A program made the translations under genes and the position numbers. The notes beneath the pieces were generated by a model. It had not been told where the DNA came from. It ran no database searches and saw only the letters and a list, made by a program, of their open reading frames with translations. Shown one piece after another: positions 1 through 64,000 of a stretch of DNA of 64,000 nucleotides. Position 1 is the stretch's first letter, and each line of letters begins with the position of its first letter. This DNA is from an uncultured Spartobacteria bacterium (GTDB lineage: Bacteria; Verrucomicrobiota; Verrucomicrobiia; Chthoniobacterales; Chthoniobacteraceae), in contig CAIRYQ010000089.1 of NCBI GenBank assembly GCA_903882875.1, positions 1 through 64,000 on the forward strand. The letters run 5' to 3'.

Positions 1-176
1 CGGAGGATGTCCCCCGACCACCCGGAGGATGTCCCCCGACCACCCGGAGGATGTCCCCCGACCACCCGGAGGATGTCCCCCGACCACCCGGAGGATGTCC
101 CCCGACCACTCGGAGGATGTCCCCCGACCACTCGGAGGATGTCCCCCGACCACTCGGGGGACATCCCCCGAGCACT
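1..176. repeat. 22-bp tandem repeat (minisatellite), about 8 units
   Basis: Seven near-identical 22-bp units run head to tail from position 1 to 154, followed by one degenerate unit at 155-176. The core is GGATGTCCCCCGACCAC. Units 1-4 end in ACC and units 5-7 end in ACT, so the array has two sub-blocks. The array is cut by the window edge and may be longer. Because 22 is not a multiple of 3, any translation would cycle through all three frames. I see no start signal or gene that would use it, so I treat it as non-coding. Confidence 0.95.
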
Positions 177-711
177 CGCGGACATGGTGAAACCGCAAAA
201 ACAGCCGCTTTTCCACACTTTCCAATGACCACCCCTGTTTCTGGCTGATTTTGACCAGCCGCAACGCGCACGGAGCGACGCGCCACACCTTGGCCGCGCC
301 CGGCCATAGCCGCGCTTGAAAAAGCGCGGGCCAACTCCTTGCCCGTCCACGCGCACCTTGAACGAATCCCCGTCCGCATTCTCCGGTTCTCCCCATCTCC
401 CGGTCTCCCGTTCTCCCGCTCTCCCCGTCTTGCCTCAATGCCCCGGCTCCCCCGTTTCGTCCGCAAGGGCCGCGCCGGTGGTGAACAGAATCAGCGACGC
501 GAGCAGCCCGACGAGATGATCGAACACTTGCGGGAGGAATGGCGGGGAGGGCGGAGCGGTGCAACGGGAATTGCCAAAACATCGCGCCGCAATTTCGTCC
601 GTGCCATGCACCGCGCATTCCGTTACACGACGCGGGATGAGCCAAGGAACGCCCCCATTGAAGCAAGCGATGGCCACGCTCATTCATTGCGCGGAACATC
701 TGTAAAACAAC
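177..711. other. Gene-free stretch upstream of the restriction cassette
   Basis: No convincing gene is present. Short open frames here have no recognisable product and overlap one another on both strands. A strongly pyrimidine-rich tract occupies about 380-436 and is listed separately. The remainder, including about 275 bases immediately before the helicase start at 712, should hold the cassette promoter, but I could not pick out a good -35/-10 pair. Confidence 0.6.
380..436. repeat. Pyrimidine-rich quasi-repeat tract
   Basis: A run of short degenerate phrases of the type CTCCCGGTCTCCCGTTCTCC makes this almost purely pyrimidine on the plus strand. It is not an exact tandem repeat; each phrase differs by one or two bases. 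A purine-rich tract of the same character, in the opposite orientation, lies on the other side of the restriction cassette at 7131-7266. Confidence 0.7.
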
Positions 712-3459
712 ATGGCTCTCCACCCCCAGTTTCCCGCTTCGCCTTACGCTCCGCTGATTCCTGAGCATCGCTGGTTTCCAGCTGCGGAAGAGATGCGGGA
801 CAAAGCTTACGAGAAGCTGCTGCCGCCTCTTGTTGCCAAGGTCCGCAAGGAAGTCCACGCATGGCGCAACGGCGGATATGCAGGCGCATCCGCGACCTCG
901 CTTGCCTTGCTGAATCACTGGTTCGAGACGGATCACCTCGTGGAGAATGCGGACGGTTCGCTTTCCACCTTCCGCTATTACTTCGCCCAGCGCGAAGCGG
1001 TGGAGACGGTCATCTGGCTCTACGAAGTTCGCCGCGCTCGGGACAAGTTTGACCTGCTTCACTTCGACGCTTCCGGGGCGGTTTCCAGTGGTATGTTCGC
1101 GGAGGACTGGCCCCGCTACGTCTTGAAAATGGCGACCGGCGCGGGAAAGACGAAAGTCCTCTCGCTGCTCATTGCGTGGAGCTTCTTCCACCGGCTCTAC
1201 GAGGCGGACTCCACGCTCTCCCGCAACTTCCTCGTCATCGCACCGAACATCATCGTGCTCGACCGGCTTCGTGCGGATTTCGACGGGCTGAAGATTTTCT
1301 TCAATGACCCCATCCTGCCTCCGAATGGCAGCGATGGCCGGAACTGGCGCGACGACTTCCAGCTCACGCTGCACATCCAGGACGACGTGCGTGTTGTCCG
1401 CGAGACGGGAAACCTTTTCCTCACGAATATCCACCGCGTCTTCCTCGGCGAAGTCACCGACCCGTCACTCGAAGACGACGACTTGCGCGACTACTTCCTC
1501 GCCGATGCCTTCGGCGCGAAGCCTGCCGGGAAGACCACGGACAGCAAGACCGACCTCGGCGAGATCATCCGCGAGATAGACGAGCTGGCGGTGTTCAATG
1601 ACGAGGCGCACCACATCCACGACCCGCGCATGGCGTGGTTCAAGTCCATCCAGGACATCCATCACAAGATGCTTCAGCGCGACGGGCGGCTCGCCTTGCA
1701 GGTGGACGTGACCGCGACGCCGAGACATGACAATGGCGCGATCTTCGTGCAGACGGTTTCGGACTATCCTCTCGTCGAGGCGATCCACCAGAATGTCGTC
1801 AAGCATCCCATCCTGCCCGACATCCCGAGCCAGACGAAGCTCGTGGAAAAGAAGAGCGCCATCTTCACGGAGAAATACCACGACTACCTCACGCTCGGCG
1901 TCGAGGAATGGAAGAAGAGCGCGGCGGAGCACAAGACGCTGGGCAAGAAAGCGGTGCTGTTCGTGATGGTGGACGACACGCGCAACTGCGACGAAGTGGG
2001 CGAGTATTTGCAGAAGATTTGCCCCGAGTTGCAGGACGCGGTGCTGGTGATTCACACAAAGAACAACGGAGAGATTTCCGAGGCGGCATCCGGCAAGAAC
2101 AAGGAGGAGCTCGAACTTCTCCGGAAACAATCCAACGAGATTGATTCGCTGAAGTCGCCCTACAAGGCCATCGTCTCCGTGCTCATGCTCAAGGAAGGAT
2201 GGGACGTGCGGAATGTCACCGTCATCTGCGGCCTGCGCGCCTACGCGGCGAAGAGCAACATCCTGCCGGAGCAGACGCTCGGACGTGGATTGCGCCGGAT
2301 GTATTTCGGCAACGATGTGGTGCGGGAGACGGTCTCTGTCCTCGGCACGCCGTCGTTCATGGACTTCGTGGAATCCATCAAGAGCGAGGGCGTCACCTTC
2401 GAGCATGTGCCCATGGGTGGCAGCTGCGGCAGTACGCGGCACGACTCGCTCATCGTGGAAGTGGACGCAGAGAGTGGGGAGAAGAAGCTCGACGAACTCG
2501 ACATCCCGCTCCCGCGCCTCACGCGCCGCTACCAGCGCGAGTTCAAGAATCTCGACGCGCTCGATCCTGCGAAGCTCGGCAATCAGACGCTCGCGCTGAA
2601 ACCATTCACCGAGGAGGAGACACGGGAAATCATCTTCAAGCAGATGCTCGACTCCGAGGTGCATCACACCATCCGGCTCGATGGCACGGGCGCGGCGGAT
2701 TACCGCTCCGTCGTCGCGTTCTTCGCGCGTCAGTTGCTCAAGGATCTCCGCCTCGTCGGCGGCTACGAATTGCTCTACCCGAAGGTGCGCGACTTCATGC
2801 GCGACTTTCTTTTCAGCCCCTCGCCGGTGAATCTCGAAGACCCCGTGGTGCTCCGCAATCTTTCCGAGCCGGATGCGGGCAAGATTCTCTACGACTCGTT
2901 CAAGCTGGCGATCAATGCGCTCACCGTGCAGGAGACCGGCACGACGCACATCGAGGATCGCATCCGCCTGAAGCAGATGCGCCCCTTCCGGACCGACTGG
3001 CGGCAGAACCTCCCCGCGACGAAGTGCATCTTTAACCGCATCGTCGGTGAACCGAATTCCGGCGGGTTCGAGCTGAAGTTCGCCGTGTTTCTGGAGGACA
3101 TCGCCGCCGACGTGCAAGCCTTCGCCAAGAACTACCTCGCGGTCGGCTTCAAGCTCGACTACGTGAAGGCCAACGGCGACCTCTCGAACTACACGCCCGA
3201 CTTCATCGTTCGCACCACGGATCGGAAAATCTGGATCGTGGAGACCAAGGGCCGTGCCGAACTGGATCTCCCGCAGAAGATGGCCCGGCTCCGGCAATGG
3301 TGCGCCGACGCCACTGCCGCCGAGGCCGCCGAAGGCGGTTCCCAAGGCCAGCAATACGGCTTCGTCTTTGTGGACGAGAACGGCTACGAGAAGCACAAGC
3401 CGAAGACCTTTGCTGCGCTCACCGCGAGCTTCACCGAATATCAGACACCGCAATCATGA
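712..3459 (+). CDS. Type III restriction-like DEAD/DEAH helicase with C-terminal nuclease domain
   Basis: A 915-residue superfamily 2 helicase fused to a nuclease, presumably the restriction subunit of a type III-like system. The Walker A motif TGAGKT is at residues 142-147, the DEAH box at 297-300, and a TAT helicase motif at about 334-336. Near the C-terminus, D830 in a YTPDF context and E844-x-K846 in VETKG form a PD-(D/E)XK nuclease signature, so cleavage and translocation activities sit in one chain. The stop overlaps the next start (ATGA at 3456-3459), which implies translational coupling. The methyltransferase partner is two genes further on. What is seen is the motif set and gene order; that it restricts foreign DNA is inferred. 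No frameshift or missing core motif was noticed. The start at 712 is the first ATG of the frame. Confidence 0.9.
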   Translation: MALHPQFPASPYAPLIPEHRWFPAAEEMRDKAYEKLLPPLVAKVRKEVHAWRNGGYAGASATSLALLNHWFETDHLVENADGSLSTFRYYFAQREAVETVIWLYEVRRARDKFDLLHFDASGAVSSGMFAEDWPRYVLKMATGAGKTKVLSLLIAWSFFHRLYEADSTLSRNFLVIAPNIIVLDRLRADFDGLKIFFNDPILPPNGSDGRNWRDDFQLTLHIQDDVRVVRETGNLFLTNIHRVFLGEVTDPSLEDDDLRDYFLADAFGAKPAGKTTDSKTDLGEIIREIDELAVFNDEAHHIHDPRMAWFKSIQDIHHKMLQRDGRLALQVDVTATPRHDNGAIFVQTVSDYPLVEAIHQNVVKHPILPDIPSQTKLVEKKSAIFTEKYHDYLTLGVEEWKKSAAEHKTLGKKAVLFVMVDDTRNCDEVGEYLQKICPELQDAVLVIHTKNNGEISEAASGKNKEELELLRKQSNEIDSLKSPYKAIVSVLMLKEGWDVRNVTVICGLRAYAAKSNILPEQTLGRGLRRMYFGNDVVRETVSVLGTPSFMDFVESIKSEGVTFEHVPMGGSCGSTRHDSLIVEVDAESGEKKLDELDIPLPRLTRRYQREFKNLDALDPAKLGNQTLALKPFTEEETREIIFKQMLDSEVHHTIRLDGTGAADYRSVVAFFARQLLKDLRLVGGYELLYPKVRDFMRDFLFSPSPVNLEDPVVLRNLSEPDAGKILYDSFKLAINALTVQETGTTHIEDRIRLKQMRPFRTDWRQNLPATKCIFNRIVGEPNSGGFELKFAVFLEDIAADVQAFAKNYLAVGFKLDYVKANGDLSNYTPDFIVRTTDRKIWIVETKGRAELDLPQKMARLRQWCADATAAEAAEGGSQGQQYGFVFVDENGYEKHKPKTFAALTASFTEYQTPQS

Positions 3460-3914
3460 GCTGGTCCTTTTCCGCCGCTTTGGTTCACGAGCTGGTGCAG
3501 GCGCAAAAATCCCCAGCGCCGGGACAGCAACTCACCTTTGTCCCTCAGGGCGACCACGGCAGGGAGCTCGCCGTGATGCTCGAACTCACGGATGGCGGCC
3601 TCTTCCATCTCCGCCTCATTGTCGCAGCGGGCCGGACCGACTCACCCGAGACCTACGAGGCATCCCTTCTGCTCAACAACCGGCGCATCCGCGGCGTCGG
3701 CTTCAGCAAGATCGAGCGGAAGAAATTCTTCAAGACGCACATCCCGAAGGGCTGGCACGAGAATGTTCAAGACTACCTTCTTCCCATCACCGATGATGGG
3801 CACAACCGACACGATCCTCTCCCCGATTTCTCCGCGACAGACCTTCAGGACTTCCTGCGCAAGGTTTGCACCCGCTGGAACACCCGCCTCGATTTCGACC
3901 AAGACCTATGGTAA
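3456..3914 (+). CDS. Unknown 152-residue protein inside the restriction cassette
   Basis: I do not recognise this protein. It begins at the ATG inside the ATGA overlap with the helicase gene and ends inside the start of the following gene (ATGGTAA, 3908-3914), so it is coupled on both sides. It has no signal peptide or membrane segment, no cysteine cluster and no obvious nuclease motif. The middle contains a basic stretch (KIERKKFFK) and the C-terminus is acidic and aromatic, ending DFDQDLW. The tight packing between a restriction helicase and the rest of the cassette suggests an accessory or specificity role, which is inference from position only. A longer frame extends upstream to 3297 but lies wholly over helicase coding sequence, so 3456 is preferred. 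Confidence 0.75.
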   Translation: MSWSFSAALVHELVQAQKSPAPGQQLTFVPQGDHGRELAVMLELTDGGLFHLRLIVAAGRTDSPETYEASLLLNNRRIRGVGFSKIERKKFFKTHIPKGWHENVQDYLLPITDDGHNRHDPLPDFSATDLQDFLRKVCTRWNTRLDFDQDLW

Positions 3915-4699
3915 CCACCGCTGTCACCTCGACCATCCTCAATCCCGACGAATTCCGCCGCGCTCTCACCGGCTTCTGGTCCGAGCAGCTTGCGATTGAG
4001 CCGGACCGCAACGGCCTCGTGCTCGCCCTTCCGCTCATTCTCCCGGATGGAGTGCAGATTGCCATCGAGGCACGGCCCATCGCCGAGCGCAGCGCCATCC
4101 TCACGGATGCGGGCGATGTCCTCCGCTGGCTCTCTACGCGAGGCATGAACGTCAAGGCCGAGGGGAACAGGCAGTGGATTGACGAAAGGCTCGCCGCCTT
4201 TGAACTGAAGCGCGACGGCTATGAGATCTTCCGGGAAATCCCGCTCCCGGTGCAGGGCATTGACGTGCATCTCTTCGGCGAGGCCCTGGTCTCCATCGCG
4301 CACCTCATCTGCCGCCATGAGCCGCAGCAGGCTGTCGCGGCATCCGCGGATGAGCAGGTCGCCCGCGTCTTCCGCGACACCGGCATTGAGTTCCAGCGCA
4401 ATGCGAAGCTCGCCGGGACCATTGAGGAGGCCATCGAGGTGGATTACTATTTCGAGCATCACGCGCCCTCCGCCATCGAGGTCATCGGAAAGGGCGGGCG
4501 CATCCTCGATACGATGGAACGCTGGGGCTACCGCTGGCATGACCTGAAGCACAAGAACCCCGCACTGCGCTCCGCGATGATCTACGACCCCGAGCGGCAG
4601 ACGATTGACCCGACATCCCGGCGGATTGGGGAGGAGTGCTGCGAACTCTTCTGCGCCTACCACGAGACGGACCGCATTCTGGAATTCGTGAAAGCCTGA
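3908..4699 (+). CDS. DUF1828/DUF1829-like protein of the restriction cassette
   Basis: A soluble 263-residue protein. The N-terminal half resembles my recollection of DUF1828: a helical start, then ILTDAGDVLRWL, where a sensing or nuclease-like fold is usually assumed but not proven. The C-terminal half resembles DUF1829, which often follows it. The last part holds IGEECCELF, with two adjacent cysteines. The gene starts within the stop of the preceding gene and ends 2 bases before the methyltransferase start, so the four genes form one transcription and translation unit. Proteins of this type are found near phage-related and restriction genes; their biochemical role is unknown to me. Family assignment is from memory of sequence style and would need a profile search. 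An upstream in-frame ATG at 3866 lies inside the previous gene and is less likely. Confidence 0.7.
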   Translation: MVTTAVTSTILNPDEFRRALTGFWSEQLAIEPDRNGLVLALPLILPDGVQIAIEARPIAERSAILTDAGDVLRWLSTRGMNVKAEGNRQWIDERLAAFELKRDGYEIFREIPLPVQGIDVHLFGEALVSIAHLICRHEPQQAVAASADEQVARVFRDTGIEFQRNAKLAGTIEEAIEVDYYFEHHAPSAIEVIGKGGRILDTMERWGYRWHDLKHKNPALRSAMIYDPERQTIDPTSRRIGEECCELFCAYHETDRILEFVKA

Positions 4700-4701
4700 G
4701 C

Positions 4702-7056
4702 ATGTCCCGCCCCGACTCATCCGCCTACGACCTCACCGACGCCGAGAAGCGCGATCTCATCAAGCTCATCGAGCAGGGCAAGCCGCTCCCCGAGAAATAC
4801 CGTTTCCTGCTCTTCGCCGACAAACGCGAGGTCGAACTCGTCTGGAACGGCAAATCCCGCGAGGTCTGCACCGCCATCCTCCCCTTCCAGACCCTCGAAC
4901 ACATTGACGAACCACGAAAGGAAAAACGCGACGACGAGGAACTCGGCTTTGATCTTCGCGGACGCCAGCTCAAAGGCTGGACGAATAAACTTATTTGGGG
5001 CGACAACAAACTGATTCTCTCCTCGCTCAAATCCGGCGCGCTCCGCCGCCAGATCGAGGACGCCGGCGGCCTCAAGCTCATCTACATTGACCCACCCTTC
5101 GACGTGGGCGCGGACTTCAGCATGGACATCGAGATCGGCGGCGAGACCTTCCACAAAGAGCCGAACCTCCTCGAACAAATCGCCTATCGCGACACCTGGG
5201 GGCGCGGAGCGGATTCCTTCATCGCCATGATTTACGAACGCCTCATCCTCATGCGCGATTTGATGCACAGCGACGGCAGCATCTACGTCCATTGCGATTG
5301 GCGGGTGAATGGATACCTCCGCTCCATTCTTGACGAAATCTTCGGGCCGGAAGCGTTCGATGCGGAAGTCATTTGGAAATGCACCAACACGCACCCGAAC
5401 AACAAAACCTACGGCTCAGTCCACCAGTCCATTTTCTTTTACCATCGTGGTCCGAACTTCACCTTCAACACACAGTTTGCCGACTACGACGAGGAATACG
5501 TTGAAACCTACTACAATCGAATTTGCGAAGTGACCGGGAAGAAATTCCAGTCCGCCGACTTGGTTGGACACAAGGGCGTCAATCCAACTTACGAGTGGAA
5601 GGGAATAACGCGCCCGTGGCGCTTTCCGAAACATCGGTTGGATGAAATGGACGCGGTAGGCAAAATCTTTTGGACAAGCAATGGCTTCCCTCGCCTCAAG
5701 CGTTATTTGGACGACGCAAAGGGAATGCCGGCATCATCGCTTTGGGCCGACAAAAACACGCGGAACATTCGGTCTTGGGATGCTGAAGTGCAGGGTTACG
5801 CCACACAAAAACCGGAAGCGATTTTGGAGCGGATCATTCAAGCCAGCAGCAACGAAGGCGATTTGGTGGCAGACTTTTTCTGCGGGAGCGGCACGACCGC
5901 CGCCGTGGCCGAAAAGCTCGGGCGCAAATGGATCGCCACCGACCTCGGCAAGTTCGGCATCCACACCACGCGCAAGCGGCTCATCCAGGTGCAGCGCGAG
6001 TTGAAGGCCGGCGGCCGGCCCTTCCGCGCCTTCGAGGTGCTCAACCTCGGCCGCTACGAGCGCCAGGCCTATCTCAACGTCGCCGGGCGGCTCACCGGCA
6101 AAAAGAAGGAGCAGGCCCTCGCCCGCAAGGAACAGGAGTTCCGTGACCTGATCCTGAAAGCGTATAAGGCAGAACCGCTGGGCGGTTCAGGCGCCTCGCC
6201 TCAAGATGGCTTCTTCCACGGCAAGAACGGCGGGCGGCTCGTGGTCGTCGGCCCGATCAACCTGCCCGTGGGGCGGCTGTTCGTGGAGGAAGTCATCACG
6301 GAATGTCGCAAGCGCGGGGCGTCGCGCGTGGACGTGCTGGCGTTCGAGTTTGAGATGGGCCTATCGACGAGCGGCAAGGAATTTGAAGAGGCCAAGCAGA
6401 AAGGCATTGATCTCGCCTTCAAACGCATCCCGCCGGAGGTTTTCGATAAGCGCGCAGTGGAAAAGGGGCAGGTTCGATTTGCGGACTTGAGTTATATCGA
6501 AGCCACGCCGCGCTATGACAAGAAGGACAAGCTGAGCGTCTCGGTGGAATTGACGGATTTTTCAGTCTTCTACTCGCAGGGCATTGTGGACGCCATCACC
6601 GCCGAACTCAAGGCCGGGAAGAGCGAGGTGGTGTGCGAGGCGGGCAAGCTGGTGAAATTTGCCAAGGACAAGAACGGCGTGCTCACCCGCGACGTGCTCA
6701 CGAAGCAATGGACGGACTGGGTGGATTACTGGGCGGTGGATTTCGACTACGAGAACCGGAAGGAGATCATCAAAGTCGCCAAAGACTTCGGCACATCGTC
6801 CCCTCCGTCCTCTTCGTCCCATCTGCCCCTCGTGACCACCGCCGGCGAAGGCTTCATAGACTTCGAGGAACGCTGGACGGGCGCCTACATATTCGAGAAC
6901 GAATGGCAGAGCTTCCGCACGCGTCAAAGCCGCGACCTCGAACTGAAGAGCGGCCCGCACACGTATCCCAAGCCCGGCCGCTACACCATCGCCGTGAAGG
7001 TGGTGGACATCTTCGGCAACGACACGATGACGCTGGTGCCGGTGACGGTGGGGTGA
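4702..7056 (+). CDS. Type III-like DNA methyltransferase (N6-adenine or N4-cytosine)
   Basis: A 784-residue DNA amino-methyltransferase, presumed modification subunit for the helicase-nuclease at 712. The catalytic motif DPPF is at residues 130-133 and the AdoMet-binding motif DFFCGSGT at 391-398. The catalytic motif precedes the AdoMet motif, which is the beta-class order typical of type III Mod proteins. The long stretch between them should carry target recognition. The C-terminal portion contains WTGAYIFENEW and DIFGNDTM, which I recall from close relatives of this family. Between about residues 697 and 710 is a Ser/Pro-rich linker (GTSSPPSSSSHLPL) whose DNA is a pyrimidine-rich quasi-repeat like those seen between genes nearby. 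The start at 4702 follows the preceding stop by 2 bases; an in-frame ATG at 4636 would overlap that gene deeply and is rejected. Confidence 0.92.
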   Translation: MSRPDSSAYDLTDAEKRDLIKLIEQGKPLPEKYRFLLFADKREVELVWNGKSREVCTAILPFQTLEHIDEPRKEKRDDEELGFDLRGRQLKGWTNKLIWGDNKLILSSLKSGALRRQIEDAGGLKLIYIDPPFDVGADFSMDIEIGGETFHKEPNLLEQIAYRDTWGRGADSFIAMIYERLILMRDLMHSDGSIYVHCDWRVNGYLRSILDEIFGPEAFDAEVIWKCTNTHPNNKTYGSVHQSIFFYHRGPNFTFNTQFADYDEEYVETYYNRICEVTGKKFQSADLVGHKGVNPTYEWKGITRPWRFPKHRLDEMDAVGKIFWTSNGFPRLKRYLDDAKGMPASSLWADKNTRNIRSWDAEVQGYATQKPEAILERIIQASSNEGDLVADFFCGSGTTAAVAEKLGRKWIATDLGKFGIHTTRKRLIQVQRELKAGGRPFRAFEVLNLGRYERQAYLNVAGRLTGKKKEQALARKEQEFRDLILKAYKAEPLGGSGASPQDGFFHGKNGGRLVVVGPINLPVGRLFVEEVITECRKRGASRVDVLAFEFEMGLSTSGKEFEEAKQKGIDLAFKRIPPEVFDKRAVEKGQVRFADLSYIEATPRYDKKDKLSVSVELTDFSVFYSQGIVDAITAELKAGKSEVVCEAGKLVKFAKDKNGVLTRDVLTKQWTDWVDYWAVDFDYENRKEIIKVAKDFGTSSPPSSSSHLPLVTTAGEGFIDFEERWTGAYIFENEWQSFRTRQSRDLELKSGPHTYPKPGRYTIAVKVVDIFGNDTMTLVPVTVG

Positions 7057-7130
7057 CGTGCAGTTTTGAACTCTGCCAACCTCGGCGGCGCAGCCATGTG
7101 CAATCACTACCGGAAGGAGTGGACTGGACA

Positions 7131-7266
7131 AGGAGAGCTGGGGAAGAGGGGACGGGGAGACTGGGAGATTGGGAATGGAGCGGAGCGACATAGGCTGTCG
7201 AAGGCAGCCCGAAGGGCAGCGCCGGAGGGCGATGGCAAACTGGGAGACGGGGTGAAGAGGGACAGG
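7131..7266. repeat. Purine-rich quasi-repeat tract downstream of the restriction cassette
   Basis: Two purine-rich blocks with phrases such as GACTGGGAGATTGGG and AACTGGGAGACGGGG flank a short spacer. The 254 bases between the methyltransferase stop and the toxin start hold no convincing gene. The tract is a mirror in character, on the opposite strand, of the pyrimidine tract at 380-436, so the restriction cassette is bracketed by similar low-complexity DNA in inverted orientation. Confidence 0.65.
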
Positions 7267-7310
7267 TGGCGCGTTGACGCTTCCGGTGGCACCGGGCACG
7301 CTGTCAGGCA

Positions 7311-7787
7311 ATGAGCCTGCCGCGTCTCTACCTCGAAACAACCATCCCGAGCTATCTCACTGCGAGGCGAAGCCGGGATTTGCAACTCGCGGCGGACCAG
7401 CAGACGACGGAGGACTGGTGGAATCATCATCGGCAGCACTACGAGTGCTTTGTGTCGCCGGTCGTGGCCGATGAGGTCTCTCGTGGCGATGCGGCCTTTG
7501 CTGTCGCACGGATGGCGAGGCTCGCCGGACTGACCGTGCTGCCGGTGAACGATGCCGCGCAGGAACTCACGGTGCGACTGCTGCGCGATGGCATCATTCC
7601 CGCCACCGCAGCCGATGACGCCGCGCACCTCGGCGTCGCGGCGTCGCATGCGATGGATTTCCTGCTGACGTGGAACTGCAAACACATCAACAACCCGCAC
7701 CTCATCCGCCGAATCGAGCACGCCTGCGCCGCCGTGGGACTCGCGTGCCCGATCATTTGCACGCCCGCCGAATTGATGCTTCCCTGA
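7311..7787 (+). CDS. PIN-domain (VapC-like) toxin
   Basis: A 158-residue PIN-domain protein, probably an RNA-cleaving toxin. The N-terminus (LYLETTIPSYL) matches the subgroup in which the first PIN acidic residue is a glutamate. Further acidic positions are in VADEVSRG, in TAADDAAHLG, and an Asn/Asp cluster follows near TWNCKHINNPH. The length is normal for the family. The downstream 74-residue gene starts 3 bases after this stop and is its likely antitoxin, giving a toxin-first order. The pair lies directly after the restriction cassette and may stabilise the island; that is inference. No inactivating change is visible. Confidence 0.85.
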   Translation: MSLPRLYLETTIPSYLTARRSRDLQLAADQQTTEDWWNHHRQHYECFVSPVVADEVSRGDAAFAVARMARLAGLTVLPVNDAAQELTVRLLRDGIIPATAADDAAHLGVAASHAMDFLLTWNCKHINNPHLIRRIEHACAAVGLACPIICTPAELMLP

Positions 7788-7790
7788 GCC

Positions 7791-8015
7791 ATGCCGGAAA
7801 ACGAAATCCTCGCCGAAATCCGCCGCAGCCGCGAAACCATCGCGCGCGAGAATGATTGCGATGTGGCGAAACTCTTCGCGCATTTCCGCGACGTGTCGGC
7901 GAAACTGGAGGCCGAAGGCTGGCGGGTGGCCGCGCCGGAGCCTAGTGATGCGCGGAGTGTGGCAAAGGATACCGATGCTTCCTGCGTCGTCCGCGAGGAG
8001 CCGCCGAAAAAGTAG
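7791..8015 (+). CDS. Putative antitoxin partner of the PIN toxin
   Basis: A 74-residue hydrophilic protein starting 3 bases after the PIN toxin stop. The first 50 residues look helical and charged (EIRRSRETIAREND) with a FRDVSAKLEAEGW segment. The tail is disordered and ends in EEPPKK. I do not recognise a standard antitoxin DNA-binding fold such as Phd, AbrB or ribbon-helix-helix, so the antitoxin role rests on position, size and pairing. Similar small proteins follow PIN toxins of this subgroup in other genomes as far as I recall. Confidence 0.65.
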   Translation: MPENEILAEIRRSRETIARENDCDVAKLFAHFRDVSAKLEAEGWRVAAPEPSDARSVAKDTDASCVVREEPPKK

Positions 8016-8091
8016 GCGTTCCTTTTTCAAAGGAATCGGCAGGGCGAGGAGGCAAGGACAAGGGGACTGGGTGTGGCCGAGGGGCCGTTTT

Positions 8092-8118
8092 CCCAGCGAT
8101 GAATCGCTGGGCTATTTT
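8092..8118 (+). terminator. Hairpin after the toxin-antitoxin pair
   Basis: An 8-bp perfect stem (CCCAGCGA / TCGCTGGG) with a TGAA loop at 8092-8111 is followed by CTATTTT. It lies between convergent genes (antitoxin stop at 8015, radical SAM stop at 8198). It could end transcription from the left. It may instead be a copy of a dispersed palindrome, since the phrase resembles elements I associate with this phylum. Confidence 0.55.
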
Positions 8119-8197
8119 CGCCCTGATTTCCCGTAGCTTTGCCAACATGCCGGACAGGCATGGTTGTTCCTAGACCGGCGTCGTGTCAGACATGCGG

Positions 8198-9487
8198 TTA
8201 TCCGACTTGCCCACCTGTGACGCCGCACTCCGGGCTCGGCGATTTCCCCGCCAACGCCAGCGCCTTCGCCTTTGCTGTCCCGTCGTGGTCGGCTTTCGCG
8301 TAGGCGCCGAAGTCGTTGAACCAGAATTTTTTTGCCCAGCGATACATCCAGTGCTGCTCGGGGATTTCCTCGCCGGGGAGCCATTGCGAAAAGCGGGGCT
8401 CCATGGCGTCGAGTTCGGCCATTGCGGTGCCGCGCAGCGTGGTGTCGCGTGCGCCGTGCTTCACGACGATCTGTTTCACGAGGTCGGGGCGTTCGAGGAC
8501 AACGCAGCCGCGCGTGTGCTGTGCGCTGAGGTCGCGGAAGTCTTTCAGGAATTCGCTGTCGCGCATCGTGGCGAAGACGCCGCGCTCGTCGCGGATGTTT
8601 TCCTTCGCAAACTGGATGATCGGGCACGGCTCGATGTCGCCGCGCGGGCTGACGTGGTGCGAGATGCCGTTGCTCATCGGGCACAGCGCCTGGCCGCGGT
8701 GATCGTAGTAGGCGTCAATCATCGCGATGGGCATCTTCGCGCGCATCTCGACGACGAAACGCCTTACGCGCACGAGTTGCTCGGGCCGCAGCGCGAGCGC
8801 GGGATTCATCTTCGGGCCGACCGGGCGATACGTGTGATACCAGACGTAGTGCGCGCCGATTTTGATCAGCTCGCGCAGCCATTCCTCGGTGCAAAGTTCG
8901 TCAATGTTCGTCTGGCACACGCTCGTGGCGACGCCGGTGAGGATGCGTTCGCGCAAGCAGTTTTGCAGACCGCGCATCGTGCGCGTGAAGACTTCCTTTT
9001 TTCCGCGGCGTTCGTCGCTCACGACCTCGCGGCCCTCGATGCTCACGAGCGGCGTGGCGTTGCCGATCTGCCGCAGGCGCTTCGCGATTTTCTCCGTGAT
9101 GAACTGGCCGTTCGTGAAAACCTGAAAGTAGCAGTCCGGGTGCGCCGCGAGGAGGTCGAGCAGTTCCGGGTGCATGAACGGCTCGCCGCCGAGGATGCCG
9201 AAAAACGCGTTCCCGTGCGCCTTCGCGTCGGTGATCGTGCGGTTCAGCGTGTCGAGATCGATCTCCGTGCGTTCGGCCTCCACGTCCACCCAGCAGCCCT
9301 GGCAGCGCAGGTTGCAGGAGTTCAAAATCGAGAGGTAGAGAAAGGGCGGAAAATATTCGCCGCGCTTGATGCGGCGCTTGAATTTCTCGATGGAGAGCAG
9401 GCCCTTCACTCCGAAGTTCCACATGAATTTTCCGAGCAACCGCATGTCGGTGGTGCGGAGGATGCGGAGGGCGAGCTGTGGAAACAT
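8198..9487 (-). CDS. Radical SAM protein
   Basis: A 429-residue radical S-adenosylmethionine enzyme. The cluster-binding motif C58-x3-C62-x2-C65 sits in SCNLRCQGC, followed by the SAM-contact segment GILGGEPF. The C-terminal half has further cysteines (ALCPMSNG, IEPCPIIQF) that could hold an auxiliary cluster, as in SPASM-type proteins. It is distantly similar in layout to the HpnH protein encoded at 25300-26628, but lacks its neighbours. I start it at the ATG at 9487, which opens on MFPQLALRIL; a longer frame to 9556 adds an unlikely arginine-rich leader. Substrate unknown. The gene is alone, convergent with the toxin pair and followed on the left by a small palindrome around 8146-8163. Confidence 0.88.
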   Translation of the reverse strand: MFPQLALRILRTTDMRLLGKFMWNFGVKGLLSIEKFKRRIKRGEYFPPFLYLSILNSCNLRCQGCWVDVEAERTEIDLDTLNRTITDAKAHGNAFFGILGGEPFMHPELLDLLAAHPDCYFQVFTNGQFITEKIAKRLRQIGNATPLVSIEGREVVSDERRGKKEVFTRTMRGLQNCLRERILTGVATSVCQTNIDELCTEEWLRELIKIGAHYVWYHTYRPVGPKMNPALALRPEQLVRVRRFVVEMRAKMPIAMIDAYYDHRGQALCPMSNGISHHVSPRGDIEPCPIIQFAKENIRDERGVFATMRDSEFLKDFRDLSAQHTRGCVVLERPDLVKQIVVKHGARDTTLRGTAMAELDAMEPRFSQWLPGEEIPEQHWMYRWAKKFWFNDFGAYAKADHDGTAKAKALALAGKSPSPECGVTGGQVG

Positions 9488-9604
9488 GGTGCGGCAGAGT
9501 GGAGCATCGGCGCGCGTTTTCAAAAGGAAACGTCTGCGGCACAAAAATCCCGGCACCTACGACGCGGATTGCGCAGGTGCCGGGTTCTTGGATTCAGCCT
9601 AGGC

Positions 9605-10420
9605 TTAGCCTTCGGGATCAGGACGCCGCGGCTCGCCATCGGGCCGTGGAGCATCGGCGGGGGGACGTTCGCCGCGCGGACGGTCGCCTTCTCGGGGTGG
9701 TTCACCATCGCGAGGTCCACGGGCCTCCGGGCGCGGGCCTCCGTCGGGCCGCGCACCTTCCTGCGGGGCATCGGCACGAGGAGCGCCGCGTTCGCCATCC
9801 CGCGGACGGAATTCCCCCGGCGGACGTTCACTGTCCCGCGGGCCGCGTCCTTCGGGCCGCGCTCCGTCCCGCGGCGGCCCGCCGGCTTCCCCTCGGGGCT
9901 CGCCGCGTTCCTCGCGGTGCGGGCGGAATGCAGCGGGCGGGCGTTCGACATCCTGCGGTGGACGACTTTCGAAGCGCCCGTCATTACGCGGCCCGTCCAG
10001 CGGCGGTGCGAAACGGCGCGGCCCGCCGTCATCACGGGGCCCGTTGGGCGGCGCGTCGAAATTCCTGTGCGGATGGCCTTCCTGCGGCGCACCGGGCGGA
10101 CGGAATCCATCGCGGTGCATGGCCGGCGGCGGCGGGCCGAGCAGCGTCTCGATGGTGAGTTTTCCACCGTGCTCCGTTGCGAGCTTGCGCAGCGATTCTG
10201 AGGCGGCTGCGATTTCGTCCTCGGAGATGATGCCGTCGCCATTCTTGTCGAGCGTGGTGATGATGGGCCGCAGGTGAGGACGCCATGCGCGTTCGGGTCG
10301 GCCTTGCGGACGGCCTTCGCCGGGCGGCGGTCCCGGCGGGCGATTCTCCGGCTGCTGGGCGGTCGCGACTCCCGCGGGAAGCGCGAGCGCGAGCGCGATG
10401 ATGGCTGTGTAGTTTTTCAT
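9605..10420 (-). CDS. Exported EF-hand protein, Pro/Arg/Gly-rich
   Basis: A 271-residue secreted protein. A signal peptide is present (MKNYTAIIALALALPAGVATA). A single clear EF-hand calcium loop follows, DKNGDGIISEDE at about residues 56-67. The rest, from about residue 100, is a low-complexity tail dominated by Pro, Arg, Gly, Glu and Asp in patterns such as PRDGERGAP and RPPGEFRPRD, and is probably disordered. A much longer minus-strand frame continues upstream to 12193, but it is a shadow of the cytochrome gene; the signal peptide marks the true start at 10420. The leader just before the start reads CCAACCAAACCAAGCC with no Shine-Dalgarno. It may bind calcium or anionic polymers; no enzymatic role is visible. 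Confidence 0.85.
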   Translation of the reverse strand: MKNYTAIIALALALPAGVATAQQPENRPPGPPPGEGRPQGRPERAWRPHLRPIITTLDKNGDGIISEDEIAAASESLRKLATEHGGKLTIETLLGPPPPAMHRDGFRPPGAPQEGHPHRNFDAPPNGPRDDGGPRRFAPPLDGPRNDGRFESRPPQDVERPPAAFRPHREERGEPRGEAGGPPRDGARPEGRGPRDSERPPGEFRPRDGERGAPRADAPQEGARPDGGPRPEARGPRDGEPPREGDRPRGERPPADAPRPDGEPRRPDPEG

Positions 10421-10684
10421 GGCTTGGTTTGGTTGGCAGTGTGTTGTTTTGTCTGGAGCCGGACGCTGGGCGGCGGCGGTGAAGAAAGGACTCAGGCGGC
10501 TGGGCCGGATGGATGCTTCATTGAAAGACATAACCCCGCCGTCATTAAGCGCGTGTGTGCGGCTTTGCGGAAAAATGTGAAGCAAATGTAAATGTGCCCG
10601 ATTCGGGCGTACGCCTTCGATCCTGCATCGCCGTTTGCATTTCAAAGAAGCAATCTGCGTCAGGCTTTGAACTTCGAGCCCCCA

Positions 10685-13600
10685 ATGAAACTCAACGCCC
10701 CGCCTGTCTGTCGTCGTCACATTCATCTCACCGCGCTGTGCATTACGGCGATTCTTTCTGCCGCATCCGCGCACGCCGCCGACACACTGCCGAGCAAGAG
10801 CACCTACCAAAAGGCGTATGGCGTGACGAAGGGCACGGTCGAAGTGGATCCCGCGAAAGATCTGCCGCGCTATCCGGCGGTGGAACCGAAGGACGCGGTG
10901 GCGACTTGGAAAGTGAAGCCGGGTTTCCGCGTGAAGCTCGCGGCGAGCGAGTCGCAGTTGCGCAGCCCGATCGCCGTGTCGTTCGACGAGCGCGGGCGCA
11001 TGTTCGTGTGCGAGATGATTGACTACTCCGAGCGCCGCGACGAGACGCCGCACCTCGGCCGCGTCTCGATGATCGAAGACAAGGACGGCGACGGCATCTA
11101 CGAGACGAGCACCGTCTTTGCCGACGATCTGCCGTGGCCCACCGGCCTCATCTGCGCAAACGGCGGCGTGTATGTCATCGCCACGCCGGACATTTGGTTT
11201 TTCAAGGATACGAAGGGCACAGGCCGCGCCGACGTGCGCGAGAAAGTGTTCACCGGCTTCGGCACCGGGCTGAAGCTGCTCAATGTGCAGGGCCTCGCGA
11301 ACTGCCCGCAGTGGGGCCTCGACAACCGCATCCACATCCAAGCCGGCGGCGGCAATCGCGGCGTGGTCACATGCTTGAAGCGACCTGATTTGAAAGGCGT
11401 CGAACTCGGTGGAAAGGATTTTTGGTTCGATCCGCGCACCTACGAATTCGGACTCGAAGCGGGCGGCGCGCAATACGGCATGAGCTTCGATGACTTCGGG
11501 CGGAAGTTTGCGTGCAGCAATTCCGATCACCTCCAGTATTTCGTGTACGACGATCGCTACGCCGCGCGGAACCCGTTCTTCTCGATGCCCAACTCGCGCC
11601 AGAGCATCGCCGCGGACGGCGGCGCTGCGGAAGTCTATCGCATCAGTCCCGACGAGCCGTGGCGCATCGTGCGCACGCGCTGGCGCATCGCTGGCGTGGT
11701 GAAAGGAATGGTCGAGGGTGGCGGACGCGTGAGCGGCTACTTCACCGGCGCGACCGGCACGACGATGTATCGCGGCGACGCTTACGGCGAAGATTTCCGC
11801 AACAACGCATTCGTCGGCGACGCCGGCGGCCAGCTCGTGCATCGGAAGAAAATCTACCCCGACGGCGTGTCGCTCGTCGGCAAGCGCCCGGACGACGAGC
11901 AGAACTTCGAGTTCGCCGCGAGCAAGGACACATGGGTGCGCGTGGTGAATTTCGCCAACGCGCCCGACGGCTGCCTGCACGTGATTGACATGTATCGCGA
12001 GGTCATCGAGCACCCGTGGAGCATCCCCGACGAGATCAAGAAACATCTCGACCTCAACAGTGGCAACGACCGTGGCCGCATCTACCGCATCGAGCCCGAT
12101 CGTGCCGATTGGCAGCGGCGTACGAGCGTGGATCTCAGCAAAGCCAGCACCGTCGAACTCGTGAAAACACTGGAGCATCCGAACGGCTGGCATCGCGACA
12201 CCGCCGCGCGCCTGCTCTACGAAAAGCAGGACAAGTCCGCCATTCCGCTGCTCGAAAAACTCGTGGGCGAATCACCGAGCGCAGTCGCAAAGCTGCACGC
12301 GCTTGGTGTCCTCGACGGTCTTGGTGCGCTGAGCCAGGCGACCGTAATCAAGGCGATGGCTGACGAGAACGAGCATGTGCGTGAGCGTGCGTTGCAACTC
12401 GCGGAGCATTTCAGGCTATTTCCTATTCCTAACCCCGAGATTTGGGATGCAGTGAAGCGCATGGCCGCCGATCCCGATCTGCGCGTGCGATTTCAAGCGG
12501 CACTCACTGCCGGTCAGTTCATCGATCACGACAAGCTCCGCGTGCTCCGCGACATCATCCGAGGTGACGCGGGTGATCCATGGATTTCAGCAGCAGTGCT
12601 CAGTGCGCCGCCGCACATCACGGATCTATTTTTCGGACTTTGGACGGACAAAGAGTTTTCGATTTCACCCGCGGGAAAAGACTTTCTCCGAAAGTTCGTT
12701 CAGTTGATCGGCGCAAAGAATGATCCGAAAGAAACCGCATCGGTGATGCGCCAGTTTACGCGTCACTCCGTTTCCCCTTCGATGATTCATTCCTTTGCCG
12801 AGGGGTTGAAGCGCGCAGGTTCAAGCATCGCAAAAGTGGACACGGACAACAAATTTGCCGCCGTCTTCGCGAACGCCGCTGCTACGGCAAACGATGCAAA
12901 GGCTGCGGATGCTGCGCGAATCGAAGCGATCCAACTCGTGATTCTTGACACGCCGAAACAGGCTCTGCCCACACTGCTTGCCTGTCTGGAAAAATCACAG
13001 CCGGAAGCCGTGCAGTCCGCAGGCGTCGCCGCGCTCGGGCAGTTTGGCGGCAGCGAAGTCACGTATGCGTTCATCGCGCACTGGTCGGATTTTTCCAAGA
13101 AGGCGCGCACCGCCGCGTTCGCCGTGATGCTTGCGCGCTCCGAGCGCGCGACTGCTCTGCTGAATGCGATTGAGGCGAAGAAAATTGTTGCGGGCGAACT
13201 CGCAGCTTCAGATGCGCAGGCGCTTTTCAAGCACAAGGATCCATCCGTCGCGAAGCTCGCGGACAAGGTGCTCGCGGAACTCAAGCCGCCGTCGCGCGAA
13301 TCGGTGATCGAGAAATTCAAGGGCGCGATCACCACGAAGGGCGACGCCGCGCGCGGGCGGCAGGTGTTCACGCAGCGCTGCGTGACGTGCCATCGCGCGG
13401 ACGGGCAGGGAATGCAGGTCGGGCCGGATTTGATCACGGTGAAGACGAAGGGCCGCGACGGGCTGCTCACCGCGATCCTCGATCCGAACAAGGAGGTCGC
13501 GCCGCAGTTCATCGCCTACAACGTCGAGATGAAGGACGGCCAGTCGTTCATCGGCCTCATCGCGAAGGACGATGCGACCGGGCTCACTTTGAAAATGATC

Positions 13601-13744
13601 GGCGGCGCGGAGCAGACGATCCCGCGCGCGCAGATCAAGGGCAGCAGTTCGTCCGGCCAGAGTCTCATGCCCGAGGGCATCGAGGCCGGGATGGATGTGC
13701 AGGCAATGGCTGACGTGCTCACTTTCATCGAGGAGTTGAAGTGA
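10685..13744 (+). CDS. PVC-type membrane-bound dehydrogenase with HEAT region and C-terminal cytochrome c domain
   Basis: A 1019-residue exported protein. Domain order: signal peptide (about 1-33, ending SAHAA), a six-bladed beta-propeller of the membrane-bound dehydrogenase type (about 65-475), a helical HEAT-like region (about 490-870), and a heme c domain with CVTCH in a RGRQVFTQRCVTCH context near residue 900, followed by GPDL. This is the PVC heme-binding architecture common in Planctomycetes and Verrucomicrobia, thought to oxidise sugars or related substrates in the periplasm. The natural substrate is not known. The stop overlaps the following GTG start (13741-13744), so it is coupled to the ceramidase-like gene. 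The in-frame start at 10592 adds an unlikely leader and is rejected because the signal peptide begins at 10685. Confidence 0.93.
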   Translation: MKLNAPPVCRRHIHLTALCITAILSAASAHAADTLPSKSTYQKAYGVTKGTVEVDPAKDLPRYPAVEPKDAVATWKVKPGFRVKLAASESQLRSPIAVSFDERGRMFVCEMIDYSERRDETPHLGRVSMIEDKDGDGIYETSTVFADDLPWPTGLICANGGVYVIATPDIWFFKDTKGTGRADVREKVFTGFGTGLKLLNVQGLANCPQWGLDNRIHIQAGGGNRGVVTCLKRPDLKGVELGGKDFWFDPRTYEFGLEAGGAQYGMSFDDFGRKFACSNSDHLQYFVYDDRYAARNPFFSMPNSRQSIAADGGAAEVYRISPDEPWRIVRTRWRIAGVVKGMVEGGGRVSGYFTGATGTTMYRGDAYGEDFRNNAFVGDAGGQLVHRKKIYPDGVSLVGKRPDDEQNFEFAASKDTWVRVVNFANAPDGCLHVIDMYREVIEHPWSIPDEIKKHLDLNSGNDRGRIYRIEPDRADWQRRTSVDLSKASTVELVKTLEHPNGWHRDTAARLLYEKQDKSAIPLLEKLVGESPSAVAKLHALGVLDGLGALSQATVIKAMADENEHVRERALQLAEHFRLFPIPNPEIWDAVKRMAADPDLRVRFQAALTAGQFIDHDKLRVLRDIIRGDAGDPWISAAVLSAPPHITDLFFGLWTDKEFSISPAGKDFLRKFVQLIGAKNDPKETASVMRQFTRHSVSPSMIHSFAEGLKRAGSSIAKVDTDNKFAAVFANAAATANDAKAADAARIEAIQLVILDTPKQALPTLLACLEKSQPEAVQSAGVAALGQFGGSEVTYAFIAHWSDFSKKARTAAFAVMLARSERATALLNAIEAKKIVAGELAASDAQALFKHKDPSVAKLADKVLAELKPPSRESVIEKFKGAITTKGDAARGRQVFTQRCVTCHRADGQGMQVGPDLITVKTKGRDGLLTAILDPNKEVAPQFIAYNVEMKDGQSFIGLIAKDDATGLTLKMIGGAEQTIPRAQIKGSSSSGQSLMPEGIEAGMDVQAMADVLTFIEELK

Positions 13745-15126
13745 GCACGCGCATCTCCCGCCGTCGTTTTCTTGGGACTTCCATTGCTGCCGGAGCCGCG
13801 GCGCTCGCATCATCTGCGAACGGTTCGGATTCTACGAAGTTCCGCATAGCGTCGTTCCGTTTCGATGTGACGCCGCCCGTCGGGCATCCGCTGTGCGGCG
13901 GATGGATCAAGCCTATGGTGGATTGCGACGATGCTCTCGAAGCGATCGGCTTTGTGCTGCTCGGCGCGGGGAAGCCGATTGTGATTTGCGCGGTGGATTG
14001 GACCGGCATTTTGAATGAGGCGCACGTCGCATGGCGCACGGCGCTCGCCGAGGCCGCTGGCACCACGCCGGATCGTGTCGCGGTGCAGTGCGTGCATCAG
14101 CACGACGCGCCGTTCGTCTGCCTGCATGCGGAGAAGCTCGTCGCCGAGCAGCAGGCTGGGCTGCGTGTCGTGGAGGTGGAATTTTTCCGCACCTGCCTCG
14201 CCCGCGCGCGCGATGCGGTGAAGGCCGCGCTGCCGCACGCGCGCCCGCTCACGCACATCGCGCACGGCGAGGGAAAGGTGACCGATGTTGCGGGCAATCG
14301 CCGCGTATTGCGCGATGGGGGCGGCAAGGTGCTGAAAATGCGCGGCAGTTCCTGCAGGGACGCGGAACTCATCGCGCTGCCCGAGGGCCTGATCGATCCG
14401 ATGCTGAAGACCGTCGCATTTTACGACGGTGCGGAAAAGATCGCGTCGTGCCACTACTTCGCGACGCACCCGATGAGCCATTACGGGAAAGGGCATGTCA
14501 GCAGCGATTTCGTCGGACTCGCGCGCAAGCGTCGGCAGAAGGAGGAGCCGGGCAGCACTCACATTTATTTCACTGGCTGCGCAGGAAATGTGGCCGCGGG
14601 AAAATACAACGACGGCACGCCCGAGGCGCGCGTGCGGCTCACGCAGCGGATTTTCGACGGCATCGTTGCATCGGAGAAATCACTGAGGCCCGTGCCCATC
14701 GCTGATGTCTCGTGGAGGACGCACGAGATTTTACCGACGACGAATCCCGTTTTCACCGCGGAGAAACTTCGCGCGATGGTCGCTGATCCGAAGAACGTCG
14801 CCGCGAACCGCATCCGCCCGGCGATGACGCTCGGCTGGATGCAGCGTCTGGAAAACCGGACTCCGATCGTGCTGAGCGCGCTGCATGTGGATGGCGCTGT
14901 GCTGCTGCACCTGCCTGCGGAATGTTTCGTCGAGTACCAGCTCCGCGCGCAGCAGATCGCGCCGTCGCGTTTCATCGCCACCGCAGCGTACGGTGATGGC
15001 GGGCCGTGGTACATCCCGGTGAAGGAGGAATATCCGCACGGCGGCTACGAGGTGAGCGTGGCGAACTGCTCGGACGACGTGGACGGCATCCTCACGCGCG
15101 GGATGCGCGAACTGCTCGGGGCGTAA
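13741..15126 (+). CDS. Tat-exported neutral ceramidase-like protein
   Basis: A 461-residue protein with a twin-arginine signal (SRRRFLGTSIAAGAAALA), so it is exported folded. The N-terminal domain resembles the neutral/alkaline non-lysosomal ceramidase family: FDVTPPVGHPLCGGW opens the fold, VQCVHQHDAP holds the first metal-ligand histidines, and HYFATHPMSHYGKGHVSSDF the second. Such proteins in this phylum are usually annotated as hypothetical ceramidase-like and may act on other amides. It begins with GTG overlapping the stop of the cytochrome gene, which points to co-expression. It ends 8 bases from the convergent DUF1552 gene. Confidence 0.85.
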   Translation: MSTRISRRRFLGTSIAAGAAALASSANGSDSTKFRIASFRFDVTPPVGHPLCGGWIKPMVDCDDALEAIGFVLLGAGKPIVICAVDWTGILNEAHVAWRTALAEAAGTTPDRVAVQCVHQHDAPFVCLHAEKLVAEQQAGLRVVEVEFFRTCLARARDAVKAALPHARPLTHIAHGEGKVTDVAGNRRVLRDGGGKVLKMRGSSCRDAELIALPEGLIDPMLKTVAFYDGAEKIASCHYFATHPMSHYGKGHVSSDFVGLARKRRQKEEPGSTHIYFTGCAGNVAAGKYNDGTPEARVRLTQRIFDGIVASEKSLRPVPIADVSWRTHEILPTTNPVFTAEKLRAMVADPKNVAANRIRPAMTLGWMQRLENRTPIVLSALHVDGAVLLHLPAECFVEYQLRAQQIAPSRFIATAAYGDGGPWYIPVKEEYPHGGYEVSVANCSDDVDGILTRGMRELLGA

Positions 15127-15134
15127 GTCGCGCG

Positions 15135-16409
15135 CTACGCGAGCCCCGGGATGCTCGTCTTCGTGCTGGAGCCGAAGGTGTCCGCCTCGACGTTCATGCG
15201 CTGGAGCATTTGCACGAAAAGATTGCACAGCGGCGTGTTGTTCTTCGTGTCGAGCGCGAGGTGCTGGCCGTGCTTGAACCCGCCGCCCGCGAGGAGTAGC
15301 GGGAGATTTTTCGTGTCGTGTGAATTCGCGTTCCCGAGGTTGCTGCCGAAGAGCACCATCGTGTTGTCGAGCAGCGCGCCGTTGCCTTCCTTCTTCGCCT
15401 TCAGCGCGGCGATCAATCCGCCGAGCGCATGCACTTCCGCTTCCTCGATGAGCTGGAGCTGTTTGAGCTTTTCGGGATCCTGGCCGTGATGCGAAAGTTC
15501 GTGGTGCGCCATCGTCACGCCGTCCACGAGCGGCACGTCGCCGCGGCCTTGTACGAGAATGGTGATGACCCGCGTGGAATCCGTCTGGAGCGCGAGCGGC
15601 ACGAGTTCGAAGAGCAGCTTCATGCGGCCGATGAGATCCTTCTCCTCGTTGATGTCCGTCGGCGGCTGTGCGTCCACTTTCGGCTTCGGCTTGCGCGCCC
15701 ATTCCTCGGCGAGCACGAGGCGCTGCTCCATCTCGCGGATGGAGGTGAAATATTCGTCCAGCTTGTCGCGGTCCGCCGCGCCGACGCGCGCAGCAAATCG
15801 CTTCGCCTGGCCCTGCACAGTGTCCATGATGCTGCGGCCTTCGCGAAGTTTTTGCATCTGCGCGGCGACGGCGTCCTTGGTGCCCTCGAGGAACAGCTTT
15901 GCAAAAATCTGCGACGGCTTCGCATCGGCGGGCAGCATCACGCCGCTGCGCGTGTAGCTCTGGCTGGTGCTGTTCGTGCCGAGCACGAGCGACGGAAAAC
16001 GCGTCTGAATGCCGATTTTTTCCGCGATGAACTGATCCAGCGAGATCGTGTTGCGGAATCCGCCGAGGCCGGGGTGTTTGGCAGAAGTGAGCCACGTCAT
16101 TTCCGAAGTGTGCCCGTCCGCGCCATTCTGCTCGGGATGCGAGACGCCGGAGAAAACGGTGAAGTCGTCGCGGTGATCCTTGATCGCCTGAAGATATGGC
16201 GTGAGAGCGTAGTCCCGTCCGCTTTCCTTCGGAAAAAGGCTCGGCGTGTAGATGCCGAGCGAGGTGCAAATCGCGACCATCCGGCGCGGCGCGGTGGCGT
16301 CGGCGGCGAGCGCGCGCGGCCACATGGCGTCGAGATAGGGAAGTGCGAGCGCGACGCCTGCGCCGCGGAGAAATGCGCGGCGGGAAATGGGTTGCTGGGC
16401 GATGTTCAT
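15135..16409 (-). CDS. DUF1552 protein, Tat-exported
   Basis: A 424-residue protein beginning with a twin-arginine signal (ISRRAFLRGAGVALALPYLDA). The body matches the DUF1552 family: VAICTSLGIYTPSLFP near the N-terminus, a GVSHPEQNGADGHTSE segment, and a late HHELSHHG motif. Function is unproven. The family almost always accompanies a DUF1592 cytochrome-type protein, as here: the upstream gene ends 12 bases before this start, so the two form an operon. The gene is complete. The C-terminus ends TKTSIPGLA. Confidence 0.92.
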   Translation of the reverse strand: MNIAQQPISRRAFLRGAGVALALPYLDAMWPRALAADATAPRRMVAICTSLGIYTPSLFPKESGRDYALTPYLQAIKDHRDDFTVFSGVSHPEQNGADGHTSEMTWLTSAKHPGLGGFRNTISLDQFIAEKIGIQTRFPSLVLGTNSTSQSYTRSGVMLPADAKPSQIFAKLFLEGTKDAVAAQMQKLREGRSIMDTVQGQAKRFAARVGAADRDKLDEYFTSIREMEQRLVLAEEWARKPKPKVDAQPPTDINEEKDLIGRMKLLFELVPLALQTDSTRVITILVQGRGDVPLVDGVTMAHHELSHHGQDPEKLKQLQLIEEAEVHALGGLIAALKAKKEGNGALLDNTMVLFGSNLGNANSHDTKNLPLLLAGGGFKHGQHLALDTKNNTPLCNLFVQMLQRMNVEADTFGSSTKTSIPGLA

Positions 16410-16421
16410 TTTGAAGTTCGG

Positions 16422-18914
16422 CTACTTGTTCACGAAAAGCGGGCTTTCGACAATCTCATGCACGAGCGTGCGCAGACCGCTGCCTTTTGCCTTCACGCTG
16501 GCGGTGAGGCGCGCGACTTCGGTGCGGTCGGCGAAGCGGATGCCTCCGCCGGTCGCGTAGATGATCAGATTTTCCGTCACGCATTTCAGCACATGGTCGC
16601 TTTCGCCGAGCAGCAGCTTTTTGAATTCCGCGATGTTTTGAAATTTTTTTCCTTCGGCGAGTTCGCCGGTGCAGTCCACGGCCGGGCCGAGCTTGTATTC
16701 CCACACCCATCGTCCGTGCAGCCTGCGGTTCGCATTGTCGCCCTTCTCCCGCGAGCGGTAGCGGTCGCGCCAGCCGCCGATTACGTCGAAGCTCTCGAGC
16801 GCAAATCCCGGCGGATCAATCGTGCGGTGGCACGAGGCACACGCCTCGGAATTGCGGTGCTTCGCGAGCTGTTCGCGGATCGTCGTCGCGCCGCGCGTGT
16901 CGGGCTCGATGGTGCCAGCGTCCGCGGGCGGCGGCAGCGGCGGCTTGCCGAGCAGGCGCTTCATCACCCACGCGCCGCGGATCACGGGCGATGTCACGGT
17001 GCCGTTTGCGGTCACTTTCAAAATCGCGGCCTGCGTGAGCAGTCCGCCGCGCGGCGAATCCGCGGGCAATTTCACGCGCTGGAAATTTTCGCCGATCACG
17101 GACGGGATGCCGTAGTGCTCCGCGAGCGGGCGGTTCAGCATGAGCCAGTCGGAGTGGATGAAATTTGCCGTGCTCTCGTCGCGTGCGAGCATCTCGGTGA
17201 AGAACGCCTCCGTCTCGCCGACCATCGAGGTCTTCAGCACTTCGTCGAATTCCGGATAGAGCCGCTGCTCCGGCGTCGTCGCCTCGATGTTCCGCAGATC
17301 GAGCCACTGGCCGGTGAAGTTTTCAACGAATGCGTGCGCCTTCGGACTCGCGAGCATCCGGTCCACCTGCGCACGCAACGTTGCCGGTTGCGCGAGTTTT
17401 TTCGCGGCGGCAAGACCGAGCAGTTCGTCGTCGGGCATCGTGCTCCAGAGAAAATACGAGAGCCGCGAGGCGAGCGCGAAGTCGTCGAGCTTGCCGGGGC
17501 GCTCGTCGAGGATCAGGAATTGCGGCGCGGTGAGCACCGCGCGAAAGCCGACTTCGATCGCGTCCTCGAACGACTTGCCTGCGTCGAGCACGTCCGTCAC
17601 GAGCTTCACGAACGGCTCGGCCTCACCGCCCTCCAGCGGACGCCGGAATGCGCGCTGCGCAAATCGCGCGATCACTTTCTCCGCCGCGTCCTTCGGATTC
17701 TCCGGCTTCAGCGCGAAGGGCACCTTGTGATTTTTCCTCCACACCTGCTTGTTCGGCGGAACGTCCAAGAGCGGGACGTCGCCGAAGAGCCGCTTCGTCC
17801 CCGGCGTCGGCCAGCTCTCCGCGAGCGGCCCCTCGATCTCCGCCCATTGCAGCGCGAGGCCCGCGCCTTTGAAATTTGGCGCGCCGATGCCGTTCACATT
17901 TTTCCCTTCGGCGTCGTAGCCGGTGCCCGTCGGATCGAGGCGCAAAAATTCACCAGCGAGCAGCGGGACGGTCATCTCCGTCACGCGCGGCTTGTCGGGC
18001 GGGATGTCGAAGTAGCCGAGGAAACGGCGCGTGCGGTAGTTGTCCGTGTAGATGCTCATCATCACGTTGCGCCCCGCGGTCTGGTGGCCGTATGCGGAAA
18101 AGCGGATCCGGTAGCGGCCAGACTGCCGGACAGAAAACTGCTTCAGCTCCGGCGACGGATAGCCGCCCGAAAACCACACGATCGCGTCTGGCAATTCCTT
18201 CAGCGACTGATGATGGACGTTCTTCGGATTCTTCGGATCGGGGGTGCCTTCAGCGACCTCGAAGTGCTTCTTCACGCCGGACTCGTCCTTGAACTGGTAA
18301 CGCTTCACCGCGCCGTCTGGCCGAGGGCGGAAGTCCATCGCCTCGGCAATCGCGGCATCCACCGCCTCCAGATATTTCTCGATGTGCAGTTGCGAAATGC
18401 GCAGCCCCTCGGCCACCGTGTCAAAGCCGTGCGACGGCGTGTCGGCTGGCAAAATGTGGCGCATCGGTGTGTCCACGCCGAGCAGATATTGCACGGTGTG
18501 CTCGAACTCCACGCGATTCAGCCGGCGCAGCGCCACGCGTCCCTCGGTGGCTTGCACGGATTTTTCCGCTTTCACAATTCCGCCGCCGATGATTTCCAGT
18601 GCCGCGCGTTTTGCCGCGGCATCCGGGCGCGGCTTTTTCGGCGGCGGCATTTCATCCGCCAGCACGCGATCGAAAACTTTCACCCACTCGGCGCGATCCT
18701 TCTCCGTGTCGAATTTCACCGGCAGTGCGTCGAGATCGAGGCCGCCTTTTTTCTCCGTTGCGTCATGGCAGCCCGTGCAGTGCTTTTCGAGAAATGCCTT
18801 CACGGGCTGCGCGCCATTCCCCGGTTTTGCCGTTGCGGTGGCGGCGTCCGCGCAGTCCAGACAGCAGAGCATCGCGACGGCGAGCAGGGTTAAACGGGAT
18901 CGGCGGTTTGGCAT
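16422..18914 (-). CDS. DUF1592-family cytochrome-type protein (DUF1587/1592/1588/1585)
   Basis: An 830-residue exported protein: signal peptide, then a heme c motif CTGCH at about residue 41 in FLEKHCTGCHDATEKKGGLDL, followed by the multi-domain DUF1587-1595-1592-1588-1585 chain. Seen directly are LRRLNRVEFEHTVQYLLG (DUF1587), ASCHRTIDPPGFALESFD (DUF1588, with a second CxxCH-like site, CASCH) and TGGGIRF near the C-terminus (DUF1585). A jelly-roll carbohydrate-binding-like section lies in the middle. Proteins like this are hallmarks of Planctomycetes and Verrucomicrobia and are suspected to act in polysaccharide breakdown linked to electron transfer. It is the first gene of an operon with DUF1552. 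Confidence 0.92.
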   Translation of the reverse strand: MPNRRSRLTLLAVAMLCCLDCADAATATAKPGNGAQPVKAFLEKHCTGCHDATEKKGGLDLDALPVKFDTEKDRAEWVKVFDRVLADEMPPPKKPRPDAAAKRAALEIIGGGIVKAEKSVQATEGRVALRRLNRVEFEHTVQYLLGVDTPMRHILPADTPSHGFDTVAEGLRISQLHIEKYLEAVDAAIAEAMDFRPRPDGAVKRYQFKDESGVKKHFEVAEGTPDPKNPKNVHHQSLKELPDAIVWFSGGYPSPELKQFSVRQSGRYRIRFSAYGHQTAGRNVMMSIYTDNYRTRRFLGYFDIPPDKPRVTEMTVPLLAGEFLRLDPTGTGYDAEGKNVNGIGAPNFKGAGLALQWAEIEGPLAESWPTPGTKRLFGDVPLLDVPPNKQVWRKNHKVPFALKPENPKDAAEKVIARFAQRAFRRPLEGGEAEPFVKLVTDVLDAGKSFEDAIEVGFRAVLTAPQFLILDERPGKLDDFALASRLSYFLWSTMPDDELLGLAAAKKLAQPATLRAQVDRMLASPKAHAFVENFTGQWLDLRNIEATTPEQRLYPEFDEVLKTSMVGETEAFFTEMLARDESTANFIHSDWLMLNRPLAEHYGIPSVIGENFQRVKLPADSPRGGLLTQAAILKVTANGTVTSPVIRGAWVMKRLLGKPPLPPPADAGTIEPDTRGATTIREQLAKHRNSEACASCHRTIDPPGFALESFDVIGGWRDRYRSREKGDNANRRLHGRWVWEYKLGPAVDCTGELAEGKKFQNIAEFKKLLLGESDHVLKCVTENLIIYATGGGIRFADRTEVARLTASVKAKGSGLRTLVHEIVESPLFVNK

Positions 18915-19029
18915 TCGGACACGTTCAAGCCGGAAAGCGTGGAGTCAATCGGAGGCTCTCTGAAAAAGTTGCGCTGCCCATTTGGCTGTCAGTGTGCTGC
19001 GACAGCATCGCGCGACATTGGAAAGCCGC

Positions 19030-20415
19030 CTATGTTGCCTTCAGCACCACGAGCCAGCCTGCGACGGGAGCGGCACCGCTCTTGCGCACGGTGATTTCTT
19101 GAGTGTGGAGTTCGGCCAATCGGTGCGTGCGCGCGAGGCGGCGCACGTAATCAAGCGAATGAGAGAACCGGATTTGCGAATGCAGCACGAAGCCCTCGCC
19201 ATCGTAGCGTTCCAGCGAAAACGCGAGAAGTCCGTCTCTGCGCAACACCCGGGCTGCGGAGTGAAACACGCCGTCCAAGTCGCCGACATAGACAAAGAGG
19301 TCGCCTGCAAGAATCAGGTCGAAGCAATTTTCCCAATCGCGCATTGCTTCAGCAATGTCACCCGTGGCGAGCTTGTCATAGATGCCTCTCGCCGCGGCTT
19401 TGGCTAACATCGCGGGCGACAGGTCCACGCCTGACAAAGTCCTGGCATGCGGACGAAACTGGACGCCGCACAATCCAGTGCCGCAGCCCAGATCGAGGAT
19501 GTCAAACCGTCTTCCCGGTGCGACGGCAAGGACGGCTCCGAGCAGTTGCTCCGGGACATGATAGCCGAGCTTTTCGACGAGATGGGTGTCAAACTCATCC
19601 GCATAGGAGTCGAACAACTTGCGGAGATAGCTTGAGGGAGTGCCTGTCGGCAAACTGTCGCCGGTCAGGGCCGCAAGCACATGCCGCCAGTCGGGAGAAT
19701 CCGGCTTGAGTTCAGTCGCCTTGCGATATGCGGCAATCGCCTCAGCGATCCGGCCCAGTTCTCTCAGCACATGGCCGAGATTTGCAAAGGCATCCGCGTT
19801 ATCGGGCCTTAGTTCGACAGATCTTTGATAGGCAGCGATTGCCTGTTCCGGCTGTCCTTTGGCTTCGAGCGCAACACCGAGATTTTTCCAGACGGCTGCA
19901 AAGCTAGGCGCAAGCTGAAGTGCGTCGCGATAGGCTGCTATTGCTCCGTCATAGTCCCTTTTGTCAAACAGCACATTGCCGAGGTTGCTGTGGGCCTCGG
20001 CATAGCTGGGCATGATGAGAATCGCCTGCCGGAATGCTTCGTTGGCTTCTTCAAAGTTCCCTTTGGCATGAAGGAGGTCGCCGAGATTTTTATGTGCCTC
20101 CGCATAGTCCGGCTTGATGGAGATCGCCTGACGATACGCAGCGATAGCATCATCCGCTTGCCCAACGGATTTCAGCGCAACGCCCAAATTTTTGTGAGCT
20201 TCGGGGTTATCAGGCTTCACGGCGATGGATCGCCGGAACCAATCCATAGCCTCAGCGTGTCTGCCGGTCTGCCCAGCGATGACTCCGAGAAAATGCAAGG
20301 CGTCCGCATGGTGCGGATCGGTCGTTAGTATCTGACGATACACCGCCTCTGCTTCCGAGAGTCGTCCGGCCCGATGCGCAAGCCGTCCAATTTCGAGGGC
20401 TTGATGGGTAGTCAC
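19030..20415 (-). CDS. TPR protein with C-terminal class I methyltransferase
   Basis: A 461-residue fusion. The N-terminal about 245 residues are a run of seven or so tetratricopeptide repeats, with the consensus pattern A-hAYRQAhxhxPDxAEAHKNLG clearly repeated. The C-terminal about 200 residues form an AdoMet methyltransferase: motif I is DILDLGCGTGLCG, followed by GVDLSPAML and LILAGDLFVYV. No signal peptide is present, so it is likely cytosolic. Substrate unknown; TPR-methyltransferase fusions often modify small molecules or partner proteins. Base composition is a little lower in GC than neighbours, suggesting a different history. The gene stands alone. Confidence 0.9.
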   Translation of the reverse strand: MTTHQALEIGRLAHRAGRLSEAEAVYRQILTTDPHHADALHFLGVIAGQTGRHAEAMDWFRRSIAVKPDNPEAHKNLGVALKSVGQADDAIAAYRQAISIKPDYAEAHKNLGDLLHAKGNFEEANEAFRQAILIMPSYAEAHSNLGNVLFDKRDYDGAIAAYRDALQLAPSFAAVWKNLGVALEAKGQPEQAIAAYQRSVELRPDNADAFANLGHVLRELGRIAEAIAAYRKATELKPDSPDWRHVLAALTGDSLPTGTPSSYLRKLFDSYADEFDTHLVEKLGYHVPEQLLGAVLAVAPGRRFDILDLGCGTGLCGVQFRPHARTLSGVDLSPAMLAKAAARGIYDKLATGDIAEAMRDWENCFDLILAGDLFVYVGDLDGVFHSAARVLRRDGLLAFSLERYDGEGFVLHSQIRFSHSLDYVRRLARTHRLAELHTQEITVRKSGAAPVAGWLVVLKAT

Positions 20416-20477
20416 AGACTCAATAGCGACGGAGCATCCATGTCAGGTGTCGGGATGCCCGACTGGCTGCCATGAGA

Positions 20478-21698
20478 CTACTTTTTCCGCACGTCGTAGC
20501 AGAGCAGCACGTCTTGATCGCGAAGGTATAGCTTGCCATTGGCAATCACCGGGTGCGGCCAGCTATTTTTGGTGCTGCGCTCGGGCTGTTCGAAGCGGCC
20601 TTTCTCTTTGTAGCCGTCGGGTGTCGCCTCAATGAGCGCGACCAATCCCTTGCCTCCTTCGCTGCGGCAGTAGAAATGGCCGTCGGCGTAACCGATCGAG
20701 CCTTTGCCGACTCCTTTTTCATTCCATTTCATATCACCGGTCTTGAATTCCTGGCAGACCCATCCCTTGCTGTCGGAAAAGCCGTAAACGTAGTCGCCCA
20801 AGAGGATCACGCCGCCGTGGTGGTTGGCCATGTTCTTATTGGCGTAGAGTTCCTCGGTCTTAAAGCCGGTGCCGTCCTTTGTGATCTTGAAGGCATTGCA
20901 ACCAACGCCGTAACCCGAAGTCACATAGACTTCATTGTTGGCATAGATCGGTGTGGTGATAACAGCGGTCGCACCTTTGCGCTCCGCGCGCCAGAGCAGT
21001 TTTCCGGTTGCGGCGTCCACGCCTGCGACGCTCTCGGCGGTGAGTTGGATGTATTGATGCACGCCATTGATGTCCGCTGGGACGAGCGAGGAGTATTGCG
21101 CGCCGTCGGTGAACTCCGTGCTCTGCCATAGCAGCGAGCCGGTCTTTTTATCGAGCGCGACGATCGCGCCTTTCTTTCCGCCGGGAGTGAAGAGCACGAG
21201 ATTGCCATCCACGAGCGGCGACTCGGTGTAATTCCATCCGGAATATTTTCCGCCGAAGTCGGTGCCGAGATTTTTGCGCCAGCGTTCCTTGCCGGTCGCG
21301 GCGTCGAGGCAGACGAAATCGCCGAACTGCCCGAGCGCATAAACGGAGTCGCTGTCCACGGTCGGAGTGCAGCGCGGGCCCTCGTAGTTTCCGCCCGGCT
21401 TGCCGAGTATGGGCGAGACCCAGAGCGGCGCGCCGCTTTTCTCCTCGAAGGCGCGCACGGCGCTGCCCTCGGGCGTGTCGCCCATCGTGAAGACGCGGCC
21501 ATTTGCCACGGAGACGCTCGAGTAGCCGGAGCCGCAGCCGGTGGTCTTCCATACGAGTTCGGGGCCGCCAGCGGGCCATTCGGTGAGCAGGTTTTTCTCG
21601 GTGCTGATGTCGTCGCGCTTCGGCCCGCGCCACGTGGGCCAGTCAGCGGCGGAGGCGATGGATACGAGTGCGGTGAGGGCAAGGAGGGTGCGTTTCAT
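20478..21698 (-). CDS. Exported PQQ-like beta-propeller protein
   Basis: A 406-residue protein with a short signal peptide (MKRTLLALTALVSIASA). The mature part is a beta-propeller of the PQQ-binding-like type: repeated blade endings such as LDAATGKERWRKNL, LDKKTGSLLWQST and VDAATGKLLWRAERKG. WPTWRGPKRDD right after the signal is typical of this family in the phylum. No catalytic dehydrogenase residues were identified, so it may be structural or a scaffold rather than a quinoprotein enzyme. The longer frame upstream to 22019 is rejected because the signal peptide starts at 21698. Confidence 0.88.
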   Translation of the reverse strand: MKRTLLALTALVSIASAADWPTWRGPKRDDISTEKNLLTEWPAGGPELVWKTTGCGSGYSSVSVANGRVFTMGDTPEGSAVRAFEEKSGAPLWVSPILGKPGGNYEGPRCTPTVDSDSVYALGQFGDFVCLDAATGKERWRKNLGTDFGGKYSGWNYTESPLVDGNLVLFTPGGKKGAIVALDKKTGSLLWQSTEFTDGAQYSSLVPADINGVHQYIQLTAESVAGVDAATGKLLWRAERKGATAVITTPIYANNEVYVTSGYGVGCNAFKITKDGTGFKTEELYANKNMANHHGGVILLGDYVYGFSDSKGWVCQEFKTGDMKWNEKGVGKGSIGYADGHFYCRSEGGKGLVALIEATPDGYKEKGRFEQPERSTKNSWPHPVIANGKLYLRDQDVLLCYDVRKK

Positions 21699-21802
21699 GG
21701 GTGTGGAAAAAGTGGAGTGCTGCGGAGAATGGGATGACTGTGTTTGTCGTGCGATCGTAGGAAAAATGTCAGCCCGTCTCCGGCCGTCGTCGGCCAAGTG
21801 GA

Positions 21803-23053
21803 TCAGCCGATGAAGAGCGGGCGCATGTGGCGCTCGTAAATGTTTTCGGCGACGTTCTTCGCGACGATGGATTCGTTCGCCTTCAGCAAGTCCGTGTAGC
21901 GCGTGCCGGCTTTGGCAGCGAGCTTGAAGGAGACGTGCAGGAGCTGGCGCATGTGGATGTTCAACTCGGGATGGCCGGGGATGTGGCGGATGGCGTTCGC
22001 GAGCTGCGTGCCGGTCCATGCGTTCACGGTCTCGGCGCTGGGAAGGTTCGACTTATCAATGTCAATCACGCTCGCGTACGGCGCGCACAATTCGTCCACA
22101 TGCGCGAGGGCGTATGCGTAAATTTCCTTGCCGAGCGCGAGGCCGTCGCCGCCCGCTTCGGCGAGGCCGATGAGTTCTTCGAGCCACGTCGTGCCCGCGG
22201 TCTTGATGTGCAGGCCCGCGCCGAATTTCGGCAGCGTGCGGCGGATGATCGGGTAGAGCGAAAATTTGTCGCTGCCACTGTGGACGCTCAGCTTGAGGTT
22301 CGCAGGCAGACCGTAGCGCGCGATGGCGAATGCGATCACCGCGAGGTCGTCGTGGAATTCCTTTTCGAACTGCACGAGGTCGCCGACATAGTCCACGCCC
22401 TTGTTGAAGCGGCCCGTGAATTTCGGCGCGATGGTCTGCGCGCGGATTTTTTCATCGGCGATCGCGGCGAGGATTACGAGCAGTTCGGGCGGAGTCTGCG
22501 GCGCGTCAGTTTCATCCATCGAGACTTCGGCGATGAAATTGTCCTCGCCCTTTTTCGTCGCGATGTGGCGGTAAATTTTTCCGGCGTCCTGCACGGCGAG
22601 GAGATATTTCGAGACGATGCGCTCGATGTCCGCGCGAGTGGTTGTGAAGGGCGTCGCGATTTCCGGGATGGAGATGGTGCCGATGAGTTCCGGGTGGCGA
22701 TCCACGAAAGCTTTCACGTCTTCCGCAGCGGCGGGCTTGCCGATCGAGTCGGCGACATCGAGCGTGAAAAAATCGGAGCAGGGGAGAAAGCGATCCACCG
22801 TTTCGAGCCGGATGTGATCCGCGTCCACATGCCAGCCATCCTTCCAACCGAGCGCAGCGACCGCGGCCTTGCCGGCGTCGAACACACTCTGCGGCTCGGA
22901 GCCGACGAAGGTGTGCTCGCGGTTCGATTTGTTCCAGACCGGCGCAATCTTCACGCCGTCCGAGGCGAGTTTCTGAAATGCGGCGAGCTGTGACTTTGCC
23001 TGATGCGCAAAACGATCGCCGACGCCGAAGGAAAATTTTTCGAGGATGAGCAT
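21803..23053 (-). CDS. Tagaturonate epimerase (UxaE) family protein
   Basis: A 416-residue TIM-barrel protein resembling the UxaE family, which interconverts tagaturonate and fructuronate in uronate catabolism. Motifs recalled for the family are seen: LSVHSGSDKFSLYP, LHIKTAGTTWLEE, and QLLHVSFKLAAKAGTRY near the C-terminus. The N-terminal half includes WHVDADHIRLETVDRFL, with possible metal-ligand residues. It is cytosolic, without a signal peptide. The start at 23053 fits the family; the frame continues upstream into an inverted repeat and is rejected there. A divergent paralogue is encoded at 39668-40858. Confidence 0.85.
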   Translation of the reverse strand: MLILEKFSFGVGDRFAHQAKSQLAAFQKLASDGVKIAPVWNKSNREHTFVGSEPQSVFDAGKAAVAALGWKDGWHVDADHIRLETVDRFLPCSDFFTLDVADSIGKPAAAEDVKAFVDRHPELIGTISIPEIATPFTTTRADIERIVSKYLLAVQDAGKIYRHIATKKGEDNFIAEVSMDETDAPQTPPELLVILAAIADEKIRAQTIAPKFTGRFNKGVDYVGDLVQFEKEFHDDLAVIAFAIARYGLPANLKLSVHSGSDKFSLYPIIRRTLPKFGAGLHIKTAGTTWLEELIGLAEAGGDGLALGKEIYAYALAHVDELCAPYASVIDIDKSNLPSAETVNAWTGTQLANAIRHIPGHPELNIHMRQLLHVSFKLAAKAGTRYTDLLKANESIVAKNVAENIYERHMRPLFIG

Positions 23054-23116
23054 GAGGGCGCGGAGGGTAGCGGCGGCGTTTGTCCGCACGCAAGAGCAAC
23101 GAGGAATTTGAGGGAT

Positions 23117-23226
23117 GGGAATTGCAAATTGGCGATTGCCAAATTGCAGATTGAAAATTTGCGTGTCAGCGCGTGGCGGGCAGCAATTTGCAATGCGCAA
23201 TGCCAGATTCTCAATTTGCAATTCCC
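23117..23226. repeat. AT-rich inverted repeat with 15-bp perfect arms
   Basis: GGGAATTGCAAATTG at 23117-23131 is the exact reverse complement of 23212-23226. Between the arms the sequence is filled with related phrases such as GATTGCCAAATTGC and GCAATTTGCAATGCGC, giving a partly paired, AT-rich structure in otherwise GC-rich DNA. It lies between the shc stop and the upstream end of the UxaE gene. Confidence 0.85.
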
Positions 23227-23272
23227 TCCGCCGAGGCGCGGTTTTGAGAATGATCGCGCAGTGCGCGGCAAA

Positions 23273-25276
23273 TCAGTCCCGCTTCAGCGCGCCGATGGCC
23301 GTGGCGTAGTGCGCGAGCGCCATGAGCGGCCAGTTGTTCCGGTACATGTCGTATTTCAAATAGAATACGCACGGAAACCCGGTGCCGGTCGTCTCGGGCT
23401 CGGGCCATGAGCCGTCGGCATTTTGCCTTGCGATGAGGAACTCGATGCCGCGGCGGATGCTGTCGCAGTCGAACGCGGCGGGACGCGAGCCGTCGGTCGC
23501 GGCGATGAGGCCCATGAGCGCCCACGCGGTCTGCGAGGGCGTGCTCGGGCCGCGGCCTTTCAAAGTCGGATCGTCGTAGCTCGTGCAGGTCTCGCCCCAG
23601 CCGCCGTCGTCGTTCTGGCAGCTCTCGAGCCATTCGCGCGCGCGGACGATCCACGGCTGGCGCATGTCTTCGCCGATGCAGCGCAGGCCGCGCAAAATCT
23701 GCCAGGTGCCATAGACGTAGTTCACGCCCCAGCGGCCGTACCACGAGCCGTCGGAATCCTGCGTGCGCTGGATGAGCTTGATGGCGCGGCGCACGCGCCT
23801 GTCATTGCGCGGGAACCCGATCTTGCCGAGCAGTTCGAGCACGCGGCCGGTGAGGTCGCTGCACGTCGGGTCGAGGATCGCGTTGTGGTCGGCAAAAGGC
23901 ACGTCCTCGAGCCATTTTTTGGTCACGTTTTTGTCGAACGCCGCCCAACCGCCGTCCCTGCACTGGAAGCTCATGAGCCAGCGCAGCGCGCGCTGATAGA
24001 CGGCGGATCGCTCGTCGGCCGGCGGTGCGAGGTGCGTGTTTTTCCGCTCGCTGAAATTTGTGACTCCAAAATCCACGTCCGGCCGCGCGGCGCGCAGGGC
24101 CATGAGAACCATCATCGTGTCATCGGTATCCGGGTAGTAGTCGTTGCGGTACTCGAACGCCCAGCCGCTTGCCTCGGGGTGCGGATTTTGCACCGCCCAG
24201 TCGCCGCGGATGCGGACTTCTTTCGAGAGCAGCCATTTTTCCGAACGCTGGAGCGCGTCGTGTGTCGGCGGCACTCCGCTGTCTGCGAGCGCGATGGTCG
24301 TGATGGCGGTGTCCCATACGGGCGAGAGGCACGGCTGGATGCGGAAGTCCGCCGGGTCGTCCACGAAGAGGCCCTCGAAGTCCCTCTTCGCCTTGGCGAG
24401 AACCGGGTGGCTGTTCGAGTAGCCGAGCGCCTTGAGCGCGAGGATCGAGTTCAGCATCGCGGGGAAGATAGCGCCGAGCCCGTCGCTGCCCTCGCCGATG
24501 TGTTCGAGCAGCCACGCCTCGCATTTGCGCAGCGCGCGCCTGCGGAGCGGCTTGATTTGGAAAGGGCGCAGCCGCTTCAGCAGGCGGTCGCAGCAGAGGA
24601 AAAAGTTCGGCCACGAAAGGCGCGGCTTGCGCCAGCGCGGGCGCAGATCCGCCTGCTCGGATCCGGCGGGGTAGAGTTCGTGCAACGCAACTTCCGACGG
24701 CAGGTGGCGCGTGGGCTGGAAGTGGTTCAGGATCGCCAGCGGGATGAGCATCGCGCGCGTCCACGAGCTCATCTGGTAGATATTGAAGAAAAGCCACTTT
24801 GGAAAAAGCAGCATCTCCGGCGGGACCGTGGGCAGATATTTCCACGGGAACTGGCCGAGAAGCGCGAGGTAGAGCTTCGAGTACGTGTTCATTCGCGGGA
24901 TGCCGCCGAGGCGGATCGCTGCGGCGCGGGCCTCGTGCATCCACGGGAGATTCGGCGCGTGGCCGGCGAGTTTCAGTGCGAAGTAGGCCTTGACGGTCGC
25001 GTTGATTTCACTCGGGCCATTTTCGTAAATGTTCCAGCCGCCATCGGGAAGCTGGCGGCGGCGGATGTGCGCGACGCATTTTTCCTGGAGCACCGGATCC
25101 ACCTCGTTTGCCCAGTGCATGTAGGCGATGTAGTCGCTCACGAGCGTGGAATCCACGATCAGCTCGCCGCACCAGTGGCCGTCCCCGTGCTGGAGCCGAA
25201 AGAGATTTGCCTGCGCGCGAAGGATCGCGTCCTGAAGCGGATCGCGCTCGGTCTGCGAAAAAGTCTCTGTGATCAT
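23273..25276 (-). CDS. shc: Squalene-hopene cyclase
   Basis: A 667-residue terpene cyclase that folds squalene into hopene, the first hopanoid. The catalytic DXDD motif reads D383-T-D-D386 in YYPDTDDTMM, close to the usual position. Several QW-type repeats are visible (QDSDGSWYGRWG, QNDDGGWGE, QNADGSWPEPE). A membrane-facing hydrophobic segment is present as in other cyclases. The start at 25276 opens on MITETFSQTE; the frame further upstream is a shadow of hpnH. The hpnH gene ends 23 bases before this start, so the two are almost certainly one operon for hopanoid synthesis and side-chain addition. Confidence 0.95.
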   Translation of the reverse strand: MITETFSQTERDPLQDAILRAQANLFRLQHGDGHWCGELIVDSTLVSDYIAYMHWANEVDPVLQEKCVAHIRRRQLPDGGWNIYENGPSEINATVKAYFALKLAGHAPNLPWMHEARAAAIRLGGIPRMNTYSKLYLALLGQFPWKYLPTVPPEMLLFPKWLFFNIYQMSSWTRAMLIPLAILNHFQPTRHLPSEVALHELYPAGSEQADLRPRWRKPRLSWPNFFLCCDRLLKRLRPFQIKPLRRRALRKCEAWLLEHIGEGSDGLGAIFPAMLNSILALKALGYSNSHPVLAKAKRDFEGLFVDDPADFRIQPCLSPVWDTAITTIALADSGVPPTHDALQRSEKWLLSKEVRIRGDWAVQNPHPEASGWAFEYRNDYYPDTDDTMMVLMALRAARPDVDFGVTNFSERKNTHLAPPADERSAVYQRALRWLMSFQCRDGGWAAFDKNVTKKWLEDVPFADHNAILDPTCSDLTGRVLELLGKIGFPRNDRRVRRAIKLIQRTQDSDGSWYGRWGVNYVYGTWQILRGLRCIGEDMRQPWIVRAREWLESCQNDDGGWGETCTSYDDPTLKGRGPSTPSQTAWALMGLIAATDGSRPAAFDCDSIRRGIEFLIARQNADGSWPEPETTGTGFPCVFYLKYDMYRNNWPLMALAHYATAIGALKRD

Positions 25277-25299
25277 CGGACGCTGCCGAGGCTTGGGAT

Positions 25300-26628
25300 T
25301 TACTTCGCTGCGGCCGCAGCGAGGGATTCCTTCTGAGCGCCGCCCGCGCCGCAGGAGTTCTTCGCCGGGGCTTCCGCACCGGTGAGATGGCCCTTGCCGC
25401 TGGTGACACCGTTGAACGCATCCACCTGCACCGGCTTCGGCTTCGGCTTCGTGCCGAAGTTGAACTTGATGTTCTTCATCAGGTCGCCGCGCTTGCTGTT
25501 CAGGCCGAGCGCCGCGGTCGGTTCGTAGCCGCAGTTCATCATGCAGTTCTCGCAACGCGGGTCGCGGGCTTCGCCGTTCACGACGCCGACCTTGTCCCAG
25601 TTCGTCTTGTCGAGCAGTTCCTGGTAGGTCTTGTAGTGGCCGTCCGTCATCAGGTAGCACGGGCCTTTCCAGCCGCGGACGTTGCGCGTCGGGATTGCCC
25701 ATGCGCTGCACGTGAGGTCGCGCTTGCCGGCGAGGAATTCGAGATACACCGGCGTGCCGAGAATCGGGAACAGGCGGCCCCACTCCTCGATCTTCGCAAA
25801 CTTCTTGATGGTGAGCTTGCGCGTGAGGAAAAAATTCTCCGGCTCGATGCCGAGACGCTTCACCATGTCGGCCTTGGCCGCGTCGTATTCGTAGCCGGGC
25901 GCGATGGTGTGGCCGTCCACGTTGAGCGTGTTGAGGAACTGGAACAGGTCTTCGATTTCCTGCACCTCGGTCTCCTTGTAAACGGTCGTGTTCGTCGCGA
26001 CTTGGTAGCCGAGCACCTTCGCCATCCGCATCGCCAGCACGGCTTCCTTGAAGACGCCTTCGCGCTCCACGATCAGATCGTGCGTCCGCTCAAGGCCGTC
26101 GAGATGCACATTCCAATACATCCACTGCGTCGGCGCGATGACGGTCTTCTTCGCGTCCTTCGGGCCTTTGCGCGCCTCGTCGGCCTGCGCTTGCGTCATG
26201 AGTTCTTCGCTCACCAGCACCTGCGCCATCGCCTCGGCCTTGTCCTTGTTCTTTGCAAAAAGGGTCGCGAGATAGTCGCGCATCTTCTTCCGCATGAACA
26301 TGGCGTTCGTGCAGACATACACGATGCGCTTGCGCTTCAGCAGGCCGTTCACGAGGTCCTCGATGTGCGGGTAGATGAGCGGCTCGCCGCCGCAAATGCT
26401 CACCATCGGCGCGCCGCATTCGTCGGAAGCCTGGAGGCAGTCTTCCAGCGGCATCAGGTCCTTGATCGAGGTCGAATACTCGCGGATGCGCCCGCAGCCG
26501 GTGCAGGTGAGGTTGCAGGTGTGCAACGGCTCAAGCTGGAGGACGGTGGCGAACTTCTTCACGCCGCGAATCTTGTTGCTGATGATGTGACGGGCGATTC
26601 GCGCCGTGAGTGCTAATGGAAAACGCAT
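25300..26628 (-). CDS. hpnH: Hopanoid radical SAM protein HpnH (adenosylhopene synthase)
   Basis: A 442-residue radical SAM enzyme that attaches an adenosyl group to hopene. The cluster motif is C38-x3-C42-x2-C45 (TCNLTCTGC), with SICGGEPL as the SAM-contact loop. The core continues with YVCTNAMFM and CSAWAIPTRNVRGWKGPCYL. Relative to my memory of HpnH (about 330-380 residues), this copy is longer: it has an insert around residues 125-160 (KNKDKAEAMAQ...) and a C-terminal tail rich in Lys, Ala and Gly with a late cysteine. It is first in the operon with shc. A candidate promoter lies just upstream. Confidence 0.92.
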   Translation of the reverse strand: MRFPLALTARIARHIISNKIRGVKKFATVLQLEPLHTCNLTCTGCGRIREYSTSIKDLMPLEDCLQASDECGAPMVSICGGEPLIYPHIEDLVNGLLKRKRIVYVCTNAMFMRKKMRDYLATLFAKNKDKAEAMAQVLVSEELMTQAQADEARKGPKDAKKTVIAPTQWMYWNVHLDGLERTHDLIVEREGVFKEAVLAMRMAKVLGYQVATNTTVYKETEVQEIEDLFQFLNTLNVDGHTIAPGYEYDAAKADMVKRLGIEPENFFLTRKLTIKKFAKIEEWGRLFPILGTPVYLEFLAGKRDLTCSAWAIPTRNVRGWKGPCYLMTDGHYKTYQELLDKTNWDKVGVVNGEARDPRCENCMMNCGYEPTAALGLNSKRGDLMKNIKFNFGTKPKPKPVQVDAFNGVTSGKGHLTGAEAPAKNSCGAGGAQKESLAAAAAK

Positions 26629-26639
26629 ATTGGGCGCGG

Positions 26640-26668
26640 GTGATACAGGGAGTTAATAATCAGGGCAA
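26640..26668 (-). promoter_or_regulatory. Candidate sigma-70-type promoter for hpnH-shc
   Basis: On the minus strand TTGCCC and TATCAC are separated by 17 bases, the -10 element lying about 12 bases before the hpnH ATG. That distance is short, so the transcript would have almost no leader. The rest of the 276-base gap upstream (26669-26904) shows no gene. Confidence 0.4.
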
Positions 26669-26904
26669 GGGCGAAGGTGGACTTTTTCTGGCAGAAGGAT
26701 TGTTGTGGCGGTGGCGTGCAAGGTGTGCGCTGCGCAAAAGTTGACGCCCGCCGACTTTCAAAAACAAGAGCGCCTTCGCATCCGAAGTATTCGTCATGCG
26801 CGTGTTTCCAAAGCGGTGTCGCGCTGCGCTTGCCACCGTTGCTCCAAGATTTTGCGAATCCGTCAGGCACACCGCAAGGGCCCCGCAATTTCTGAAAGCC
26901 GAAA

Positions 26905-28836
26905 TCACTGTCGCGTCGGCAAACCATCCAGACCGATCCGGTGATGGATGCCAAATCCCGGCGCCTCCGAACCCGCGGGGAGCGAGCCGATGTCCGGCGC
27001 ACCCGGCTTCGAGGCGCGCAGCGGGTCGGGCCATTCATCCGGAACGGTCACGCCTGCGGCGAGCGCCACACTGCCTGGTCCGAGGCGCAAATCGGCCGGG
27101 AGTTTCGGATCGGCCCCGAGCGAGAGGAACTTCGGATCACCGACGACATCGTTGCTTCCCCATCCCGGCGCGTACTGCTTTTTGCTCCCGGCGAAAAGCG
27201 GCGAGGCGCGGAATTTCGCGAAGGTCTCCGCCGCCGGCTTCAGCGTGCCGGAGAGGCTCCAGAAAAGATTTCCGTCCGACTGGAAATCATCGTCCGCAGT
27301 GAGCGCCGTGAATGTCGTTCCGGGCTCGCCTTCGAGCTGCACGAAGAGATTGTTGAACACGCGCCGCGTCGTGTCGCGCGTGTGGGCGCCCCATGTGAAC
27401 GCGTAGTGGCCGCGCCAGCCGCCGGTGTGCATGAGGAACGTGTTCTGATAGACGTAGTAGATCGGATGCACGGGGCTGCCGTGATCGTGCGCCAGGATTT
27501 CCGTAGGCTGATCGAGGAATGCGCCGCTCGGGTCTGGCTTCTCGGGCGGGAACTTGTAGGTGCCGCGCCGGAGATCCACGACGTTGCGGAAAATGTACAC
27601 GCCGCTTCCCGGATCGGCGGTCACGGTCACGGGCTTCTTTCCGTGCGCGGTGAACGGGCTCAGCAGCCGCGAAACGAGATTTTGTGAGATCAATATCCGC
27701 CCGTATGCGCGCTTCGGCCCCGGCTCGAATCCGTCGTCGTTGAAATTGTCCACGAAGCTCTCGCGGATGCTGATGTTCTCCACCCCGGCGAGCGCGATGA
27801 AGTCGTGGTTGTCCGTGAATTCGCAGCGCGTGAAATCGAAGTCGCTCCCGTCTGGAAGGATGAGGTAGCCGGCGCTCGCGCGATATTTGTGATGCGCTCG
27901 CGAATGCCACGGCGCGGCGTGGCCGCGGAATGCGGAGTCCGTGACGTGCAGGCCGTTCACATGCGCCGTGCGCAGCGTCATCTGCCCGCCGTAGAGCGTC
28001 ACGCCGTCGAGCGTGATGTCTTCCGCGTTCTGGATCACGAGCGCCGCGCGCCTTACCCCGCGGACCACGAGATCCTGGAGGCGGACGTGCGCGGCCTTGT
28101 TCATCTGCACGGTGTATTCGCAGCCTGCGATCACGAGCGGCATCTTGCGCGGATCGGTCTCGCCGCGATAGGCGAGGTCGCCGAGGCCGGGGAGATTCGT
28201 GTGCGCGAGGCGGACGTGCAAGCGCCCCGTCTTGTCGTCGCGCCGTGTGCCGGGGCCGCAGTAAATCCCGGTGGGATCATCTGCGCGATCCGCGACTTCC
28301 TCGCGCCACAGCTCGTTCGCCGAACGGAGATCCGAGAACGTGATGTAGTGGTGCAGCGGGATCATCGAGTCGGCGAAATTCCCGTAGCCGCCACCTGTCG
28401 CGTAGTTTTTCACCGAGCGGAATTCCCCTGGCGCACCCTCGGCAAACGGCTCCCACGCCGTCGCGGGCGATTCGGAAAATTCGCGGATGCCGCCATCGAG
28501 GATCGCCAGTTCGCCGGGGTGCGAGCGGATCGTGATCGGCTTCTCCTTCGTGCCGGACACGCCGAGATTTACGCTCTCATAGTAGGTGCCGCCGCGCAGG
28601 CAGAGCGTGTCTCCGGGTTTCAGGTTTTGGAGCGACGCCGAGACCGTCTTCCACGGTTTCTCCTTTGTGCCGGGCTGCGAATCGTCGCCGTTTTTCGCAT
28701 CGGCAAAATGCACTGCCTCCGCGGGCAGCGGTCGCGCGGAGACTTCCGGCAGCGGCCGCATCGGCGCGTGTGACTGGAATTCGGCGGCGGCCGCGAAGTG
28801 CAGCGCGAGCAGTAGGAAGGCGAGGGGGAGTTTCAT
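26905..28836 (-). CDS. Exported right-handed beta-helix protein
   Basis: A 643-residue secreted protein with a signal peptide (MKLPLAFLLLALHFAAAAE). The beginning of the mature part, HFADAKNGDDSQPGTKEKPW, is a typical opening of DUF1565-type parallel beta-helices. The middle has the regular ladder of short strands (ADLVVRGVRRAALVIQNAEDITLDGV type). Such folds bind or cleave polysaccharides. I could not assign a lyase or hydrolase active site. The gene stands alone; a candidate hpnH promoter lies beyond its stop on the same strand. Confidence 0.85.
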   Translation of the reverse strand: MKLPLAFLLLALHFAAAAEFQSHAPMRPLPEVSARPLPAEAVHFADAKNGDDSQPGTKEKPWKTVSASLQNLKPGDTLCLRGGTYYESVNLGVSGTKEKPITIRSHPGELAILDGGIREFSESPATAWEPFAEGAPGEFRSVKNYATGGGYGNFADSMIPLHHYITFSDLRSANELWREEVADRADDPTGIYCGPGTRRDDKTGRLHVRLAHTNLPGLGDLAYRGETDPRKMPLVIAGCEYTVQMNKAAHVRLQDLVVRGVRRAALVIQNAEDITLDGVTLYGGQMTLRTAHVNGLHVTDSAFRGHAAPWHSRAHHKYRASAGYLILPDGSDFDFTRCEFTDNHDFIALAGVENISIRESFVDNFNDDGFEPGPKRAYGRILISQNLVSRLLSPFTAHGKKPVTVTADPGSGVYIFRNVVDLRRGTYKFPPEKPDPSGAFLDQPTEILAHDHGSPVHPIYYVYQNTFLMHTGGWRGHYAFTWGAHTRDTTRRVFNNLFVQLEGEPGTTFTALTADDDFQSDGNLFWSLSGTLKPAAETFAKFRASPLFAGSKKQYAPGWGSNDVVGDPKFLSLGADPKLPADLRLGPGSVALAAGVTVPDEWPDPLRASKPGAPDIGSLPAGSEAPGFGIHHRIGLDGLPTRQ

Positions 28837-28888
28837 GCGGGATGGGGTTGCGGTTGAAAGCGTGCGCCCGCTCGCTTTCTCTCAGGCG

Positions 28889-29263
28889 CTAGTAATCGCC
28901 CGGCGGTGGCGACTCGTATTCCTCGCGTAGAGCGGCGGCGAGGGACTTCTCGTAAAAGAGGAACCGCTTTGTGACGAAGAGCGGATCTTTCTGCTCCCGC
29001 GGGTCGAGGTATTCCTCCACAAACTCCTCGATCGTCTTCTCCTCAAAGGTCTCCAGATCGTCCTTCCACACATGCTCCTTGAACGCCAGCCGGTGCGTGC
29101 CCTCGAAGCACGTCAGCGCCAGCTCAAAGTCGAGGTCGTCGAACTCGTCGTTGAACAGCTCGCTGATCGTCGTGCCCGCGTCGCACTGCACCAGATCGTC
29201 GCTGATGAAATGCAGGATCTCGATCAGCGAGCTGACGTAGTAGCTCGTCGGCAAATCGGGCAT
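28889..29263 (-). CDS. Conserved acidic hypothetical protein
   Basis: A 124-residue, strongly acidic soluble protein with no signal or membrane segment. Visible features are ELFNDEFDDLDFELAL and an EEKTIEEFVEEYLDPREQKD stretch. I do not recognise it. It starts 2 bases after the stop of the exported 174-residue protein upstream, so it is cotranscribed with it. Function unknown. A long minus-strand frame runs upstream over the neighbour in another register and is not used. Confidence 0.75.
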   Translation of the reverse strand: MPDLPTSYYVSSLIEILHFISDDLVQCDAGTTISELFNDEFDDLDFELALTCFEGTHRLAFKEHVWKDDLETFEEKTIEEFVEEYLDPREQKDPLFVTKRFLFYEKSLAAALREEYESPPPGDY

Positions 29264-29265
29264 GG

Positions 29266-29790
29266 CTACTTTTTCTCCGTGGCGGATTTCACGAGCGCGA
29301 TGAACTGGTCGCGGCTCGCCTTCACGAGCGCAGCGGGGCCGGTCATCTTCACAAAGACCGCGCCCTCCGTGTGCTCGAGGATCGCGCCGAGCAGCGCCGC
29401 GTCCGGGAGTTCCTCGGTGATGCCGGCCATCGGCGCGGCCTTCAGCGTGCCCTCCGCGGAGACGAGCGTGACTTTCACCCCGTTGAAATCCTGCGCGTCG
29501 ATCTTGTTCGCCTCGGCCTTGCCCGAGATCTGGCCGAGCCACCGCTGCACATTCGGCTCCACGCCGCCGCCATTGCTCTCGCCGAAGAAGAAAAACGTGA
29601 TGTCCGCCGGCTTCCCGCCGTCCTTGCCGGGGATCTGGAGCTGCGCCTTGCGCATGGGCGATGTGGGCTCGATGGACTTCCATCCCGCCGGGCGCGTGAA
29701 TGCAAATGCGCCGACGTTGAATTTTGCGGCGTCCTCCGCAAACGCGGCGACAGCGAAGAGGGCGAGGAAAAGGGTGGCGAGTGTTTTCAT
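29266..29790 (-). CDS. Exported hypothetical protein
   Basis: A 174-residue protein with a clear signal peptide (MKTLATLFLALFAVAAFA). The mature part begins with FNVGAFAFTRPAGWKSIEP, and includes FFFFGESNGGGVEPNVQRWLGQ. I have seen this type in Verrucomicrobia and Planctomycetes as an uncharacterised periplasmic protein, but no function is known to me. There is no lipobox cysteine. It is the first gene of a pair with the acidic protein at 28889-29263. The 230 bases between this start and the next gene on the right (29791-30020) hold no gene I can support. Confidence 0.8.
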   Translation of the reverse strand: MKTLATLFLALFAVAAFAEDAAKFNVGAFAFTRPAGWKSIEPTSPMRKAQLQIPGKDGGKPADITFFFFGESNGGGVEPNVQRWLGQISGKAEANKIDAQDFNGVKVTLVSAEGTLKAAPMAGITEELPDAALLGAILEHTEGAVFVKMTGPAALVKASRDQFIALVKSATEKK

Positions 29791-30020
29791 GGGCCGCGTG
29801 AGATAGCCGCACCGCGAAGCCACGGCAAGGCCGGACTCGCGTCCGTAACGATGGCGGAGCATCGCCTGGCTTAAGCCCGTAGCGAGCCGGTCAACGCCGT
29901 GGTTTCAAATTGAGCGGCCTCGCCGTTGAACCAACGTGCGAAGGCATCGCAGGATGCGTCCTCGGGCGCACAAATGGAACTTCAGCCGTGGACATTGCTT
30001 CCACAGGCAGAAAGTCATGC

Positions 30021-31058
30021 CTAGCGCCCGTAGAGGCACTGCGCGAGGTATCCGCTCAGCGCGGTGAGGCGGTTTTCCTTGCGGAACTGCTCGATCTTTT
30101 TGCGATCCACCTTGAGTGCGCGATCCCAGAGCCAGATGAGATTTTGCGAGGAAACGGTGATGATGTCCGTGATGTTCTTCGGATCATCCACGCGCGGGGC
30201 TTTCACGTCGAAGCAGATCGGGCCAGCGTATTTTGCGTCCTGCAAAACGACGAGGAGCGCGAGATCCTTCAGCGGCTCGGTGTACCCGAACGGGAGATCC
30301 TGATCGTAGCGCTGGCCGTCCTGCGAATTGAGGTGGATGTGGAAAAGTTTTCCCGCTTCGAGGCAGAGATCCACGTCCCAGAGGTAGTCGAGGCCGGCGA
30401 TGCGCGAGTGGGCGGTCTCGGGGTTCACGCCGAAGATGGGCTGCACTTCCTTGTCGAGACGGCTGACGAGGTAGAGCACCTCGCCGACATTCGCGAGATA
30501 CATGTTTGCACGCGGCTCGTTCGGCTTGGGCTCGAGGGCGAACTTCACCTTCGTGCCGTAATTTTTCAGCGCGTAGTGGCCGACCTTGTTGAAGCCTTCG
30601 ACGAGGCGCTTGAAGGCGTCGCGTCCGTTCTTCGCGAGGACGAAGTCAAAGCCCTCGCGGCCATTCCAGAAGACCATCGTCTTTGCGCCGAGCACGACGG
30701 TAGTGTCCACGGCCTTGAGCGCGTTTTCCATACCGAGTTTGCGCACGGAGGGATCATTCGAGGTCATTGCGCCGTCCTTGAAAATTGGCGCTGCGAAAAA
30801 CGACGGCGTGTACATCGCGCACTTGAGGCCGAGCTTTTTCGCGATCTTCGCGGCGTCGGGCGCCATGTCGGCGGTGATCTCCACGTCGTGCGCCTCGTAG
30901 TAGCTCATGCCGGATTCGGCGAGCAGCGGCAGACGGTCAAGCATCGGGATGGGATCACGCGTGGGGCCGCCGAAGGGATCGTTGCCGGGGCCGATGTTCC
31001 AGACGCCTGCGCCGAGGCCAGTGATTCCGACTTTGTTCTGCAGTTCGTAGCGTGCCAT
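30021..31058 (-). CDS. Xylose isomerase-like TIM-barrel protein
   Basis: A 345-residue protein with the xylose isomerase signature EPKPNEPR (E176 is the expected metal ligand). NPETAHSRIAGL supplies the next glutamate and histidine, and HLNSQDGQRYDQDLPF the aspartate cluster of the second metal site. VFWNGREGFD near residue 130 is also typical. It is shorter than classical class I enzymes (about 390 residues), so the sugar may differ. It is cytosolic. The start is at 31058; the leader before it is CA-rich (CAACCACCAACACACCC) with no Shine-Dalgarno. It is divergent from the carbon-nitrogen hydrolase gene. Confidence 0.85.
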   Translation of the reverse strand: MARYELQNKVGITGLGAGVWNIGPGNDPFGGPTRDPIPMLDRLPLLAESGMSYYEAHDVEITADMAPDAAKIAKKLGLKCAMYTPSFFAAPIFKDGAMTSNDPSVRKLGMENALKAVDTTVVLGAKTMVFWNGREGFDFVLAKNGRDAFKRLVEGFNKVGHYALKNYGTKVKFALEPKPNEPRANMYLANVGEVLYLVSRLDKEVQPIFGVNPETAHSRIAGLDYLWDVDLCLEAGKLFHIHLNSQDGQRYDQDLPFGYTEPLKDLALLVVLQDAKYAGPICFDVKAPRVDDPKNITDIITVSSQNLIWLWDRALKVDRKKIEQFRKENRLTALSGYLAQCLYGR

Positions 31059-31270
31059 AGAAGGGTGTGTTGGTGGTTGAGGGTTGTTGAAAAAAGGGCG
31101 CGCAACATGAAGAGCGGATGCGCGGTTGTCACCTGCGAAAATGATTGGTGCGCGGTGCTCAGTCGGTGGCAGTCGCGTATCGTCACTGAAAACTCCGTCT
31201 GTCGCCAGCGGTGGTCAGATGCAAAGATGCCAGCTTGCCCGGAGCCGCATGCAAGCGGCACATTTCCGCG

Positions 31271-32044
31271 ATGAACATCGTCGCCGTCCAACTCGACAGC
31301 GTGTGGGAAGACCCGCGCGCGAATTTTGAAAAGGTGGAACGCATGCTTGCCGCGAAGCCGACGACGGAAGGCTTGCTCATCGTGCTACCAGAGATGTTCG
31401 CGACCGGATTCAGCATGGACGTTTCGAAGACCATGCACGGCGACTCGCGCGGGACGGAAGATTTTCTCCGCACGCTCGCGCTGCACCACCGCTGCACGGT
31501 GACGGGCGGCGTGGTGAATCCCGGCACAGGCGGGCGCGGGCGCAATGAGTCCGTGACATTTGCGGCGGATGGCTCGGTGCTCGCGCGCTACGTGAAGCAG
31601 CAGCCGTTCAGCGGGGCGGGGGAGGACAAGGTGCATGAGGCCGGCAATGAGGCGGTCGTGTTCCGGCTTGGCGAATTCACCGCCGCGCCGCTCATCTGCT
31701 ACGATCTGCGCTTTCCGGAAAGGTTCCGTGCGGCGGCGCGACTCGGCGCGGATCTTTTCATCGTCATCGCCGCGTGGCCCGAGATACGCATCGGGCACTG
31801 GATCACGCTGCTGCGGGCGCGGGCGATCGAAAACCTGGCCTTCGTCGTCGGCGTGAACCGCACGGGCACCGAGCCGAACGGCACATGTGGTGGACGCAGT
31901 ATCGTCGTGGATCCGCACGGAGAGATCATTGCGGACGCAGGGACGGCTGAGACGATGCTGCACGCGGAAATCGCGTATGCCGTTGCCGCCGTCTGGCGCG
32001 AGAAATTCCCTGCGCTGCGCGATGCGCGGTGGCCATCGTTTTGA
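31271..32044 (+). CDS. Carbon-nitrogen hydrolase (omega-amidase/nitrilase family)
   Basis: A 257-residue nitrilase-superfamily enzyme. The catalytic triad is visible: E41 in VLPEMF, K109 in YVKQQ and C143 in ICYDLRFPE. The order and length fit the YafV/NIT2 type that hydrolyses omega-amides such as 2-oxoglutaramate in metabolite repair. I start it at the ATG at 31271, since the 20 residues before it in the frame are not family-like. It ends 6 bases from the convergent MFS gene. Confidence 0.9.
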   Translation: MNIVAVQLDSVWEDPRANFEKVERMLAAKPTTEGLLIVLPEMFATGFSMDVSKTMHGDSRGTEDFLRTLALHHRCTVTGGVVNPGTGGRGRNESVTFAADGSVLARYVKQQPFSGAGEDKVHEAGNEAVVFRLGEFTAAPLICYDLRFPERFRAAARLGADLFIVIAAWPEIRIGHWITLLRARAIENLAFVVGVNRTGTEPNGTCGGRSIVVDPHGEIIADAGTAETMLHAEIAYAVAAVWREKFPALRDARWPSF

Positions 32045-32050
32045 GTGTCG

Positions 32051-33433
32051 CTACTCCTCAGGGAGCGGCTGGCCTTTTGTCTCGGGGGCGTAGAAGGAGG
32101 CGACGAGGCCGATGAGGAAGATGGAGCACATGGTCATCGCGGCGTAGCGGAGCGGGAGCGCGGGGTCCTGCTTCGCGTAGCCGCCGAAGACGTCGGCGGT
32201 GAGCTTGGCCGAGAGGAAGCTGCCGGCGGCGGCGGCGAAGCGGCCGAGATTGTAGCAGAAGCTGGTGCCGGTGCTGCGCAGGCGGCTGGGGAAGAGCTCG
32301 GGCAGGTAGATGGCGAATCCGGCGAAGACGCTGAGCTGCGCGGCGCCCATGAGGAACATCATCCAGCGCGCGGCGTAGGGTGAGGACATATTCTGATAGA
32401 CGAGGAAGCTGGCGACGAGCGCGGCGGTGAAGCCGATGATGAAGGCGAGCTTGCGGCCATGCTGCGCGATGCGCGTGAACATCATCATGCCGGCGGCGGC
32501 GCCGAACATGTTCCAGAGATAGGCGATGGTGATGGCCCAATCCACTTCGCCTTTCACGGCGTTGGCGGCGAGGGTGCCGGCGGCGACGGCTTTCTCGAAG
32601 TATTGCCGGAAGACGATTTTCTGGAGGTCCACGGCGTACTCGCCGATGGCCCACAGGCCGATGACTCCGGTGCTGGCGATGAGCGCGCCGAAGAGGAGGT
32701 TCTTGCGCCAGCGCGCCTCGGCGAGGAGTGCGGCGTAGGGGGAGAAGATGCCGCCGGCTTTCAGCAGGCCCTGCTCTTTCAGGCGCAGCCAGGAATCGGG
32801 TTCCTTCAGGTAGCCGCGGGTGAAGATGATCATGAAGGCGGGCACGGCACCGATGAGGAACATCCAGCGCCAGCCGGAGCCGGCGGTGATGGTGTGGTTC
32901 TTCTCCAGCGCATCAATGCCCATCTTGGCAAAGCCCGCGGTGATGTTGCCGACGGTGGAGAGGATTTGCAGCAGGCCGAGCGACTGGGTGCGTGCGCTGG
33001 CTGGCACGGTCTCGGCGATGAGCGCGACGGCGAGGCCGAAGACGCCGCCGACGCCGACGCCGGTGAGAAAGCGGAAGATGGTGAAGTCGAGTTTCGACTG
33101 GCTGAAGTAGCTCAGGCCGGTGAACGCGGAGTAAATGAGGATGGTGAGCGTGAGCATCCGCGCGCGGCCAAATTTGTCGCCGAGCGATCCAAAGATCAAG
33201 CCGCCGATGCCCCAGCCGATGAGGAAGCACGCGGTGACGACTTTGCCGTACGCCTGCAGCGCCGAGTCGCTCGCGGGGAGCTTCATGAGTTCGACGAGGG
33301 CGGGGACGCGCGCGAGGGAAAAGAGGCGCTGATCCAGGCAGTCGAAGAACCACGCGGCGGAGGCGACGATGAGGACAAACCAGTGGTAGCGGGTGAGCTG
33401 CTTCCACCAGGGGAGGTTCGGATTATCAGGCAT
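32051..33433 (-). CDS. MFS transporter (metabolite:H+ symporter type)
   Basis: A 460-residue major facilitator with about 12 membrane segments. GSLGDKFGRARMLTLTI between TM2 and TM3 is the classic MFS loop motif. A RFLTGVGVGGVFGLAVALIAETVP segment marks TM4-5 as in aromatic-acid and sugar-acid carriers. The start at 33433 (MPDNPNLPWWKQ) opens close to TM1; a longer frame into the intergenic inverted repeat is rejected. Substrate unknown. It may serve one of the nearby catabolic genes, which is only a suggestion from position. Confidence 0.9.
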   Translation of the reverse strand: MPDNPNLPWWKQLTRYHWFVLIVASAAWFFDCLDQRLFSLARVPALVELMKLPASDSALQAYGKVVTACFLIGWGIGGLIFGSLGDKFGRARMLTLTILIYSAFTGLSYFSQSKLDFTIFRFLTGVGVGGVFGLAVALIAETVPASARTQSLGLLQILSTVGNITAGFAKMGIDALEKNHTITAGSGWRWMFLIGAVPAFMIIFTRGYLKEPDSWLRLKEQGLLKAGGIFSPYAALLAEARWRKNLLFGALIASTGVIGLWAIGEYAVDLQKIVFRQYFEKAVAAGTLAANAVKGEVDWAITIAYLWNMFGAAAGMMMFTRIAQHGRKLAFIIGFTAALVASFLVYQNMSSPYAARWMMFLMGAAQLSVFAGFAIYLPELFPSRLRSTGTSFCYNLGRFAAAAGSFLSAKLTADVFGGYAKQDPALPLRYAAMTMCSIFLIGLVASFYAPETKGQPLPEE

Positions 33434-33480
33434 GGCGCGCGGAGAGTGGCGACGCGCGTGGCGCGGGGCTAGGAAAAATG

Positions 33481-33599
33481 TGTGACTGGTGATTGGTGAA
33501 CGGTGACTGGTCCTGAAACTCTCCGGCACGCGTGCTCCCACAGGGCTCCGACGACGCGCGGACTCGAAACCAGTCACCCTTCACCCTTCACCAGTCACA
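33481..33599. repeat. Imperfect inverted repeat with about 31-bp arms
   Basis: The arm at 33481-33511 and the reverse complement of 33569-33599 agree at about 28 of 31 positions. Each arm is itself made of variant phrases (GTGACTGGT, GATTGGTGAAC). It lies in the 206-base gap between two minus-strand genes and could form a cruciform or act as a terminator. It is of the same character as the element at 23117-23226. Confidence 0.85.
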
Positions 33600-33639
33600 A
33601 CTCAATTCCCCCACCGTCGTATCGACACCACCGCGCGCG

Positions 33640-34518
33640 CTACTTCTTCTTCCCGCGCTTCGGCACCTTCAGCGATTTGAATTTCCGCGTGAGGTTCGTG
33701 AGCGATTCCTCGATGCCCATGCGCTCCAGCGAAGTCGCGCCGACGAAACCGACGGCATCCGTGTTTTGAATCACGCGTTCGGCATCCTCGGGCGTGTTGA
33801 TCGGCCCGCCGTGGCAGAGGAAGAAGATGTCCTTCCTCACGCGCGTCGCGGCATCAATGATTTCCTGCGTGCGCTTGATGGTGAAGTCCCAGCTCTTGAC
33901 CGCGCTCTTCACGCCGATGCTCCCGCCGACGGTCGTGCCGACGTGCGCGATGATCGCATCCGCGCCGGCCTTCGCCATTTCGACGGCCTCCTCGGGCGAG
34001 CCTACATACACGACGGAGAATAGATCCATCCGCCGCGCGAGCGCGACCATCTCGAATTCCTTCTTCACGCTCATGCCCGTCTCCTCGAGCACGCCGCGGA
34101 AGTGGCCGTCCACAATCGTGTGCGTGGGAAAATTGTTCACGCCGGAGAAACCCATCTCCTTCACCTTGCCGAGCCAGTGCCACATGCGCCGCCGCGGGTC
34201 GGTCGCGTGGACGCCGCAGATCACCGGACATTCCTCGACGACGGGCAGCACCTCGTATTCGCCGATCTCCATCGCGATGGCGTTCGCATCGCCGTAGGCC
34301 ATCATGCCCGCGGTGGAGCCGTGGCCCATCATGCGGAAGCGGCCGCTGTTATAAATGATGATCAGGTCCGCGCCGCCGCGCTCGATGAACTTCGCCGAGA
34401 TGCCCGTGCCCGCGCCGCCCGCGATGATGGCATTTCCTTTTTTCAAAGTCGCGCGCAGGCGCTCGCAGACTTCCTTGCGTGTGTAGGGATTTCCTTTTCC
34501 GGTCCAAGGATTCGGCAT
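33640..34518 (-). CDS. TIM-barrel phosphoenolpyruvate hydrolase family protein
   Basis: A 292-residue TIM barrel of the so-called PEP hydrolase or Mll9387-like family. Features are IIAGGAGTGISAKFIERGGADLI at the N-terminus, VCGVHATDP-type loop (ICGVHATDPRRRM), FPTHTIVDGHFR and HVGTTVGGSIG near the phosphate-binding end. It is cytosolic. These proteins occur in sugar or acid catabolic loci but their reaction is not settled. The start at 34518 (MPNPWTGKGNPY) is chosen over a longer leader. The C-terminus is a basic Lys/Arg tail. Confidence 0.85.
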   Translation of the reverse strand: MPNPWTGKGNPYTRKEVCERLRATLKKGNAIIAGGAGTGISAKFIERGGADLIIIYNSGRFRMMGHGSTAGMMAYGDANAIAMEIGEYEVLPVVEECPVICGVHATDPRRRMWHWLGKVKEMGFSGVNNFPTHTIVDGHFRGVLEETGMSVKKEFEMVALARRMDLFSVVYVGSPEEAVEMAKAGADAIIAHVGTTVGGSIGVKSAVKSWDFTIKRTQEIIDAATRVRKDIFFLCHGGPINTPEDAERVIQNTDAVGFVGATSLERMGIEESLTNLTRKFKSLKVPKRGKKK

Positions 34519-34665
34519 GGGCGTGGGTGGTGAGAGTTCGTTTCGGGTGAAACGGGACACTAGCGTACCGCCACGCGAAGTGGGAAGCGCACGAATGCAC
34601 CATTCGCTATCGGGGATGCACGGGCCGAGGCTTGCGCAACTGCGGAAACCTGCCAGCATCCGGGC

Positions 34666-34899
34666 ATGAAATTCGATCTGAAGTTCAGCATCATAGAGAT
34701 GATGCGCGACCGGCTTCACGCGGCGCCGTTTCAGCCGTTCGTCGTCGTGTTGCATTCGGGAGAGAGGCTGCGAGTGAAGAACCCGGACGTGCTGACAGTC
34801 ACCCTTTCAGGCTGGGTCATCTACGACGACGGCGCGAAGGCGAGAATGCTGAATCCCGCGCTCGTCGCCGAGATCGAAACCAAGTCGGCGAAGGCGTAG
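34666..34899 (+). CDS. Small conserved hypothetical protein
   Basis: A 77-residue protein with DRLHAAPFQPFVVVLHSGERLRV, a pattern I associate with a family of small proteins in PVC and other environmental bacteria (Dxxxxx-PFxPFxxxxxDGxxxxV). It probably forms a small beta-barrel. No function known. It stands alone between a minus-strand gene and an atypical membrane protein gene. Confidence 0.75.
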   Translation: MKFDLKFSIIEMMRDRLHAAPFQPFVVVLHSGERLRVKNPDVLTVTLSGWVIYDDGAKARMLNPALVAEIETKSAKA

Positions 34900-34964
34900 G
34901 GCAATAGTCATCTGTCCCCCGTTCCCAGAATGCAAGCAAAAGGCGCATTTGCTCTTTCTCCCAA

Positions 34965-35522
34965 ATGACTAACTTCCATTCTTCCGATCCAAAATCCTCT
35001 CCGATCAGGAGGTGGCCGGTATTCTGCGTAATTTTCGCAGCCATATGCATCCTGGTACGGCTAACGCTTGTGGAGTATCAGGCTAATAAATCGCACACCT
35101 TCGTGGCGGCTGGGGTGGATGAACTGTCCCATTTCCAAAGCTCCACGGATTTTCCATTCGCCAGACTGATGGGTTCCGGGAGTCCACATTCATGGTTGTG
35201 GCGTCACGAGCATTTGGACAACTACGGCGAAATTATGATTAACGTGCCAGACCGTGGCGTTGTGTATACTTGGGTTGATGGAAAGCGAGTGGAACAGATT
35301 CTAAACGAAGTGGCCTATAGTGCCGCCCATGAAATGAATGATAACAGCAACGCTTCTCCCAACCTCCGGCCCGCGATGAGCCGCTTGTTCGACGCGGTTT
35401 ACCATCAACGGCGATTGCACCAACTGATGCTCTGGGGTGATGGTCTCGAGCTTGCCGCGGTGTTGTCCATATTCATTGGAATCTCGATTATTGGCCTTGC
35501 CTCGGTTTGGCGGACTGCGTGA
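34965..35522 (+). CDS. Unknown two-TM membrane protein of low GC
   Basis: A 185-residue protein I do not recognise. A hydrophobic segment lies near residues 18-34 (VFCVIFAAICILVRLTL) and another near the C-terminus (LAAVLSIFIGISIIGLASV), with a soluble domain of about 115 residues between. The GC content is about 50 %, well below neighbours at over 60 %, and codon use is correspondingly AT-richer. That suggests recent acquisition. No partner gene is evident; the next gene is convergent. Confidence 0.7.
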   Translation: MTNFHSSDPKSSPIRRWPVFCVIFAAICILVRLTLVEYQANKSHTFVAAGVDELSHFQSSTDFPFARLMGSGSPHSWLWRHEHLDNYGEIMINVPDRGVVYTWVDGKRVEQILNEVAYSAAHEMNDNSNASPNLRPAMSRLFDAVYHQRRLHQLMLWGDGLELAAVLSIFIGISIIGLASVWRTA

Positions 35523-35576
35523 AAGTAAATTCCCAGCAGAGCAGACAGACCTAACAGTCAAGTCAGTAGTAGCTCT

Positions 35577-36461
35577 TCACTTCACCCACCCGTGCTGCTG
35601 GAGCCAGAAGACGAGGTCTTTTCCCCACGGATGAACGTCGTCGGCGGGGACGCCGTTTCTGCCCTGGCTGAGGCCGATGCCGTGCGGGCCTTTCTCGAAG
35701 ACGTGGAAGTCAAACACGACGCCCGCCTTCCGCAGCGACTGCACGAAGCGGAAGCTGTTCTCGGGAAGCACGGCCTTGTCCTCGCCGGTCGTCCACACGA
35801 AGCACGGCGGGGTGTCCTTGGTGACCTGTTTGTCGTTTGAGAGCAGTTCGACGAGCTTCGGGTCGGGCTCGGCGCCGAGGAGGTTTTTCTTCGAGCCGCC
35901 GTGCGTCACGCCGTCCTCCATGCTGATGACGCCGTAGCAGATCACGCCGAAGTCCGGGCGGCAGCTCACGCGATCCACGGGATCGGCGGCGTCCGTTTTT
36001 CCCGCATCGAAATGCGTCACCGAGGTCGTCGCGAGATGTCCGCCTGCGCTGCTGCCCATCACGCCGATACGCGCCGGATCCACGCTCCACTTTGCGGCGT
36101 TCGCGCGGACGAGCCGGATCGCGCGCTGCACGTCGTGCATCATCACGGGATGCCGGTAGCCTTTCGAGCCGAGGCGGTATTTCAGCACGAAGCACGTCAC
36201 GCCTTTTTGAGTGAGATAATCCGCGTAGCCCTGGCCCTCATGTCCCGCGAGACCGCCATAGCCGCCGCCTGGGCAGATGACGATTGCCGTGCCATTGGCC
36301 GTGCCTGCCGCGGGGAGAAATGGCGTGAGCGTCGGGGTGTCCTGCTCCGCCTTGCCGAGCGCACCGGGCGCGTCGCCTTCCCACAGGCGGATGGGTTCGG
36401 CGGATGCTGTGGCGATGAATGCGGCGCTGGCGAGAGCGAGGAGGAGCGAGGTGAGTTTCAT
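35577..36461 (-). CDS. Exported alpha/beta hydrolase (acetyl-xylan-esterase-like)
   Basis: A 294-residue secreted esterase with signal peptide (MKLTSLLLALASAAFIATASA). The fold signature is complete: CPGGGYGGLAGHEG as oxyanion loop, GSSAGGH with the nucleophile serine, a GEDKAV loop for the aspartate, and KGPHGIG for the histidine. WEGDAPGALG near the N-terminus is common in BD-FAE and acetyl-xylan-esterase relatives that deacetylate plant polysaccharides. Confidence in an esterase is high; the substrate is inferred. Confidence 0.9.
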   Translation of the reverse strand: MKLTSLLLALASAAFIATASAEPIRLWEGDAPGALGKAEQDTPTLTPFLPAAGTANGTAIVICPGGGYGGLAGHEGQGYADYLTQKGVTCFVLKYRLGSKGYRHPVMMHDVQRAIRLVRANAAKWSVDPARIGVMGSSAGGHLATTSVTHFDAGKTDAADPVDRVSCRPDFGVICYGVISMEDGVTHGGSKKNLLGAEPDPKLVELLSNDKQVTKDTPPCFVWTTGEDKAVLPENSFRFVQSLRKAGVVFDFHVFEKGPHGIGLSQGRNGVPADDVHPWGKDLVFWLQQHGWVK

Positions 36462-36584
36462 GAGTTAGAATATCTGGGGAAATGCCGCGAGGGTCTTTGC
36501 GCGGGTGCGAATGTTACGAGCAGGAGCATGCGCGCTTTCCTAGAAAAAAGATGGGCGTGCGAGGGTTTGATCGCCCGCATCATC

Positions 36585-37235
36585 TCAGACGTGCCACACG
36601 ACTTCCGACGCGGGGAAGCGCACCTTCGCGAGCTGCGCATACTTGTCATCCGCCGAGCGGAAGCCTGCGGCGCATGCGACGACGGTCTCGAACTCCATGC
36701 CTTCGAGTCCGATGATCTTGTCGTAGTTCGCAGGCTCGATGCCCTCCATCGGGCATGTGTCCACGCCGAGCACTGCGGCGCTCGTCATGAAATTCCCGAG
36801 GGCGATATACACCTGCCGGATGGCCCACTCGCGCAGCCAGCCCTCCTTTGCGGCCTTGCCGGCGAAGCCCGTCATCATGTCGCGGTAGCTCTTGAGCGCA
36901 TCCTTCGATCCGCCGCGCGTGGCGATGACTCTTTCGAGAAAATGATCCACGTCCTTTTCCCCGAGCGCCTTTCTTGTGGCGAATACGACGAAGTGCGAGC
37001 AGCCCGTCGGCTGTGTCTGATTCCACGAGAGCGACACAAGGTTGTGCTTCACCGCAGCGTCCGTGATCACGATGAACTTCCACGGCTGCAATCCGAACGA
37101 CGAGGGCGTGAGGATGAGCGCCTGCTCGAGTGTGGCCCAGAGTTCCGGCGTGATCTTTCGTGTCGCGTCGAATTTTTTCGTGGCGTAGCGCCAGTTCAGT
37201 TGGGCGAGGAGTGCTTCGGGATGCAGTGTGTTCAT
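36585..37235 (-). CDS. Nitroreductase-family flavoprotein
   Basis: A 216-residue NAD(P)H-dependent FMN oxidoreductase. The N-terminus RYATKKFDATRKI and TPSSFGLQPWKFIVI are the standard nitroreductase motifs; a late EGIEPANYD loop matches NfsB-like members. It is cytosolic. Start at 37235 (MNTLHPEALLAQ), ten codons inside a longer frame. The gene is separate from the Gfo/Idh gene on its right by 60 bases. Confidence 0.9.
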   Translation of the reverse strand: MNTLHPEALLAQLNWRYATKKFDATRKITPELWATLEQALILTPSSFGLQPWKFIVITDAAVKHNLVSLSWNQTQPTGCSHFVVFATRKALGEKDVDHFLERVIATRGGSKDALKSYRDMMTGFAGKAAKEGWLREWAIRQVYIALGNFMTSAAVLGVDTCPMEGIEPANYDKIIGLEGMEFETVVACAAGFRSADDKYAQLAKVRFPASEVVWHV

Positions 37236-37295
37236 CCTGCGAGCTACGCGGAACAGCCGCGGCAAGACTAGTCCAAATGATGTGACCTTTGCGCG

Positions 37296-38303
37296 TCAGC
37301 GTTTCGCCGCGATCTCTGCGCGCGTTTTTTCGATGAGCGATTTCACGTTGATGTCCTCGCCGCCTTTTTTTGCGCTCTGTTCGGCGGCCTCCATGAACGC
37401 GTACAGCTCCAGCGTTTCCTCCGCGCTCACGGGCACCTGGCCGGTGCGGAACATCTTCACGATCTCGAACAGCAGCACGTCGTAGCTGTCGTATGCGCCG
37501 ATGGCCGCCTCGCCCTTTTCGCCCACGGCCTTGCCGCCGTATCCCTTGCCGTTCTGATCGTCCGTGAAGACGCCCGTGCGTCCGCCGGACCACTGGCCTG
37601 TCACTTCAAATTTCCCATCGGAAATCAGAATGCTGCTCACGGATTCGCAGCCCGTGCCCATCACCGTGAACAGCGCCTCGCAGCCATGCACCGCGTACCA
37701 ATAGAGCGGCGAGTGCGTGGCTTCGCGGTGTGCCGGGCTGAACGTCTCGGCATGCTTCACCTTGCCGATGGAGCCGTTGCGCACCGCCTGCGTCGCTTTG
37801 GAAAATCGCAGCGACGACGAGCAGAACGCCGGCACGCCGGACTCCTTGATCAGATCGAGGATGCGAATCGTGTCCGCGAGATCGCCCGCGATCGGCTTGT
37901 CAATGAACACGGGCTTCTTCGCGGCGAGCACCGGCTTGAGCTGTTCGAGATGCACGCGCCCGTCGTTGGATTCGAGGAAGACCACGTCCACGCGTTTCAA
38001 AAGCTCATCAATCGAGTCCACGATTTCGACCCCCATCGCCTTCACCTTCTCCGTGTATTCCGGCACGCGCTTGGTGCTGCTTTCGATGTCCTTGCTCCCC
38101 TGCGGATACGCCGCGACCACGCGCACGCCCGCGAGCTTCTCCGCATCCTCGGGCTTCTTCGTGCCCTTGTTCAGCGACTGCGTGAAGGCGAGGACATGCG
38201 AGGTGTCGAGGCCGATGATTCCGGCCCGGAGCAGCTTCGGTTCTCCGGCGGAAGCGACGAGCGTGAGCGCGAACAGGGCGGCGAAGAGGAGGGGAAATTT
38301 CAT
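37296..38303 (-). CDS. Exported Gfo/Idh/MocA-like oxidoreductase
   Basis: A 335-residue protein with a Sec-type signal (MKFPLLFAALFALTLVASA), followed by a Gfo/Idh/MocA Rossmann domain: RAGIIGLDTSHVLAF at the dinucleotide loop and FIDKPIAGDL, the EKP/DKP-type loop with the catalytic lysine. The C-terminal substrate domain ends with SLIEKTRAEIAAKR. GLDTSH in place of the usual GxGxxG makes NAD(P) binding uncertain. Periplasmic oxidoreductases of this family are abundant in PVC bacteria, with mostly unknown sugars. A second relative follows upstream. Confidence 0.85.
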   Translation of the reverse strand: MKFPLLFAALFALTLVASAGEPKLLRAGIIGLDTSHVLAFTQSLNKGTKKPEDAEKLAGVRVVAAYPQGSKDIESSTKRVPEYTEKVKAMGVEIVDSIDELLKRVDVVFLESNDGRVHLEQLKPVLAAKKPVFIDKPIAGDLADTIRILDLIKESGVPAFCSSSLRFSKATQAVRNGSIGKVKHAETFSPAHREATHSPLYWYAVHGCEALFTVMGTGCESVSSILISDGKFEVTGQWSGGRTGVFTDDQNGKGYGGKAVGEKGEAAIGAYDSYDVLLFEIVKMFRTGQVPVSAEETLELYAFMEAAEQSAKKGGEDINVKSLIEKTRAEIAAKR

Positions 38304-38389
38304 GCGGAGAGCAATACCCGGCGCGCTCGTGTGACGTTAGGAAAAGTTCACCGCCGGAATGCGCTCGCCTGATCCGCGCTTTTCGCCGC

Positions 38390-39508
38390 CTACCCCGAGA
38401 CCTCGGCGAGGCTCACGAGCCGGCTCTTTTCGCCGAGCGACTTCGCGGCGGCGTGGACGATCGCCGTGACCTCCTGAATTTCCGCGTGCGGCACCGGCTC
38501 CTTTCCGGTGATCAGCATCTCGCGGAAGGTCGCCGCCATGCGGAACATCTGGTAGTGGTGCCCGTGCCAAAAATCCCCCTCGATGGACGGCGTGGTCGAG
38601 TAGAGCTTTTTCTTAAAATACACGTCGGTGCGATCGTACTCGAATCGCTCGTACGGCTGGCCGAACCAAAAATGGCACGGGTAGCGATCCGGATACGTGA
38701 TGAACCCGTGGCAGGTGTCTTTGTGTTCGACCATGCTCACCGCCTCCGCGCCCGCGCCCATCAGTGTCACGATGCCCCACACCGGATGCTGGCCATAGAC
38801 CATCCAGCCGGGGAGCGAGTAGCGGCTGTAGAGCCGCATCGAAACATGTTCGATCGCACCGAACTCGCCCGAGTCCCGCCACCGCATCGCCGCCTCCATT
38901 CCCCATTCGTAGCGCCAGCAGCTTGCGGACATCAGCGGTGCGCGGTGTTTACGCGCAAACTCCAAAATTTTCCGCGTGCCCTGCACCGTCCCGCCGATCG
39001 GCTTGTCGCAAAATGTCGGCAGCCCTTTCGCGAGTCCCGGTGCGACGAGATCGCAATGATCCTCGCCTCCGCCCGACGCATCGCCGAGCCAGATCGCGTC
39101 CACATTCGCCACGAGTTCGTCGAGCGAATGCGCCGCCTGCACGCCGGGAAACGCCTCGGTGAACGGCCCTGTCGCGGACGGATCCGCGTCGTAGATGTGC
39201 GTGATTTTCGTGTCCGGAAATGGCCAGCCGTCAAACGCATGGCGCGGATTGCGGATGATCGTCTGGAAAAATTTCGCCGAGCCTTTGTCCTGATATTTGC
39301 TGATCGCATCGAGATTGCAGACCGGGTGCAGATACTGCGCGAAATGCCACGTGTGCCCGTTCGCCCTCTGCGCCTTCCCGTCCTTGCTCGCCGAGATCAC
39401 GCCGATGCGGAAGGTCTTCGTGTCCGCGGCCGCGCGCGCAAGCCCCGTAGTCGCCGTCGCCGCAACCGAGCCTGCCATTGCCAGAAGTCCGCGTCGTGAA
39501 ATGTTCAT
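38390..39508 (-). CDS. Tat-exported Gfo/Idh/MocA-like oxidoreductase
   Basis: A 372-residue protein with a twin-arginine signal (SRRGLLAMAGSVAATATTGLA), hence exported with cofactor. The Rossmann part opens with FRIGVISASKDGKAQ; the catalytic loop reads CDKPIGGTVQGTR. The C-terminal domain has the RWRDSGEFGAIEHVSMRL beta-sheet typical of the family. Export route differs from the neighbouring 37296-38303 relative, which has a Sec signal. The start at 39508 is set by the Tat signal. Confidence 0.87.
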   Translation of the reverse strand: MNISRRGLLAMAGSVAATATTGLARAAADTKTFRIGVISASKDGKAQRANGHTWHFAQYLHPVCNLDAISKYQDKGSAKFFQTIIRNPRHAFDGWPFPDTKITHIYDADPSATGPFTEAFPGVQAAHSLDELVANVDAIWLGDASGGGEDHCDLVAPGLAKGLPTFCDKPIGGTVQGTRKILEFARKHRAPLMSASCWRYEWGMEAAMRWRDSGEFGAIEHVSMRLYSRYSLPGWMVYGQHPVWGIVTLMGAGAEAVSMVEHKDTCHGFITYPDRYPCHFWFGQPYERFEYDRTDVYFKKKLYSTTPSIEGDFWHGHHYQMFRMAATFREMLITGKEPVPHAEIQEVTAIVHAAAKSLGEKSRLVSLAEVSG

Positions 39509-39667
39509 GGGAAATGGATGCTGAAGTGGTGAAGGTGTTCGTGAAGTGGGGGAGCCCGCCATGCTTCACCCGACGGCAGCGTATTCGTTGGTACCTTTCA
39601 CAGGGCGCGTGCGCATCATGCGCCCGACGGTCAAAATCCAACGTCGGCGTCGCCCGCAGTTTGATCG

Positions 39668-40858
39668 TTGAATCACATGGCGCGGGCGATGGATGGTGGC
39701 GCGATGCGACTGCCCGCTCCCACACCACTCGCCGGACGACCCACTGTCGCGCTCGGCTGCACCGGCCTGCATTTTCCGACGGAGGCGCTGCACGCTGTGG
39801 TGAAAAATGGAAGCGCACCCGTGTTCATGCACCGGCTCACGGGCGAGGAGGGCAGCGGCGACGACGGCCCTCGTGAGATGATCGCGGCGACGGCGGAGGC
39901 ATTGGAGAAATCCGGCCACGCGACCGCATGGGGCGCGGGATGCTCGGTGCGCAGCGCGGCGGAGGCCGCGGCTTTTGCGACGGCGGGCTGCACATGGTTT
40001 TCGTTCGAACTCGCCGGCGCGGTGGATCCGTGCGCAGACACGATGTCGCTCGACGAACTCGATGCGGCCATCGTCACCATCGAAGACACCGGCTGTCTCG
40101 CGGCAGAGTGGCACGCGAACTACACGGAGCGTGAATGGCCGCTTGCTTCGGGCCGAAAGCTGCGGCTGGCCGACGAGACGCTCGCGCGCGCCGCGGTGAA
40201 ATTTGGCCGCGCCCTCGCACATGCGGCGCAGATCCAGCAGGCCATTCGCACGCTGTGGAGCGGGCGGGGCGGCGTGCCGGACATCGAGCTGTGTTTCGCC
40301 GGCACGCGCGAAACGTGGAGTGAGGAGGAGTTCCTTTTTCTGGCACTGGAGTCCGCGCGCCAGGGAATCTGCCCCGTGTGCATCGCGCCGCCGCTCGGAC
40401 CGGAGTGGCAACCGGGCGCGGAGTTTTCCGGCGATGAAAATGCGCTTGCCTCGATGCTCGCAAGATTCGGCGAGATCGCGGGGCTCATCGGGCAATTGAA
40501 AATCGGAATCCGCCATGCGGCTTGCAAAACGCAGCCGACATCGCTGCCTGCGCTCGTCGGACCTGCGCATCTTGATCTCACCGAAACCGCATGGCTCGCG
40601 ACGCTCGATGCGCTCGCGCGGCGGCAGCCGGAAATTTTCCGCCGCTGGCTTTGCGCCGCGCAGGAGATGTTTCCGTTTGCGGCAAACGGCATGGCGCTCG
40701 CGATCACAGAGGAGGACATCCATGTGCTCCCGCAGGTCGGCGATGCGGAACTCGCGTCCACGTTTCTCGGCGACGTGCGCGGGCGTCAGCTCCTGCTCTC
40801 GACCTTTCACGATGTGCTGCGGAGCGACCGCCCGCTGCGCGAGGCGATCCGTCGCTGA
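39668..40858 (+). CDS. Divergent UxaE-like paralogue, probably altered active site
   Basis: A 396-residue protein whose C-terminal third follows the layout of the UxaE epimerase encoded at 21803-23053: HLDLTETAWLATLDALARR matches LHIKTAGTTWLEE in position, and GRQLLLSTFHDVL matches the terminal QLLHVSF segment. The family's HSGSDKF stretch is replaced by GIRHAACKTQPTS here, so the metal or substrate site is probably lost or changed. The relationship is inferred from motif order, not alignment. The start may be the ATG at 39704 instead. It has no signal peptide. It could have a regulatory or new catalytic role. Confidence 0.6.
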   Translation: MNHMARAMDGGAMRLPAPTPLAGRPTVALGCTGLHFPTEALHAVVKNGSAPVFMHRLTGEEGSGDDGPREMIAATAEALEKSGHATAWGAGCSVRSAAEAAAFATAGCTWFSFELAGAVDPCADTMSLDELDAAIVTIEDTGCLAAEWHANYTEREWPLASGRKLRLADETLARAAVKFGRALAHAAQIQQAIRTLWSGRGGVPDIELCFAGTRETWSEEEFLFLALESARQGICPVCIAPPLGPEWQPGAEFSGDENALASMLARFGEIAGLIGQLKIGIRHAACKTQPTSLPALVGPAHLDLTETAWLATLDALARRQPEIFRRWLCAAQEMFPFAANGMALAITEEDIHVLPQVGDAELASTFLGDVRGRQLLLSTFHDVLRSDRPLREAIRR

Positions 40859-40973
40859 GGGCCCGGAAGCGGATCGTGAGAGCACGGGCACGAGCAAGAC
40901 AAAGACGGAAGCAGGCGATCCGATTCGCACGTCAGTCTGGCATGTTGCGCAAAGTTCCGTCAGCCTTTCGCCC

Positions 40974-42695
40974 GTGCCTGAATCCATCGCCGAGCCACGC
41001 CTTTCCAAAGCGGCACCTACGCTCGCCGGGCACCTCGACCGCGTGCGGCACAGGCAGTGCGGAGTCGCGCTGCGCACTGGGATTGCGATGGCGTTCGTGG
41101 CGCTGCTCGCATGGCTCGCGATCGAGATGCCGCTGGACTGGCTGCTCGCGCTGCACGTCACGGTGCGCGCGGCGATTCTCGTGTGCGGGCTCGGCGGCTC
41201 GGCGGCACTTGCGTGGCAGTTCGGCATCCGCCCGTGGTTGAACCGCCCGGACGATGATCACGTGGCGCTCGCCATCGAACGTGCGCTGCCGCAATTCCGC
41301 AGCCGCTTCATCGCGAGCGTGCAGCTCTCGCGCGAGCACGACGCGCCTGATCCCGAGGGAATCCGCGAACCCGTGAGCCGCACGCTCGTGGATGCGCTGC
41401 TCGCCGAGACCGGAGGGATCGCCGCGGACGCGCCGTTCGACGACGTGGTGAATACGGATGCGTTGCGCCGATGGGTGCGTGTCGCGACCGCCGCGGCACT
41501 GCTCGCCGCGGCGCTGTGGTTTGCCGCCGGACGCGCGAGCTGGCCGCTCCTCCAGCGCGCTCTGCTGATGAATGTGCCGGTGCCGCGCAAGACGATGATT
41601 GTGGCGTTCACGGGCGCGCGTGTGATCGCGATCGGCGACGATTTGAAAATCGAGGCGACCGCCGCCGGGGTCATTCCAAAATCCGGCAGGCTTATCGTCG
41701 AATCGGCGAATGGGCGGCGGCAGGAGTTTTCGCTCGATTCGACGCCCGAGGCGCGAGTCCGCTTCGCACGCACGTTGCAGAGCGTGCAGGAGGATTTCCG
41801 CTACCGCATCGAACTCGGCGACAACCGTACCGAGACGGCGAAGGTGCGCGTGCGTCACCGCCCGGCGATTGCATCCGTCGCATACGAGCAACAGTGGCCC
41901 GCCTACACGAAACTCGCGCCCGTGCGGCGGCAGCCCGGCAATCTCAAGCTCCTCGCAGGATCGAAACTCAGCGTGCGTCTCACTGCGACTTCGCCGCTGC
42001 GTAGCGCCACGATGCGACTCACGGGCGCGGAGCCGATAAAAGTGATCCGCAGCACGCCGCTCGTCGCGAACGACGCCGGCGAATGGACGGGTGCCGTGGA
42101 GATTCCCGCGAAAGATGTCACCGGCGTGACTTTTCAACTCACGGACGACGAGGGCGTGGAGTCGCGCGCGATGGCCATGCACCGCATCGAGATCGTGCCG
42201 GACGCGCCGCCGACGATCCGCATCGTGCAGCCCGTGCGCCGCGAGGAATTGCTGACGCAGAAGGCCACGCTGCTGCTCGGCTTCGAGGCGAAGGACGACT
42301 TCGGCGTCGCGCGCGTGTTGCTGCACTACGCGGTGAACTGGACCGAGGACGCGTCGCACAAGACCGTCGAACTCGATCTCGGCGGCGAGCAGCCGAAGGT
42401 GCTCGCACGGCGCTTCGAGTGGAAAATCGCGCACCTCACGCCGCCGCCCGCGGAGAACGACACGATTGATTTCTGGCTCGAGGCCCGCGACGCGAACGAC
42501 GTGACCGGCCCTGGCATCGCGGTGATGGCCGAGCACTGGCAGGCTCGCATCGTGAGCGACGATGAAAAGCGTGCCGACCTTGCGAACCGCTTGAACGACA
42601 CGCTCCAGTCCCTCGATGCAGTGCGGCAAAGCCAGCAGGATCTCGCGACGAAGCTCGGCGATCTCATCCACGAAAAGCCCGCCGCGCCGAAGTGA
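40974..42695 (+). CDS. Large DUF4175-like membrane protein
   Basis: A 573-residue protein with two or three N-terminal membrane segments (GIAMAFVALLAWLAIEM, AAILVCGLGGSAALAW, then AAALLAAALWFAAG near residue 170) and a long extracytoplasmic part with beta-rich, immunoglobulin-like stretches (GDDLKIEATAAGVIPKSG; DDFGVARVLLHYAVN). The layout resembles DUF4175-type proteins. The C-terminus is helical (ANRLNDTLQSLDAVRQSQQDL). I used the GTG at 40974 as start, since no better start precedes the first membrane segment. It overlaps or abuts the next frame (stop at 42693-42695), so they are likely an operon. Function unknown. Confidence 0.65.
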   Translation: MPESIAEPRLSKAAPTLAGHLDRVRHRQCGVALRTGIAMAFVALLAWLAIEMPLDWLLALHVTVRAAILVCGLGGSAALAWQFGIRPWLNRPDDDHVALAIERALPQFRSRFIASVQLSREHDAPDPEGIREPVSRTLVDALLAETGGIAADAPFDDVVNTDALRRWVRVATAAALLAAALWFAAGRASWPLLQRALLMNVPVPRKTMIVAFTGARVIAIGDDLKIEATAAGVIPKSGRLIVESANGRRQEFSLDSTPEARVRFARTLQSVQEDFRYRIELGDNRTETAKVRVRHRPAIASVAYEQQWPAYTKLAPVRRQPGNLKLLAGSKLSVRLTATSPLRSATMRLTGAEPIKVIRSTPLVANDAGEWTGAVEIPAKDVTGVTFQLTDDEGVESRAMAMHRIEIVPDAPPTIRIVQPVRREELLTQKATLLLGFEAKDDFGVARVLLHYAVNWTEDASHKTVELDLGGEQPKVLARRFEWKIAHLTPPPAENDTIDFWLEARDANDVTGPGIAVMAEHWQARIVSDDEKRADLANRLNDTLQSLDAVRQSQQDLATKLGDLIHEKPAAPK

Positions 42696-42754
42696 TTTCT
42701 TTCCGAGACAAGGGCCGCATGTCTGCGTATCCTGCAGACGTCACCAACTTCCGC

Positions 42755-45343
42755 ATGAAAGTTCCTCCGCTCCTTTCCGCGAGAACGCTCGTCGCACTCG
42801 CAATGCTCGGCATCTGTGCGAACCGTGCATTTTCACAGATCCCGTCCGCTCCGCTCCGCGAGACTGAGCAGAAGCAGGCGCATCTCCAGAATGAGACAAA
42901 GCTGCTCGCCGACACGCTCGATGCGATGCTCGGCGAATACGAGCGCAACAATCTCGCGGGTGAGGATGCCGCGTCCGTGCGCCGCGTGCGTGAGTCGCTC
43001 GGTTCGCTTTCGGCCACCGAGATGCGGCAGGTCGTGGACCTTCTCCAGCGCGCGCGTGCGGCGACGAATCCAGACGCAGCGGTGAAGACTGTCGCGGATG
43101 CGTTCACCGCGCAGAAGCAGATCGTGACGGCGATCCAGCGCATCCTCGCGGAACACCTGCGCGAGCAGGAGGCGGCGGAGATTTCGCGGCAGTTGCATGA
43201 GCTTGCGGACCGCCAGGCGCGCAATCTGCAGAATGGAATCGAAGTCGCGCGGATGACTTCCGGCCTGCGTTTTGCAAATCCTGCCGCAGTTGCCGAAGCG
43301 CAGATCACGGCGCAGCTCGGCGAGCAGTCGGCCATCGCTGAAGAGATGAAGATGATCCGCGGCAAGATCGCGAGGCTCGCCGAAAATCCCGAGAACGCAG
43401 CCGCGGCAGAATCTTTCAAGGCCGCCGCGAAACAGATCGCGCAGGCCGAACCCGCCGCGGAAAAGGCGGCGGAGTCGCTGAAGGCGGCACAGATTTTCAA
43501 GGCAGCAGCGGACGAAAAGGCGACGCGTGACGAGTTGCGGAAAGTCGCGCGCCAGATCGCGCCGCGCGAGCAGGGCCCCGAGGCGTTGCGCAAGGCGGAG
43601 CGTGAACTTGGCGACGTCATCGCCGAGCAGCGGCAGATGCGCGACGCGACCGCGCAACAGAAAAAGGCGGCGGATTTTGAGAAATGGCTCGCGGAAAAAA
43701 TCGCGGCGAACGACGGAGTCAACGGCCTGCCGCAGCGGCTGCGCAACCAGCCCGCCACCGCGCTGCGGGCGGACGCAGAGGCGCGCGCGCGCTTCCAGGC
43801 CGAGCAGCGCCAGAAGGACATGCAGCTCGGCACGCTTGAGGATCAGCAGGGCGAACTCGCGGGCAAGACGGACGCACTCGCGCAGAAAGTCGCCGAGGTG
43901 CCGGAGGCCGCAAACGAGTTGAAAAATGCGACCGCAAAAATGCAGGAGGCACGCGCCGCGATGCAGGATGCGAACGCGCCGCAGGCTGCCGAACAGCAGG
44001 ACGCCGCGCTCGCGCAGCTCGCGGCGGCGCACGCGGAATTGAAACACCGTGCCGACGAGGCCGAGGCTGCAAGGCAGCTTGCCCAAAAGCAGGAACAGAA
44101 CGCACCAGGCCAGGCGGCCAATTCGGCCAACGCTGCCGCCGCCGCCGTGCAACAGGCCGCACAGGTGGCCGCAGCACAGCAGCAACTCGCGCAGGCGCAG
44201 CAGCAGATTCAGCAGGCACAGGCAAATCTCCAGCAGGCCGCGCAGCAGAACGGACAGCAGGCTGCACAAAACGCGGCGCAGGCCGCACAGCAGGCGGCAC
44301 AGGCCGCGCAGCAAGCCGCCGCCGCCGCACAGGCCGCGCAGCAGCAGGCGCAAAAAGCAGAGAACCAGCCCGCCGCGCAGCAAGCCGCGCAAGCGGCACA
44401 GCAGGCAAACGAAGCCGCTCAAGTTGCGCAGCAAGCCGCGCAAAACGCGCAGCAGATGGCCGCAAAGCAGCAGTCTGCGCAGGCGGCACAGCAAGCCGCA
44501 CAGCAGGCGGGCCAGGCCGCGCAGGCTGCTCAGCAGGCGGCACAGGCCGCGCAAAATTCCCAGCAAGCTGCGGCGCAAGCCGCGCAACAGGCGGCGCAGG
44601 CCGGGCAACCTGCCGCACAGGAAGCAAACCAGCAGGCAGCGCAGCAGGCGGGTCAGGCCGCACAAGCCGCGCAGCAGGCCGCGCAAGCAGCACAGCAGGC
44701 GCAGCAGATGGCGCAGGCCGCGGCACAGGCTGCGCAAAATGCGGCGCAGCAGGCGCAGGCGAATGCCTCGATGCAGCAGGCTGCGCAACAGCTTGCCCAA
44801 GCTGCGCAGGGTGCCGCGCAGGCGGCTGGGCAGGGCGGTGCGCAACCTGGCTCGACAGCACAGCAGGCGATGCAGCAGGCCGCGCAGCAACTTTCCGCCG
44901 CGACATCGCAGGCGCAAAGCGGGCAGAACGCCGCCGCGCAACAATCCGCACAGAGCGCCGCGCAATCACTCGCACAGGCGCAGGCTTCGATGGCCGCGCA
45001 GCAGGCCGGACTCTCGCCTTCCCAGGGCGGCGCGCCAATGCCGGGATCTGGGCAGGCTGGCAAAGGCGCGCAGCCGGGGCAGGGACAGGGCCAGGCGCCG
45101 GGAAAATCTTCGCAGGCGGGCAACGGCCCGTCGCAGGGTGCCGAGAGCTACACGCGCGGCGATCCGAAAGCCGTCGAGCGTGCCGCACGCGAGGTGGCGT
45201 TGAAAAATGCAAACTTCATCGGCCTGCCAACGCGCGAACGCGCGGCGATCCAGCAGTCGCTCCGCGAAAAATATCCGCAGGAATACGGCGCGCTCGTCGA
45301 GCAATACCTGCTGAACCTCGCGAACGAGAGCGGAAAAAAATAA
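42755..45343 (+). CDS. Exported 862-residue protein with Ala/Gln-rich tail
   Basis: The protein begins with a signal peptide (MKVPPLLSARTLVALAMLGICANRAFS). Residues about 30-445 are highly helical and charged, likely coiled coil. From about residue 448 to 792 the sequence is almost only Ala and Gln in irregular QAAQQAAQ patterns, with occasional Asn, Lys and Ser, and then a Gly/Pro-rich linker. The last 70 residues are ordinary (ARREVALKNANFIGLPTRERAA type) and may be a folded anchor. It follows the DUF4175-like gene; an earlier GTG at 42692 overlaps that stop, but the signal peptide supports 42755. Codon choice (GCN, CAR) leaves long antisense frames open; these are shadows. Role unknown; a structural cell-envelope fibre or scaffold is plausible. 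Confidence 0.75.
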   Translation: MKVPPLLSARTLVALAMLGICANRAFSQIPSAPLRETEQKQAHLQNETKLLADTLDAMLGEYERNNLAGEDAASVRRVRESLGSLSATEMRQVVDLLQRARAATNPDAAVKTVADAFTAQKQIVTAIQRILAEHLREQEAAEISRQLHELADRQARNLQNGIEVARMTSGLRFANPAAVAEAQITAQLGEQSAIAEEMKMIRGKIARLAENPENAAAAESFKAAAKQIAQAEPAAEKAAESLKAAQIFKAAADEKATRDELRKVARQIAPREQGPEALRKAERELGDVIAEQRQMRDATAQQKKAADFEKWLAEKIAANDGVNGLPQRLRNQPATALRADAEARARFQAEQRQKDMQLGTLEDQQGELAGKTDALAQKVAEVPEAANELKNATAKMQEARAAMQDANAPQAAEQQDAALAQLAAAHAELKHRADEAEAARQLAQKQEQNAPGQAANSANAAAAAVQQAAQVAAAQQQLAQAQQQIQQAQANLQQAAQQNGQQAAQNAAQAAQQAAQAAQQAAAAAQAAQQQAQKAENQPAAQQAAQAAQQANEAAQVAQQAAQNAQQMAAKQQSAQAAQQAAQQAGQAAQAAQQAAQAAQNSQQAAAQAAQQAAQAGQPAAQEANQQAAQQAGQAAQAAQQAAQAAQQAQQMAQAAAQAAQNAAQQAQANASMQQAAQQLAQAAQGAAQAAGQGGAQPGSTAQQAMQQAAQQLSAATSQAQSGQNAAAQQSAQSAAQSLAQAQASMAAQQAGLSPSQGGAPMPGSGQAGKGAQPGQGQGQAPGKSSQAGNGPSQGAESYTRGDPKAVERAAREVALKNANFIGLPTRERAAIQQSLREKYPQEYGALVEQYLLNLANESGKK

Positions 45344-45650
45344 CACGGAACCCGGAGGCCGTGATTTGCTTCGCGTCTCAAAGGCGGCCAGCGTTGCGTT
45401 TCAGGCAGACATCTGCTGCGGACGTGAATGAGGAGGCCGCGAAGCACGCGAGCGGATGCAAAAAGAACCCATTGGAAAACTTGCGCGATTCGCCCCGCAG
45501 CCAAATCGGTTTCCGCGAGACTTGTATTCCGCGTGTTCGGTGGCTCCCGTTGCCACGTTGAGCTTCAATCGAAATGCACTGGATTGTCGGCTGTGTCAGT
45601 CGCATCAGAATCCATGTTCTGAATCCGCCTGCCGCCACGGAGAGCGGCTG
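45344..45650. other. Intergenic stretch without a recognisable gene
   Basis: The gap from 45344 to the small lipoprotein gene (45717) holds only short overlapping frames with no recognisable product. GC is slightly lower than the flanks. No tRNA-like cloverleaf was seen. A terminator hairpin closes it on the right. Confidence 0.55.
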
Positions 45651-45692
45651 AAAACTGACGGGGCGCACCGTTTCCAGTGCGCCCCGTCGTTT
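45651..45692 (-). terminator. Intrinsic terminator, 12-bp perfect stem
   Basis: GACGGGGCGCAC at 45657-45668 pairs perfectly with 45677-45688 around an 8-base loop. Read on the minus strand it is followed by AGTTTT, so it would end the transcript of the small lipoprotein gene 28 bases past its stop. On the plus strand it is followed by GTTT and might work both ways. Confidence 0.8.
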
Positions 45693-45716
45693 GGATGATG
45701 TCCGGTGGAGCCGGCG

Positions 45717-45836
45717 CTACTTTTTCTTCGCGCAGCAGGACTTTCCGTCCGCGCAGGCCGGTGCCGGCTTCTTGTGTGCGCAGCCGCTGATTCCGACGGC
45801 GAGGACCGCGGCGATGATGACGATGAGGTTTTTCAT
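45717..45836 (-). CDS. Small Cys-rich lipoprotein
   Basis: A 39-residue protein too short for most gene finders. MKNLIVIIAAVLAVGISGC is a lipoprotein signal with the lipobox cysteine at residue 19. The mature peptide is only 21 residues and includes PACADGKSCCAKKK, with three more cysteines and a lysine tail, which might bind metal or heme-free thiol partners. The start is supported by the lipoprotein signal and the CA-rich leader (CCAACCAACACCAACCT) similar to that of other genes here. A strong terminator follows. Function unknown. Confidence 0.75.
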   Translation of the reverse strand: MKNLIVIIAAVLAVGISGCAHKKPAPACADGKSCCAKKK

Positions 45837-46079
45837 AGGTTGGTGTTGGTTGGTTTTTGGTTGTGCTGCGCCGCCGTTTCCGCCGACGCAACGGTGCGCA
45901 GTGTTTCCATGGTTTGCGCCCAAGGCAAGGCGAGATGGCTTACGCTTGAGTTTCGGTCGCGCGGGATTTTGGAGATGCGGGACCGTTGCATGGCTTCGGG
46001 GTTCCCCACGAATTCATCCTTCTGCCTGTATCCCGCATCATTCCCGCATTGGAAAAAGGGGCATCAGCTCCGTACGGAT
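45837..46079. other. Intergenic region before S18 terminator
   Basis: The gap between the small lipoprotein start and the S18 gene is 316 bases. Its left end on the plus strand is G/T-rich (TTGGTGTTGGTTGGTTTTT), which is the CA-rich leader of the lipoprotein when read on the minus strand. The middle has no gene or clear promoter. The right end holds the hairpin at 46080-46114. Confidence 0.5.
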
Positions 46080-46114
46080 CAAAAGCGCGCCACCATGCCG
46101 GCGGCGCGCTTTTG
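46080..46114 (-). terminator. rpsR: Terminator hairpin after rpsR
   Basis: CAAAAGCGCGCC at 46080-46091 is the reverse complement of 46103-46114, a perfect 12-bp stem with an 11-base loop. It sits 39 bases past the S18 stop, and the stem carries its own T-run on the minus strand. It most likely ends the dksA-like/rpmG/rpsR transcript. Confidence 0.75.
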
Positions 46115-46152
46115 AAAAAGGAAGCGTCGAGCGGGACGGGTGTCCTGGCGCT

Positions 46153-46395
46153 TCAGCGCATCAGCAGCGCCTGGCGGGCGCGCTTGATCGCGTTGTTGAT
46201 CTTGCGATGGAAGCGGGCCGGCACGCCGGTCGCACGGCGGGGAAGGATCTTCCCGGCCTCGGTGACGTAGCGTTTGAGGAGCTCCGGGTTCTTCCAGTCG
46301 AGCGCCTCGAGTGCGACGTCCACGCGGCGGCGGGGCATGGCCCGGTTGGCCTTGCGGAAATTAGTGCGGCGCTGGGGTGTTTTTGGCTGGCTCAT
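46153..46395 (-). CDS. rpsR: 30S ribosomal protein S18
   Basis: An 80-residue protein that matches bS18: NFRKANRAMPRRRVD at the start, WKNPELLKRYVTEAGKILPRR, and AIKRARQALLMR at the end. It is a small-subunit protein of the platform region. Here it follows rpmG with 1 base between and the DksA/TraR-like gene before that. In many bacteria S18 sits with rpsF, ssb and rplI; here rplI is about 12 kb away next to dnaB, and rpsF and ssb are not in view. Confidence 0.95.
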   Translation of the reverse strand: MSQPKTPQRRTNFRKANRAMPRRRVDVALEALDWKNPELLKRYVTEAGKILPRRATGVPARFHRKINNAIKRARQALLMR

Positions 46396-46396
46396 G

Positions 46397-46570
46397 TTAC
46401 TTGATTTCGCGGTGAAGCGTGCGGCGCTTCAGATTCGGGTTGTATTTCTTTTTCTCGAGCCGGTTCGGTGTGTTGAGGCTCTTCTTGTTGCGCTTGGAGA
46501 TGTAGCGGGAGACGGGTTTGCCCTCCGCTTTCGCCTCAGTGCATTCGAGGATGATGAAGTCGCGTGCCAT
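46397..46570 (-). CDS. rpmG: 50S ribosomal protein L33
   Basis: A 57-residue protein read directly from the sequence ([20 protein letters not shown] at the start, [20 protein letters not shown] at the end). This is bL33; the [13 protein letters not shown] segment is diagnostic. It lacks the two CxxC pairs of the zinc-binding form, having only one cysteine, so it is the zinc-independent type. Its stop is 1 base before the S18 start and its start is 6 bases after the DksA-like stop, so the three genes share a transcript. Confidence 0.96.
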
Positions 46571-46576
46571 GGTGTG

Positions 46577-47278
46577 TTATTCTTCCTGTGCTTTGGGTGG
46601 TGTTTCTTCGGGTTCGTCGGCATCGCCGTCGGATTCGCCTTCGCTCTCAGTGAGACCGAAGAGTGAGGTGACGGGGACGCGCGAGCGTGAGAAGCGTTTG
46701 TTCTTTTCGAGCTCCGCCTGGCACTCGACAGTGCAGCGGGCGAAGGGCATGGCCTCAAGGCGGAGGTGGGAGATTTGTTTGCCGCTCATCTCGCAGACGC
46801 CGTAGGTGCCGGCGTCAATGCGCTTGAGGGCTTCCTCGATTTCGTAGAGCGCGTCCTGTTCCTGCGAGAGGAGCGAGAGCGCGAAGTCCTTGTCATACGC
46901 GTCGCTGCCCGCGTCGGCCTGGTGCATTCCGAACGCGCTGGCCTCGCTGCCCTCGGGGCGTGCGCGGAGCGTGTCCTTTGCGACGCCGGCCATCGAGTCG
47001 AGGATTGTGTCGCGCAATGCCATGAGGCGTTGCTTCTGCTGTTTGAGGAATGGCGTGAGCTTCACCGGCGCCTTCGGTTTTTCCGGCGGCCGTGCGCCCA
47101 GGACGGGCTTTGCAACGACTTTCGCCGGCTTGCCTTTTTGGACCTTGTTCGCGGGCTTGGTCGTCGCTTTCGCCTTTGCTCCGGGCTTCGCTTTTGCGAC
47201 GGCCTTGTTCGCGGGCTTGCTTGCCTTCGCCTTGGGCGAGGGCTTCTTTGCGGCTTTCTTTGGCTGCGATTTTGGCAT
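46577..47278 (-). CDS. DksA/TraR-family protein with Lys/Ala/Pro-rich N-terminus
   Basis: A 233-residue protein. The first about 75 residues are a basic tail of Lys, Ala and Pro (KKAAKKPSPKAKA style), as in some histone-H1-like proteins. The rest is DksA/TraR-like: a coiled-coil segment (LKQQKQRLMALRDTILDSM), an ALYEIEEALKRIDAGTYGVCEMSG motif, then a zinc-finger region. Of the usual four cysteines only three are seen (VCEMSG, ARCTVEC), so zinc binding is partial or altered. It should bind RNA polymerase in the secondary channel, or DNA by the tail. It leads the rpmG-rpsR operon, with a candidate promoter just upstream. The start at 47278 is set by the basic MPKSQPKK leader. Confidence 0.87.
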   Translation of the reverse strand: MPKSQPKKAAKKPSPKAKASKPANKAVAKAKPGAKAKATTKPANKVQKGKPAKVVAKPVLGARPPEKPKAPVKLTPFLKQQKQRLMALRDTILDSMAGVAKDTLRARPEGSEASAFGMHQADAGSDAYDKDFALSLLSQEQDALYEIEEALKRIDAGTYGVCEMSGKQISHLRLEAMPFARCTVECQAELEKNKRFSRSRVPVTSLFGLTESEGESDGDADEPEETPPKAQEE

Positions 47279-47313
47279 GGGAAATTCGGTGTTCTGGAAC
47301 GAAAAGGGCGGGA

Positions 47314-47342
47314 TAGATACGGACTTCACCCCTGCGGCGCAA
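47314..47342 (-). promoter_or_regulatory. Candidate promoter for the dksA-like/rpmG/rpsR operon
   Basis: On the minus strand TTGCGC and TATCTA are 17 bases apart. The -10 element is about 36 bases before the DksA-like start. The match is moderate at -35 and good at -10. Confidence 0.5.
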
Positions 47343-47410
47343 GGGGATAATGGGAACATTTTTCACAGCGCGCCAAAGACGTTTTGGATTCGGAAAATGG
47401 CCGCCCGTTT

Positions 47411-48268
47411 TCACGAACTCGCGCTTCCGTAGCGGCGCAACGCGAGCAGCCACAGCGCTCGTGTGGTGGCGAGAACGATGAGCGTCGCCACGACGAGCAT
47501 CGCGAATCCGAGCCACGGTGAATCGAACGGCCGCGCGAGGATTTTCGCGGGCACATTCGAGACGAGGATGATCGGCAGCAGCCAAGTGAAGACGAAGCGG
47601 AACACGCCGCGGAACACCGCCTCCGGGTAGCGGCCGATGTGGAAGAGATTGAAGTAGCCGTGGATGAAGCTCTGCGCGCGCACGATCCAGAAGCTCATGC
47701 ACGAGAGGCCGAACATGACGGCGTAGTGCACTGCAATTCCGAACGGCACGGCGCACGCAAACAGCGCGATCTGCGCCGCACTCGGAGCGACGCCGAGCTT
47801 TGACATTGCAAAGATCACGATGCCCACGCCCACGAGCGAATTCACGATGCAGTCGAAGCTCACCTGCCGCGTGCTCACGGCGAATTGCGCATCCATCGGC
47901 AGCGTGAGCATGAGATCGAGCCGCCCGGTGCGGACGAGCTCGGGCAGGTTTGCGATGTTCAGGTAAAAGAACGCCTGGAAAAGCTGCGAGATGATCTGGT
48001 GCACGCCGACGAGCGTGACGACCTGCCACTTCGTCCATCCCGCGATTTCATTCACCTGCCCGTACAGCACCTCGATGAATGCAAGCTGCCCGGCGAACCA
48101 CAGCAGCTCGACGACCATCCAGAGCAGGAAGTTCAGCTTGAAGTTCATCTCGCGGATGAGTGAGTTCCGCGCGGCGAGGCGGAAGATGGAGAGGTAGCGG
48201 TTCAAAAGTTTTCGGGGCGTGTGTCGGCGGATTTTTTCGGAAGCCGGAATTTGCGATGGTGGCACCAC
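47411..48268 (-). CDS. ABC-2-type transporter permease
   Basis: A 285-residue membrane protein with about six hydrophobic segments, among them FLLWMVVELLWFAGQLAFIEVLY and FAMLVVATLIVLATTRALWLLAL. ARTGRLDLMLTLPMD resembles the cytosolic loop of DUF990/ABC-2 family permeases that export drugs, lipids or polysaccharides. No ATPase gene is adjacent in this window, so the partner is elsewhere. The start at 48268 gives a 20-residue soluble leader; a methionine at about residue 41 would be a shorter alternative. Confidence 0.8.
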   Translation of the reverse strand: MVPPSQIPASEKIRRHTPRKLLNRYLSIFRLAARNSLIREMNFKLNFLLWMVVELLWFAGQLAFIEVLYGQVNEIAGWTKWQVVTLVGVHQIISQLFQAFFYLNIANLPELVRTGRLDLMLTLPMDAQFAVSTRQVSFDCIVNSLVGVGIVIFAMSKLGVAPSAAQIALFACAVPFGIAVHYAVMFGLSCMSFWIVRAQSFIHGYFNLFHIGRYPEAVFRGVFRFVFTWLLPIILVSNVPAKILARPFDSPWLGFAMLVVATLIVLATTRALWLLALRRYGSASS

Positions 48269-48400
48269 GCGGGTTGCACCGAAGCAGTCGGATTGAAAAG
48301 CGCCCGGCGCAAATCATCCCCGTCATTCGTGAAATCCGCGGTGAATATTTTTCCAGTCCAAGGAACACGGTTTCCGCCGACGGCGCGGACTGTGCGCAGA

Positions 48401-50002
48401 TCAGTGCCGGACGGACTTCGTGTTGACTGCGGGTGCATGGAAGACGTGGCACGCCTGGCAGTCCCACATCGCGCCGCCGTGCTCGCGCTGGAATGCGGCG
48501 GAGGTGCGTTCGGTGGGGCCGGCTTGCGCGACGGAGACGGCGCCGGAATCGGGCGCGCGGTGGCATTCGGCGCAGGACTTTTGCGTGGGAAGCAGGATGT
48601 CGCTCGTGAGCTTGCTGCTCTTGGCCGCGTGGCAGTCCGCGCATGCCACATGGCTGTGCGGCTGGTGGGTGAAGCTGCCCTTTTGCAGCCAGCGCATCGC
48701 CATGTTCGGTGGCGTGACGGCGGGTGCGCGATCAATCGTCGGCGGGGCGACCTCGTGGCACTTGGCGCATTCGGTGAGGAATTTCGCGTTCCCCGCGCGC
48801 ATCCGGCGGATGTCCGGTTCGGTCTTGGGATCGCCTTCAAAAAACACGCGCTGTTCGAGGTCCGGGAGTTTGAGCGATTTGCTGCGCAGGCTCAATGCGG
48901 CCATCTCGGCGTCGGCGCGTTTCGCGAGATCGTCCGGTGCGGTCACGCCTTCGGCGCGCAGGGCGTTCTCGATCGGGATGCGGATGCTGGCGAGGAACCA
49001 GCGGACCTTTTCCGCATCGTGGTGCGGGATGCGGAGGTTCGGAAGGTCGGGGAGAATCTGGAGCGTGTGGCATTGCTTGCAATGCTGCTCGTAGGTCACG
49101 GGCTGCTTGAAATTGCCGCTGGGGCCGGGCGAGTGGCAGTCGGTGCAGTCCAGTGCGTGTTCTTTTCCCGCGCCGGACAAGTCGGGGCGGAGATGCCGCG
49201 CGTGGTTGAATTTGATCTTGGCCGGGTCGCTCAACTTTGGATTTTCATACGCGAATGGCGGATGCCCGTGTGCGAAATCGGAAAAGGCGACAGGCTTCCG
49301 TTTCGCGTCGGACGGCGGGATGAAGGTGACGAGGCCGTCGCCGAGATTTCGGTTTTCGCCGGTCGCCGCGATGGGCGGATTGGACAAAGGCTGCGACTGG
49401 CGGTGGTAGGCAAGTTCGCCGAGGTTGTCATGGCACGCGGCGCACTGGCTCGCGGATGGCAGCGCCATCCGATCGCCGCTCGTGTGCTCGCGATGGCACA
49501 CGAAGCAATTGTCCGCGCGCACGTTCACCGATTCGGCGGCCACGGAAACGAGGTGCAGCCCTACGGTCTGCGGGAGATGAACGCCAAACGTCGGATGGCA
49601 TGCGAGGCACGCCTGATCCATCGCCGAAGATCCGGACATGTGTGCGTGCGGCGAACCTTTCCCGGGATTCTTGGCGGTGAAAACGGCGGCTACGATTCCG
49701 GGGAGCGAACGGGTGTCGTGCGATTCGGACAGGCGCGCTTTCAGCGCATCGGTCTGCCCGTCCGTGTGGCACGCACGGCAGTCCTGCGCGAGCGGTGCGT
49801 GGCCGTGGGAAAGGGGGCCTTTGCTAAAAATCGTGTCCCTTTTCCAATGCCGGTAACTCACCACCGCACCCATTGACAAAGCCAGCGCCGCCAGGAAGCA
49901 CCACAGCCGGATCCTGCGGAGATAGTGCGGCCTGCGGAAATAGCCGAGGTTTGCGGCATATTGCCCGGCGCGTTGTTTCTGTGTGGGAGAATTGTCGTCC
50001 AT
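48401..50002 (-). CDS. Membrane-anchored decaheme cytochrome c
   Basis: A 533-residue protein with ten CXXCH heme motifs, seen in order as CRACH, CLACH, CFVCH, CAACH, CTDCH, CKQCH, CAKCH, CADCH, CAECH and CQACH. A single N-terminal membrane segment (LWCFLAALALSMGAVVSY) anchors it, with the hemes outside. It resembles multiheme cytochromes that pass electrons between a quinone-linked membrane protein and periplasmic partners. The upstream gene (50012-50935) ends 9 bases before this start and encodes a cytochrome-b-like membrane protein. No catalytic domain such as nitrite reductase is evident. Confidence 0.92.
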   Translation of the reverse strand: MDDNSPTQKQRAGQYAANLGYFRRPHYLRRIRLWCFLAALALSMGAVVSYRHWKRDTIFSKGPLSHGHAPLAQDCRACHTDGQTDALKARLSESHDTRSLPGIVAAVFTAKNPGKGSPHAHMSGSSAMDQACLACHPTFGVHLPQTVGLHLVSVAAESVNVRADNCFVCHREHTSGDRMALPSASQCAACHDNLGELAYHRQSQPLSNPPIAATGENRNLGDGLVTFIPPSDAKRKPVAFSDFAHGHPPFAYENPKLSDPAKIKFNHARHLRPDLSGAGKEHALDCTDCHSPGPSGNFKQPVTYEQHCKQCHTLQILPDLPNLRIPHHDAEKVRWFLASIRIPIENALRAEGVTAPDDLAKRADAEMAALSLRSKSLKLPDLEQRVFFEGDPKTEPDIRRMRAGNAKFLTECAKCHEVAPPTIDRAPAVTPPNMAMRWLQKGSFTHQPHSHVACADCHAAKSSKLTSDILLPTQKSCAECHRAPDSGAVSVAQAGPTERTSAAFQREHGGAMWDCQACHVFHAPAVNTKSVRH

Positions 50003-50011
50003 CGGCGCATG

Positions 50012-50935
50012 CTAATTGGCGGGCGAGACAAAGCTGACCGCGGCGAGCGCGTGCCATGCGGTGCCGACGAGCAGGGCGACGGATGATGGGACATGCACGA
50101 TCAGCCAGCCGTGGAGCAGGTGGTGCAGGCGCGTCTGGAGATCCATCATGCGGCGCTCATCGCACCATTTCTGGAGCTGGTCTATGCGCGGCTTCCACTT
50201 CGGATCGGTATTGAGCCTCAGCGATGAAAAGGCGGCGATGGCCGCGCGTTCGTTGCCCAGGCGGTGAGCGCGGCCGTCGCGCGCCGAGAGATACGGGATG
50301 CAATCCTGATCCGCAAAACGCAGGATCGCCGTGAGGGATTGCTGATCGGCGTCCGCCGATGAAACCGTGCCCACGGCGGGCCGTTCGTTTTTCAGATCCT
50401 CGCGCAGCTCCGCAACCGCCTGCACGAGCACGCTGCGGAGGTGCGGGATTTCCTCGAACACGAATTCCCGCGCGAGGCGTTCACGCATGAGGCCCGGCAC
50501 AAACTGCTGGAGCACGATGCCGACGACGCCGGACACCATCACGATCGCATAGAGCACCATGAGCCCGCCCGTATGCCATCCGCCGAGGTGAAACCCGCAG
50601 TGAAACAGCACGAGCGGGAGCGTGAGGACGGTGAGCCAGATGTGCGCCTTCAGCCACCACTGCACGCTGCCGATCGGCCATGTGCGCTTCTTTTTCCGGA
50701 TGCCGAGCGCGGCTGCGAAAAGAAAGATGAGGAACGCGGCGGAGCCGAAAATCAGCCCGAGCGGCGTGCCGCCGAAAGTCCGGCGCAGCGGCGGCGCGGA
50801 GCCGAGGAACGCGGGCAGCGAAAACGGAAACGGCAGCCGGTGCGGGAAAAAATTTGCGACAAAAAGAAAGCCGCACACCGCGGTCGCAAGGATCACGAAG
50901 AGAATCCAGAGCGAATGGGAGCGGTCTATTTTCAC
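50012..50935 (-). CDS. Cytochrome-b-like membrane protein
   Basis: A 307-residue protein with five or so hydrophobic segments: two at the N-terminus (LWILFVILATAVCGFLFVANF; LIFGSAAFLIFLFAAALG), a pair in the middle (WLTVLTLPLVLFHCGFHLGG; MVLYAIVMVSGVVGIVLQQ) and one at the C-terminus (VHVPSSVALLVGTAWHALAAV). Histidines at LKAHIW, LVLFHCGFH, RLHHLLHGW and GTAWHAL could bind b-type hemes as in cytochrome b561-like quinol oxidoreductases. No clear ATG suits the start; I chose the GTG at 50935 before the first membrane segment. It is operonic with the decaheme gene. Confidence 0.75.
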   Translation of the reverse strand: MKIDRSHSLWILFVILATAVCGFLFVANFFPHRLPFPFSLPAFLGSAPPLRRTFGGTPLGLIFGSAAFLIFLFAAALGIRKKKRTWPIGSVQWWLKAHIWLTVLTLPLVLFHCGFHLGGWHTGGLMVLYAIVMVSGVVGIVLQQFVPGLMRERLAREFVFEEIPHLRSVLVQAVAELREDLKNERPAVGTVSSADADQQSLTAILRFADQDCIPYLSARDGRAHRLGNERAAIAAFSSLRLNTDPKWKPRIDQLQKWCDERRMMDLQTRLHHLLHGWLIVHVPSSVALLVGTAWHALAAVSFVSPAN

Positions 50936-51165
50936 GGGGTCACGCCTCGGCTCGCTGTGGCGGTGCGGCGTGTGAAACCGTTTGCGCGGGACATGCGGAT
51001 GTCTGCGGGGCTTCTGCGCATCGCGGCGGTTTGAGGGGCATCGGCCATGGAAATCACGTCCGAGTTCGGTAGCCGCCATGCGCGCGGGGTGCCAGCATGA
51101 AATCATGCGGCGCAGCGCCATTTTGGTGTTCGACTTCCCACCGCGGATCGAACAGGGATTCCTGC

Positions 51166-52305
51166 GTGATTCGCCCGAAGATCCCCGCCGTTTTCGCACC
51201 ACTCGCGCTTTTCTGCGCCGCCGCGCTGCCGGTGCGCACCGCCGAAATCAAGTCGCCGGCGGAGGCCGGTTTCACCGGCGCACAGTCCTGCGCATCGAGC
51301 AGTTGCCACGGCGGCGGCACCGGCAGGAACGAGTTCCTCGTCTATCAAAAAAAGGACCGGCACGTTTTCGCCGCGGGAATTTTGGGGAAGGGGACTTCGC
51401 TGAAAATCGCCGAGACGCTCGGCATCGGCGAACCGACGAAGGCCGCACAATGCACCGTGTGCCATTCGCCGATGGAGGCCGTCGCCGCGTCGCGCCTCGC
51501 GCCCGAGATGAAGCAGAATCCCGATCGCGGCGTGAGCTGCGAGGCGTGTCACGGCGCAGCCGGCGAGTGGCTGCGCTTTCACACGCGCAAGGACGCGACT
51601 TACCAGCAGATTCTCGCGACGGGCTTGCGGGACTTGATTGATGTCGGCGGCCGGGCCAATGCGTGCGTTGCGTGCCACCTGAACCTCGACGAAAAGATCC
51701 GTCAGGCGGGCCACCCGGAGCTTTACTTTGAACTCGACGGCCAGGCCGCGATCGAGCCTCCGCACTATGTGGACGTGCGGCCTTCGATCGGCCCGCGCTC
51801 GTGGCTCACGGGGCAGGCGACGGCGCTGCGCGAGATGAGCTGGAAGCTGTCCAAGCAGCGCGACGAGCAGCTTGTCCCCCGCTGGAAGGCGCTCGTCTGG
51901 CTCCTCCAGATGACGGAGTCCGGCGCGAAGGAGCTGCCATCGGGCGAGGATTTTTCCGCGATGCAGGCAGCGGCGGACCGTCTCGCGCGGAAGGCGTCGC
52001 GCGATCCCTGGACCAAGATCCAGATCACGGGCCAGCTCAGAAAATACGTCTCCACGCAAAAGGAATTTGGTGACGCGAAGGCCGACAAGACCGAACTCAG
52101 AAGGCGCGCGGAAGTATTGGTGCCCGCCATTGACCGGCTGTGGGCGGCCTTGAAAAAGGAAGGCGGCGCGGCAACTCCCGGCTTTGAGAAGACACTGACC
52201 CTCGCAGCCCAGCTCTCGCACGAGGGAAATGATTTCGCTCCCACCGACTTTGCAAAGGCGCTCGCCGATGTGGAAGCGGAGATAGCGCCTGCTTTGAAGC
52301 CGTAA
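51166..52305 (+). CDS. Exported tetraheme cytochrome c family protein
   Basis: A 379-residue protein divergent from the decaheme/cytochrome b pair. A Sec-type leader (IPAVFAPLALFCAAALPVRTA) precedes four heme motifs: CASSSCH, an unusual CX4CH site, then CTVCH, CEACH and CVACH. The CX4CH site occurs in this position in multiheme cytochromes of PVC bacteria, to my recollection. The C-terminal 170 residues are helical and heme-free. The start is the GTG at 51166 before the signal; the earlier ATG at 51097 adds a leader without a signal. The stop overlaps the next gene (TAATG). Confidence 0.82.
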   Translation: MIRPKIPAVFAPLALFCAAALPVRTAEIKSPAEAGFTGAQSCASSSCHGGGTGRNEFLVYQKKDRHVFAAGILGKGTSLKIAETLGIGEPTKAAQCTVCHSPMEAVAASRLAPEMKQNPDRGVSCEACHGAAGEWLRFHTRKDATYQQILATGLRDLIDVGGRANACVACHLNLDEKIRQAGHPELYFELDGQAAIEPPHYVDVRPSIGPRSWLTGQATALREMSWKLSKQRDEQLVPRWKALVWLLQMTESGAKELPSGEDFSAMQAAADRLARKASRDPWTKIQITGQLRKYVSTQKEFGDAKADKTELRRRAEVLVPAIDRLWAALKKEGGAATPGFEKTLTLAAQLSHEGNDFAPTDFAKALADVEAEIAPALKP

Positions 52306-52487
52306 TGGCCGTCAAGTCACGAAGGAGACCCGAATCGGAAGTGGGCGGGAAAAAGCTCGCTCGGTTCGAGACGGGATCGCTTTTCAGCATTGCGCGGATC
52401 GCATTCTGGAACGTGCTCGCAGCAGTCGTGGCGGTGCTGCTGTTTGTCCTCGCGTGGCTGCCGTCGGGGAACTTCCCGCCAGCATGA
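52305..52487 (+). CDS. Small single-TM protein coupled to the tetraheme gene
   Basis: A 60-residue protein with a basic N-terminus and one membrane helix (FWNVLAAVVAVLLFVLAWL) that begins in the TAATG overlap with the tetraheme gene. It has no cysteines. It may anchor or chaperone the cytochrome complex, judged from position only. Confidence 0.6.
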   Translation: MAVKSRRRPESEVGGKKLARFETGSLFSIARIAFWNVLAAVVAVLLFVLAWLPSGNFPPA

Positions 52488-52510
52488 CGGAGGACTCCCC
52501 GGACGAAGAA

Positions 52511-53590
52511 TCAGATCGCCAGCAGGAGCTGGCTCCGCCGTGGCGGGACGAACGTGGAGACTCCGATGCCGACCAGACGCAGCGGACTTTTCACCAGCCG
52601 GTCACGTGCGAGGAGGAACTGCGCGAGCCGGTAGATTTCCCTCGCCTCCGTCACGGGATCTTCGAGCCGCACCTGCCGCGTGACGGTCGTGAAATCGCTG
52701 TAGCGGACCTTCACCTGGATCGTCAGCGCGCCGATCCCGTGGCTGCCGAGCGTCTGCGCCACGTCGAGCGCGAGTTCCTTCAGCGCCGCGCGCAAGGTCG
52801 GGCGATCGTCGGTGTCCTCGAGGAAGGTGTTTTCCGCACTGATGCTCTTGCGTTCGTCGCTCGTATCCACGGGGCGGTCGTCCATTCCCATCGCCCGCGC
52901 TTTCAGATTTTCGGCAAATGAGCCGACGATGCCGGACAAATCGGCGTCCGTCTTCTGGATGTCGCTGATCGTCCTGAAGCCGCGTGCTTCGAGCGCCTGC
53001 GCCGTCACCGGGCCGACGCCGTGGATGGAGCGCACCGGGAGCGGCCGGAGAAAAGCCAGCTTGTCCTGCTCGCGGATCAGCGTGAGGCCGTCCGGCTTTT
53101 GAAAGTCGCTCCCGAGCTTCGCGAGAAATTTGTTCGGGCCCACACCGATGCTCGCCGTGAGGCTCCGTTCGGTGGCGATGCGCCGTTTCACTTCCTGCGC
53201 GACGGGCACGGCTGCTTCGAGCGCGGCGTCGGGATCGGAATGGTCTGCAAACTCCGCGCTGAGATCGAGGTATGCCTCGTCCACCGACACCTTCTCGATC
53301 ACCGGCGTCACGCTGCGCAGGATCTCCATGATCGCCGCCGACTCCGCCCGGTACGCATCCATCCGCGGACGCACAAAGATTCCGTGCGGGCACAGCTTGC
53401 CGGCGGTGCGCGACGGCATGGCCGAGTGGATTTTGAACTTCCGCGCCTCATAGCTCGCCGCGCACACGACCCCGCGCTGATCCGGCGGCGAGCCGACGAT
53501 GACCGGCCTGCCGCGATACTCGGGATGATCGCGCTGCTCCACCGAGGCGAAGAACGCATCCATATCCACATGGAAAATGACGCGGGGCAT
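52511..53590 (-). CDS. dinB: DNA polymerase IV
   Basis: A 359-residue Y-family translesion polymerase. Catalytic acids are D9 in HVDMDAFF and D104-E105 in SVDEAYLD. GVGPNKFLAKLGSDFQKPDGL and the little-finger domain follow. The C-terminus ends in QLLLAI, which resembles a beta-clamp-binding peptide. It copies past damaged bases and is usually SOS- or stress-controlled; no LexA box was sought successfully. The start at 53590 (MPRVIFHVDMDA) is the family's normal start; an upstream methionine seven codons before is possible. Confidence 0.95.
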   Translation of the reverse strand: MPRVIFHVDMDAFFASVEQRDHPEYRGRPVIVGSPPDQRGVVCAASYEARKFKIHSAMPSRTAGKLCPHGIFVRPRMDAYRAESAAIMEILRSVTPVIEKVSVDEAYLDLSAEFADHSDPDAALEAAVPVAQEVKRRIATERSLTASIGVGPNKFLAKLGSDFQKPDGLTLIREQDKLAFLRPLPVRSIHGVGPVTAQALEARGFRTISDIQKTDADLSGIVGSFAENLKARAMGMDDRPVDTSDERKSISAENTFLEDTDDRPTLRAALKELALDVAQTLGSHGIGALTIQVKVRYSDFTTVTRQVRLEDPVTEAREIYRLAQFLLARDRLVKSPLRLVGIGVSTFVPPRRSQLLLAI

Positions 53591-53744
53591 TTGCGCGCAA
53601 ATGTATCCCATGCGGGGGAAAATGTGGCGCGGGAATTTCGCCGGATCGGATTGGGCGCAACGGGAGTCAGGGAAACCTTGATGTGAAAAAACGCCGGGGG
53701 GTTCCCGCTTGAGCGTGATGGCGTCCCGTGGCAGCGTGCGTGTC

Positions 53745-53957
53745 ATGAACGCTCAGGAAGTGCTCGCCACCGTCGCCGCCATGCCCAGCGAGGAATGGAT
53801 GAAGATCCAGACGGGCATTGCTGAAATGCTCGCGGCACGGTTTTCCAGCGAAGAGACCTCGGTGATTCGCGAGGCGCTTTCCGAAGCCGAGGCGGAGTTC
53901 GTGCGCGGGGAGGTCCTGCGGGAAGATGATGTGCGGCGGCATTTCGGCCTGCCGTGA
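53745..53957 (+). CDS. RelB-type addiction module antitoxin
   Basis: A 70-residue protein with the addiction-module antitoxin pattern: VLATVAAMPSEEWMKIQTGI at the start, IREALSEAEAEF in the middle and EDDVRRHFGLP at the end. It overlaps the following toxin gene by 4 bases (GTGA), the usual coupled order antitoxin then toxin. Because the toxin is broken, this antitoxin is now a relic or acts on a partner elsewhere. The in-frame ATG at 53709 adds 12 residues and is less likely. Confidence 0.87.
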   Translation: MNAQEVLATVAAMPSEEWMKIQTGIAEMLAARFSSEETSVIREALSEAEAEFVRGEVLREDDVRRHFGLP

Positions 53958-54244
53958 AGCGCGAGGTCGTCTATGCCCGGCGAACGCTCCGGGACTTGGA
54001 TCGGATTCACGCGTGGCTCGTTGATGAATCACAGGACATCGCGGTGGCTGACCGTTTCATCAGCCAGTTGCTCACCGCCTGTTCCACTTTGGAATCCCTG
54101 CCGGAACGCTTCGCAGTGTATCCGTATGCCCGGACGTGAAGGATGATGCCCTTCGGCAATTATCTTGTCTTCTTTCAAGTTCACCCAGGTGCAGTCCTCG
54201 TCGGTCACATCCGCCATGCCGCCAGACGGCCCTTCGGCGGCTGA
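53954..54244 (+). pseudogene. RelE/ParE-type toxin interrupted by in-frame TGA
   Basis: Codons 1-61 encode the N-terminal two thirds of a RelE/ParE toxin (VYARRTLRDLDRIHAWL, then LESLPERFAVYP). A TGA at 54137-54139 ends it. Reading on in the same frame gives MMPFGNYLVFFQVHPGA, then HIRHAARRPFGG and a stop at 54242-54244, which is the normal toxin C-terminus. Total length without the stop would be 96 residues, typical for the family. So a single nonsense codon, perhaps from CGA, splits the gene. The truncated product lacks the C-terminal strand with catalytic residues and should be inactive. Recoding of TGA is not supported by any visible element. Confidence 0.85.
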
Positions 54245-54321
54245 TTGGTAGTGGGAATTGGGCGGAGCGTCTGCCGCATCGGGTGGAGCGTGTGCGGTAT
54301 CCGATGAATCCCTTTGGCAAT
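54245..54321. other. Spacer between broken toxin and 21-bp repeats
   Basis: No gene. The last 21 bases (54301-54321) are a degenerate first unit of the repeat that follows. Confidence 0.5.
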
Positions 54322-54552
54322 CCGCTGACGGGATTGCCCAAACCGCTGACGGGTTTGCCGAATCCGCTGACAGATTTGCCCAATCCGCTGACGGGTTTGC
54401 CCAATCGGCTGACGGGTTTGCCCAATCGGCTGACGGGTTTGCCCAATCGGCTGACGGGTTTGCCCAATCGGCTGACGGGTTTGCTCAATCGGCTGACGGG
54501 TTTGCTCAATCGGCTGACGGGTTTGCTCAATCGGCTGACGGGTTTGCTCAAT
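54322..54552. repeat. 21-bp tandem repeat, 11 units
   Basis: Eleven exact-length units (231 bases) with core CTGACGGGTTTGCCCAAT. The first four vary, units 5-7 share GCCCAAT endings and the last four share GCTCAAT endings, showing recent expansion from one side. As 21 is a multiple of 3, each frame would give a heptapeptide repeat (for example TGLPNRL in one frame). All six frames stay open through it. No start or domain makes a gene convincing. It lies between a broken toxin and a truncated TIR gene. Confidence 0.95.
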
Positions 54553-54855
54553 CCGAGTAGTCCGCTCCGGGCCATTTTTTGGCTTTTTGTCAAGAAAACT
54601 GGCGTTTTCTGTATTTTCACCCGGCGGATACGGTGCAGAGACGGGCAGCGATTGGATTTCCCGCCGATCCAACGAAACGGACGAAGACGATACGTGATGC
54701 CCGCAGGCTCCTTCTTGGCGCCCTTCGTGTCCTTCGTAGTTCAATCCCAAAACCCCTGCCCACCGAATCCGGGGCTTGCATTCCGCCCGCCCTTCCTGCC
54801 ATACACCCCGCGTCCGCAGGCTGGAATCCGCGATTGAATCCCACTCCTCAGAGCC
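54553..54855. other. Gene-free spacer upstream of the TIR gene
   Basis: About 300 bases without a convincing gene. Near 54589-54610 is a small palindrome (GAAAACTGGCGTTTTC). Near 54708-54742 is a quasi-repeat phrase (CCTTCTTGGCGCCCTTCGTG). The region should contain the promoter of the TIR gene, but none could be chosen. Confidence 0.5.
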
Positions 54856-55125
54856 ATGTCAACCGAACCGCAACGCTTCGACTACGACGTCTTCCTGAGC
54901 CACAGCGCCAGGGACAAGCCGGTCGTGCGCGACGTGGCGGAGCGGCTGAAGGAGGACGGGCTGCGGGTGTGGTTCGATGCATGGGAGATCCGGCCCGGCG
55001 ACAGCATCGAAGAAGCCCAGTCGAAGACTGCGAAGATCGAGGAAGGGCTGAAGCGCTTCCGCGTGATGGTGCTCTGCATGTCGGTGAATGCGTTCGGCTC
55101 GGACTGGGCGCAGTTGGAGACTTGA
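54856..55125 (+). CDS. Truncated TIR-domain protein
   Basis: An 89-residue protein that is a TIR domain from its first strand (YDVFLSHSARDK) through the BB-loop (FDAWEIRPGD) to VMVLCMSVNAFGSDWAQLET, then it stops. TIR domains are usually about 130-150 residues, and relatives in this phylum continue after WAQLE with more of the domain and often repeats. So the C-terminal third is missing. E44 in the WEI motif is a candidate for the NAD-cleaving glutamate. Whether the short form is active is uncertain. The following HNH gene begins 31 bases later. This could be a shortened defence gene or a remnant. Confidence 0.83.
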   Translation: MSTEPQRFDYDVFLSHSARDKPVVRDVAERLKEDGLRVWFDAWEIRPGDSIEEAQSKTAKIEEGLKRFRVMVLCMSVNAFGSDWAQLET

Positions 55126-55156
55126 TGCGCATTTCAAATCGGGTCTACATCACCAG

Positions 55157-56326
55157 ATGAAACCGCCCTCCAAAGACGAGATCGACGTCGGACTGCGAAA
55201 ATCTAAGTTCGCCAGCAAAACGTTGCCCTACCGAAACCGGCCCTTGTTTGAACAAGGCGAGATGGATTACAAGCGCAGGCTGGGTGCAAGGGTTGACCTC
55301 GCCTTACAAGCCTGTGACCGTAACGATAGAAATTGGCCGGACATGCTTAGTGCTGCAATGCGTTCCAAAGACAACAACATTGTGCCTTGGCAGCCTGTCG
55401 ATTCGTTCTGCAAGTGGTTCACAACTAAACCAGTTTCCGCTCGGAGGCTGCTGCGGGCGATGAATGACCAGCGCAAATTGCCTGTTGAACGGATGGCAAT
55501 ATTCTCCGAGGGGCTTTCGGACACAAAACTCCCCCGCATGACTCAACCGGGCGCTCAACTTTCTTTGGGTTCTGTGCTCCTAATGGCTGGCGACCCGGAA
55601 AATTGTCCGCCAACTCGAACTGACGTGGTTAAATTTGTGGTGGAAAAACTCGGTTTGGAATGGGCTGCTGGCAAAGCGTCGGCAGCCGAGCGCTACGATT
55701 GCTTCCTGAGTATTTTGGATCGCTTGATTCAGGAATCTAGGCTTGGACCAATCGTGTTACAAAATCGCTTGGAGGCTCAAGGCATCGTTTGGTGCTGCAA
55801 GAGTCATTGGATGGAGAAAAACTCCAACTCTGAAGACGATGACATTGAGATAGAAACCCCAATCAGCGCAGATGCGGATATTGCGGACGCCGAGAGATCG
55901 CTGCAAGCTCTCACATCAACTGAACGTGAAACTGTAATTGCGGCCAGGCGTGGGCAGGGACGGTTTCGAAGTGCGCTACTCACCCGTTGGCTGCTGGCTT
56001 GTGCCGTGACGAATTGTACATACCACGCTGTCTTACGAGCGTCGCATCTGAAGCCTTGGAGGATTTGCAGCAATGCAGAACGGTTGTCGCCGGACAACGG
56101 GATGCTGCTAACTCCGACCCTCGACACACTTCTTGATCAATACTTGATCTCGTTCGCCCCCAACGGACGCATCCTCGTTTCTAAGTCACTCAAATCCGAC
56201 GATCTAGCGAAATTGGGAGTGACGACAGAGATGCGCTTGAGAAAAGTGATTGTCACTATGGAGCCATTTCTCAACCACCATCGATCTGAGTTCCAGCGTA
56301 TGGAAAAAATGGTGCGGAAGCATTGA
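55157..56326 (+). CDS. HNH nuclease protein with unknown N-terminal domain
   Basis: A 389-residue protein. The C-terminal part is an HNH domain (HNH_2-like): H297 in ASHLKP, N314 in LSPDNGML and D323/D327 in LDTLLDQ, with CAVTNC just before. The N-terminal about 270 residues are unrecognised, mostly helical, and include NNIVPWQPVDSFCKWF and a CCKSH segment. GC is close to 50 %, far lower than the neighbourhood, which suggests transfer. The ATG at 55157 fits a small spacer after the TIR stop; the frame continues upstream over it to 55088 but is less likely. With the truncated TIR gene it could form a sensor-nuclease pair, but that is inference from position. Confidence 0.8.
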   Translation: MKPPSKDEIDVGLRKSKFASKTLPYRNRPLFEQGEMDYKRRLGARVDLALQACDRNDRNWPDMLSAAMRSKDNNIVPWQPVDSFCKWFTTKPVSARRLLRAMNDQRKLPVERMAIFSEGLSDTKLPRMTQPGAQLSLGSVLLMAGDPENCPPTRTDVVKFVVEKLGLEWAAGKASAAERYDCFLSILDRLIQESRLGPIVLQNRLEAQGIVWCCKSHWMEKNSNSEDDDIEIETPISADADIADAERSLQALTSTERETVIAARRGQGRFRSALLTRWLLACAVTNCTYHAVLRASHLKPWRICSNAERLSPDNGMLLTPTLDTLLDQYLISFAPNGRILVSKSLKSDDLAKLGVTTEMRLRKVIVTMEPFLNHHRSEFQRMEKMVRKH

Positions 56327-56732
56327 TTCTCTCCGCTGTCCGATCCCTCAGGCCAAAGGCCTGACGCAAGCCAGCCCAGCGAGGAACGAGCGCCACCCTG
56401 GGGCTGTAAACAAAGAATGACCAATGCCCCAACGGGGCTTTGCAAATAGGGGTTGCTGTGCCCCGTTGGGGCGTGGGGCTGATTTGTCGCACGAGTCCCA
56501 GGGCAAGACCGCGTTATGATTGCATAGCGCGGTCTTGCCCTTGTTGATGGGGCTTTGGCCCGCGGCGGCTAGCGTGGGGGGCGCGGAAATGTAGGCGAGA
56601 TCGTGAGAGCACGGGCGCGCGTTTTCACGGAGGCTGCTGGGATTTTCGGCGGAGGGATCAGCCTCGCGCTTGGCGGACATCGCCCGTCTCCGGTGCCGCC
56701 CGGTGACTCTGGCGGGAGCGGTGGCGGAATGA
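56327..56732. repeat. Intergenic region with long palindromes
   Basis: No gene is present. GCCCCAACGGGG at 56426-56437 and its reverse complement at 56461-56472 form an inverted repeat. A second hairpin has 14-bp perfect arms, AGGGCAAGACCGCG at 56500-56513 and 56528-56541, with a 14-base loop. Neither is followed by a T-run. They look like dispersed palindromic elements more than plain terminators, and sit between the HNH gene and the convergent dnaB stop. Confidence 0.85.
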
Positions 56733-58196
56733 TCAGTTCCCCGGCTCGGGCACGTCCGCGCGATCCTCGAAGCGCGTGAACTCTTTCAGGAACGTCAGCG
56801 GCACATCGTCCGTGGGGCCGTTGCGCTGCTTGGCGATGATGAGCGTCGCCTTGCCCTCGGCCTCGGCCTTGGCCTCGTCGGTGTCGGCGTAATAGACTTC
56901 GCGCACGAGCAGGCCCACGACATCGGCGTCCTGCTCGATGGTGCCGGATTCGCGGAGGTCGCTCAGGCGCGGGCGACCTTTGGCTTCGCCCGTGCGGCCC
57001 TCGGGGTTTCGGTTGAGCTGCGCGAGGACGACGATGGGGATGTTCAGTTCCTTCGCGAGAGCCTTCAGGCCGGAGCTGATTTCGGCGATTTCGAGCTGGC
57101 GGTTGTCCTGCGCGCGGCGGCTCGTGCTGCGCAGGAGCTGAAGGTAATCAATGAAGATCGCCGCGATGTCGTGCTGGCTCTTCATCCGGCGCGCCTTTGC
57201 GCGGAGTTCCAGAATGGAAAGGCTGCTCGTGTCATCAATCAGGATTTTTGCGGACGCGAGTTTTGCCGCGCCCGCGGTGAGGGCGGGGAAGTCGCGGTCG
57301 CTCAGGAAGCCGTTGCGGATGGATGCGAGGTTCACGCGAGCAATCGAGCAGAGGAACCGCTGCACGAGCTGCTGCGAACTCATTTCCAGCGAGAACACGG
57401 CGACGGCCTTGCCGAGTTCCACGGCGATGTGCTCGGCCATGTTCATCGCGAACGCCGTCTTGCCCATCGAGGGACGCGCCGCGATGACGAACATCTCCGC
57501 GCCGTGCAGGCCGTCGGTGAGCTTGTCGAGATTCTTGAAGCCGGTGGACAGGCCGCTGATTTTCCCGCGGCTCTCGTAGAGCTTGTTGATGTCGCCGATG
57601 GCCTTCATGACCATGTCCTTCAGGCTCGCCGCCTTGTCCTTGAAGCGGTCCTTGGCGATTTGGAAAATCTTCGTCTCCACCTCGTCGAGCAGCCCCTGCG
57701 TGTTGTCCTGCTCCTCGTAGCTGCGCGCGGAGTATTCGTTGCAGACTTTGATGATTTCCCGAAGCGTGTATTTCTCCAGGAGGATCTCGATGTAGTAGTT
57801 CGCGTTCGCCGCGGTGGGGAGAAAGACGAAGAGATCGTTCAGCGCCGCCGGGCCGCCGATTTGATCGAGCCGGTTCCGGTCGCGCAGGAACTGCGCGATG
57901 GTGATGAAATCAATCGGCCTGTTCGCATTCCACAGCTCCAGCAGCGTCTCGAAAATCTCGCCGTGCGCCGGAATGTAGAAGGTCTCCTTCGTCACGCCGC
58001 TCTCGACGGCGAGGCCGATCACGTCCTTCGGTGCGAGCAGGATCGAACTGAGCACGCCTTTCTCGGCGTTGGGCGCCTGTGGGAATTCCCGGTGAAAATC
58101 CGGTGGATAAGTCACCTTTCCCCGCAAGTCATTTTTGGGCTTGTCGCCCCGGCTCTTTTCAGAACCCGGATTCCCTGGTTTGGGATCCGCTGCCAT
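56733..58196 (-). CDS. dnaB: Replicative DNA helicase DnaB
   Basis: A 487-residue hexameric helicase. It has an N-terminal primase-binding domain (PNAEKGVLSSILL), a linker, and the RecA-like domain with Walker A RPSMGKTA at residues 241-248, LEMSSQQL, and Walker B FIDYLQLL. An intein is absent. The first 35 residues are a basic, disordered extension. It follows rplI by 6 bases and has a Shine-Dalgarno-like AAGGAG 9 bases before the ATG, one of the few such in this window. It unwinds DNA at the fork. Confidence 0.96.
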   Translation of the reverse strand: MAADPKPGNPGSEKSRGDKPKNDLRGKVTYPPDFHREFPQAPNAEKGVLSSILLAPKDVIGLAVESGVTKETFYIPAHGEIFETLLELWNANRPIDFITIAQFLRDRNRLDQIGGPAALNDLFVFLPTAANANYYIEILLEKYTLREIIKVCNEYSARSYEEQDNTQGLLDEVETKIFQIAKDRFKDKAASLKDMVMKAIGDINKLYESRGKISGLSTGFKNLDKLTDGLHGAEMFVIAARPSMGKTAFAMNMAEHIAVELGKAVAVFSLEMSSQQLVQRFLCSIARVNLASIRNGFLSDRDFPALTAGAAKLASAKILIDDTSSLSILELRAKARRMKSQHDIAAIFIDYLQLLRSTSRRAQDNRQLEIAEISSGLKALAKELNIPIVVLAQLNRNPEGRTGEAKGRPRLSDLRESGTIEQDADVVGLLVREVYYADTDEAKAEAEGKATLIIAKQRNGPTDDVPLTFLKEFTRFEDRADVPEPGN

Positions 58197-58202
58197 CGGA
58201 GA

Positions 58203-58769
58203 CTACTCCTTGTGCTTGGCCTTGGACTTCGCCTTGTAGCCGCCGACGGTTTTTTCCGTCTTCGGGGCTTCCTCGCCCTCGGGTTTCGCAGGTTCCACCG
58301 CCACCGGCGTCTTCGGCGCGATGGTCACGGTCACGGTCGCAGTGATGTCATGGTGCAGCTTGATCTCCACCTCATGCTTGCCGGAATCCTTGAGCGCCTT
58401 GGGGAGCACGATGCTGTGGCGGTCGAACTCCGTGTTCCCACCGAGCTCCGCGCGAATCTTGTCCGCAATGTCCGACGCCGTCACCGAGCCGAACGCCTTG
58501 CCCTGCTCGCCGGTCTCCAGCTCGAAAGTCAGCTTCATCTTGCCGATGCGGCGCGCGAAATCCTGCGCGTCGTTCAGCTCCTTGGCCTCGCGTTCGGCGC
58601 GCTTTTTCTTGAGCACATTGATGCGATGCACGGCCCCCGAGGATTTCTCGATCGCCTTGCCCTGCGGGAGCAGGAAATTGCGCGCGTAGCCCGCCTTGAC
58701 TTTTACGAGATCGGCTTCTGCGCCGAGGTTCGGCACTTTTTCGGTGAGGATGACTTCAGTGGTAGGCAT
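58203..58769 (-). CDS. rplI: 50S ribosomal protein L9
   Basis: A 188-residue bL9. The N-terminal RNA-binding domain (EVILTEKVPNLG, VKAGYARNFLLPQGKA) and the C-terminal domain (FGSVTASDIADKI) are both complete. A C-terminal Lys/Ala/Pro extension of about 35 residues is beyond the usual length of about 150. Upstream is a good promoter; downstream is dnaB, a common pairing. Confidence 0.96.
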   Translation of the reverse strand: MPTTEVILTEKVPNLGAEADLVKVKAGYARNFLLPQGKAIEKSSGAVHRINVLKKKRAEREAKELNDAQDFARRIGKMKLTFELETGEQGKAFGSVTASDIADKIRAELGGNTEFDRHSIVLPKALKDSGKHEVEIKLHHDITATVTVTIAPKTPVAVEPAKPEGEEAPKTEKTVGGYKAKSKAKHKE

Positions 58770-58811
58770 GGCGGAAAGTTTTGCGGGTTTGCGGTTGGAA
58801 AAAGGGGTGCG

Positions 58812-58840
58812 TTGATAGTCCTGCCCACCGGGGTTGTCAA
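58812..58840 (-). promoter_or_regulatory. rplI: Strong sigma-70-type promoter for rplI-dnaB
   Basis: On the minus strand a perfect -35 TTGACA and a -10 TATCAA are separated by exactly 17 bases. The -10 element is 43 bases before the L9 start. This is the best promoter match noticed in the window. Confidence 0.72.
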
Positions 58841-59171
58841 AGGCATTCTGCTTTTTGTCGCGCGATTAAAGCGAACCGCGGATGAAGGGAGGCATTTTGG
58901 CCGGCGCAGGCGTTCACTCCGGCGCTACGCCTTCCACTGGCACGTCCGTTTTGAAAGTTGGTGTGACAATGGTTCTCCGGCCCGCATTTTCACACCGGGA
59001 ATGATCAGACAGCTCCGGATATTTCAGCGGCTCTATCCTCGTTCCTCCACGTTTCTCCGCGGATCTCCAGAAAATCCGCGGCCCGCTCCCGGCGTGATTT
59101 TCATCCGCACGAGAAAACTGCGCGGGCGCTGCTTGACGCTGCCGCGAACTCGCTCCACTCTGCGCGTTCTT
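58841..59171. other. Intergenic region between divergent rplI and bamD
   Basis: The full gap 58770-59171 contains the rplI promoter at its left end. To the right is no gene; about 59020-59170 contains imperfect small repeats (CTCCGCGGATCTCC; CCGCGG). A weak TTGACG...CACTCT pair with 17-base spacing near 59133 might serve bamD. Confidence 0.45.
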
Positions 59172-60488
59172 ATGCGAAAGCCAGTGATCATCCCAGCCCT
59201 CACCGTCACCGCGATCCTCTGTGCGGCTCCGATGGCGGACGCGCTGGACATCTTCGGATGGAAGCCGTTCGGGTCGAAAAATGCGGTCAAGACTGCGGCT
59301 CCGGCTGCGAACGAATCCGGCGCGGAGCAGGAACTCCGCCGCGGCGAGGCGCAGGAGGCCGATGGCAAGCTGGACTCGGCGCTGAAGGTGTTCCGCGCCA
59401 TCGTGAAGTCCGAGCCGCTGACGACTGCGGCTGCGAAGGCGCAGTACCACGTCGGCCACATCCTCGAGCGCAAGGGCGACACGCAGGCGGCGTTCAAGGC
59501 TTACACCGAATACACGACGAAATATCCGAACGGGACGGATTTCGACGGAGTGATCAAGGCGCAGTTCGACATCGGGAAGCTGTATCTCGGCGGGAAGAAA
59601 TCGAAGGTGATGGGAGTTTCGGTGCAGTTGAAATCGCCCTACGAGGATGCGGAGAAAATGTTCGCCGAGATCGTGAAGCGCGCGCCCTATCACCGTCTCG
59701 CACCGCTCGCGCAGTTCAATTACGGCCTCGCCCTTGAGAAGCAGACGAAGGTCGCCGAGGCCGTCGCCGCATATAAGGATCTGATCACCCGTTTCCCCGG
59801 CGATCCCGTGGCGCACGACGCGCAGTACCAGATCGGCTACGTGCAGCTCCACGAGGCGCAGACGGGCAGCTACAACCAGCAGACGCGGCAGCAGGCGGTG
59901 GAGTCCTTCGAGGAATACATGAACCGCCAGCCGAAGAGCGAGAAGACGGCGCAGGCGCGCGAGAACGTGAAGGCGCTCACCGCGGCTGAGATCAAGAGCA
60001 CGATGGACATCGCAAAATTCTACGACAAGACGAAGAACTACAGGGCCGCGGCGGTGTACTACAACGAGGTGATCCGCAACGCACCGGGCGGCAAGGAAAG
60101 CGACCATGCGCGCAAGCGCATCGAGGAACTCAAGGGCATCGCCGGAGCGGACGTGCTGCGCACCGCGCCCGAAAAGGCGCAGACCGGCGACATGGCTCTC
60201 GCTCGTCGGCGCGCGCAGGCACGCGTGGATGTCGCCAGCCGGCCAGATTTCAACGGCCCGTACATCCCGCTCCCTTCCCTGCCCGACGACGGGCGTCCGA
60301 ACATCCGCACACCGCTCGCGCCGATGGGGCCGGTCACCGAGCCGCCGCTCCCGGCCTTGGATCCGCTGCAGGATCCTTCTCTTCCGAAGCTGCGCACCGG
60401 CGACCCGCTCATCCCGCTCGCGCCGCTGCCGCCGCCTGCGCCCGATCCGGGCAAGCCCGACGCGGAGCCTCCGAAAAAGGCGCAATGA
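59172..60488 (+). CDS. bamD: Outer membrane assembly lipoprotein-type BamD protein
   Basis: A 438-residue protein with a signal peptide (MRKPVIIPALTVTAILCAAP...) and a TPR-like body characteristic of BamD: EAQEADGKLDSALKVFRAIV, then AQYHVGHILERKGDTQAAFKAY and paired helices to about residue 330. A Pro-rich tail of about 90 residues (PLAPLPPPAPDPG) makes it longer than the usual 250-300. The signal lacks a strong lipobox, so lipidation is doubtful. It helps insert beta-barrels into the outer membrane. The start at 59172 is set by the signal; the same frame is open far upstream, antisense to dnaB and rplI. Its stop overlaps lptE (ATGA). Confidence 0.87.
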   Translation: MRKPVIIPALTVTAILCAAPMADALDIFGWKPFGSKNAVKTAAPAANESGAEQELRRGEAQEADGKLDSALKVFRAIVKSEPLTTAAAKAQYHVGHILERKGDTQAAFKAYTEYTTKYPNGTDFDGVIKAQFDIGKLYLGGKKSKVMGVSVQLKSPYEDAEKMFAEIVKRAPYHRLAPLAQFNYGLALEKQTKVAEAVAAYKDLITRFPGDPVAHDAQYQIGYVQLHEAQTGSYNQQTRQQAVESFEEYMNRQPKSEKTAQARENVKALTAAEIKSTMDIAKFYDKTKNYRAAAVYYNEVIRNAPGGKESDHARKRIEELKGIAGADVLRTAPEKAQTGDMALARRRAQARVDVASRPDFNGPYIPLPSLPDDGRPNIRTPLAPMGPVTEPPLPALDPLQDPSLPKLRTGDPLIPLAPLPPPAPDPGKPDAEPPKKAQ

Positions 60489-61024
60489 GGTCCGTGCTCG
60501 CGCTGCTGTCGGTGCTGACAGCGATCCTCTGTGCCTCGTGCGGCTACCGCATCGGCCCGGTGAAGCCGAAGAAGCTCGAGAACGTCCACCGCATCTGCGT
60601 GAAGAATTTCAAGAACGAAACGCTCGAGCCGCGCATGGAGGCGATGCTCGCGAGCGCGGTCATCAAGCAGCTCCAGCTCGACGGAACCTACCAGATCACC
60701 AACGAGGATCACGCGGACGCAATTCTCGAAGGCACGCTGAATCGCATTGACCGCCTGCCTTCGCGTGCGGTGCGGGGGAATGTCCTGCAAAGTTCGGAAT
60801 ACCGGCTCACGATCTCCGCCAGCTACCGGCTCGTCTCGGCAAACTCCGGCACGCTGCTCGACCAGCGGAACGTGATCGGCACGACGGATTTTTTCGTCTC
60901 CGCCGGATCGAGCGGTTCGGATCTGCTCACCGCCGATTCCGCGCAGGACGAACGGCAGGCGATGCCCCTCGCCGTCGAGGATCTCGCCACACGAATCTCC
61001 AGTCTCGTCAGCGAAGGCTGGTGA
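60485..61024 (+). CDS. lptE: LPS assembly lipoprotein LptE
   Basis: A 179-residue lipoprotein with a leader ending LCASC and the classical LptE opening CGYRIG. A VKNFKNETLEPRMEAMLASAV segment follows, as in the family. It partners LptD in LPS transport to the outer leaflet. It starts within the stop of bamD, linking two outer-membrane assembly factors in one operon. The lipobox is slightly unusual (CAS before the cysteine). Confidence 0.85.
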   Translation: MRSVLALLSVLTAILCASCGYRIGPVKPKKLENVHRICVKNFKNETLEPRMEAMLASAVIKQLQLDGTYQITNEDHADAILEGTLNRIDRLPSRAVRGNVLQSSEYRLTISASYRLVSANSGTLLDQRNVIGTTDFFVSAGSSGSDLLTADSAQDERQAMPLAVEDLATRISSLVSEGW

Positions 61025-61177
61025 CGGCGGAAGTCGAAAGTTGCGTGGCGAAAAAGCTCGCGCCCGCATTTCACTCAAAGATTCATGCTGCGATTGAAAT
61101 GCCCGGAGCCGCAGGACTGCGCGCAAGACGCTGATTTTTTCCTCTCCACTCTCAACATTCCACTCTCCACTGCCGCC

Positions 61178-61843
61178 GTGCTCACCCTCGTCCCAACGCC
61201 CATCGGCAATCTCGGCGACATCACGCTGCGCGCGCTCGAAGTGCTGAAGGATGCCGACCTGATCGCCTGCGAGGACACGCGGCACAGCCTGAATCTGCTC
61301 CGGCACTTCGGGATTCAGAAACCGCTCGTGAGCTACCACGAGCACAACGAGGCGCAGCGCACCGCGGAATTCATCGGGCAGCTCTCGGCGGGAAAAAAAA
61401 TCGCCGTCATCACGGATGCCGGAATGCCCGGCATCAGCGATCCCGGCCACCGCATCCTGCGCGCGTGCCGCGAGCGCGGCATCCCATTCACCGTGCTGCC
61501 CGGTGCGAGCGCGGTCGTCACCGCCGTCGTCGGATCGGGTTTCGATGCGTCGAAATTTTACTACGCGGGGTTCGTTCCTGTGAAAAGCGGAGGGCGCGAG
61601 CGCGACCTGCGCGCCGCCGGTGAACGCAGCGAGACGACCGTATTTTTTGAATCCCCGCACCGTATCGTGAAGACGCTCGCCGCCGCCGCCACGCTCATGC
61701 CCGCGCGTCCGCTGTGCGTCGCGCGCGAACTCACGAAGACCTTCGAGGAATATCGCCGCGGCACTGCCGCCGAACTCCTCGCACACTACACCGCGCATCC
61801 GCCGAAGGGAGAGATCGTGCTCCTCGTCGCAGCACTCGACTGA
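61178..61843 (+). CDS. rsmI: 16S rRNA (cytidine-1402 2'-O) methyltransferase
   Basis: A 221-residue RsmI. The core begins LTLVPTPIGNLGDITLRALE, followed by ACEDTRHSLNLL, the ITDAGMPGISDPG loop, PGASAVVTAVVGSG and FFESPHRI. It modifies C1402 in the decoding centre. The best start is the GTG at 61178; an ATG at 61085 would add 31 unrelated residues made from a quasi-repeat stretch (CTCTCCACTCTCAACATTCC). The stop overlaps the following lipoprotein gene. Confidence 0.93.
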   Translation: MLTLVPTPIGNLGDITLRALEVLKDADLIACEDTRHSLNLLRHFGIQKPLVSYHEHNEAQRTAEFIGQLSAGKKIAVITDAGMPGISDPGHRILRACRERGIPFTVLPGASAVVTAVVGSGFDASKFYYAGFVPVKSGGRERDLRAAGERSETTVFFESPHRIVKTLAAAATLMPARPLCVARELTKTFEEYRRGTAAELLAHYTAHPPKGEIVLLVAALD

Positions 61844-62274
61844 TGAACTCCCGCCCGATGCAAATTTTCCGACTCCTGTTCCTCCTCGCGATGCTGCCGC
61901 TCGCCGCGTGTTCCGATCCGCGGAGCAATTCGCTCTCGCGCCTGCGCGATGCGGACGCGCCGGGGCTCCGCGTGGAGGCCGCGCAGCTCACTGCAAAGCT
62001 GCTCCCGTCCGCGGGGCCCGAACTCATCCCGGTCCAGCCGGAACTGTGGCCGGTCGCGTTCGTGAAACTCCGCCCGCTCCGCATGAACCTCTACCGCGAC
62101 GGGATCGCCGTCTCGCTCCAGGCCACGCCGGGTTTCGAGTACGGCCTGCACATTGTGCCCGCCGGCGCTTCGGTCGTGCTGAACTCCACGGAGCGCACCC
62201 AGTACGAAAGACTGCAGGACGGAATCTACTACTTCGTGCAGGATCGGCGGCCGTCGCGGTCGGGCGGGGAGTGA
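61843..62274 (+). CDS. Hypothetical lipoprotein
   Basis: A 143-residue protein with a lipoprotein signal (MQIFRLLFLLAMLPLAAC within). The mature part has EYGLHIVPAGASVVLNSTERTQYERL and ends in an Arg/Ser/Gly tail. I do not recognise it. It starts in the TGATG overlap with rsmI, so it is cotranscribed. Two methionines are possible as start (61843 or 61858); the lipobox fits either. A short quasi-repeat phrase follows in the 85-base gap to the next gene. Confidence 0.75.
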   Translation: MNSRPMQIFRLLFLLAMLPLAACSDPRSNSLSRLRDADAPGLRVEAAQLTAKLLPSAGPELIPVQPELWPVAFVKLRPLRMNLYRDGIAVSLQATPGFEYGLHIVPAGASVVLNSTERTQYERLQDGIYYFVQDRRPSRSGGE

Positions 62275-62359
62275 GGAGGTGAGGGCGGCGTTGCTGTGCG
62301 CTGGCGGTCGTCTTTGCGCCTTGGCGTCGCTGCGCTCGGCCCGTAATCCGTAGTCACGA

Positions 62360-63352
62360 ATGAAAGCCTGGCTGCAACTTTTCCGCGTCCCGAACCTCTT
62401 CACGGTGCCGGGCGATCCGCTCGCGGGCTTCCTCATCGCCACCGGCGGACGGTTCGATGTGCGCGCGCTTTGCGCCGTGCTCGCGAGCCTCGCGATCTAC
62501 GCCGCGGGCCTCGCGATGAACGATCTCGCGGATTTTACCGAGGACACGCGCGACCGCCCGAAACGCCCGCTGCCCAGCGGTGCGATCCCGCGAGGCACGG
62601 CGTGGTTTGCCACGGTGAATCTCACGTTGCTCGGCCTCGTGTTCAGCTACCTCGCCGGCCCGGCGGCGCTGCTCATGGGCATCGGCACCGTGCTCGGCGT
62701 GGTGCTCTACAATTTCCTCACGAAAAAAATCCCGGTGCTCGGCGCGCTGAACATGGGCGTGTGCCGAGGATTCAGCCTGTTGCTCGGCGCGGCCGCGGGC
62801 ACGGGGCCGGACGCGCTGTGGCTATCTGTCACGGACAGCATCAGCACTGTTCAGCCGATTTTCGGAATCGGGCTCACTTCATTGGCGACGCTCATCGGTC
62901 AGACGCGCTTCACGCACGGGTTGTTCGCTGCCGGTCTCGTTGCGCTTTACATCATGATGGTGACAAATCTCGCGCGCTACGAGACGCGCTCAAGCTACCC
63001 GCGGTTCCCGCGCTTCTTGCCCGTTGGTGCATTGCTGCTCGGAAATCTCGGTTTGAAATTTCTGCTCGGCAGCGGCCCGCTCCTCCGCGATCAAGCCCCG
63101 ACGCTCTGGCTCGTCGCAATCATCCTCGCCGCGATGAACACCTCCGAACTCATGCGCGAACCTCCCGCGCCGCTGCCGCCGCGCATCGGCGGCTTCATCC
63201 GCATCCTGCCCGTGATGCAAGCCGCGCTGTGCGTGCTCCCGAGCGTGCCCACCGCGTTGCACAAGACGCCCGCGAGCCTGCTCGCCGCGCTCGCCTTGCT
63301 CGCGTGCGTGCCGATCCACGCGTGGCTGGGGAAAAAATTCTACGCAAGCTGA
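62360..63352 (+). CDS. UbiA-family prenyltransferase (EboC-like possible)
   Basis: A 330-residue membrane prenyltransferase with about eight or nine hydrophobic segments. The metal-binding motif NDLADFTEDTRDRPKRPLPS is intact (NDxxD with DxxxRPxRP). The second aspartate-rich motif typical of UbiA is less clear (NLARYETRSS in its place). It attaches or modifies a prenyl chain on an aromatic or sugar acceptor; quinone synthesis or the ebo-type pathway are both possible. No ebo neighbours are in the window. Start at 62360 follows a normal leader. Confidence 0.82.
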   Translation: MKAWLQLFRVPNLFTVPGDPLAGFLIATGGRFDVRALCAVLASLAIYAAGLAMNDLADFTEDTRDRPKRPLPSGAIPRGTAWFATVNLTLLGLVFSYLAGPAALLMGIGTVLGVVLYNFLTKKIPVLGALNMGVCRGFSLLLGAAAGTGPDALWLSVTDSISTVQPIFGIGLTSLATLIGQTRFTHGLFAAGLVALYIMMVTNLARYETRSSYPRFPRFLPVGALLLGNLGLKFLLGSGPLLRDQAPTLWLVAIILAAMNTSELMREPPAPLPPRIGGFIRILPVMQAALCVLPSVPTALHKTPASLLAALALLACVPIHAWLGKKFYAS

Positions 63353-63501
63353 CGTAGCCGCCGACGGAAGGAGGCGGGCTGATTTTTCGCGGGGCCGAAT
63401 TGGAACAGCCCGCTTCCTCCCGTCAGCGGCTGCGGAGATGCGTGCTTCCGTTTCGCCGGCGATTTGATCATCCTTCGCAGTCCCGCTCATCCACTTTTCC
63501 C

Positions 63502-64000
63502 ATGAAACTCCGCACCTCCAGTATCTCCGCCGATTGGTGGGACTACACCTGCATCTCAAAGGACATCGTCGAGGACGCCGCGCGCCTCACTCCGCGCGAC
63601 ATCGAGAAACTTTCGCGGCCCGGCTTCCGCGTCGTGATGTACGACACGCTCGAAGATTTCTACCTCGCCGAGGCGCTCGAATACACCAGCGCGTGGCGGC
63701 AGAGCACGGACGACAACCCGGTCGGCATCTGCGGCCCCATCGGCCCGACGGAGCAGCTCCCGCTCGTCGCGCGACTCGTGAACGAACTCGGACTCGATAT
63801 TCGCAGCGGACATTTCTGGGGCATGGACGAGTGGTTCGATCCAGCGACGGGAAAGGAAGTGCCCGTCACGCATCCGCTGTCGTTTGAAAAGGCTGATCGC
63901 GAAATGCTCTTCGACCGCATTGCGAAAAAGCGGCGCATCCCCGACGCACATCTCCATTTTCCAAAGGCAGACACCGGCGCATACCGCAAGTCGTGGGACG
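63502..64000 (+). CDS. nagB: Glucosamine-6-phosphate deaminase/isomerase family (partial)
   Basis: The first 166 codons of a NagB-like protein; the rest is beyond the window. Seen are CGPIGPTEQLPLVARLV and SGHFWGMDEWF, the WGMDEW motif of the family, then HPLSFEKADRE. It deaminates glucosamine-6-phosphate to fructose-6-phosphate, or is a related sugar-phosphate isomerase. The true NagB usually has DERxVP-like variants at MDEW; this is close. The start is the ATG at 63502. Confidence 0.82.
   Translation, partial: MKLRTSSISADWWDYTCISKDIVEDAARLTPRDIEKLSRPGFRVVMYDTLEDFYLAEALEYTSAWRQSTDDNPVGICGPIGPTEQLPLVARLVNELGLDIRSGHFWGMDEWFDPATGKEVPVTHPLSFEKADREMLFDRIAKKRRIPDAHLHFPKADTGAYRKSWD

Follow-up and report, generated by a model that had tools for sequence, protein, structure and literature searches.

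The remnant of a large TIR-WD40-Ras/Roc-DUF4365 gene precedes a compositionally foreign HNH nuclease gene in a Spartobacteria bacterium

VcaM4I is an EVE-HNH modification-dependent restriction endonuclease with a modified-base reader at its N-terminus and an HNH domain at its C-terminus; in the latter, H224, D250 and D254 were identified as catalytic by mutation (PMC7897488). Among other described systems, Thoeris needs an intact ThsB TIR protein with an adjacent ThsA, and Type II restriction-modification needs an adjacent DNA methyltransferase. TIR-WD40-Ras/Roc-DUF4365 proteins carry an N-terminal TIR domain and end in DUF4365, which is described in one account as a nuclease domain in short Argonaute systems (PMC10810196). 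At the level of whole loci, core-gene-flanked hotspots of Pseudomonas (PMC10250203) and the phage and satellite hotspots of P2 and P4 (PMC9122126) hold variable defence genes between conserved flanks.

The window analysed here is a stretch of 64,000 nucleotides from an uncultured Spartobacteria bacterium (genome G000, contig C89). It contains a short TIR reading frame followed on the same strand by an HNH nuclease gene, with the following features:

54318–54553, forward strand: 21-bp tandem array of 11.2 copies, upstream of the leader
54699–54858, forward strand: leader, with four copies in the genome (C89, which is the window, C120, C108 and C116; 87–94% identity), each ahead of a different gene
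54856–55125, forward strand: 5′ remnant of a TIR-WD40-Ras/Roc-DUF4365 gene, 89 codons (profile match, alignments, dN/dS)
55119–55156, forward strand: break point with spacer; resemblance to every other copy ends after GCGCAGTTGGAG, followed by the stop codon and the spacer to the HNH start (alignment)
55157–56326, forward strand: HNH endonuclease gene, 389 residues, compositionally foreign, with residues 1 to about 235 lacking detectable relatives (ORF, profile, searches)
55856–56212, forward strand: region encoding HNH residues 234–352, homologous to VcaM4I residues 161–279 (sequence match, structure 6yex)
56348–56472, forward strand: REP-like element, which also directly follows the cargo gene in C120, C108 and G008 C38
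56540–56568, forward strand: 29-bp match (86% and 85% identity, E = 7e-4 and 0.009) to C44 and C120, where it forms the end of the inverted REP lying immediately before the DUF4365 gene end

The TIR frame belongs to the same subfamily as the N-terminal TIR of the TIR-WD40-Ras/Roc-DUF4365 proteins, but the remaining domains have been lost. It matches positions 1–71 of the 122 in the PF13676 profile (E = 1.1e-17) and corresponds to residues 28–103 of the protein on G513 C17, with 67% identity. The truncation is real beyond chance, because the match is strong and intact relatives run across the break, where their DNA continues and that of the window diverges. Of about 1150 residues, the window thus keeps approximately 28–103; the WD40, GTPase and DUF4365 parts are missing, and a permissive tblastn search detected no WD40, Ras/Roc or DUF4365 sequence downstream of the TIR within the window. 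The third-position GC content of the fragment (GC3 0.87) resembles that of the host gene dnaB (0.85). Its dN/dS is 0.94 in comparison with the G008 copy and exceeds 1 in comparison with two sister copies of the same genome, where changes are few, whereas most other pairs of copies give about 0.2–0.3. The fragment therefore evolves like non-coding DNA and purifying selection is gone, although the frame is still open. It is a remnant of its family rather than a working member, and it differs from Thoeris in that its TIR is truncated and has no ThsA neighbour.

Within the bacterial family of the window, the TIR subfamily was found in 6 of 40 genomes, as fragments only and with no intact copy; the exceptions in this search are two divergent TIR genes whose identity is at most about 50%. 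Outside this family, in others of the order and class, the subfamily forms the N-terminus of open frames of 1163, 1145, 1144, 1267 and 1218 codons. The intact relatives in G513 and G613 (1163, 1145 and about 1140 residues) have an N-terminal TIR; both G513 copies are TIR-WD40-Ras/Roc proteins, the copy on C17 ends in DUF4365, and that on G613 C14 aligns over its full length with the G513 proteins. Two frames in G782 are similar in length and were read only across the TIR match. The TIR DNA of G003 C731, G513 C17 and G782 C37, from different families, shows a dS of about 0.2–0.3. Such low values between families point to recent horizontal transfer, and the parent gene would therefore be mobile. 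Two further observations concern TIR genes of the genus. In two of its genomes, one and the same part of the TIR frame has given way to a shared short insert of repeat origin (PKAEGSR...HPSAFI..HPFP; L071, 11688–11978; L066, 4764–5042), and the genome of the window also carries a full-length divergent TIR gene adjoining a PsyrT-like helicase (L021, 2091–4789; PADLOC, E = 6e-277).

The HNH frame is open from 55088, with its likely start at the ATG at 55157, 31 bases past the TIR stop. PF13391 (HNH_2) matches residues 282–333 (E = 3e-10), and the closest protein to this domain is VcaM4I (PDB code 6yex, E = 8e-19). The two proteins are homologous across 119 residues and share the layout of an N-terminal domain followed by HNH; H297, N314, D323 and D327 of the window protein equal H224, N241, D250 and D254 of VcaM4I. 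They differ in the N-terminal part, which in the window protein is longer (about 235 residues) and resembles neither EVE nor any other domain in sequence. No relatives of this part were found in 387 genomes of the phylum, plasmids, phages, genome contigs or viral contigs, and sequence-level searches gave no match to EVE (PUA-like), another modified-base reader or any other known domain. An AlphaFold model of the protein alone had a mean pLDDT of 36, too low for a fold search, and the N-terminus may still resemble a known reader at the level of its fold. Since its HNH domain is closest to that of VcaM4I and keeps all catalytic residues, the protein is likely a sensor-HNH restriction nuclease, and by analogy its N-terminal part may be a reader of DNA or of its modification.

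The composition of the HNH gene is foreign, with a GC content of 0.519 compared to 0.62–0.63 around it and a GC3 of 0.56 compared to 0.85 for dnaB. Much of the original prediction is borne out: the 89-codon TIR frame lacks about a third of the domain, and a low-GC HNH gene begins 31 bases beyond its stop. The N-terminal part of the nuclease, given there as 270 residues, is indeed unrecognised, but homology to other HNH nucleases starts near residue 205–250 and its length is closer to 235. The genes around seven plasmid-borne HNH relatives vary and include a BREX gene, methyltransferases and toxin-antitoxin genes. The relatives were also considered as a pointer to a conserved partner and were set aside, as only the HNH domain is common to them and their neighbours vary. 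The locus also differs from Type II restriction-modification, the neighbours in the window being dinB, a broken ParE-like gene and dnaB rather than a DNA methyltransferase. The ParE-like toxin ORF (PF05016, 53954–54139) is cut by an in-frame stop, beyond which ParE-like sequence continues in frame to about 54243, and it is preceded by a small antitoxin-like ORF (53709–53957). Past dnaB, gene order at the dinB-dnaB site is not conserved across the genus, the closest genome included. An Rfam search of the region gave a single sub-threshold match, which was discarded as chance.

The same TIR end stands ahead of other genes elsewhere. About 260 bp comprising the leader and the TIR start are 91–94% identical in C120 and C108, and in C116 the leader match stops at the TIR start codon. 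The leader is followed by the HNH gene in the window, by a gene for a 269-residue protein without a family match in C120, by an opposite-strand ORF in C108 and by a UG19-type reverse transcriptase in C116. The latter (L022, 597–2657; PADLOC DRT, E = 2e-167) lies directly behind the leader without a TIR start. The arrays preceding other leader copies (L019, L020 and L022) share the period and part of the core of the window array, and their other bases differ.

At five contiguous loci (G000 C120, G008 C38, G753 C62, G593 C65 and G782 C37), the insert is followed on the same strand by the C-terminal end of the parent gene, so that the gene is hollowed. A sixth case was inferred across a contig break in the genome of the window: C108 finishes with the TIR start, an ORF and a REP, C44 begins with a REP and the DUF4365 end, and the two probably join because their ends overlap by 70 identical bases. 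Together, these loci come from four families of the class. In G782 C37 the C-terminal end is present from residue 647 on and is partly decayed. In G593 and G753 C62 it is an open frame with a dN/dS of about 0.25–0.29 in comparison with G513 C17, and these two parts may therefore be still functional or recent. A possible C-terminal remnant in G753 C188 (23 residues, E = 0.004) was too weak and was left out of the count. Among the inserts are a PDC-M36A-like gene (G008), an nSTAND-type ATPase with a TPR-like protein (G753 C62), and a second TIR protein with a PAS kinase (G593); loci with the TIR end only hold an AccI-like restriction-modification pair (G003 C731) and an AAA_15/OLD-like gene (G782 C128). 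In nine of the 11 loci the insert is on the TIR strand, and the gap between the TIR end and the insert ranges from an overlap of a few bases up to about 60 bp. Repeated hollowing is real as a pattern, and the inserts are unrelated and mostly of defence type. One hollowed locus also contains an IS200-like (Y1) transposase gene of the REP-associated kind between inverted REPs (L019, 6112–6633).

These loci resemble the Pseudomonas core-gene hotspots (PMC10250203) and the P2/P4 hotspots (PMC9122126) in that variable defence genes are enclosed by conserved flanks. In contrast to both, the flanks here are the two ends of one mobile immune gene, and they occur at several chromosomal places. Within the body of literature searched, no description of defence genes nested in a TIR, WD40 or STAND gene was found. 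The window itself has the left flank only. The order there is TIR end, insert, REP and the 29-bp match to pre-DUF4365 sequence and then no gene end, the permissive tblastn search having detected no C-terminal remnant. It is probably a hollowed locus minus its C-terminal end, whose former presence is suggested by the sister loci.

The locus is thus very probably best explained as a large TIR-WD40-Ras/Roc-(COR-like)-DUF4365 immune gene of which a non-functional 5′ end is left, with an unrelated, horizontally acquired and probably active sensor-type restriction nuclease in place of the lost body. The interior of the parent gene would have been replaced when conserved ends or REP elements recombined, and the HNH gene could be transcribed from the old TIR leader. 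Judging from the domain layout and the kept active-site residues, the N-terminal region of the protein would recognise foreign or modified DNA and the C-terminal HNH domain would cut it, as in VcaM4I. One of the original suggestions, that the HNH gene landed on and broke an older TIR gene, is right about the broken TIR; "landed on" is too simple a description, since other loci have this TIR end in front of unrelated genes.

Two causes of the hollowing compete, each compatible with a broken TIR gene, and both were weighed against small samples of draft genomes that hold no allele or empty site for the window locus. Plain decay is reasonably probable: TIR-WD40-Roc genes located in defence islands would frequently be disrupted, and further defence genes would come to lie within or beside the ruins without any special exchange. 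It accords with the presence of fragments alone in the 40 genomes of the family, with insert-free fragments in G028 C134, G020 C93 and G004 C2, with small repeat elements inserted within TIR frames, and with the neighbouring ParE-like gene being broken too. However, decay does not predict that both ends are kept around unrelated ORFs, with a TIR-side spacer of tens of bases, in several families. The competing cause is a defence-gene exchange site, in which the TIR end and the DUF4365 end serve as conserved flanks and recombination swaps unrelated defence genes between them, one such insert being that of the window. The flanking of foreign genes by both ends at the five contiguous loci and the C108–C44 join, the conflict-type genes among the inserts, the restriction-modification pair at the TIR-end-only locus, the shared strand of most inserts and the mobility of the gene suggested by its low between-family dS all speak for an exchange site. 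Its break points nevertheless vary (about residues 54–178 on the left and 647–1078 on the right), no recombinase or repeat is shared by all cases, and no pair of genomes was found in which a single chromosomal site shares its flanks but differs in its insert; we regard it as possible, and hold it tentatively. A cautious reading of the pattern is serial decay in defence islands; exchange between conserved ends is the interesting one.

A two-gene system in which a minimal TIR functions together with HNH, the other original suggestion, is very improbable: the genes are closely spaced on one strand, the TIR frame is open, and translation could be coupled through an 11-codon mini-ORF, which overlaps the TIR stop (TGATG) at one end and the HNH start (ATGA) at the other, but the C-terminal third of the TIR domain is missing, its constraint is relaxed, and no TIR gene, and hence no conserved adjacency, was found near the HNH relatives examined, including the seven on plasmids. 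With longer or full-length TIR relatives aligning across the break as well, we reject the two-gene reading and accept the disrupted locus with high confidence.

The tempting but false "minimal TIR" system is thereby eliminated. What goes beyond the original prediction is the repeated hollowing of one gene family, whose ends flank unrelated genes. More speculatively still, and in our view rather doubtful, the TIR 5′ end and the DUF4365 3′ end could form a class-wide exchange unit around a swappable interior, in which recombination, perhaps REP-aided in this genus, replaces the sensor body with unrelated defence genes run from the old TIR leader. Defence genes might turn over by such a route, with one immune gene providing the frame in which others land. 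Were frames of this kind common, the orphan genes lying between TIR and DUF4365 ends would offer a systematic source of unknown defence genes, and the HNH nuclease with its orphan N-terminus would be one candidate.
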